From positions 1-30,063 of IMG/VR virus record IMGVR_UViG_3300042502_000108: 30,063 nt of DNA; one strand, written 5' to 3'. The position numbers and the translations under genes were made by a program. Shown piece by piece: positions 1-30,063 of the stretch. The notes under the pieces are model-generated. The model saw only the letters and a list, made by a program, of their open reading frames with translations, was not told where the DNA came from and searched no databases. How positions within the stretch are numbered: position 1 is the first letter of the stretch; every line of letters starts with the position of its first letter. This DNA comes from a virus.

Positions 1-27
1 AATGCTACTGGGAGTATCACTTTCTAA
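1..27 (+). CDS. 3' end of an upstream gene (partial)
   Basis: The first 27 bases read in frame 1 as NATGSITF followed by TAA at 25-27. This stop shares its last base with the ATG of the next gene (TAATG), the same one-base coupling seen at 1304, 12608 and 18024. Endings of the ATGSI(T/V)F kind are common in phage tail and fibre proteins, so this is probably the end of another adhesin or structural protein. Only eight residues are visible, so identity cannot be given. Confidence 0.5.
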   Translation, partial: NATGSITF

Positions 28-857
28 TGCCGCAATTTCCATCATCAAGAGGCGCTTCTGGTGTTTGGTCATTAAAAAAACACAGAAACTTTAGACTAGG
101 TGGTAATCTTCCTCCTGCGCTAGATGGCTCTACTGAAGCATTGGCTACACCGAGCGCTCTCTATTTGCGTAATGAACTTGGAATAACTACAAGCGGTAAC
201 TATTGGATAAAGCCAACAGGGTATAGTGGAGCGGCAGTCAGGCTTTGGTGTGATATGACAAACCTCGGTGGCGGTTGGGTTCTAATTGGGAAAGGTCGTC
301 AATCTTCCGATAATAGCGGTGGTTGGTTTGGTACGGAAAGTGAACTTACCGTTTCTGGGCTTCTGCAAGAGAATGCTTTTGCAGCTGGCATTTCTAAAGT
401 AAGTTCTTCATTTGTTAATTATTTAATGAATGGAACGGCTAGCGGATGGAAAAATTTTGACGGAGCAAACTATCTTGTAGTAAATAGAATCAGTAATGCA
501 ACAGATGGCTATTCTGGCATCGGAGATAGTTTTTATCATAAGATAACTAATCAATCAGCATTTGCGTGGGTTGATCAGTTTGGCTCTACCCCAACAGACG
601 GTGGGACTAATGCAGGGACAGGAGTTAATAGCCGTTATCCAAATATTTGGCTAGGGGGGACTCAAACATCCACAGATGTTTCTGGATTTCGTGATAATGA
701 TTTTGGTTCAGGAAACGGAACGGCAAGACTATTCACTTGGCACTGGAGTGGTCACGGGTCTTTTCATGGTTGGTCCTCTGGTTCAACAGAAACTCGTGGC
801 TTTCAGAATGGTTCCGAAGGTCACGCTCTTCAATTTGTCCAATTATGGACAAGATAG
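27..857 (+). CDS. Phage adhesin with intelectin/fibrinogen-like lectin domain
   Basis: A 276-residue protein, probably a tail-tip receptor-binding protein that recognises host surface glycans. The N-terminus carries a GVWSL motif (about residues 12-16) of the kind found near the start of many phage structural proteins. The fibrinogen-related signature follows: a Y-I-P stretch, then CDMTNLGGGWVLIG at residues 75-88. Near the C-terminus WSGHGSFHGW (W240 to W249) aligns without gaps to the human intelectin-1 segment that supplies the glycan-pocket aromatics W288 and Y297, and the protein ends in LWTR as intelectins end in LFYR. The start was chosen because ATG 27 overlaps the upstream stop and a GGGAG lies 12 bases before it; the frame is open to the window edge, so an earlier start is not fully excluded. 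The fold call is by motif only. Confidence 0.72.
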   Translation: MPQFPSSRGASGVWSLKKHRNFRLGGNLPPALDGSTEALATPSALYLRNELGITTSGNYWIKPTGYSGAAVRLWCDMTNLGGGWVLIGKGRQSSDNSGGWFGTESELTVSGLLQENAFAAGISKVSSSFVNYLMNGTASGWKNFDGANYLVVNRISNATDGYSGIGDSFYHKITNQSAFAWVDQFGSTPTDGGTNAGTGVNSRYPNIWLGGTQTSTDVSGFRDNDFGSGNGTARLFTWHWSGHGSFHGWSSGSTETRGFQNGSEGHALQFVQLWTR

Positions 858-893
858 TTTATAATCTAAGTGATAGACAAATTGACGGATTTT

Positions 894-902
894 TGATATC
901 AT
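894..902 (+). promoter_or_regulatory. Extended -10 promoter TGATATCAT
   Basis: TG-A-TATCAT fits the TGNTATNNT extended -10 pattern that recurs in this window. No -35 box is at proper distance: TTGACG at 882-887 is only 9 bases away. The predicted start near 909-911 gives a leader of about 25 bases containing AGGAG before ATG 936. It would drive the genes at 936-2701. Confidence 0.5.
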
Positions 903-935
903 AAGAGGATATTGCTAATATCCAGGAGAGCATGA

Positions 936-1304
936 ATGGCACATTTTGCTGAAATTAGTGAAGATAATACTGTACTAAGAGTTATTGTGGTATCTAATAA
1001 TGAATGTAAAGATAGCGCAGGAGATGAATCAGAGGCTGTAGGCGCTGAGTTCTGTCGCAATCTTTTGGGAGGTACTTGGAAACAAACATCCTATAACAGC
1101 AATATTCGTAAACAGTATGCAGGTGTTGGTTATTCTTATAATGAATTAGCTGATGTATTTATTACTCCTAGCCCTTTCCCATCTTGGGTTCTTAACGAAA
1201 CAACAACTAATTGGGATGCCCCTGTAGCAAAGCCAGTTGACGATAAGCTTTATATTTGGGATGAGGATACTATCTCATGGCTAGAGTCTGAGATTACTAT
1301 TTAA
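936..1304 (+). CDS. Conserved phage virion-associated protein of unknown function
   Basis: 122 residues, starting MAHFAEISEDNTVLRVIVVS. This N-terminus, together with the WKQTSYN..IRK.YAG.GY centre and the FPSWVLN..T..W.AP tail, is typical of a small protein seen repeatedly in marine and freshwater phage genomes beside tail-fibre genes. Its biochemical role is not known. No signal peptide or membrane segment is seen. Start: ATG 936 has AGGAG at 924-928, seven bases upstream; the ATG at 932 is in another frame and stops at once. The gene ends in TAATG, sharing one base with the tail-collar gene, so the two are probably translationally coupled. Its position between two adhesins suggests an accessory role in tail-fibre assembly or attachment; that is inference. 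Confidence 0.7.
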   Translation: MAHFAEISEDNTVLRVIVVSNNECKDSAGDESEAVGAEFCRNLLGGTWKQTSYNSNIRKQYAGVGYSYNELADVFITPSPFPSWVLNETTTNWDAPVAKPVDDKLYIWDEDTISWLESEITI

Positions 1305-2425
1305 TGGCTGCAATAGATTTTCCTAATTCACCAACTAATGGACAGGTCTATTCTGTTGCTGGAAAAAACTGGTTGTATAATGGTACAACTTGGACACTTG
1401 TAGCAGTAGCTGTAACTGCGGGTGTTTCCTCAGTGAATGGTAATACTGGCGTAGTGACAGGAATTGCTACAACTGACAGCCCAGCTTTTACAGGTACACC
1501 TACCGCACCTACTGCGGCGATAGGGACATCTAATACTCAAGTTGCGACTACAGCATTTGTTGCTTTTCAAGCTAGTCCTATTGGAATGATAACTGCTTTT
1601 GCTGGCGCTACTGCGCCTACTGGCTGGCAGTTGTGCTACGGACAAGCAATCAGTCGTACTACTTATGCAAGTTTGTTTACTGTACTAGGTACTACTTATG
1701 GTGCTGGTGATGGTTCAACAACTTTTAACATTCCCGACCTTAGAGGTCGCACGGTTGCTGGTGTTGATAACATGGGCGGTACTGATGCTGGTATTTTAAG
1801 TTCCGCAAATAATTTGGGAGAAAAGGTTGGTGCTGAAACTGTTACTTTAGCAACAACAGATATTCCTTCTCACGGGCATACCCCTACTGTTACAAATAAT
1901 GCAGTTACGAGTGGTGCTGGTTCTTCTCACGGTCACACCCCTACTGTTACAAATAATGCTGTTAATACTGGCAACCAATCTGCGGACCATTCACACACAT
2001 TTGGAACTGGTGGAGCAAGCGTTGACCACTCACACACAACCAATGGTGGTGGTGCGCATAGTCACACAATTGGCTTGAGAACTGGTGCCGCTACAAGCAC
2101 CCACACCAATACAAACGAAGCATCAGCGGGTGGTGGAACATACACTACAAGTACTAGTCCTATTTATGGAGTAGGCGACCATACTCACACAACTGGTGGT
2201 CATAGTGCCGACCACTCACACTCTGGAACTACTGCTGGCATGAATGTGAGTCATACTCACTCTGTAACAAGCAATGTCGCTGTCACCAACGCAACCGAAA
2301 GTGCTCACACTCACTCTGTAACAAGCAATGTTACTGTTACCAACGCAAACACTGGAGGTGGTGGTGCACACAACAACATGCAACCAACAATCGTGGTAAA
2401 CTATATTATCTTGGCAGGAGTATAA
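1304..2425 (+). CDS. Tail fibre with tail-collar domain and His-rich C-terminus
   Basis: 373 residues, likely a trimeric fibre tip. The N-terminus has the FPNSPTNGQVY..AGK.W.Y..TTW motif that begins many phage fibre proteins. Residues about 50-90 hold the fibre repeat SPAFTGTPTAPTAAIGTSN..VATTAFV. Residues about 92-150 form a phage tail-collar domain (PIGMITAFAGATAPTGW, then LCYGQAISRTTYA, then NIPDLRGR). The rest is rich in glycine, threonine and histidine with many H-x-H motifs (HGHT, HSHT, THTH). In T4 short-tail-fibre-like proteins such H-x-H pairs bind metal along the trimer axis. It ends with the family's N-M-Q-P-T-I-V-V-N-Y-I-I stretch. ATG 1304 shares one base with the preceding stop. 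Confidence 0.85.
   Translation: MAAIDFPNSPTNGQVYSVAGKNWLYNGTTWTLVAVAVTAGVSSVNGNTGVVTGIATTDSPAFTGTPTAPTAAIGTSNTQVATTAFVAFQASPIGMITAFAGATAPTGWQLCYGQAISRTTYASLFTVLGTTYGAGDGSTTFNIPDLRGRTVAGVDNMGGTDAGILSSANNLGEKVGAETVTLATTDIPSHGHTPTVTNNAVTSGAGSSHGHTPTVTNNAVNTGNQSADHSHTFGTGGASVDHSHTTNGGGAHSHTIGLRTGAATSTHTNTNEASAGGGTYTTSTSPIYGVGDHTHTTGGHSADHSHSGTTAGMNVSHTHSVTSNVAVTNATESAHTHSVTSNVTVTNANTGGGGAHNNMQPTIVVNYIILAGV
1880..1959 (+). repeat. Direct repeat pair inside the collar fibre gene
   Basis: A 23-base unit beginning ACCCCTACTGTTACAAATAA occurs at 1880-1902 and again at 1937-1959, a period of 57 bases (19 codons). It encodes TPTVTNNAV repeats between histidine motifs, so it is in-frame protein repetition. 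Confidence 0.85.
2255..2331 (+). repeat. Second direct repeat pair inside the collar fibre gene
   Basis: A 23-base unit beginning ACTCACTCTGTAACAAGCAA occurs at 2255-2277 and 2309-2331, a period of 54 bases (18 codons), encoding THSVTSNV repeats. Near-identity at the DNA level suggests recent duplication or gene conversion. Confidence 0.85.
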
Positions 2426-2428
2426 TTT

Positions 2429-2701
2429 ATGGAAATTTTTGGTTTGAATATTGATGAAGAAGATCCTTTATGTGATGGTTTTATAAGTTACGCAAATGAT
2501 CCGTCATCTGCCAGTGATGAAACTATTCTCGCTGCCGTGCGTTTTCATCGCAACCACCTTTTGTTAAATTCTGATTGGACTCAAATAGAGGATAGCACTG
2601 CCGATAAAACAGCATGGGCTGCTTATCGTCAACAACTTAGGGATTTGCCAGTAGAAGATGTTGATCCCAGAACGATTGTTTTCCCAACTCCACCCGAATA
2701 G
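2429..2701 (+). CDS. Tail fibre assembly chaperone-like protein
   Basis: 90 residues. The pattern R..RN.LL..SDWTQ followed by K.AWAAYRQQLRDLP and a proline-rich V.P.PPE end is the signature of the small phage tail assembly chaperone family (Phage_tail_APC type) usually encoded right after a tail fibre, where it helps the fibre fold or attach. Here it follows the collar fibre by three bases, the expected partner position. Start: ATG 2429 with AGGAG at 2416-2420, eight bases upstream and inside the end of the fibre gene, so the two are co-translated. It is the last gene of the adhesion cassette; a non-coding gap of about 120 bases follows. Confidence 0.75.
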   Translation: MEIFGLNIDEEDPLCDGFISYANDPSSASDETILAAVRFHRNHLLLNSDWTQIEDSTADKTAWAAYRQQLRDLPVEDVDPRTIVFPTPPE

Positions 2702-2712
2702 GTAACAGATAG

Positions 2713-2737
2713 GGCTTAACTATATGGCTTTAACTAT
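2713..2737 (+). repeat. Short imperfect direct repeat in the intergenic gap
   Basis: GGCTTAACTAT (2713-2723) and GGCTTTAACTAT (2726-2737) are near-identical copies 13 bases apart. They lie in the gap between the adhesion cassette and the neck genes. A regulatory role is possible, but nothing else supports one. Confidence 0.4.
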
Positions 2738-2779
2738 TTTCAAATAATGGGGTTCTTATATTTCTTAAGCTCTTTAGAC

Positions 2780-2796
2780 ATTCTAAGGCTTAGAAT
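2780..2796. promoter_or_regulatory. 17-bp palindrome, possible operator
   Basis: ATTCTAAGGCTTAGAAT is a perfect inverted repeat with 8-base arms around one central G. It lies nine bases before the extended -10 at 2805, across the -35 region, where a bound repressor or activator would act. There is no T-run after it, so a terminator is unlikely. Confidence 0.5.
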
Positions 2797-2804
2797 ACCT
2801 TCTC

Positions 2805-2813
2805 TGATATAAT
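2805..2813 (+). promoter_or_regulatory. Extended -10 promoter TGATATAAT
   Basis: A consensus TATAAT (2808-2813) preceded by TG-A. There is no recognisable -35 at 16-18 bases. Eight bases separate the box from ATG 2822, which has no Shine-Dalgarno, so transcription would start at or next to the start codon. It would drive the neck-gene block. Confidence 0.65.
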
Positions 2814-2821
2814 TGACTATT

Positions 2822-3748
2822 ATGGATGATGTAAAAATTGATACAAGTAAGACGCTAACTTTAACGCTACCTGCCGACCCAACTTCAAATGCGGTCTCTG
2901 CAAGTTTATATCATGAATTCGGAACTCTCGTAAGCGGTCCAACGGCAGCAACCAGGTCTTCGGCAGGTGTTTATACCATTACTTATGGGCAACAGGCATC
3001 TGGACACTATATCTTAAATTCGGCGGGTAAGTACCGTGCTGATTTTACATATACTGTATCTGGCACTTCCTATACCAAATCTCAATATATAAATGTCTAC
3101 ACGCCTTATATCACGGCTGACACCTTCTTTGAGGACCATCCCGAACTGGAAGATGACTGGTATGACAAGTTTGATAAAATGGAAAAGAAAGTAAGAAATA
3201 TCATTAACACATTCTGTGGTCAGGGATTTGAACACTACCCAAACAAGTCTATTGAGATATCTGGGACAGGGAAGAATACTTTACATCTTCCATACCCAAT
3301 TAATACTTTGCGTAAAGTTACGATGAATAGTGGGACTAGTGACCAAGAAGTTTTACATGACTATGAAGATGTAACAGTAAACAATATTGAAAAAGCTAAA
3401 GAACCTCATAGATTCGGGTCAACATATTATCTTCAATTCAGAAGATCAACTTTAGATAGTGTGAATGTTGCTCTGTTAACAAACAAATTTTATCCAAGAG
3501 ATGCGTATCTGATTGAAGGTGATTTTGGTTGGCAGTTTGTACCAAATAATATTGAGCAAGCAGCCGATTTATTACTAGAAGATATGATGAATGATGATTC
3601 TGAATTTAGAAGGCATGGTATCCATAGAGTGGATATGGACACTATTGAGTATTTCACTAACACTAATTTCTTTGAAACAACAGGTAATATTGATGCCGAT
3701 ATTTTACTCATGGATTATACATTATTTATCATGGACTACATTGTCTGA
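2822..3748 (+). CDS. Head-tail adaptor (connector) with Ig-like N-terminal domain
   Basis: 308 residues. About residues 1-95 are beta-rich and Ig-like (KTLTLTLPAD, then SAGKYRADFTYTVSG). The remainder resembles gp6/gp15-type head-tail connector proteins: a helical start (TFFEDHPELEDDWYDKFDKM) and the diagnostic GDFGW..VP.NIEQAADLLLEDM segment, which in this family packs into the ring below the portal. Location directly ahead of head-closure and tail-terminator genes supports this. Start: ATG 2822 was preferred to TTG 2813 because TTG 2813 overlaps the TATAAT box and would lie upstream of the predicted transcript start. Neither has a Shine-Dalgarno, which fits a leaderless message. The stop shares one base with the next gene (TGATG). 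The Ig-like fusion is unusual for an adaptor. Confidence 0.68.
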   Translation: MDDVKIDTSKTLTLTLPADPTSNAVSASLYHEFGTLVSGPTAATRSSAGVYTITYGQQASGHYILNSAGKYRADFTYTVSGTSYTKSQYINVYTPYITADTFFEDHPELEDDWYDKFDKMEKKVRNIINTFCGQGFEHYPNKSIEISGTGKNTLHLPYPINTLRKVTMNSGTSDQEVLHDYEDVTVNNIEKAKEPHRFGSTYYLQFRRSTLDSVNVALLTNKFYPRDAYLIEGDFGWQFVPNNIEQAADLLLEDMMNDDSEFRRHGIHRVDMDTIEYFTNTNFFETTGNIDADILLMDYTLFIMDYIV

Positions 3749-4122
3749 TGTCTAATGGAGTTTATTTAAAACTTTCGCATGAAATTGATGTCTATGTTAA
3801 GACATCAACTACAAATGCAGCAGGGCAAAGAGCTGTGACTTATTCAAAGTCAGGAACAATCAAAGCAAGGTACCAAGCTATTTCTTCGGATAGAAGAACA
3901 TTCCCTTATGTTGATAACATTGATGAAATTGAATTCTATATTTCCTACAAGGATTTACAATACGCATCTTATAGTAACCGCATCCAGAATGTGGTTGACC
4001 GCTACGGCAATGTGATTGAAGCTGGTCCTGTTGAGATTATTAATATCCATAAACAAACTGGGTTGAATGGTAAAGTAAGGCAAGTCCTTCTAACTTGCAG
4101 GAAGGTGGTTGAGAATGCTTAG
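3748..4122 (+). CDS. Head closure / head-tail joining protein
   Basis: 124 residues. The pattern EIDVYVKTSTTNAAGQRAVTYSKSGTIKARYQAIS matches the head-tail joining (SPP1 gp16-like, Phage_H_T_join) family: a short beta-barrel protein that forms the ring sealing the packaged head and docking the tail. The size is typical. It overlaps the adaptor stop by one base (TGATG) and is overlapped by the next gene by eight bases, so the neck genes are translated as a coupled string in the order adaptor, closure, tail completion, terminator that is common in siphoviruses. Family membership rests on pattern and synteny; sequence similarity in this family is weak. Confidence 0.65.
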   Translation: MSNGVYLKLSHEIDVYVKTSTTNAAGQRAVTYSKSGTIKARYQAISSDRRTFPYVDNIDEIEFYISYKDLQYASYSNRIQNVVDRYGNVIEAGPVEIINIHKQTGLNGKVRQVLLTCRKVVENA

Positions 4123-4633
4123 TATTCAAATAAGTAAATCAGCTTCATTGCAATTAGAAACGGCTGCTCTTTATTATTCTATATTTCCGATCAGAGTGCA
4201 GGCTGCACAAAGAGAAGCACTTGAATCATCAAAAGGGAAACTCAAAGATGCATTTAAGTCTGTTGGTGCGGCTGCTAAATATTTAGAATACGATTTAATT
4301 CCGTATGGTGTAACTGGTATGAGATTAAAGATCAGACCACCTGAGAAAGCAGAGACTGGTGAGTATGGGCGTAATACGCAAATTGGTGCATCTATTTTGT
4401 TAACAGGTAGAAAAGGTAAAGCAAAAATTCAGGCTAGGAATGGTGGTGTTATGGCAACAAGACCAGGTTGGTCGGGTGGAAGTCGTATGTTCTTTTATGA
4501 AGCTAGACTTGTTGCTATTAAATCTAAGAAAGAACAGCTCAGGCAAATTGCAAAAGCTGTCATCTTAAAACAGATTTCTGCTGCTCTTACAAAGCAAGGC
4601 TTCGGCGTAAGAGGCGGAGTAAGAGGAGCTTAG
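4115..4633 (+). CDS. Neck / tail-completion protein (HK97 gp10-like position)
   Basis: 172 residues, basic and rich in K, R, A and G, ending in a glycine/arginine tail (GVRGGVRGA). It sits between the head-closure and tail-terminator genes, the position of HK97 gp10-type neck proteins, and has their usual plan of a long N-terminal helix (about residues 20-50, REALESSKGKLKDAFK), a beta-rich core and a C-terminal helix (KKEQLRQIAKAVILKQ). No diagnostic motif is visible, so synteny carries the call. Start: ATG 4115 has AGGAAGG about nine bases upstream; a TTG at 4109 in frame is possible but less likely. The start lies inside the end of the previous gene. Confidence 0.55.
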   Translation: MLSIQISKSASLQLETAALYYSIFPIRVQAAQREALESSKGKLKDAFKSVGAAAKYLEYDLIPYGVTGMRLKIRPPEKAETGEYGRNTQIGASILLTGRKGKAKIQARNGGVMATRPGWSGGSRMFFYEARLVAIKSKKEQLRQIAKAVILKQISAALTKQGFGVRGGVRGA

Positions 4634-4635
4634 TT

Positions 4636-5046
4636 ATGCCAATTAGTGTCTATGATATAAACACATTTTTAAAAGCCGATGCAACGCTAACAAGCATTGC
4701 TGGGAAAGTAATGAACTTCTTTCCAGTCCTCGGTTACGGAACGGAAACACCTCCATTTGTAATCTATTATTATAACCCTGCAATCCCATCAGTGGAGTCA
4801 TATTGGAATCGTTATGACGCAATTCGTTATTCTATATACGATAGCAATGTGGATAGATTGTTCCAAATTTCGGAAAGAATTATTTATTTACTTGGTCGGG
4901 GCGATCAGATACAAGGAACTGTCCCAAGCGCAAATGTGAGAGTTGTTTCATCACAATTAGTAGGTTCAGGGCTTTCAGAGCCTCTTGAAAAAGAAGGCTG
5001 GTATCAAATGGATCTTGATTTTTCCGTATTCTCGGTTAGTCTGTAG
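4636..5046 (+). CDS. Tail terminator protein
   Basis: 136 residues. Starting with a short helix (VYDINTFLKADATLTSIAG), followed by a P-P-F-V-I-Y-Y-Y strand, a helix (DRLFQISERIIYLLGRG) and a C-terminal strand with E-G-W-Y-Q-M-D-L-D-F, it has the layout of tail terminator proteins (lambda gpU / DUF3168-like). These cap the tail tube and join it to the head. It is the last gene before the tail tube protein apart from one small orphan, the expected place. The start is ATG 4636, two bases after the previous stop, with GGAGC at 4626-4630. Motif evidence is moderate, synteny good. Confidence 0.62.
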   Translation: MPISVYDINTFLKADATLTSIAGKVMNFFPVLGYGTETPPFVIYYYNPAIPSVESYWNRYDAIRYSIYDSNVDRLFQISERIIYLLGRGDQIQGTVPSANVRVVSSQLVGSGLSEPLEKEGWYQMDLDFSVFSVSL

Positions 5047-5054
5047 CTAATTTG

Positions 5055-5063
5055 TGGTATCAT
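5055..5063 (+). promoter_or_regulatory. Extended -10 promoter TGGTATCAT
   Basis: TG-G-TATCAT lies in the 25-base gap after the tail terminator gene. Eight bases (AAAAGGAT) separate it from ATG 5072. AAGGA is only one base from the ATG, too close to work as a normal Shine-Dalgarno, so the message is probably leaderless. It would drive the small gene at 5072 and possibly the tail tube gene. Confidence 0.55.
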
Positions 5064-5071
5064 AAAAGGAT

Positions 5072-5266
5072 ATGAAGTATACTGTAATTACATACATCGG
5101 CAAAACCCCAGGGTATGCCGTAAAATTAGGAAAAGATCTTTATGATTTTGAGTGGCAAAAAGGCGTAGGAATAGGTCGCCGCTCTAATGAAATAAAATTA
5201 GATAACGCTATTAAGATTTCTAAATGGCGAGATCGCAAGGGTAAAAAAATTTTTATCCTTGAGTAA
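5072..5266 (+). CDS. Small basic protein of unknown function
   Basis: 64 residues, rich in lysine, isoleucine and aromatic residues (MKYTVITYIGKTPGYAVKLG...), with no signal peptide, membrane segment or cysteine motif. It is predicted to be strongly basic, mainly at the C-terminal half (KISKWRDRKGKKIFILE). It is not recognised. It interrupts an otherwise standard order between tail terminator and tail tube gene and has an extended -10 box eight bases before its ATG. The next gene begins 15 bases after its stop with its own strong ribosome site. It could be a small virion, regulatory or host-takeover protein; the sequence does not decide. Confidence 0.6.
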   Translation: MKYTVITYIGKTPGYAVKLGKDLYDFEWQKGVGIGRRSNEIKLDNAIKISKWRDRKGKKIFILE

Positions 5267-5281
5267 TAGGAGGAAAATAAA

Positions 5282-5860
5282 ATGGCAGTAACAACTTCCA
5301 ATATCGTAGTTGGTGAGGCAACAGTTAAAACTGGTCTTTCTAACATCACGATGACAAACGCAGATTTTGATAGCTTGACAGATGTAGGCGCAACCCAAGG
5401 TGGTCTTGAGATTTCGTGGGAACCAGATATGGTTGACATTGAAATTGACCAGTACGGCGATGCTGCACGAGTCATTCAGTCAAAGGTTAAAGTTATGGTT
5501 AAGACAACTCTTGCTGAGGGTACATTAAAGAACCTCGCAATGGCTTGGAACTACGATAATACAATTGGTGGAGATGCTCTTAAGGCAAACACCACAGCAG
5601 CTAACACAACAACATTCCATTTCGGTGCACAAAGCGTGAACCCTTTTGAGTATGCGTTGCAAGTAACTGGTCAAGCACCTGGCTCAACAGCCTCAGTGAC
5701 GAAGACTCGTAAGTTCAACACAAAGAGAGCAATCTCAATGACAACTTCAATGATTGCAATGAAAAGAGCAGAAGCTACCGTATTTGAAACTTCATTCCGT
5801 ATTTTGCCAGTAACTGGTGATTCGGGTTATGAGTACGGCAAAATCATTGACCAAATCTAA
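5282..5860 (+). CDS. Major tail tube protein
   Basis: 192 residues. It starts MAVTTSNIVVGEATVK and has the layout of siphovirus tail tube proteins: an N-terminal strand region, a 'DVGATQGGLEISWEPDMVDIEIDQ' type loop marking the tube beta-sandwich (about residues 37-60), a glycine/threonine-rich outer region and a C-terminal strand ending FRILPVTGDSGYEYGKIIDQI. It forms the hexameric rings of the tail tube. Start: ATG 5282 with a strong AGGAGG at 5269-5274, as expected for an abundant protein. A stem-loop terminator follows at 5888-5934. It sits directly before the tail chaperone genes and the tape measure, the conserved order. Confidence 0.82.
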   Translation: MAVTTSNIVVGEATVKTGLSNITMTNADFDSLTDVGATQGGLEISWEPDMVDIEIDQYGDAARVIQSKVKVMVKTTLAEGTLKNLAMAWNYDNTIGGDALKANTTAANTTTFHFGAQSVNPFEYALQVTGQAPGSTASVTKTRKFNTKRAISMTTSMIAMKRAEATVFETSFRILPVTGDSGYEYGKIIDQI

Positions 5861-5887
5861 TTTAAACCAATAAATTATTTGTACTAG

Positions 5888-5934
5888 GGAAACTCCCAAG
5901 GATCGGTATGATATACTGAAACTTGGGAGTTTTC
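5888..5934 (+). terminator. Long stem-loop after the tail tube gene, probable terminator
   Basis: AAACTCCCAAG (5890-5900) pairs perfectly with CTTGGGAGTTT (5922-5932), extended by one G-T wobble and one G-C pair to about 13 base pairs; the loop is 21 bases. The 3' side ends in TTTTC, a weak T-run. It would end or reduce transcription of the tail tube gene. The loop contains an extended -10 promoter, listed separately. Confidence 0.7.
5909..5917 (+). promoter_or_regulatory. Extended -10 promoter TGATATACT inside the terminator loop
   Basis: TG-A-TATACT lies wholly inside the loop of the preceding stem-loop. The predicted start near 5924-5926 falls in the 3' arm, so the new transcript lacks the 5' arm and cannot form the terminator. 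It would give the tail chaperone genes their own message, with a leader of about 43 bases that contains AAGGAG. Confidence 0.55.
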
Positions 5935-5967
5935 TATATCCCCAATATGAAACAAGGAGCAATACAA

Positions 5968-6282
5968 ATGGCAACAAACACTGATTTGTTTAAAGGCACT
6001 GAGATTACTTTTTCTGATGGTAAGACAAGAGTTGTGAAGGCTTTGACAATCAAGCACCTTAGAGAGTTTATGAAGGTTGCGAATGAAATGAAATCTGATA
6101 GCGAGACTGGAATGACTGACGAAGACATTGATAAGATGGTTAGTGCAGCTTCTATTGCTTTGCGTAAGTCAGACCCAGAATTGGCTGCAGACAGGGATGC
6201 ACTTGAAGATATTCTTGACTTGCGTACATTCGGTGAAGTCATGGCTGCTGCAATGGGGAACGACCCAAACCCAAACGAGTAA
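5968..6282 (+). CDS. Tail assembly chaperone, short form (G-type)
   Basis: 104 residues (MATNTDLFKGTEITFSDGKT...). It is the upstream product of the frameshifted pair found between tail tube and tape measure genes in nearly all siphoviruses; it coats the tape measure during tail assembly and is absent from the finished virion. It starts with a beta-hairpin (ITFSDGKTRVVKALTIKHLREFM) as in other small tail chaperones, followed by acidic helices. Start: ATG 5968 has AAGGAG at 5954-5959, eight bases upstream; an in-frame ATG at 5947 has no ribosome site. The last codons before TAA contain two tandem CCCAAAC slippery heptamers. Confidence 0.8.
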   Translation: MATNTDLFKGTEITFSDGKTRVVKALTIKHLREFMKVANEMKSDSETGMTDEDIDKMVSAASIALRKSDPELAADRDALEDILDLRTFGEVMAAAMGNDPNPNE

Positions 6283-6605
6283 GTGGGGATGAGGATGAAG
6301 ATCCTCTAACTTGGAATGAGATCCCCCTTCTGAAGTATGAGTCGGAAGTCTTTGTGCAGGTTGGCGCATGGGCTAATTTAGAGCAGTTAGAAGAATCTCT
6401 AATTCTGCACGAACTGTTTTTATTGTATCGTGCTTGTTCAAATGAGTTTAGCAAAAACATGAAAGCTCTGGCTGCCTCTCAGGGTGCTGATGTTGACTTT
6501 GAAGAAGATTGGTACACACCAGAAGATCGGGCTCCGATTGATGCTATGCGTAGTTGGGACATTATGAATGCCGCTATTGGTCTGGGTTATTCAGAAGAAT
6601 CATGA
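5968..6605 (+). CDS. Tail assembly chaperone, frameshifted long form (G-T fusion)
   Basis: A -1 slip at CCCAAAC (6264-6270 or 6270-6276) moves ribosomes from the G frame into a second open frame that runs to TGA at 6603-6605, giving about 212 residues. The join reads ...NPNP N then RVSGDEDEDPLTWNEIPLL. The T part (from 6276) has no good start of its own: no ATG with a ribosome site is seen near its beginning. It carries a helical domain (EQLEESLILHELFLLYRACSNEF) that in lambda gpGT contacts the tail tube protein. Frame arithmetic agrees: G codons start at positions of the form 3n+1 and T codons at 3n, exactly a -1 shift. Joining is predicted, not observed. Confidence 0.8.
6264..6276 (+). other. 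Tandem -1 frameshift slippery heptamers
   Basis: C-CCA-AAC occurs twice in phase with the G frame, at 6264-6270 and 6270-6276, sharing one C. Both fit the X-XXY-YYZ rule for simultaneous slippage in the P and A sites. The G-frame stop TAA follows at 6280-6282. Confidence 0.82.
6281..6329 (+). other. Probable frameshift-stimulating nested stem-loop
   Basis: AAG-T-GGGGAT (6281-6290, one bulged T) pairs with ATCCCCCTT (6321-6329). Immediately inside, GAGGAT (6291-6296) pairs with ATCCTC (6301-6306) around a GAAG loop, so the two helices can stack end to end. The outer stem begins four bases after the second heptamer. Such a structure can pause ribosomes on the slippery site. Confidence 0.6.
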
Positions 6606-6634
6606 TTGCTTATTTCTCAATAAAATGGGATAAT
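6606..6634 (+). promoter_or_regulatory. Promoter for the tape measure gene
   Basis: TTGCTT (6606-6611), a 17-base spacer and GATAAT (6629-6634) preceded by TG-G (6626-6628). The predicted start near 6641 leaves a leader of about ten bases and no Shine-Dalgarno before ATG 6651. It is the best-spaced -35/-10 pair in the window. Confidence 0.6.
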
Positions 6635-6650
6635 TTACATTGGTACAAAT

Positions 6651-9600
6651 ATGTCTGATGTAGATCTTATAATCAATGTCCATACTAATGGGGTTAAGGA
6701 TGTAGCTAATCTTAGCGCATCTGTTAAAGCGCTAACCGCCAATTTAAGAGAAATCACGATTCCAATGAGCAAATTGGATGTGCAAAGTCGGGCTGTAAAT
6801 AAAGCTTTAGGTATTACAAATCGTGGTATGAAAGATCATGCCAAGACTGTTAAGGAATTAAAAGATAACCAAAGAGTTCTTGGCGAAGAATCTAAAAGAC
6901 TTAAAGCTGATATTATTGCTTATACAGGGGCAATCAGAACAGCTGGTGGTCCAACTACTGCTTTAGGTAGAGAACTAGCATCAACCAAAACGCAGTTGCA
7001 AGTCATGAGCGCTTCCATGCGTGGTGCGAGGGTTAGAGCGTTTGGTTCAGATGTTGCTAGCGTTTCGTTGAAGATGCAAAAAATGGGTAAGGATGCCCAA
7101 TTTGTTGGTAGAAGCTTAATGATTAACTTGACAGCTCCTATCATGCTGTTCGGTAGGTTGGGTTTCCAGTCGTTGTTGGCAGTAGATAAAGAAGCTACTA
7201 GGTTATCAAAAGTATTTGACAGCGTTGCAATGAGTGCTGAGCAAGCCGCTGTGAAAGTTGGTGTGATGGAAGGGAAAATGCCAACTGCGACACAGGCAGC
7301 AATGATGAAACAGATGGTATCTGCGTTCAAGGCGTTAGACTCGCAGCTGACGGGTGTTAGCTCCAGATTTGGTGTTTCAAAAGATATTGTTGTTGGTCTA
7401 GCATCAGATTTTGCAGAGCTTGGAATTGTTCAACAAGAGAATATTGTATTGCTTACAACATTAACAACAAGTATTGAAAAACTTGGTGGAATGGACATTG
7501 GTGCAGCAAAAGATTTATCACAAGCTCTTTTCTTTAATGCGAAGAGGGCTTATGAGGCAAACGGTGCATTCAGATTAGTTACAGATGCTCGTGAACGAGA
7601 GACAATGGCGATTAAAGCAGCACAAACTCAGCTTGCTATATTTAACGCTATTGAAAACGTCACTGCACTGACTCTCCAAGACCTCGCTGATTCTCTTCCA
7701 GAAGTTGGGTCAATGGCAACAGCTTTTGGTCTTTCCATGACAGAAGCTGCAGCGATGCTTGCTCCTATGAAGGCTGCAGGCTTGGATGTTGGAGCTTCAG
7801 CAACTTCAATTAAAACATCATTACAGAGATTAATTCTTCCAACTATAAAGAATACAAAATTCATGGCTGAGTTAGCAGCGCAGTACGGAGTCAACACTGA
7901 GGCAACTCAGGCATTTAATTCAACCACAAAAACTGGGCTAGTTGGTTTGCAAGCTATTGTTGATGTGTTTAGTCAAATTAAAGATTCCGCCGCAGGAACA
8001 GAAGGCGCTTTGAAGTTGATGTCACAATTGTTTGAGAAAAGACAGGGACCAAGAATGTTTATTGCCATTGAGCAATTGGCATTGTTTGATAAGCAATTAA
8101 AAACAACTGGCTCTGCAGAAAATTCACTTGCAAACATAGCAGAAGAAGCGATTGTTAAATTTAATTCATTTAATAATACAACTCTAAAAGCTACTATTGA
8201 AAATTTCAGGGACATTGGAATTCTTGCTCGGGTTGCTGCTGGAACTGCTGGCGCAACTGTTGATGGTTACAAGGGTAAAGGGGCAGGTGGTGCGTTGTCT
8301 ACTACAGATATTGAATCGGCAAAAGCAGCGCGAAAAGCCGTTGCAGTACAAGTTAGAAAAGATCGTGCAGAAGGAAAAGATACTTTTGCTGGAGTTGCGT
8401 CAGAAGCTGGAAGAGCGATGCTTATTGAATTGGCTGGTCCGATAACAGCTACTGAAATAGCTAATAATGAATTAGATATATCCCTAAAGTCTTTATCTGT
8501 TTCTGTTCAGAAGATAAAGAACAACTTTAAACTTTTTGCTGCTGAAATACTAAGAGCAGTTGCTCCTGCAATAAAATTTTTGTCGGCAAAGCTTGAGCAA
8601 TTTCAAGAGTATTGGGAAGGTTTAACTCAAGCGACTAGAGACAGTATTGCTAAAGTTGTTGCTATTGTGCTTACATTTCTTGCAGTGCTGGGTCCAATTG
8701 TTATTACAATAGGTACCTTCCAAGCATCTATGGGAGTTCTAGGTAGAACATTTGCAAAAATGCTTCCTCAAATAAGAACTGCCGAAGGTGGATTGGTAGC
8801 TTTTGGTTCTACTGCTGAAGTTACTCGTCAAAAAATAGATAGACTGTATCAATCTTTAAGAAATACAGCTACTCAAAGGATTGGTGGTAGGTCACAAATG
8901 TCTTTGGTGGGTGCGGGGATAACTGAAGCAGTTATTCCAGAGGCAGGAGCGCTAACTGGTGCCGCAGCAGCAAGGCAAAAGTTTGCTTTAGGGCGAAGTG
9001 CAATTGAAAGACCTCCATCTCTTAGATCGGCTTTAAGTAATTTAGAGCCAGTAAGACAGTTAACTCCTCCACCTCAAATTTCATTTAACTCAGTTACTTC
9101 GCAATTAATAGATGATGAAAGAAGGAAAGTTGCTAAGCAGTTAGGGTTTTATAATAATACTATTGAAGATGCAATTGCTGCTATGCGTGATAAAAGCAAG
9201 GTTGCTACTTTGTCTCCTTCTGCAAAAAGAGTCTATGATCTTAGTTTACAAAAAGCTGTCCCTCAAGTTGGTGTCCCAGCTGGACCGCTTGAAAGCCAGG
9301 GGTTAAGAAAGAAAATTTTTGCTGAAATGAAAGCAAATCAGGCGACCCTTTTTGCTCAACAGCAGGCTGACGAAGTTGCTTTGCATGCGCAAAAGATGGC
9401 TGATATAAGAATAGAGAATGCTGCGCAAATGAAATCTTATAGGCAATCTGTAGCAACATCTAAGACTCAACATCTACAAGGAATTAAAACTGCAGAGAAA
9501 AGAGCAGCAATGGCTGCTAAGCAAGCAGCTTATGACAAAGCTGGTATAACTACTAGTTTAAAACAAACAATTACGAATACACCAAAAGGCACTGCTGGTC

Positions 9601-12600
9601 AAATGACTTTGCAGAGATCTTATAAAGGTATGGATATATCTCAAGAGACTGCTAATAAAATTGGTAGAGGCGGAATTGGGTCTCGTATTGTAAAAACTAA
9701 TTTACTTGGTCAGAGAGTTGCGGAAAGAGTTCAATCTGGTGTTAGTAGTCTCAGCCCTAGTGGTGTTTATACGAAATCTATGCAAGGTGGTAAAAAAGCT
9801 GTAGCTGATTTAGCTAAAGCAAATGCTGATGCTGGATTTGGCAAAGAAGCTGGAAAAATTAAAAACGCTACTACTGCAATGAGAGGATTTATGGGTGCTA
9901 CTAAGGGTGGCACTATGGCGTTGAAGCTAATGAGATTAGCTTTAATTTCAACAGGTATTGGTATTGCAATTGCTGTAATAGGTATTGCAGTTACTGTCGT
10001 TGTTAAGAATTTTGATCAATTTAAAAAATCAGGTGCTGGCGCTTTTTCAGCGTTGAAAGCTGCATTTAACATATTGAAGAATGCTTTAAAAGAAATTGCA
10101 AGACCGTTCCTTGATCTTTTTGCAATGTTTGGTAAAGGTGGTAAAGAAGGAAAAACAGCGGTGGGTGGTCTTGTTTCAGCATTCGGCGGAATTGCAAAAG
10201 CTGTTAAATTTGTCGCTGTGGTGTTCCAGAAGTTTGTAATGAATGTTGTTCAGCCTTACTTATACATGATTCTAAATATTGTAATGTTTGTTGTTTCTGT
10301 ATTTACAGGTAAATGGGGTGACGCTTTTGGTTATCTGACTGCAGTTCTTGCACAAGTTGCTAAATTTGGTGTAAAAGCTTTTGCTCTTTTAGTTAAGGGC
10401 ATGATTGGTCTTATTTCTCTTGGTGTAAAATTAGTTATTGGTTTTCTTACACTTATACCAAAAGCTGTTGCTAAATCATTTGGTTGGTTATCAAAACTTC
10501 CTGGTATGGGATTTTTGAGTTCTATTGGTGACGGTATTGATGGTGTAATTGATGGCTTGTATGGTTTAGTAGATGCTGGCAAGGGAGCCGCATTTGGGGC
10601 TGTGGATTCTGTCGCAGGATCTATTAGTGATTTTCTTGATAAGGGAGTCAAGAAAGGTATTAAGAAATCAGAAGGAACAGTCAAGGGCATTGGCGATGGT
10701 ACAAAGGATGAGGCTGTGGCTGGTGGTGAAGCAATTGCTGACAATATGGGTGATGGTTTTGCAAAGGGTGATCTTGGCGAGGCGATGAAGAAAGAGATTG
10801 TAGATGTCCTACAGACTCTACAAGATTATGTTGCTGGTGAATTGAAGAATGCTGTAGATAAGTATGTGTCACAAGCAGAAGATGCTCTTAAGAAACAAAA
10901 AGATGCTGCCCTAAAAGTATTTGATGTCCAGATTGAAACACTTGATAAATTAGAAAAAGCACAAGAGTCTCTTACGAAGACAATGGCTTATGAGTCAGAG
11001 AAGCGTAAGCGCATTGATGAAAAGGCTCTTACTGATGAGCAGTTCCGCAGAAATTACGCCTTGGCTGTCTATGAAGGTCGGGTTGATGATGCAAGAATGA
11101 TGCAACTTCAGCAGGGTGCAGACGAGAAATCGTTTAGTGAAGACATGAAATCTATTGAGACAAAGCGTGGTCAGGAGTTGGCAAAAGAAAATCTTGATGC
11201 TCTTAAGGCTGCTATTGCCGAGGCGAAGACTGCTGCTTCAGATTTCTTTGATAAGTCTATTGCTGATTTCCAAGCAGCAGCAGCTTTAGTTACTAAGTTC
11301 CCTCCTGTCACAATTGAGGATTATCAAACTCAAATTGGTTTACTACAGACGCTTACTACGGATGCAGCTCTGGCTAATGGCATAGAGTTTGGAAATATGT
11401 TTGAAGCGTTTGTTACAACAATAAATGATAAAATGCCAAACAAGGTTATTGGTGCATTTAGCACAAATCTAGGTGATCTTGTTACAGAAGCACAAACGAA
11501 GTACGGGTTGGGCGCTACTCCAGCTGATCAATCTATTATTGGTGCAACTCTTGGAATGCTTACTGGCATTGGCGATAAATTTGGGGAAAAGAAGCAAAGT
11601 GTTATTGATGCTTTTGGTTTGGTGTCCACTGGTTTAGTTGGAAATTTCACTGCTGCTAAAACAGAAATTTTGCGAATTGTTAACGAAGAGTTCCTAACTC
11701 CATTTGCAGCAGCATCAACAACATTTGTTACTGACTTTAAGAAAGTTTATGATCAAGCTATTATTGATGGCAATACAGCTATTACGGACAGTTTAAGAAG
11801 TAATGTTAAAATAAATAAAGCATTATTTGACGAATTAAAAGACAAGTTAACTGAAACAACTTTGAAGTGGGTAGGTCTTAAAGTTGCAGCAGAGCAGGCA
11901 GCGGATGCCCAGAGTAATGCTGGCGGTGTTGATGCCCCACCTACAACGCCTACTACTCCTACCACGCAGGGCGGCAGAGCTGATGCATTTGAGAATAATA
12001 ATATAGCCAGAGCTGCGAGAAAACAAGCCCCGTTGACATACCAGCAATATATTACTGGTGTTGGTAGACCAGGATCAAATATAGGTAATGCTGTTGTTAC
12101 AAGAGCTAAGGGTGGAATGATCCCGAGTGGATATATAAATGCCCCTACACAGCAAGGTGTCCCCGCATTACTTCATGGTGGGGAATATATTATTAATGCA
12201 AAAGCAGTTTCAAGATTAGGCATTGGTGCATTAGAAAAGCTTAATAATAATCTTATGCCAAAGTTTGCCAAGGGCGGTTATGTCCCTAGCGCACCTTCAA
12301 TGTCGTTCTCTGCAGCGCTACAGGGCGGAGATTATGGAATCAGCGCTAGCGCTATGAAGAACATGGGCGCAAGAACAATGCAGAATATTAACCAATCAAG
12401 GTTTAGCGCACCTTCTGGATCACCATCTTATTCTGGTGGTGGCGCAACTAGCGTATCCACTGTAAATATTAATGTTGAAACATTTGTCGGGGAAGAGGAA
12501 TGGTTTAAGTCAATGATGAAGAGTTACAATGTTAATGTTCTTCCAAAAATGAATAAAGCTGCTGGCAATGAGTCCAGAACATTTACAAGCTATAATGGTA

Positions 12601-12608
12601 TTAACTAA
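6651..12608 (+). CDS. Tail tape measure protein
   Basis: 1985 residues. It sets tail length during assembly and is ejected ahead of DNA. It is the longest gene here and directly follows the tail chaperones. N-terminal residues 1-150 are helical (VKALTANLREITIPMSKLD). A TP901-type tape measure core lies at about 170-440 (AAMLAPMKAAGLDVGASATS). Hydrophobic, probably membrane-spanning segments occur near 665-690, 1093-1120, 1194-1220 and 1241-1268, as expected for a protein that helps DNA cross the host membrane. Residues about 1430-1530 look coiled-coil. The C-terminus carries the G-V-P-A-L-L-H-G-G-E-Y-I-I-N-A-K-A-V motif (about 1836-1853) common at tape measure ends. No peptidase or lysozyme domain is evident. 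At about 0.15 nm per residue it predicts a tail near 300 nm. The stop shares one base with the next gene. Confidence 0.93.
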   Translation: MSDVDLIINVHTNGVKDVANLSASVKALTANLREITIPMSKLDVQSRAVNKALGITNRGMKDHAKTVKELKDNQRVLGEESKRLKADIIAYTGAIRTAGGPTTALGRELASTKTQLQVMSASMRGARVRAFGSDVASVSLKMQKMGKDAQFVGRSLMINLTAPIMLFGRLGFQSLLAVDKEATRLSKVFDSVAMSAEQAAVKVGVMEGKMPTATQAAMMKQMVSAFKALDSQLTGVSSRFGVSKDIVVGLASDFAELGIVQQENIVLLTTLTTSIEKLGGMDIGAAKDLSQALFFNAKRAYEANGAFRLVTDARERETMAIKAAQTQLAIFNAIENVTALTLQDLADSLPEVGSMATAFGLSMTEAAAMLAPMKAAGLDVGASATSIKTSLQRLILPTIKNTKFMAELAAQYGVNTEATQAFNSTTKTGLVGLQAIVDVFSQIKDSAAGTEGALKLMSQLFEKRQGPRMFIAIEQLALFDKQLKTTGSAENSLANIAEEAIVKFNSFNNTTLKATIENFRDIGILARVAAGTAGATVDGYKGKGAGGALSTTDIESAKAARKAVAVQVRKDRAEGKDTFAGVASEAGRAMLIELAGPITATEIANNELDISLKSLSVSVQKIKNNFKLFAAEILRAVAPAIKFLSAKLEQFQEYWEGLTQATRDSIAKVVAIVLTFLAVLGPIVITIGTFQASMGVLGRTFAKMLPQIRTAEGGLVAFGSTAEVTRQKIDRLYQSLRNTATQRIGGRSQMSLVGAGITEAVIPEAGALTGAAAARQKFALGRSAIERPPSLRSALSNLEPVRQLTPPPQISFNSVTSQLIDDERRKVAKQLGFYNNTIEDAIAAMRDKSKVATLSPSAKRVYDLSLQKAVPQVGVPAGPLESQGLRKKIFAEMKANQATLFAQQQADEVALHAQKMADIRIENAAQMKSYRQSVATSKTQHLQGIKTAEKRAAMAAKQAAYDKAGITTSLKQTITNTPKGTAGQMTLQRSYKGMDISQETANKIGRGGIGSRIVKTNLLGQRVAERVQSGVSSLSPSGVYTKSMQGGKKAVADLAKANADAGFGKEAGKIKNATTAMRGFMGATKGGTMALKLMRLALISTGIGIAIAVIGIAVTVVVKNFDQFKKSGAGAFSALKAAFNILKNALKEIARPFLDLFAMFGKGGKEGKTAVGGLVSAFGGIAKAVKFVAVVFQKFVMNVVQPYLYMILNIVMFVVSVFTGKWGDAFGYLTAVLAQVAKFGVKAFALLVKGMIGLISLGVKLVIGFLTLIPKAVAKSFGWLSKLPGMGFLSSIGDGIDGVIDGLYGLVDAGKGAAFGAVDSVAGSISDFLDKGVKKGIKKSEGTVKGIGDGTKDEAVAGGEAIADNMGDGFAKGDLGEAMKKEIVDVLQTLQDYVAGELKNAVDKYVSQAEDALKKQKDAALKVFDVQIETLDKLEKAQESLTKTMAYESEKRKRIDEKALTDEQFRRNYALAVYEGRVDDARMMQLQQGADEKSFSEDMKSIETKRGQELAKENLDALKAAIAEAKTAASDFFDKSIADFQAAAALVTKFPPVTIEDYQTQIGLLQTLTTDAALANGIEFGNMFEAFVTTINDKMPNKVIGAFSTNLGDLVTEAQTKYGLGATPADQSIIGATLGMLTGIGDKFGEKKQSVIDAFGLVSTGLVGNFTAAKTEILRIVNEEFLTPFAAASTTFVTDFKKVYDQAIIDGNTAITDSLRSNVKINKALFDELKDKLTETTLKWVGLKVAAEQAADAQSNAGGVDAPPTTPTTPTTQGGRADAFENNNIARAARKQAPLTYQQYITGVGRPGSNIGNAVVTRAKGGMIPSGYINAPTQQGVPALLHGGEYIINAKAVSRLGIGALEKLNNNLMPKFAKGGYVPSAPSMSFSAALQGGDYGISASAMKNMGARTMQNINQSRFSAPSGSPSYSGGGATSVSTVNINVETFVGEEEWFKSMMKSYNVNVLPKMNKAAGNESRTFTSYNGIN

Positions 12609-13018
12609 TGGCTGTACAGCAACCAAACATCACCCATCTTGTTGTCCTTAATGGGGAAGAGATTACTGAGCATAACCGTTTATTTACTGGGGGTATGTCC
12701 ACATCGGCTGCGAATGCTGAACTTTTAAACGGGAATAGAAAAAGATTTATCAAGAATGCAAAGAATAATTATACTCTCTCTTTTACTTATCTCCCAGATA
12801 AACCATCAGAAACTATTGATGGTCGCAAGAGCAGGAATTATCTTTACGATCTCGCTAGAGCTCCATCATCAGCTACGCTATCAATTAAATTGGACCCTGA
12901 TGACCCGTTCTATAATACAGTTGTTTATGTAGAATCATATTCAGAAACATTAATTAGAAGAGATATTCCCAACCAATGTGCTTATTACAATGTTGAGATT
13001 ACTCTTAAAGAGAAGTAG
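12608..13018 (+). CDS. Distal tail-like protein, paralogue of the next gene's C-terminus
   Basis: 136 residues. It follows the tape measure, where distal tail and baseplate proteins are encoded, and its ATG overlaps the tape measure stop by one base, so synthesis is coupled. The pattern F.Y.PDKPSETIDGR.SRNYLYDLA, then SETLIRRDIPN..YYNVEITLKEK at the end, recurs in the last third of the following protein (ESRNYLKDKA, EDLIRRD, YYFGCAMTLEEV). The two are therefore related by duplication and may pack together in a ring. It lacks the long N-terminal repeat region of its neighbour. No family name can be given from sequence alone; a distal-tail role is inferred from position. Confidence 0.6.
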   Translation: MAVQQPNITHLVVLNGEEITEHNRLFTGGMSTSAANAELLNGNRKRFIKNAKNNYTLSFTYLPDKPSETIDGRKSRNYLYDLARAPSSATLSIKLDPDDPFYNTVVYVESYSETLIRRDIPNQCAYYNVEITLKEK

Positions 13019-13020
13019 AC

Positions 13021-14112
13021 ATGGCAGGCAATTTCTACAGCTTTAGCGATCCTCTTAATAATGGCATAGATTTTTATAATGCTGACGATAGCATACTTTT
13101 ATCACTGTCTGGTAATGCTAGCATTGTAGTTAATGCAACAAAAGTAATGCCCATTTCAGCAAGCTTATCTGCTAGTGCTGATGTATCAATTGTTGCTAGA
13201 AAAATAATTTTTGCTGAGGTTAGTGTTACCGATATACTAGCGGCAGATGTTGTTGTAGCTACAACGATAAGAGAAGGCTCAGCCACTACCCTTTCTGGGT
13301 CAGTGAGTGTATCAACTTCCATTCAGAAGGTAGCATATGCCGCATCTTCAATAGCGTGTACATCTTCACTAACTTCAAGCACTAGTAAAACAGCATTCTG
13401 TAGCGCTCAACTTTCTGGGTCAGCTAACGCTTCTGCTACAACGACTGGGATTGTCTTGGTTTCTTCAGCGATCACCCCAACCTCATCTGTAACGACTAGT
13501 GCTCTCAGAATAAAAATGATTGGTTCATTAATATCAGTATTGGGTAATGTTAGAACAATCCCAAATGCCAGCACTGTTAATGTGGACATATTCCTTGCGA
13601 CTATTAGAATAAATATTAACAATTTTAATAGTAGTACAACAGCAGAAATGATCAGGTTTAGTCCGAACATTACAGCCGACTCTACATTGATACGAGCCTT
13701 GCTTTTACTTGATGGCGCTCCTTTGACGAACCAGTCAAGAACATTTGATATTTCTGCAGCCCCAGTGTTTATAGAAAATGTAAATTGGGCTGGTGACTCA
13801 TCTAGATATTATAAGAACGCCGCTCAATTTGGTGGGTCTAAGAGAACCTTTAATGCAAGATGGAGTTTTATCCCTAATAAAAGCGAAGAAACTGTTGATC
13901 GCAGGGAGTCTAGGAATTACTTGAAAGATAAGGCAATGGATTCAGATATCCATACTTTAACAATTGTTCGTCAAGATGAAAGTGGTTTAACTCCATATAC
14001 GGAAGAAACAATTAATGTCTTTATTACTAATTTTAATGAAGATTTGATTAGAAGAGATTTGGTTAGTGGTGTATACTATTTTGGTTGCGCAATGACGCTA
14101 GAAGAGGTTTAA
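13021..14112 (+). CDS. Minor tail protein with about 20-residue Ser/Ala/Thr repeats
   Basis: 363 residues. About residues 25-180 consist of roughly seven degenerate repeats of some 20 residues rich in Ser, Ala, Thr and Val, several starting LSG or LSA (LSGNASIVVNATKVMPISAS, LSASADVSIVARKIIFAEVS, LSGSVSVSTSIQKVAYAASS). This looks like an extended beta-solenoid or stalk. About residues 258-363 are a domain shared with the preceding gene, including ESRNYL and LIRRD motifs. The protein thus looks like a distal-tail domain with a repeat arm added in front. Only two bases separate it from the previous stop, and the next gene starts right after its stop, with GAGG six bases before that ATG. The function is inferred; the repeats and paralogy are seen directly. 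Confidence 0.6.
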   Translation: MAGNFYSFSDPLNNGIDFYNADDSILLSLSGNASIVVNATKVMPISASLSASADVSIVARKIIFAEVSVTDILAADVVVATTIREGSATTLSGSVSVSTSIQKVAYAASSIACTSSLTSSTSKTAFCSAQLSGSANASATTTGIVLVSSAITPTSSVTTSALRIKMIGSLISVLGNVRTIPNASTVNVDIFLATIRININNFNSSTTAEMIRFSPNITADSTLIRALLLLDGAPLTNQSRTFDISAAPVFIENVNWAGDSSRYYKNAAQFGGSKRTFNARWSFIPNKSEETVDRRESRNYLKDKAMDSDIHTLTIVRQDESGLTPYTEETINVFITNFNEDLIRRDLVSGVYYFGCAMTLEEV

Positions 14113-17100
14113 ATGTTAACATCTGGATTATATGGAAAGGAGTTCTCTAATTCGTTTAATTCAGCTATTGCTGCACCAGCACAGAAAATAAAGCCAAAAG
14201 TTATTATTAAGTGGTTGGATAGCCGACATCTTGATAACCTAGTTGTCACAACAAATGATGCTCCCGCAAATACAGCCTACCCATCTCGGGGCTTCTTCTT
14301 CCCAGTCTCGGAAGCTTTTAACGGAATTAAAAGACAGTCATTCACTTGGGGAGTTGCTGGTGCTAAAGATATAAATGGCGATGTGATTAAGGCAGATGGT
14401 AGTTGGTATGCAATGCCATCGCTTACTACTAACGATTTGTCTAACACACAAATTGGAAGCAGCCTTGAATTTGGTTGGTGGTCAAATAGTGTAAGTAGTG
14501 CTAATACTCATGCTACATATAGTGGATATGGGTTTGCTACTGACCCATATCTTCAAGCAACCTTTACAACAAGAAAAGTAAATAAAATTAGAGTTGTAAC
14601 ATCTGAGTTTAATGGTCAAGTATCAACATATACTGTTGAAGCTTTTGACGGTTCATTAAATTTAGTATTTAGTGAATTGGGTGTAATACCGAATGGTAGT
14701 TACTATACGGACCATGTTCTATCAAGCGCATTGTCTACCCAGGATATTTCAAAAATTAAAGTAACAATCCATTCAACAGTATACCCAGAAGATTATGCAA
14801 GAATTCAAGAAATAGTTCCAATGTATGAAATTGACATCAGTGACTATATTATTTCGTACTCAGTAAATAGAACTCGTGATGTCCATTCTACCAGTTTACC
14901 AATCGGTGGGTCAGAAACTGCTGTTGTTGATTTAACATTAGATAACACAACGAAAGTTTTTAATCTTTTTAATACTTCATCTCTTTATGGTAAATATATG
15001 GTAAAGGATTTAGAAGTTGAGGTATATACTGGTTGGAGAATTAAGAAGCCAAGTAGTGATAATATCAATGCATCATTTTTACAGACTCAGCTTGTTAGCA
15101 ATATTTCAAACACGGCTATGTCATTTACTGTTTTGGATAAGTCCAATATCCCTGCTGGCGGTGCTGGGGATGAGTTTGTTGTTGTAATTAATTATGGAAC
15201 ACAGTCCGAGGAAACAATTCTTTGCTCTTCAGTGAATAGTTCTGGGGTGGTAACAGTGTCACAGCGAGGGTATGGCGGAACTATTCCTAAAGCCCATAGT
15301 GCTGGGAGTATTGTCCGTTTTGATATTTATGAATATGTAAAAAATGGGACATTCTATGTTGATGAATGGTCAATAGGTACAGATATGACAGTGAGTGCTA
15401 ACTTGCAAGACTGGACAAAGTTCTTGTCTGAAAGAACCATTAATTATGGTTTCTTTTTACAGAATGTTTATGCGGATGATGCCGTTCAAAATCTTTTATT
15501 AAGAGCGAACTTCCCAAAAGCAGATATTAAAAAGTTACAAAGCTATAAGCATGGGGCTCGTGAAAGAGGGGCTGTTGCATTGTATTCCTTCAATGAAGAT
15601 ACCGTTGATAGGAGTGGTAATAATATCATTCCAGCCTCGGGGTTGAGGGCACGATTTTGGGGGATGCCAGCAAACAAAAAAGATGTTTCTGTTAAGGATA
15701 TTTTAGCAGATGCTATTGATAAAGAATTATCCCCATTGGACAAAGCTCTCGGAGAAAAGAGTTTCACATCCCCTACTATTACGGTGCTTTCTAAATCAAT
15801 ATCAACATCTAGTACATATGCTCTAAATTTAGATAATTACACTTTTACTGGAACTGATGGGACTGTTTATTCCGAATATTTTAATGGTGTATTTGATGGC
15901 TATTATATACCAACAGATTCTGGTTTACAACAAATCGTAATTAGAATAGCATACGGTGGAGTTAGAGTATATTTGGATGATGTTGTAATTCTTAATCGTT
16001 GGAATATCACTACAACTTCTACAAGATTTGCTTCAAGCTCAGTTAATCTTACTGCGGGTGTCCCAAGAAAGATAAGAATTGAATTTTATCATTCTTTTAA
16101 TACTGGTGGAGTTGCTTCGTTTGATATTATCCTTTACAAAGCATTAGATGGTGGGTCAGATGTCTTGGTGGGTGCAAGTGAGTGCTGCACGATTGTTGCG
16201 CTGGATAGTATCGGGACGAAAGACCCGTCTAGAGTACTCACTACTGCAGATGCCAATAACCATCGGAACAATGCGATATATATTGATTCACCAAAATTAA
16301 GTCAACCTTCGTTTTTAATTTCTGATGTAAATGACAAATCGGTTTTACTGGAATCAAATTCATACATCAGAATACCTAGCCATGCAAGCATTGATGTAAC
16401 TGTTGATGAAAGATGGTCAATTGAATTCTATGGGAAATTCCATAATGGAGTATTCAGTAGCGATGGAGAGTATTTAAGTTGTTGGAATAATTCAACATCT
16501 ACTGCTGGTTTTGAATTTTTTAATAACTCTACATCTCATGGGTTTAAAGTTAAAGCACTTGCTAACTCTACTGTTACAACAGAAACTGTTTCTTCCAACA
16601 CTGCATTGTCTAATTCTTCGCCTTCACATCTGATTGCTACTTTTGATGGGGATAATCTTAAGTATTATGTTAACGGTGCCCTAGTAGACACTGAGGTTGT
16701 TGATGGAACCATTGTTTCTTGGGCTTCAAAGCCAATTACGATTGGTGGGAGAGGGGCAACATACACTGCTGGTGCAGAAGTAGCTCCAGCGACAATTAGA
16801 AGTCTTTATGCTGATGAGTTTGCTATTTATAATGAATGCCTTACTCCTAATGAAGTAAGTGATAGATATACTGAGGCAAGGATGCAGCCTCTTACTCAAT
16901 TTGCATTCTTGTATGGTAATGAGGATTCTATCAGAGGAATTATGGATGGGATTACATTTGCCGATATGGGTCGTGTTTATGTTGATGAAACTGATTGTGC
17001 AAGGTATGAACATTATTACAGGTTCTTTGAATCTACAATTAATCAACATGCTGTTGTTCAAACAACAATTAGTGATTCAACTAATATAATTCAAGCTGAT

Positions 17101-18024
17101 TATGTAGTTGCTCTGCAATGTAATAAAGTTGTTGTTCCAGTGAGTGGTATTCAGACATCTTCATCTTCGGTACAAAATTTGTGGACAGCTCCAGATAACG
17201 CTTCATTGGCAGTCACTGCTCTCACAGCAAATATTGCAAGTAATACAAGCGGGATTGATTCTGCTATGTATGTTACTACTACATTAGACCCAGTTTACCC
17301 AGACAGCGGCTATCTTAAAATTGATGACGAAATTATTAAGTACATCTCAAAAACAGCGGTATCTTTCAATGGATTAGAGCGTGGACAGTTTCAAACAACT
17401 GCTGCTGCTCATACCTCTGGGACTAAGGTTAGGGAATCTAGATATTATGACCTTAAATTTGATAAGTCACCAGCTTATAATATTAAGAGTCCATTTGTTT
17501 CTTCAATTCTTTTTGATTCCCCAGCCCGAGTTGAAATATCTAGATATTTACCATACGCATATGGCGCTGAATTAATTGTTTCTGCAACTAATGATGTTGA
17601 AATAGGTAAGCTCGCTTGGTTGCAAGGGACAAACCCAGAAACACAATATCCTTATGCAACAACTATTGGTGGAACTGCTGTTGTAATGAGCGAGCAGAAC
17701 TTACAGGTTAAAGAGCAGTCTGCTTCAACAAATGTTAGCATTAAAAAATACGGGGTTAAAGATTTAACGATACAGAGTCCATTCATTACAAACTCTGTAC
17801 ATGCTAAAAAGCTTGCTGACTTTATTATTGAAAAAACGCAAATACCAGTCCCAATTATTAATGTATCAGTTACGGCAATGCCGAAAGTCCAATTAGGTGA
17901 TAGAATTAGAATAACAGCGCTTAATGCGTTAGATATAGTTAATACTGATTACTGGGTTATTTCTCATAGTACAGCTATTGGGGATACTGTAACCCAGAAT
18001 TTAATCCTACGAGGTGTTTCTTAA
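14113..18024 (+). CDS. Tail hub/adsorption protein with PA14-like and LamG-like domains
   Basis: 1303 residues, likely the central tail-tip protein. About residues 115-235 resemble a discoidin-like beta-sandwich (WWSNSVSSANTHATYSG, then PYLQATFTTRKVNKIRVVTS). A hub-like segment starts near 242 (ISDYIISYSVNRTRDVHST, then TAVVDLTLDN). Residues about 568-670 fit a PA14 domain (GVYSEYFNG-like start, V-R-V-Y-L-D-D core). Residues about 749-915 fit a LamG/concanavalin-like domain (YIRIPSH, WSIEFYGKF, HLIATFDG, YYVNGALVD, DEFAIYNECLT). From about 1139 to the end is a hub C-terminus with PIINVSVTAMPKVQLGDRIR, then D-Y-W-V-I-S-H-S. PA14 and LamG modules usually bind carbohydrates, so the hub probably also grips the cell surface. 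Domain limits are approximate. ATG 14113 directly follows the previous stop. Confidence 0.72.
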   Translation: MLTSGLYGKEFSNSFNSAIAAPAQKIKPKVIIKWLDSRHLDNLVVTTNDAPANTAYPSRGFFFPVSEAFNGIKRQSFTWGVAGAKDINGDVIKADGSWYAMPSLTTNDLSNTQIGSSLEFGWWSNSVSSANTHATYSGYGFATDPYLQATFTTRKVNKIRVVTSEFNGQVSTYTVEAFDGSLNLVFSELGVIPNGSYYTDHVLSSALSTQDISKIKVTIHSTVYPEDYARIQEIVPMYEIDISDYIISYSVNRTRDVHSTSLPIGGSETAVVDLTLDNTTKVFNLFNTSSLYGKYMVKDLEVEVYTGWRIKKPSSDNINASFLQTQLVSNISNTAMSFTVLDKSNIPAGGAGDEFVVVINYGTQSEETILCSSVNSSGVVTVSQRGYGGTIPKAHSAGSIVRFDIYEYVKNGTFYVDEWSIGTDMTVSANLQDWTKFLSERTINYGFFLQNVYADDAVQNLLLRANFPKADIKKLQSYKHGARERGAVALYSFNEDTVDRSGNNIIPASGLRARFWGMPANKKDVSVKDILADAIDKELSPLDKALGEKSFTSPTITVLSKSISTSSTYALNLDNYTFTGTDGTVYSEYFNGVFDGYYIPTDSGLQQIVIRIAYGGVRVYLDDVVILNRWNITTTSTRFASSSVNLTAGVPRKIRIEFYHSFNTGGVASFDIILYKALDGGSDVLVGASECCTIVALDSIGTKDPSRVLTTADANNHRNNAIYIDSPKLSQPSFLISDVNDKSVLLESNSYIRIPSHASIDVTVDERWSIEFYGKFHNGVFSSDGEYLSCWNNSTSTAGFEFFNNSTSHGFKVKALANSTVTTETVSSNTALSNSSPSHLIATFDGDNLKYYVNGALVDTEVVDGTIVSWASKPITIGGRGATYTAGAEVAPATIRSLYADEFAIYNECLTPNEVSDRYTEARMQPLTQFAFLYGNEDSIRGIMDGITFADMGRVYVDETDCARYEHYYRFFESTINQHAVVQTTISDSTNIIQADYVVALQCNKVVVPVSGIQTSSSSVQNLWTAPDNASLAVTALTANIASNTSGIDSAMYVTTTLDPVYPDSGYLKIDDEIIKYISKTAVSFNGLERGQFQTTAAAHTSGTKVRESRYYDLKFDKSPAYNIKSPFVSSILFDSPARVEISRYLPYAYGAELIVSATNDVEIGKLAWLQGTNPETQYPYATTIGGTAVVMSEQNLQVKEQSASTNVSIKKYGVKDLTIQSPFITNSVHAKKLADFIIEKTQIPVPIINVSVTAMPKVQLGDRIRITALNALDIVNTDYWVISHSTAIGDTVTQNLILRGVS

Positions 18025-19688
18025 TGGCTAGTGAAAATACTATTTACTTCTACCCTGGTCAGGGTGGTCACTCCCATGATGGAGAAAACTCCAGTTTTAT
18101 TGATACCACTAAATATTCTTTGTTTGATTTTTCTTGGGGTTTATTAGGCGATCCATCCCGTATTGCATCTCAGACAACGAATTATAATTCATTCCAAAAT
18201 TTTATTGTAGAAACAGTTAATAATGCGGTATTGAAACCTGCTGGTTTAATCCTGCAACCAGGGACTGTCAATGGTGATTCAGATATTATTTCTAATTCTA
18301 TTTCTACCAAGCTAATTGCTGCAGATGCTATTACTGCAAATGAGATTGCTGCTAATACTATTACAGCAAATGAAATTGCTGCTAACACAATTACAGCAGG
18401 TCAGATTGCTGCAGGGGCTATCACTGCAGATGAGTTAGCTGCAAATATTGTTCTTGTCAATAATGTTATCTCAAGTAGTAATTACAGCCCAGGAGTTTCA
18501 GGATGGTCTATTAATAGCAACGGGGCAGCTGAATTTGCAAATACCTCCATTAGAGGAACGATAACTGCTAACTCTGTTACTACCCCAGGAATTGATATTG
18601 ATTCAAGCGGGAACCTTACATCAAATGCTAGCACTTTTGGTATTTATGCCAATGGCGCTATATTCACATCATCTAATAATTTTAGAGTTGACGCATCTGG
18701 AAATTTAACAGCAAACAATGCATCTATTACAGGGACAATTAATGCTACCGATGGATATATTGGTGATTGGGAGATAGGCGGCGAAGACATTATATCAGGA
18801 GATGGAGGAATGATGCTTCACTCCAAAACAGGTCCTGGGGACTCTTCATTCCTAATTGCTCAGGAAGTGGAGGGGACATTCGCATCAATTATGTCAGACG
18901 GATCAATTACATTAGGGAATGATGCTACTGGTACATCAATGGTCATAACTGCTGCAAGTCTAGTTGTGAATGATTCAATAAGCAGGTCAACCACGATAAC
19001 TGGTGGTGGAATATCTGGAAATCTTGGTTATGTAGCAGTTAATGGTCTAAATTCGTCTGGAGATGTATATGTTGGTCTAAGTACTCTGAGTTCTTATTCA
19101 TTTCATTCAGGGGGCACCATCACTGCTACTACCTCTGTAGGTGTGACTAGTGGGACTAATAGTGTTATTATTGAAGCAGGCAATATAGAGATAAAGAAAA
19201 CTGGTGGTGGGACAGCACCAATTTATATCAACCGTGAAAGAGCTGGGACAAATAAGAACTACTGCGTTTTTGCGCTAGGAGTTGCCGAAGGCGGCGCAGT
19301 AATTGGTTCTATTGCACAGTCTAATACTACTCATACGCAGTATAATACCACTTCAGATAGCCGACTAAAAATCAATGTAGACAAACCTTACGATGCTCTT
19401 GCCGTGACTAACTCATTAATGCCTAGAATCTATAAAATGCGTCTGTCTGCAGAAAATGAAAAAGATGATGAGTACTTTGGGTTTTTTGCTCAAGAGCTTT
19501 ACGAGGTCTATCCTCAAGCAGTAAGTATTGGAATAGACGCTTCAGAGCAAAATATTGATTTAGTCAAAATGGACCCTTGGAGTGTTGACTATTCAAAACT
19601 CACCCCCCTTCTAGCTAAAGCTATCCAAGAACTCTGTATAAAAGTAGAAGTTTTAGAGCAAAAAGTGGTGGAGTTAGAAAGTAACTAA
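18024..19688 (+). CDS. Tail fibre with C-terminal S74 intramolecular chaperone
   Basis: 554 residues. The N-terminus (FYPGQGGHSHDG) is typical of fibres attached to actinophage tail hubs. Residues 102-141 hold four 10-residue repeats of the (A/T)ITANEIAAN kind, a likely trimeric shaft, followed by glycine/serine/asparagine-rich beta-helical sequence to about 440. The C-terminus (about 444-554) is an intramolecular chaperone of peptidase family S74: TSDSRLKINV, then FGFFAQELYEVYPQAV, then VDYSKLTPLLAKAIQEL and a terminal coiled coil. In this family Ser and a Lys five residues later cleave the chaperone off after trimer folding; here S444 and K449 fit, predicting release of 111 residues. ATG 18024 shares a base with the hub stop (TAATG). 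Confidence 0.85.
   Translation: MASENTIYFYPGQGGHSHDGENSSFIDTTKYSLFDFSWGLLGDPSRIASQTTNYNSFQNFIVETVNNAVLKPAGLILQPGTVNGDSDIISNSISTKLIAADAITANEIAANTITANEIAANTITAGQIAAGAITADELAANIVLVNNVISSSNYSPGVSGWSINSNGAAEFANTSIRGTITANSVTTPGIDIDSSGNLTSNASTFGIYANGAIFTSSNNFRVDASGNLTANNASITGTINATDGYIGDWEIGGEDIISGDGGMMLHSKTGPGDSSFLIAQEVEGTFASIMSDGSITLGNDATGTSMVITAASLVVNDSISRSTTITGGGISGNLGYVAVNGLNSSGDVYVGLSTLSSYSFHSGGTITATTSVGVTSGTNSVIIEAGNIEIKKTGGGTAPIYINRERAGTNKNYCVFALGVAEGGAVIGSIAQSNTTHTQYNTTSDSRLKINVDKPYDALAVTNSLMPRIYKMRLSAENEKDDEYFGFFAQELYEVYPQAVSIGIDASEQNIDLVKMDPWSVDYSKLTPLLAKAIQELCIKVEVLEQKVVELESN
18327..18446 (+). repeat. Four 30-base repeats in the fibre shaft
   Basis: Four consecutive 30-base units encode AITANEIAAN, TITANEIAAN, TITAGQIAAG and AITADELAAN. 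This is an in-frame protein repeat of the fibre shaft. Confidence 0.85.
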
Positions 19689-19744
19689 TAACTGTACTAT
19701 ATATGGTTAATCTTTATATAATACATACGACAACAGAAATGAGG

Positions 19745-19750
19745 TATAAT
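19745..19750 (+). promoter_or_regulatory. Probable -10 TATAAT directly before ATG 19757
   Basis: A perfect TATAAT lies six bases before the ATG, with another TATAAT at 19717-19722 in the same AT-rich 68-base gap. There is no clear -35 box. GAGG at 19741-19744 is 12 bases from the ATG, far for a Shine-Dalgarno. A leaderless message is likely. Confidence 0.45.
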
Positions 19751-19756
19751 AGATAA

Positions 19757-20434
19757 ATGGCTTACGAGAACTATACACAAATTTCATGGACTGATGGAAC
19801 CCCAATTACTGGGGATAGATTGCAACAAATGTCTACTAATATCCAGCAAGTTAAGGAATCTACTGACGATAACCCCCAAGGTGTAAAGAAACTAAAAACG
19901 GTTACTAGCACAGTTGGACCGTTCTCCGATTTCCAGTCTGCTCATGAGATTATTAGTTTAAAAGATGATTCTGGCACTGGTGGTGGGGATAATCGTGTAA
20001 CTATTGGGGCTAGTCGTTACTATCGTGTAACAGTTAATTTTCCAGGTTTTACAGTTGATACTAAAGGTGCTGAAGATAGCACCTATGTATTGACTATCCG
20101 TTCAGGCATATCAGGTAGTGCTAATACTGTTATCAGCACTTCGTCTTTCATTGCTCCACCATTCACTTTTATTGATGTCTCAACGCTTGGAGCTAACGCA
20201 ACAATTGCTAATAATGTTTTGCGTAATAACTCTTATGATTCTAAATTTGGCGCTGGGGTTTATTCTGTAGTTTTAGCAAGCAATGTTTCTGGGTTTCAAA
20301 ATGGTTCATTCTTTGCTGCTGTTGATAGAACTACTGGCGCATCATCCAATAACTTACCAGCGTACTCTGTTGTTGCTTCTAGCGGGACTATTCCTCTGCA
20401 GATGTATGTTGAAGATATTGGTGGGGTTGTATAA
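19757..20434 (+). CDS. Minor virion structural protein
   Basis: 225 residues. The N-terminus MAYENYTQISWTDGTPITG with RLQQMSTNIQQVKE...DNPQGV is a motif seen in structural proteins of actinobacterial phages encoded after the fibre genes. The rest is beta-rich (YYRVTVNFPGFTV, STYVLTIRSG, YSVVLASNVSG, PLQMYVEDIGG) and looks like a jelly-roll or similar beta-sandwich, suitable for a decoration or receptor-contact protein. No catalytic motif or signal peptide is seen. It follows a 68-base gap with TATAAT boxes and lacks a well-spaced Shine-Dalgarno, so it may be made from its own leaderless transcript. Structural assignment is from the N-terminal motif and position. Confidence 0.6.
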   Translation: MAYENYTQISWTDGTPITGDRLQQMSTNIQQVKESTDDNPQGVKKLKTVTSTVGPFSDFQSAHEIISLKDDSGTGGGDNRVTIGASRYYRVTVNFPGFTVDTKGAEDSTYVLTIRSGISGSANTVISTSSFIAPPFTFIDVSTLGANATIANNVLRNNSYDSKFGAGVYSVVLASNVSGFQNGSFFAAVDRTTGASSNNLPAYSVVASSGTIPLQMYVEDIGGVV

Positions 20435-20440
20435 TATAAT
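20430..20440 (+). promoter_or_regulatory. Overlapping TATAAT boxes before the HNH gene
   Basis: TATAATATAAT holds two overlapping consensus -10 boxes (20430-20435 and 20435-20440), straddling the end of the previous gene. The first ends eight bases before ATG 20444, again fitting a leaderless start; there is no Shine-Dalgarno. Confidence 0.45.
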
Positions 20441-20443
20441 AAA

Positions 20444-20869
20444 ATGGGTTTAGCTTCTAAAAGAAAAGACATTGATTGGTCAACGAAATTTCTTTCTGGA
20501 GAAGACAGTCCTAATTATAATGGTGGAAAGTATATTGACGATAAAGGATATGTTCGGGTATTAAAGCCAGATCATCCTAAGAACATTCGTGGTTATACTT
20601 ATGAGCATAGGCTTGTAATTGAACAATATTTGGGCAGGTATTTACAGCCTTGGGAAACTGTTCATCACATTAATGAAATTAAAGTAGACAATCGTTTGTC
20701 TAATCTATTCTTATGCACTCCGCAAGAGCATAGCGCCTTGCATAAGGAAGGGAATAAGATGTCAGATAGTCATCGTGCTAAAATGAGGGAAACTGCTAAC
20801 AAAGTAAAACCTCATACTAAAAAGAAAAATGCATCAAGAGCTATAATTATTAAAAAAAGACTCCCATAG
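20444..20869 (+). CDS. Free-standing HNH homing endonuclease
   Basis: 141 residues. The core YEHRLVIEQYLGRYLQPWE, then HHINEIKVDNRLSNLFL, is a textbook HNH_3-type nuclease: H74-H75 with N77, D82-N83, N-L nearby and H96 (EHSALHK) as the last metal/catalytic histidine. A SPNYNGGKYIDDKGYVRV segment precedes it, as in many phage HNH enzymes, and the C-terminus is a basic tail likely to bind DNA (MSDSHRAKMRETANKVK, then KKKN). Such genes are selfish elements that cut related phage genomes lacking them. It lies between the last structural gene and the early operon, nine bases after the previous stop, and is not inside another gene. All HNH residues appear intact, so it is probably active. Confidence 0.88.
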   Translation: MGLASKRKDIDWSTKFLSGEDSPNYNGGKYIDDKGYVRVLKPDHPKNIRGYTYEHRLVIEQYLGRYLQPWETVHHINEIKVDNRLSNLFLCTPQEHSALHKEGNKMSDSHRAKMRETANKVKPHTKKKNASRAIIIKKRLP

Positions 20870-20875
20870 CAACTT

Positions 20876-20903
20876 TTGACATATCATTGTGATATGCTGT
20901 AAA
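20876..20903 (+). promoter_or_regulatory. Early-operon promoter with palindromic operator
   Basis: A perfect TTGACA (20876-20881) is followed after 16 bases by TGTAAA (20898-20903). Alternatively TG-A-TATGCT (20890-20898) is an extended -10 like the others here. The perfect inverted repeat CATATCATTGTGATATG (20880-20896, 7-base arms, 3-base centre) fills the spacer. AAAGGAG follows before ATG 20922. This looks like a regulated promoter for the replication genes. Confidence 0.6.
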
Positions 20904-20921
20904 GAACCCAAAGGAGTCCTT

Positions 20922-22088
20922 ATGAAAGTTTGTGCAGGTGAAGGTTGTGGAATAGAGTTTGAACCACAAACAGCGAATCATAAATACGCTGACAAATTGT
21001 GTCGTCAATCAATTGATATTAATGGTTTATGTAAACATAGAAGGGATAATGGATTGTTTGATACGCAACCAGACCCATTGACTGGATCAATTCCATCCAA
21101 TGATAGTGAATTGAGGCTTTCCTATAATAAGCTTCTTAGTGAATACACAAAGTTGAAAACAAAGAGTGATGATTTAGCTGGTGCTATCTATCGTGCTGTA
21201 AAAGAAGATATTGAAACAATTAAGTATGTACCAGTGAACAAGCCAAAGTTTGATAGAAAAACTAAGGGCGAAGAAGTCGCTGTTGCAGTTCTAGCAGACT
21301 GGCAACTTGCCAAGGTCACTCCTGATTATAATTCTAAAGTTTGTGAAGAGCGTATTGAGCTTTTTGCTGAGAAGGTAATTCAACTTACCGAAATCCAAAG
21401 AAAAGATCACCCTGTTAAGGAACTTAGAATTTGGGCTTTGGGAGATATTATTGAAGGTGAGTTGATTTTCCCAGGTCAATCATTCTTAGTTGATGGTGGT
21501 TTGTATAGACAAATCACTGTTGATGGTCCACGCATCATGAAGAATTTTATTAACAAGATGTTGGAAAACTTTGAGAAAGTAACATTTGTTGGTGTTATTG
21601 GTAATCATGGTTCTATTGGTGGTCGTGCAAGACGAGACCATGACCCTGAAACTAATGGTGACAGAATGCTTTATCGTATCACTCAATTAATGTTTGAAAA
21701 AGAAAAGCGTGTTGAGTTTAAAATTCCTGATGGTCGTGGTGAAAGACATTGGTATGCCGTTGACACAATTGGTAACTATAAAGCAATGCTTTGTCATGGT
21801 GATCAATTCGGTAGCCTTTCTGCCTTCCATTCGTTCCAGAAGAAAGCTTATGGTTGGAAGATTGGGGCTTTGGATGAAGACTTTGATGATATCTTCATTG
21901 GTCACTTTCATACTCCTACCAAGATGACATTCAATACTGTTCAGTTAAGAATTTCAGGGAGCCCAGAGTCAGTTAATACATATGCTGCAGAAGTTCTTGC
22001 TGCTGCTGGCAGACCATCTCAGTCACTGTATTTTGTACACCCTGAGAATGGTATTGTTACAGCCGAGTATAACTGCTGGTTAAACTAA
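20922..22088 (+). CDS. Calcineurin-like metallophosphoesterase
   Basis: 388 residues. The five metal-binding motifs of the superfamily are in order: D126 in LADWQ, D175 in LGDIIEG, N228-H229 in GNHG, H292 in LCHGDQ, and H328/H330 in GHFHTPT. The first motif is D-W-Q where D-x-H is usual. The N-terminal 40 residues resemble a zinc finger with C4, C9 and C27 but not a full set of ligands. Enzymes of this kind hydrolyse phosphodiesters in nucleic acids or small molecules; the substrate is unknown, though first position in a replication operon suggests nucleic acid. Start: ATG 20922 with AAAGGAG five bases upstream; a GTG at 20889 lies within the promoter and was rejected. Confidence 0.8.
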   Translation: MKVCAGEGCGIEFEPQTANHKYADKLCRQSIDINGLCKHRRDNGLFDTQPDPLTGSIPSNDSELRLSYNKLLSEYTKLKTKSDDLAGAIYRAVKEDIETIKYVPVNKPKFDRKTKGEEVAVAVLADWQLAKVTPDYNSKVCEERIELFAEKVIQLTEIQRKDHPVKELRIWALGDIIEGELIFPGQSFLVDGGLYRQITVDGPRIMKNFINKMLENFEKVTFVGVIGNHGSIGGRARRDHDPETNGDRMLYRITQLMFEKEKRVEFKIPDGRGERHWYAVDTIGNYKAMLCHGDQFGSLSAFHSFQKKAYGWKIGALDEDFDDIFIGHFHTPTKMTFNTVQLRISGSPESVNTYAAEVLAAAGRPSQSLYFVHPENGIVTAEYNCWLN

Positions 22089-22089
22089 C

Positions 22090-22308
22090 ATGGTAAAAGC
22101 TACTGGTATCTATTGTCAGCATTGCGCTGGGCGTATGTTTACTGGTCAACAGTATTATGCTTTCCAAAAAAACTATATTGACTTGACCTGTTTAAGATGT
22201 GCTACATCTATTGATGTAGAAGTCAAAAAGCTAAATAAAGTATTGCGGTATTTGAATTTCAAGACTGTGGAGGAACGCCATGATATCCAAGAAACCAATC
22301 GCAAATAA
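22090..22308 (+). CDS. Small zinc-ribbon protein
   Basis: 72 residues with two cysteine pairs, C9-x2-C12 and C34-x2-C37, forming a likely zinc ribbon over the first 40 residues, then a charged helical tail (EVKKLNKVLRYLNFKTVEER). No other domain is recognised. Small phage zinc ribbons often contact RNA polymerase or nucleic acid, but nothing here specifies the partner. Its ATG is one base after the metallophosphoesterase stop, implying co-translation, and its last 29 bases overlap the MerR-like gene, whose ribosome site (GGAGG) lies inside this reading frame. Confidence 0.7.
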   Translation: MVKATGIYCQHCAGRMFTGQQYYAFQKNYIDLTCLRCATSIDVEVKKLNKVLRYLNFKTVEERHDIQETNRK

Positions 22309-22714
22309 ATTTTATAAGTACGCTGGCTCTATTGTCAAAATTAAAAAAATTTCTAAGGCTAAGAATAAGATTTTTATTGAAAATCTTACAAATAAAGAAG
22401 TTATAACAATTCCATATGAGCAATCAGAAATTTTAATTATAAGGTTGTATACTGTTGGGGAAGTTGCTAAAATAGTTGAGCGTAGACCTGATACTCTTAG
22501 GAAATACGAAAGAAAGAATTTAATTCCTTCGGCTAGTAAATTTGGAGATGAATATCCAGGTTATTCTGACTGGAGATATTATGATGAAAGTGCAGTATAC
22601 GAAATGGTTGAATTTTTCAATCAAAGAGTCCAAGGTCGCCCCATTACTCAAAATAGTGTTGGGGTTAGTAATAAAATAAAGTTATTAGATCAAAAAATCA
22701 AACTTCATAGATGA
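22280..22714 (+). CDS. MerR-type DNA-binding protein
   Basis: 144 residues. About residues 1-50 are a beta-rich, lysine-rich region (YKYAGSIVKIKKISK). About residues 56-120 form a winged helix-turn-helix of MerR type: LYTVGEVAKIVERRPDTLRKYERKN, LIPSA, then WRYYDESAVYEMVEFFNQR, where the R-x-Y-x-E/D segment is the wing. The usual C-terminal effector-sensing domain is absent, so it may be an excisionase-like or dedicated phage regulator. It could bind the palindrome at 20880-20896, since MerR proteins bind inverted repeats in promoter spacers; that is inference. Start: ATG 22280 with GGAGG at 22269-22273. Confidence 0.72.
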   Translation: MISKKPIANKFYKYAGSIVKIKKISKAKNKIFIENLTNKEVITIPYEQSEILIIRLYTVGEVAKIVERRPDTLRKYERKNLIPSASKFGDEYPGYSDWRYYDESAVYEMVEFFNQRVQGRPITQNSVGVSNKIKLLDQKIKLHR

Positions 22715-22721
22715 GGATGTT

Positions 22722-22934
22722 ATGACAACAGAAAAAGAAAAAGGCACAGAGATTTGGGCTTCACTAGGTATTACTAAGAATCTTGGTAATTATGAATCCT
22801 TAAGGCTTGACGCAGGCGCACGAACGCAGGCATCAGACCCTAACGACCCTGAAGCATGGGCAAAGGTCTGGGCTTCAATTGATTCCCAGATTGAAGCTAA
22901 GTTGCAAGAACTAGATAATGAAAGCCCAAAGTGA
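22722..22934 (+). CDS. Small conserved phage protein of unknown function
   Basis: 70 residues, acidic. The core ITKNLGNYESLRLDAGA followed by a helical W-A-K-V-W-A-S-I-D-S-Q-I-E-A-K-L segment resembles a small early protein found in many actinophages and other phages near replication genes. Its role is not known. GAGGA lies about six bases before ATG 22722, and seven bases separate it from the MerR-like stop. The WhiB-like gene starts inside its last 17 bases. No cysteine, membrane or nucleotide-binding motif is present. Confidence 0.6.
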   Translation: MTTEKEKGTEIWASLGITKNLGNYESLRLDAGARTQASDPNDPEAWAKVWASIDSQIEAKLQELDNESPK

Positions 22935-23217
22935 TTGGCGAGTAATTGCAGTTTGTGCAAATGATGAAAAGCCAATTGCTTGGCTATCGTATGATATTGA
23001 AGATGTACAATACGCCAAGCATGGCTGTTCACAATGTAAAGTAAGAGTAGAATGTTTCTTAAATGCATGGGAAAATAAACCATATGTCGGAGTTAATGCA
23101 GGGATATCAGAGTATGATTTCCTAATGCTTACTTGGAAGGAGTCAAAGAAGTCTAATGGAACTAACTGGTCTAGAACTAATAAAATTCTTCAAGGAATCT
23201 TGCAAGAAGTCAAATAA
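22918..23217 (+). CDS. WhiB-like iron-sulphur regulator
   Basis: 99 residues. Four cysteines, C13, C37, C40 and C46, give C-x23-C-x2-C-x5-C, the WhiB cluster-binding pattern, with W7 ahead of the first cysteine and the helix KHGCSQCKVRVECFLNAW. These proteins bind a [4Fe-4S] cluster, contact the primary sigma factor and alter transcription; phage versions can block host WhiB function. The G-[VI]-W-G-G turn that follows in the family reads GVNAG here (58-62), so the tryptophan is missing. The usual basic DNA-binding tail is weak (KESKKSNGTNWSRTNK). The family marks an actinobacterial host. The gene overlaps the previous one by 17 bases; no strong ribosome site is seen, so coupling is likely. 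Confidence 0.82.
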   Translation: MKAQSDWRVIAVCANDEKPIAWLSYDIEDVQYAKHGCSQCKVRVECFLNAWENKPYVGVNAGISEYDFLMLTWKESKKSNGTNWSRTNKILQGILQEVK

Positions 23218-23461
23218 GCTCTTTATTCCAGATTCCCCAAGAGAGGAATCTGTTGCAGACGCATTGGCTGAATTTTATAAAAAAGAAGAATTGTTTAATG
23301 CGGTACAATTATTTATAAAATCAAAGACTGGACCATTCTTGATATTTGATTTTGCGATAGAATCAAGAGCGTATGTTGATAAAACAAAATTTGAATCTAA
23401 GTCCGTCAACGCTTTTAAAGAAATAGTAGAACAAACCAAAAAGAGAATGGAATCTGAATGA
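23156..23461 (+). CDS. Hypothetical early protein, possible helicase loader
   Basis: 101 residues, mostly helical and charged. It begins MELTGLELIKFFKESCKKSN, an N-terminus (GLELIKFF) shared by small phage proteins encoded just before DnaB-type helicases. No Walker motif is present, so it is not a DnaC-type ATPase. It could be an ATP-independent helicase loader or adaptor; this rests only on position. Its first 62 bases overlap the WhiB-like gene, a long overlap. AAGGAG sits about 13 bases upstream, rather far, so the start is not certain. Its stop overlaps the helicase start in ATGA, giving tight coupling. Confidence 0.5.
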   Translation: MELTGLELIKFFKESCKKSNKLFIPDSPREESVADALAEFYKKEELFNAVQLFIKSKTGPFLIFDFAIESRAYVDKTKFESKSVNAFKEIVEQTKKRMESE

Positions 23462-24675
23462 ACTATGAGATTAGATTACTTAACTGCATTATTGATCAAG
23501 ATGGTTACGCTGAGGCAGTAAACGCAGGTGCAGAGAATGTGTTTGTTGAGTACCGTGATATTTGGAACTTTGTCATCAGTCACTTTGATGAGCATAAAAA
23601 GGTTCCGTCTAAGGACACTGTAAAGCATCATCACCCAGACTTTGAGTTTGTCGCTACGCCTGAGCCTTTGAAGTATTATCTTGATGATGCAAAACGAGAA
23701 TCATTATCATATCAAACAAGAACTATTGTTTCTAAAGCTCATTCAATACTTGGGGAGCTCGGTCCGAAAGAGTCGCTGTCTTTTCTTATGGAAGAAACAT
23801 CTCGTCTTTATAAGTTCTCCAGTAGTCTTAAAGATACAGACTTGGCTGGTGACTGGAAAGAAAGAGCTGACAGCCTAAGGGAGAGGGCTCTGCGTGGTGG
23901 TGATGAACTACAAGGTGTACCAAGTGGTATTCATGTAATTGATAAAACATTTGGTGGTTGGCAACCTGGAGACTTTATTGTTCTTCTTGGTTGGACTGGT
24001 GTTGGCAAGTCATTCATTGCAAGATTGTTTGCAGTTAATGCTTGGAAGGCAGGGTACAGACCATTAATTATTTCACTTGAAATGAATAAGATGCAGGAAG
24101 GTCAAAGACTAGACACTTTGCTAAACAATGGCGAAGGTAACTTTACCAATAGCGATCTAGTACGAGCCAACCCTGCTATCGTAGATAAATATGAAAAGTG
24201 GGCAGAGGCTACTTTCACTGGTAAGCATGCTATCCATCTTGTAACATCAGAGGGTCTTGAAACAGCAGATCAAAACATGGTGCAAGCTAAGATTGACCAG
24301 TATCATCCCGATATGGTAATTCTTGATTATCATGGGTTGTTTGATGATTCTAGTGGTGCTAAAACTGAAACAGAAAAGGCTAAGAACCTTTCTAAAGCTT
24401 TTAAGCGCATGGCTGTAAAGAACAATATCCCTATCATAGATGTTGCAGCAGTTACAATGGCTGAGGGGCACTCTGAGAGACCACCTGAGTTAGAAGAGGT
24501 TGCATGGAGTAAGCAGTTAGCTTATGACGCTGACCTTGTGCTGGCTATCCATCGTGAGCCTTCGTCAGATGTGTTTCAGGTTGTGTCACGCAAAGTTAGA
24601 AGAGCTGGACATTTTGGGTTTTACCTTAGATGGAATCTAGAGACTGGGAAATGGGCAGAAGAATGGGACATTTAA
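23458..24675 (+). CDS. dnaB: Replicative DNA helicase (DnaB-type)
   Basis: 405 residues. It unwinds the replication fork. An N-terminal helical domain (about 1-110) precedes a RecA-type motor that opens with GVPSGIHVIDKTFGGWQPGD. Walker A is GWTGVGKS at 178-185, with K184 and S185. The PLIISLEMNK segment fits motif H1a of DnaB/Sak4-type RecA folds. Walker B is MVILDYH with D290. An arginine-rich stretch near the end (VSRKVRRAGHFGFYLRW) fits the DNA-binding or arginine-finger region. The protein is shorter than bacterial DnaB (about 470), as usual in phages. ATG 23458 overlaps the preceding stop by four bases (ATGA), and primase follows downstream. Confidence 0.85.
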   Translation: MNYEIRLLNCIIDQDGYAEAVNAGAENVFVEYRDIWNFVISHFDEHKKVPSKDTVKHHHPDFEFVATPEPLKYYLDDAKRESLSYQTRTIVSKAHSILGELGPKESLSFLMEETSRLYKFSSSLKDTDLAGDWKERADSLRERALRGGDELQGVPSGIHVIDKTFGGWQPGDFIVLLGWTGVGKSFIARLFAVNAWKAGYRPLIISLEMNKMQEGQRLDTLLNNGEGNFTNSDLVRANPAIVDKYEKWAEATFTGKHAIHLVTSEGLETADQNMVQAKIDQYHPDMVILDYHGLFDDSSGAKTETEKAKNLSKAFKRMAVKNNIPIIDVAAVTMAEGHSERPPELEEVAWSKQLAYDADLVLAIHREPSSDVFQVVSRKVRRAGHFGFYLRWNLETGKWAEEWDI

Positions 24676-24860
24676 TTGATGCTAAGATATCGGGTACTGC
24701 ACAAGATATAGAAACCATTGCGAAGCTAAGACCTTGGATGGAAGATGAAGCAAGGGCTAAGTACGGCTTTACAGGAAAGACGAAGTTGATTACTGACTAT
24801 GATAAAGAAACCAACATATTTTCATTCTCAATCGTTTTTGATGATGAACTTAGAAACTGA
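24630..24860 (+). CDS. Small hypothetical protein between helicase and primase
   Basis: 76 residues, no recognised family. Visible: a helical ETIAKLRPWMEDEARAKYGF segment and a beta C-terminus (KLITDYDKETNIFSFSIVF). The start is uncertain: ATG 24630 overlaps the helicase by 46 bases, and in-frame ATGs at 24651 and 24663 would reduce the overlap to 25 or 13 bases. None has a strong Shine-Dalgarno. It also overlaps the primase start. Its place between helicase and primase suggests a replisome accessory role, by context only. Confidence 0.5.
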   Translation: MESRDWEMGRRMGHLIDAKISGTAQDIETIAKLRPWMEDEARAKYGFTGKTKLITDYDKETNIFSFSIVFDDELRN

Positions 24861-25743
24861 AATTAAAGATCTTCTTCAGAAATTCGGTATTCATGTTCAT
24901 ACTGAGTCGGGTAATGAAATTACATTCTATTGTCCGTTTCATAAAAACAGAAATACACCTTCGTTCTACCTGAATAAAAAGACTGGGCTGTGGCAATGCT
25001 TTAACCCTTCTTGTGGTGAAAAGGGTAACTTTAAAAAACTATACCGACAGATAACAGGTAAGTCCTATGGTCGTGAAGTAAAGCTTGACCCTTCGGCATT
25101 GCGGAATGAACTTGATCGTGCTTTCAGACCGATTGTTCCAGAAAAAGAAATTACTTTAGACAGCATTGCTCTTGATTATGATAGCGACAATATTAAGCAA
25201 GTGTTGTTACCATTTGTAGAGCGTGGTCTTTCACTGGATACATTGTCACATTTTGAAGTAGGTTTTTCTACAGGTAAGAATAGGATTGTTATTCCAGTAA
25301 GAAATCCGCAATATAAGGTTGTTGGGTTAATTGGTAGAGCTATCAGTAATGACCAAGAGCCAAGATATCTTTACAATACGGGGTTCAAGAGAGCCATAGT
25401 ATTGTTCAATATACAGAATGCCAAGAACTACAGTGATGTTATAATAGTAGAAGGAAGTGTTGACGCAATGAAAGTGCATGAGGCTGGATACCCCAATGTT
25501 GTTGCATCACTAGGAGCCCAAGTTTCACCTCAACAAGTCACAATGCTAAAAAAGTACTTTGACAGAATAATTATATTTTCTGACAATGATGACGCAGGAA
25601 GGGCTATGAAAGGTGCTATAATAAAATCTTGCTGTGGTAAAGAACTGTACGCAGCACAGATTCCCGAGGGTTATAAAGATCCTGGGGAAATGGATATACA
25701 ACAAATAAAAGACAGTATCACAAACAAACAATTAATCATATAG
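24841..25743 (+). CDS. dnaG: DNA primase (DnaG-type)
   Basis: About 300 residues. It makes RNA primers for replication. The N-terminal zinc ribbon is C31-x2-H34 (YCPFHKN) and C53-x4-C58 (CFNPSCGEKG), the CHCC pattern of DnaG. A fold around VGFSTGKNRIVIPVRN and VVGLIGRAIS corresponds to the RNA-polymerase domain entry. The Toprim domain has the catalytic E204 in VEGSVDAM and the metal-binding D248-N-D250-D251 in FSDNDDAGRAM. It lacks the C-terminal helicase-interaction domain of bacterial DnaG, common in phages. Start: ATG 24841 (or 24844) places the zinc ribbon at the usual distance; an in-frame ATG at 24799 would add 14 residues. Confidence 0.85.
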   Translation: MMNLETEIKDLLQKFGIHVHTESGNEITFYCPFHKNRNTPSFYLNKKTGLWQCFNPSCGEKGNFKKLYRQITGKSYGREVKLDPSALRNELDRAFRPIVPEKEITLDSIALDYDSDNIKQVLLPFVERGLSLDTLSHFEVGFSTGKNRIVIPVRNPQYKVVGLIGRAISNDQEPRYLYNTGFKRAIVLFNIQNAKNYSDVIIVEGSVDAMKVHEAGYPNVVASLGAQVSPQQVTMLKKYFDRIIIFSDNDDAGRAMKGAIIKSCCGKELYAAQIPEGYKDPGEMDIQQIKDSITNKQLII

Positions 25744-25751
25744 GAGACAAT

Positions 25752-26399
25752 ATGTCATTTACATCAATCAAAACATTAAAAGACCTTGAAAAAGCAGTTA
25801 TTCCTGCGCAGGGTACAGGGAAAGGAGTTAAGAAATACTTTACTCTTCAATCAGGAGATTCTTTCAAGATTCGGTTTCGCCAAGAGCTGACTGAAGATGC
25901 AAGTAATTATAATGAAGAGATCGGTACAGGTATTTCAGTACCAGTTGTTACATCGCCAGTTAACTGGAAGTGGAGAGTAGCCTCTACTGCTTCATTTGAG
26001 AAGTTTAACTATCGTTGTTGGGCAACTGAGCAATCAGTTACAGATAAGGCTTGGAAGCCTAAGCCGCACTTGCTAATCAACATTGTAGTAGAAGTAGAGC
26101 CAGGAGTTTGGGAACCACGAATTCTTGATACTACATTTAATCAACGACATGTTGGTTTAACTTTGATTGAATACGCTAAAGAGTTTGGCACTATCACAGA
26201 CCGTGAGTATAAGTATTCACGAACTGGTTCGTCAGCATCTGACACAAACTATAGCCTAATTCCTTTGAATGTTTCTGAAATGCCAAAGGCAGTTAAAGAA
26301 TTGCCGATGCATGATTTGGAAAGTGTTTACATGACACTCTCTTATGAGAAGCAACAAATATTCCTCACTACTGGAGAGCTTAACAAAGACTCTTGGTGA
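25752..26399 (+). CDS. Candidate single-stranded DNA-binding protein
   Basis: 215 residues. The segment NWKWRVASTASFEKFNYRCW, the beta-rich centre (HLLINIVVEVEPGVWEPRILDTT) and the position after primase suggest an OB-fold ssDNA-binding protein, as replication operons of many phages carry one here. Aromatic and basic residues are common, fitting nucleic-acid binding. However, the C-terminus (ELNKDSW) is not the acidic tail of typical SSBs and no zinc motif is present, so this is a candidate call. Start: ATG 25752 with AGGAGA five bases upstream, eight bases after the primase stop. A strong hairpin follows at 26412-26433, perhaps limiting read-through so that this abundant protein is favoured over downstream genes. 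Confidence 0.5.
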   Translation: MSFTSIKTLKDLEKAVIPAQGTGKGVKKYFTLQSGDSFKIRFRQELTEDASNYNEEIGTGISVPVVTSPVNWKWRVASTASFEKFNYRCWATEQSVTDKAWKPKPHLLINIVVEVEPGVWEPRILDTTFNQRHVGLTLIEYAKEFGTITDREYKYSRTGSSASDTNYSLIPLNVSEMPKAVKELPMHDLESVYMTLSYEKQQIFLTTGELNKDSW

Positions 26400-26411
26400 T
26401 TGTTATTCATT

Positions 26412-26436
26412 GGGCAGGGGGAAACCCCTGCCCTTT
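26412..26436 (+). terminator. GNRA-capped hairpin, terminator or attenuator
   Basis: GGGCAGGGG (26412-26420) pairs perfectly with CCCCTGCCC (26425-26433) around a GAAA tetraloop, followed by TTT then AAC. The stem is very stable but the T-run is short, so partial termination or a 3'-end stability element is likely. The next gene starts 15 bases later. Confidence 0.75.
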
Positions 26437-26450
26437 AACAAAAGGGATAT

Positions 26451-26975
26451 ATGAAAAATAATTCTATTGTTTTAGACCTTGATGGTGTTATTGCCGACAT
26501 AGACACAGCCGTTTCTGACTACCTACATTATGTTTGTGGGGTACAGGAAGATTATTCAAGTTGGTTTACTACCGATACAAAAGATAAAGAAGCTTTAAAG
26601 TTATTTTCAAATGAACTGTTTTGGAAGAATCTTAAACCATTTGAAGATGCTTGGTATCAGGTCAATAAATGGTTTTCTGATGGCATTGATGTGCATATAG
26701 TAACTGCAAGAAGAACTGAAGCGTCTGTCAGATCCGTAGAGCCTTGGCTGGATGCTTGGCGTATAAATACATTAAGACCTAAGTTTGCTAAGATGCATTC
26801 TAAGCATGAAATTATTTCTGAAATCAACCCAATATTTGTGGTTGAGGATAATCCTAATGAAGTAATTTCATTAAGAGATAATGGAATCAACTGTTACTTG
26901 CGCAAGGCATGGTACAATGAGCAGTTCTGGAATGATTTACCTTGTATTGATTCACTTTACGAACTGGAGATTTAA
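26451..26975 (+). CDS. 5'(3')-deoxyribonucleotidase (HAD family, NT5C-like)
   Basis: 174 residues. HAD motifs are clear: D9-L-D11-G-V near the start (nucleophile D9, acid/base D11), T85 in IVTARR, and E132-D133 in VVEDNPNE. Together with the size and a small helical cap (about residues 25-60, rich in W, F and K), this fits 5'(3')-deoxyribonucleotidases, which remove phosphate from deoxynucleoside monophosphates. In a replication operon it probably adjusts nucleotide pools or removes unwanted dNMPs. AAGGG lies about five bases before ATG 26451. It follows the GNRA hairpin, so it may be less expressed than the upstream genes. The polymerase GTG comes directly after its stop. Confidence 0.78.
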   Translation: MKNNSIVLDLDGVIADIDTAVSDYLHYVCGVQEDYSSWFTTDTKDKEALKLFSNELFWKNLKPFEDAWYQVNKWFSDGIDVHIVTARRTEASVRSVEPWLDAWRINTLRPKFAKMHSKHEIISEINPIFVVEDNPNEVISLRDNGINCYLRKAWYNEQFWNDLPCIDSLYELEI

Positions 26976-29900
26976 GTGACAGAGTTTGTTCACCTTCATT
27001 GCCATAGCGAGCACTCGCTACTGGATGGAATGTCTACGCCTGAAGAGATCGCACAGATTTCTAGCACGAATGGGCAATTTGCAGCAGCACTTACAGATCA
27101 CGGAACGATGGCAGGTGTTCTTCGCTTCCAGGATGCATGTAAAAAGCATGCAGTGCGACCTGTATTCGGCATTGAAGCGTATTTTGTACCTTCTGTTAAA
27201 GATGATGGTGATGGTAAGCATGAGCGTTTCCATTTAATTCTTCTTGCAAAAAATGATGTTGGTCTAAAAAAGCTTTTCAAGCTATCGCAAATATCATGGC
27301 AAGACAATTTTTACTATAAGCCTAGAATTGATTTTGATTTGCTAGAGAGTATGGTGGATGATGATATTATTTCATTGTCGGGCTGTAGAGGAAGTTCTAT
27401 TGCTAAAGCGATTGAGGCTGGCAATACTGGTCGTGCAGAGATGCTGGCAGATAGATTTACTAAAATATTTAAAGATGATTTCTATTTTGAGTTGCAAGCG
27501 TGGAACCCTAAAGAGATTAATGATGGGCTATTAGATTTGTCTAAAGCTTTTAATAAAAAGGCTGTAGCAACTGCTGACTGCCATTTCCCAACACACGCTG
27601 ATAAAGCTTGTGAAGAGGTCTTGCTTCTTATTTCGCAGTATCCTAGTCTTGGTGCTTCTATCACTAATCTTGCTAAAGAGAACGCTACTACGCTTCATAA
27701 GTGTGGTAATGACCTTCTTGAGAAAGTAAACCATCTTTACCCTGAAAGAAGTTTACGCTTTGATGATATTAATCCATATGTTGCAAACGCAGAGACTGTT
27801 CTGTCGTGGTTTAAAGATGCTGGTTATGATAGACCTGACATTCTTGAAAACACAATTGAAGTAGCCAGTAAATGCAGTGCTGAGATTACCAAGCGTAGAA
27901 ACCTGCTTCCTAAATATTTGAAGTCATTGAATTCAGATGAGTACCTACGAGAGATGACTGAGTTTAGATTAAAAGAACTTGACTTGGGCGAAGAGTACAA
28001 GGTAAGACTTGAAGAAGAACTTGGGATTATTAAACAGCTTGGCTTTGCTGACTATTTCCTTATTGTTTGGGATCTTACATCTTGGGCTGATGCTAATAAT
28101 GTAGGTCGTGGAACTGGTAGAGGTTCTGTAGGTGGAAGCTTGCTTGCTTTCCTGCTAGATATTTCTAAGGTTGACCCGATTAAATATAATTTACTATTCG
28201 CTCGCTTTATCAATCCCGAGCGTAACGACTATCCAGATATTGACTTGGACTTTGAGGACAAGAGAAGAAACGAAGTCAAAGAGTATCTTAGAAATAGATG
28301 GGGTAAAGACCATGTTGCTGCAATCACTACTTATGGTACATTCAAACCTAAGTCAGTAGTGAAAGATGTTGCTAGAGTATTGCAAGTATCTTACGAAGAG
28401 ACTAATAACATCACTCCGTTCTTTGAGACAATTGAAGAATTAACTGAATCACCTAAGGGAAAGATTTTCTGTAACAAGTATCCTGATGTACCTAAGTTGG
28501 CTAAGAGGCTTGAAGGTAGAATTAGGAATGTTGGTATCCATGCTGCAGGTATGGTTGTGTCATCTGTTCCATTGAACGAAGTTTGCCCTATTGAAACAAG
28601 AAAAGAAACTGACGGTGGGGAGCGAACAACGGTTACTGCATTTGACATGACTGATGCAGAGGCTGTTGGGCTGATTAAAATAGATATTCTTGGTCTAAAG
28701 ACCGTATCTGTGATTAAAGATTGCTTAGCGAAGATTACAGAGCGTTTGGGAGTGGATGTAGAGGCTCAATCACTGGCTCTAGATGACCCTGCTGTATTTG
28801 AAAACTTTAATAAAGGTAATACGGTTGGGGTTTTCCAAACCGATGCAGCAGCTTATCGTAATCTAATTGAAAGAATGGGTATTGATAACTTTAGTGACCT
28901 TGTAGTGAGTAACGCTCTGGTAAGACCAGGAGCCTTGTTATCGCAAGGTCAGAAATATATTGATTGTAAGAAGGGTTTCACTCAGCCTTATTACCCTGAT
29001 AAGTCTGTTGAAGAAATATTAAAAGAAACATACGGTACTGTTATCTTCCAAGAGCAATTAATGCAAATGTCTGTATTAATTTCAGGGTTTACTTGGTCAG
29101 ATGCAGACAAGCTAAGAAAGATTATCGGAAAGAAAAGAGACATTAGTGAATTTAAAGATTTTAAAGATAAGTTTGTTAATAATGCAATCATTCCAAAAGC
29201 AGAGGCGAGGAAAATGTGGGCTGAGTTTGAAATGTCAGCTCTATATATGTTCAATAAATCTCATGCTGTAGCCTATTCAATGCTGTCTTACCAGACCATG
29301 TGGTTAAAGGTTAATTACCCTCTAGAATTCATCTGGTCATTACTATATAATGAAGATTCTACTGAAAAAATCACTGCGTATCTTATGGAAGCCCAGCGTC
29401 TAGGAATTGCAATTCTTCCTCCAGATGTAAACTATTCCGAAGAATACTTTACAACTGACAGCCGAACAGGGCTTGATGCTATTAGGTTTGGTTTAACGAA
29501 TGTCGCTGGCTGTGGCGCTTCTGCAATTAAGGAAATTTTGACTAAGAGACCATTCACTTGCTTAGATGAGTTTAATAATAAGTGTTCTAAGTCTGCTGTT
29601 AAAGCTCCTCTTCGCCTTAATCTTGAAAAAGTCGGGGCGTATGTTTCTATGAACCATATTTCTCAATACGAGCATGAGCGCTACTACCTCCCAGTTCTTG
29701 GTTTTTCTATTAAATCAGGTGAAGAGAATAACGAGATGGATGAGTTTGTTGGGAACCTTTCTGAGTTCCATGAAATAAATTCTCCATTGACGCTTATTAA
29801 AGCAATTGTGCGATCAACGAAAAAGACTCCGCAATACCTAAGAATTGAATTTGAAGACTTCTCGGGTTCAGCTACTGTATTCGCTGACAGGAATACTGAA

Positions 29901-30063
29901 ATGGCGAACAGGGATTATGTATATGCTTTAATTGGTGATAGAACATTGCACTCATTCTGTGATGCATATAATTTTATTGATACTGATTTGCACAAGTTTA
30001 TTACGCTCAGACAAAAGGGTGACAACCATGAATACAATTGGTTGCACGAAACTGGGCTGGGTT
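26976..30063 (+). CDS. dnaE: DNA polymerase III alpha subunit, DnaE-type (3' end outside window)
   Basis: At least 1029 residues, open to the window edge. It copies the phage genome. The PHP domain (about 1-280) opens with FVHLHCHSEHSLLDG and keeps all nine expected metal ligands: H8, H10, D17, H42, E67, H86, C137, D201 and H203. The catalytic palm has D423 and D425 in PDIDLDF and D570 in KIDILGLKT. GRGTGRGSVGGSLL (near 375-390) and the fingers region with GVFQTDAAAYR follow. An OB-like domain lies near 930-1000. Start: GTG 26976 follows the nucleotidase stop immediately and has GGAG seven bases upstream; there is no better ATG. It is distinct from the T7- or phi29-type polymerases of many phages. 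Confidence 0.92.
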   Translation, partial: MTEFVHLHCHSEHSLLDGMSTPEEIAQISSTNGQFAAALTDHGTMAGVLRFQDACKKHAVRPVFGIEAYFVPSVKDDGDGKHERFHLILLAKNDVGLKKLFKLSQISWQDNFYYKPRIDFDLLESMVDDDIISLSGCRGSSIAKAIEAGNTGRAEMLADRFTKIFKDDFYFELQAWNPKEINDGLLDLSKAFNKKAVATADCHFPTHADKACEEVLLLISQYPSLGASITNLAKENATTLHKCGNDLLEKVNHLYPERSLRFDDINPYVANAETVLSWFKDAGYDRPDILENTIEVASKCSAEITKRRNLLPKYLKSLNSDEYLREMTEFRLKELDLGEEYKVRLEEELGIIKQLGFADYFLIVWDLTSWADANNVGRGTGRGSVGGSLLAFLLDISKVDPIKYNLLFARFINPERNDYPDIDLDFEDKRRNEVKEYLRNRWGKDHVAAITTYGTFKPKSVVKDVARVLQVSYEETNNITPFFETIEELTESPKGKIFCNKYPDVPKLAKRLEGRIRNVGIHAAGMVVSSVPLNEVCPIETRKETDGGERTTVTAFDMTDAEAVGLIKIDILGLKTVSVIKDCLAKITERLGVDVEAQSLALDDPAVFENFNKGNTVGVFQTDAAAYRNLIERMGIDNFSDLVVSNALVRPGALLSQGQKYIDCKKGFTQPYYPDKSVEEILKETYGTVIFQEQLMQMSVLISGFTWSDADKLRKIIGKKRDISEFKDFKDKFVNNAIIPKAEARKMWAEFEMSALYMFNKSHAVAYSMLSYQTMWLKVNYPLEFIWSLLYNEDSTEKITAYLMEAQRLGIAILPPDVNYSEEYFTTDSRTGLDAIRFGLTNVAGCGASAIKEILTKRPFTCLDEFNNKCSKSAVKAPLRLNLEKVGAYVSMNHISQYEHERYYLPVLGFSIKSGEENNEMDEFVGNLSEFHEINSPLTLIKAIVRSTKKTPQYLRIEFEDFSGSATVFADRNTEMANRDYVYALIGDRTLHSFCDAYNFIDTDLHKFITLRQKGDNHEYNWLHETGLG

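Follow-up and report, generated by a model that had tools for sequence, protein, structure and literature searches.

A complete PHP metal site in a phage DnaE-type polymerase, and the distribution of PHP sites and epsilon genes among phage C-family polymerases

The DnaE1 polymerase of Mycobacterium tuberculosis possesses a trinuclear zinc site with nine ligands, two of which, D23 and D226, are needed for its exonuclease, as described in PMC5636811. A 2026 survey of bacterial polymerases defined the signature of an "active" PHP domain as HHDHEH[C/H]DH (PMC12926913); in the passages covered here, phages come up only in connection with other matters. C-family polymerases are known from phages, "only a handful" according to Timinskas and co-workers (PMC3919608), a source that also raises, for bacteria, the question of whether editing by PHP and by epsilon is mutually exclusive. 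Many phage records are already annotated as encoding a DnaE-like polymerase. We saw neither proofreading by the PHP domain of a phage polymerase nor a PHP/epsilon split among phages described in the literature covered, outside which lies the likeliest place, Kazlauskas and Venclovas 2011. DnaE polymerases and PHP proofreading are already known, and what is new here is the comparison of PHP and epsilon across phages.

The sequence that we analyzed, hereafter the window, comes from IMG/VR and comprises the 30,063 bases of a virus record with a GC content of 37-43%, in which tail genes are followed by a replication block; at 30 kb, it is a fragment of its genome. The genes relevant to this work are the following.

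20889-22088, + strand: match to phrog_284 "exonuclease" (2.5e-45), with metallophosphoesterase-like motifs
22918-23217: WhiB-like regulator gene, adjoining the replication block
23458-24675, + strand: DnaB-like replicative helicase (profile matches)
24799-25743, + strand: DnaG-type primase (profile matches)
25752-26399, + strand: single-strand DNA binding protein (phrog_9721, 1.4e-23)
26451-26975, + strand: HAD-type phosphatase abutting the 5' side of dnaE (phrog_415, 2e-13; HAD/5'-nucleotidase Pfam matches below cut-off)
26966-26969, + strand: GGAG, likely ribosome-binding site, 6 bases 5' of the GTG and within the end of the upstream gene
26976-30063, + strand: dnaE-like DNA polymerase III alpha gene, GTG start, open at the window end (Pfam matches)
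28236-28244, + strand: polymerase catalytic D421 and D423 (PDIDLDF), aligned to M. tuberculosis D421 and D423
28683-28685, + strand: third catalytic aspartate, D570, aligned to M. tuberculosis D587

The nearest named relatives of the polymerase are the DnaE-like alpha proteins of Stanwilliamsviridae (Streptomyces phages Bmoc, Circinus, and Enygma), which are about 37-40% identical to it over 96-98% of its 1029 residues and have all nine PHP ligands. The gene order of Bmoc (HNH, metallophosphoesterase, HTH, helicase, primase, SSB, dnaE) also resembles that of the window, and the position equivalent to the phrog_284 gene is annotated there as a metallophosphoesterase. The Stanwilliamsviridae polymerases nevertheless form a separate clade, Bmoc lacks the HAD phosphatase that directly precedes dnaE in the window, and Circinus differs in having an extra DnaQ-like gene. 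Judging from their matches, the HAD-type protein is predicted not to be an exonuclease and the phrog_284 protein not to be of the DnaQ type. The WhiB-like gene, together with the kinship to Streptomyces phages, suggests that the host of this low-GC phage is probably an actinobacterium.

The reading frame from 26976 to 30062 comprises 1029 amino acids with no stop before the window end; the whole gene encodes 1132 amino acids in contig L001, which is near-identical (100% identity by the search, with one residue differing between the printed translations). Its matches to PHP (residues 6-174), DNA_pol3_alpha, DNA_pol3_finger, and HHH_6 exceed the Pfam cut-offs, and TIGR00594 scores 762.8 bits versus a cut-off of 434. 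By these profiles, the frame is assigned to the C-family, DnaE-type polymerases; the three catalytic aspartates are invariant in two DnaE alignments. The NCBIfam equivalog cut-off for bacterial DnaE1 is not reached (best score 784 of 1002 bits, on the incomplete window protein). Full-length Bmoc also fails in this comparison (762), and full-length phage Indigo passes (1397).

The GTG is the first codon directly after the in-frame stop of the upstream gene, and the equivalent position in 55 relatives is occupied by GTG in 30 and by ATG in 25. The abutting stop, the GGAG, and these relatives back the GTG start given in the preliminary description. Its statement that ATG-only calling would miss the gene needs amending, since such calling shortens it instead, to a start at M19 (27030) that leaves out H8, H10, and D17.

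The N-terminal part of the protein contains the metal site, whose elements were located by alignment.

26976-27635, + strand: PHP domain (residues 1-220), predicted 3'-5' exonuclease (Pfam, alignment; model pLDDT mostly 89-97)
26997-27026, + strand: PHP ligands H8 (26997-26999), H10 (27003-27005), and D17 (27024-27026)
27099-27101, + strand: PHP ligand H42
27174-27176, + strand: PHP ligand E67
27231-27233, + strand: PHP ligand H86
27384-27386, + strand: PHP ligand C137
27576-27584, + strand: PHP ligands D201 (27576-27578) and H203 (27582-27584)

All nine residues align with the nine zinc ligands of M. tuberculosis DnaE1, the residues matching D23 and D226 among them, and with Thermus DnaE, and the resulting motif equals the active PHP signature. 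The site is complete in 56 of 57 close viral relatives; the remaining one, L038, begins at residue 56 and keeps all five ligands that it covers. Across 14 phage DnaE proteins, with identities to the first down to 27%, residues 1-220 contain 14 invariant columns, nine of which are the ligands (the probability that nine preset positions would fall among the invariant columns by chance is 7e-13). The presence of the full set of ligands, as initially described, is thus confirmed by the alignments and by its conservation in relatives.

An AlphaFold2 model, which carries no metals, has a mean pLDDT of 86.7, and its best structural match is M. tuberculosis DnaE1 (7PU7, E 1.7e-64; 5LEW, TM 0.84 by target length). 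In the full-length model the C-terminal part past residue 935 is strand-rich; the window protein ends at residue 1029. The M. tuberculosis enzyme shares with the window polymerase the nine PHP ligands and the polymerase aspartates, but in the window protein E67 and H86 are joined by a short PHP loop, which in M. tuberculosis has 29 residues (PMC5636811), and the two are not close by descent. Thermus aquaticus DnaE1 (2HPI) has the nine ligands and an FYxKPRID stretch in the PHP domain in common with the window but belongs to the bacterial DnaE1 clade.

The descent of the polymerase was analyzed in a careful tree based on the polymerase core only, with 13 bacterial DnaE1 rows including E. coli, M. 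tuberculosis, and Thermus; DnaE1 was the only bacterial type in our trees. The window clade and the Stanwilliamsviridae type (support of 100/100 for each) are sisters (100/99 for the pair) and stand apart from all 13 bacterial rows, and the AU test rejects a grouping of the window clade with Actinomycetota DnaE1 (p 6.7e-45). The window polymerase belongs to an old phage lineage. The closeness to actinobacterial DnaE1 that the preliminary description had implied is contradicted by both results, which also reject a recent capture of a host DnaE1 by the window clade. The Likavirus DnaE (Indigo, TagePhighter; L069, L070), represented by Indigo alone in the core tree, does group with Actinomycetota DnaE1, and by this placement and Indigo's equivalog score it is likely a recent capture from a host.

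The gene itself is ordinary for phages. A tblastn search matched 1362 of 50,697 phage records, all at less than 60% identity, and 820 of the matches cover at least 80% of the query. To characterize the metal site, we inspected the nine positions in first 25 and later 30 named phages, as well as in the viral loci obtained by five scans. The PHP site was readable in 260 viral loci, a count that includes repeat visits to some contigs; of these, 219 have the nine ligands intact and 41 do not. Clustering leaves 195 loci at 98% identity (169 intact, 26 lost) and 89 at 70% (78 and 11). Nearly all sampled lineages keep the complete site. Loci in which the PHP region was missing or mostly missing (L038, L053, L054, L056, L057, L059, L060, L062, L063, L186, L187, L216, L301, L320, L322, L324, L325, and L334) had been dropped before this count; L266, which does not show the nine ligands, was scored as lost, although it is poorly aligned there. 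In bacterial DnaE loci, the nine ligands are present in 77 of 80, these being the best-scoring 80 of 591 and no guide to DnaE1 at large.

Phages that have lost the site include Pbunavirus and related phages (PaP1, Spe5P4, WFH, and XcP1), which resemble the window in having a C-family polymerase of the wider phage clade but differ from it in the loss of PHP ligands and in an epsilon gene that overlaps the start of dnaE. An epsilon profile found an epsilon gene upstream of dnaE and on the same strand in all 41 PHP-lost loci, and in none of the sampled flanks of the 219 PHP-intact loci; the profile derives from four such proteins, all belonging to the PHP-lost clade, and other DnaQ types may escape it. 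The gap between the two genes, measured to the tblastn start of DnaE and not to the annotated start, is below about 0.2 kb in 38 of the 41; the wide gaps are 221 bases in L259, 391 in L260, and 2148 in L335, where the epsilon gene is the best-scoring frame, 2.1 kb upstream.

Whole records searched with PF00929 gave a similar picture, with matches above the cut-off in 38 of 39 PHP-lost records versus 3 of 135 PHP-intact ones. In the 39th PHP-lost record, the match is below the cut-off and the gene is cut at the contig end. Set by set, the PHP-lost records with a match were 2/2, 14/15, 2/2, and 20/20 (the 39 are the sum of 2, 15, 2, and 20; phage XcP1 is counted twice, as L279 and L373, and L334, dropped from the 41, is included). 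The corresponding values for PHP-intact records were 2/23, 1/35, 0/3, 0/30, and 0/26, in addition to 0/20 close relatives, 18 of which enter the 135 together with the 23, 35, 3, 30, and 26, because L054 and L056 have no PHP region. The three exceptions are Circinus, Gemini, and the record of L217, in which dnaE and the DnaQ-like gene are separated by about 6 kb or more; since these have both, a second exonuclease can accompany an intact PHP site, contrary to a strict either-or rule. The Circinus gene (L067 record, 61068-61520; PF00929 4.8e-10, also phrog_192) is about 6 kb after a dnaE with an intact PHP site, making Circinus possibly a phage with two candidate proofreaders. PF00929 matches below the cut-off were seen in two intact records, those of Bmoc and of the 595 kb phage LR756511 (5.3e-5); the weak match in Bmoc was rejected as an epsilon, being the phrog_2259 "RNase H" protein.

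In the core tree, the PHP-lost phages form one clade (100/100), which does not join E. coli DnaE1; its neighbors are phages of Gordonia, Corynebacterium, Mycobacterium, and Streptomyces with an intact PHP (99/96). The E. coli enzyme falls among the bacteria, and a loss of the phage PHP site through capture of a proteobacterial DnaE1 is rejected. Forcing E. coli DnaE1 together with the PHP-lost phages costs 167.7 log-likelihood units (AU p 1.7e-27, a value that is only a guide because the group was picked in view of the initial trees). There is a single change of PHP state on a tree of 75 rows, from which the long-branched AM4, pCD1602_4, and GMA6, all with intact PHP, were omitted, as they were, with other rows, from the core tree; many independent losses in phages were not found. 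With a single switch, the correlation between PHP and epsilon within phages amounts to one comparison, not many. Proteobacterial DnaE1 and the PHP-lost phage clade lost the site independently and are both associated with epsilon, which gives two comparisons, not dozens.

As for a second exonuclease near the window polymerase, the preliminary description had seen no separate epsilon-type gene in the window, and we agree, as PF00929, phrog_192, phrog_2259, and PF01612 all gave no match there. Searches beyond the window also found none: PF00929 exceeds its cut-off in 0 of 20 records of close relatives, three of them 106.6-108.8 kb long, phrog_192 and the RNase H-like phrog_2259 match none of 23 viral records (22 besides the window), and PF01612 has no match in 19 records that include the window. 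The window is a fragment, and because the relatives' records may be incomplete, the absence of a DnaQ-type gene is no proof.

Taken together, we consider it likely that the window encodes a replicative DnaE that polymerizes and edits in one chain, with the zinc PHP site as the proofreader. The phage's own replicative polymerase would be this C-family DnaE of an old phage lineage, the core of which would copy DNA, while the N-terminal PHP domain would bind three zinc ions via the nine residues and cut mispaired 3' ends. As in M. tuberculosis DnaE1 (PMC5636811), such an end would leave the polymerase site and be cut at the PHP zinc site. With polymerase and proofreader in one chain, the phage could do without encoding an epsilon subunit. 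A search of 17 records revealed no gene for a sliding clamp, and hence the host clamp is probably borrowed. Zinc binding, exonuclease activity, the proofreading role, and the use of a host clamp are what we infer from the sequences. The earlier proposal that the polymerase carries its own proofreading therefore stands in part: the complete site, the absence of DnaQ-type matches from the window and from 20 relatives' records, and the nearly exclusive PHP-or-epsilon pattern speak for it, while Circinus, of the sister family, combines an intact PHP with a DnaQ-like gene, and a host epsilon could be recruited.

Other readings of the same data have to be weighed. The PHP metal site might be kept for structure or for another phosphoesterase activity, such as pyrophosphate hydrolysis, with no proofreading. 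Both have precedents in E. coli DnaE, for whose PHP domain a structural role (PMC3666897) and a coupling of pyrophosphatase activity to replication (PMC4822814) have been reported. However, five of the nine ligands are gone from E. coli DnaE1 (PMC5636811), a purely structural role does not demand them all, and the epsilon gene found by dnaE in PHP-lost phages fits the loss of an exonuclease; we regard this explanation as rather unlikely. Unlikely, too, is proofreading in trans by a host epsilon/DnaQ or by an undetected phage exonuclease, with PHP as a helper at most. A second proofreader has been reported for mycobacteria (according to a reference title in PMC12926913), Circinus has its DnaQ-like gene despite an intact PHP, the window is a fragment, and the relative L006 encodes a Cas4-like exonuclease, but the window-clade records searched have no match to DnaQ, phrog_192, phrog_2259, or PF01612.

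It is very improbable that the window DnaE is an error-prone, DnaE2-like accessory polymerase without proofreading. It does share the DnaE core and scores with the NCBIfam error-prone model, though far below the cut-off (469.6 of 939 bits), but the disrupted PHP site that is a trait of DnaE2 is absent, with nine of nine ligands kept, whereas DnaE2 and DnaE3 mostly lack these ligands (PMC3919608; PMC12926913). In addition, the gene sits in a replication block with helicase, primase, and SSB. A role of the phrog_284 nuclease as the proofreader, like the Mre11-like subunit of archaeal PolD, which offers a precedent (PMC10721889), is scarcely credible. Its motifs and its "exonuclease" match would suit such a function, but the gene is not part of the block that runs from the helicase to dnaE, being separated from dnaE by nearly 5 kb, and no link of this nuclease to C-family polymerases was found in the literature searched.

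The PHP-or-epsilon comparison supports, short of proof, the intact phage PHP domain as a proofreader. On balance, we lean towards the broader view that C-family replicases of phages generally proofread with their own PHP domain, and that on one occasion within this viral lineage, separately from proteobacterial DnaE1, the PHP metal site was abandoned as a DnaQ-type gene became fixed beside dnaE. With over a thousand matching phage records, PHP proofreading would mean that many phages use a zinc-dependent editor, unlike the DEDD type of A- and B-family polymerases. The lineage without the PHP site would then allow the mutual exclusivity of PHP and epsilon editing to be examined in a clean comparison. 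If the single switch from PHP to epsilon is true, phages would provide a natural series for the swap of a proofreader, including the separate PHP gene of DannyDe.

In this Microbacterium phage (L077, 1495-2532 and 2543-4846), DnaE is split into two genes, both annotated as DnaE-like: a PHP part of 345 amino acids with all nine ligands, so that the PHP domain is a separate subunit, and a polymerase part of 767 amino acids. Mycobacterium phage Cuke (L074, 1477-3282 and 3279-4712) has its DnaE in two overlapping genes, split inside the polymerase part. The DnaE frames of L320 and L324 end 42 and 59 residues from the chosen start, though the search matched most of the protein, and represent either a further split gene or a sequence error. 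In L006, dnaE is followed by the Cas4-like exonuclease gene and a RecA-like gene, and three glycosyltransferase-like genes and a cytidylyltransferase (L006, 13399-16729 and 20761-21825) are found among the replication and recombination genes 3' of dnaE.
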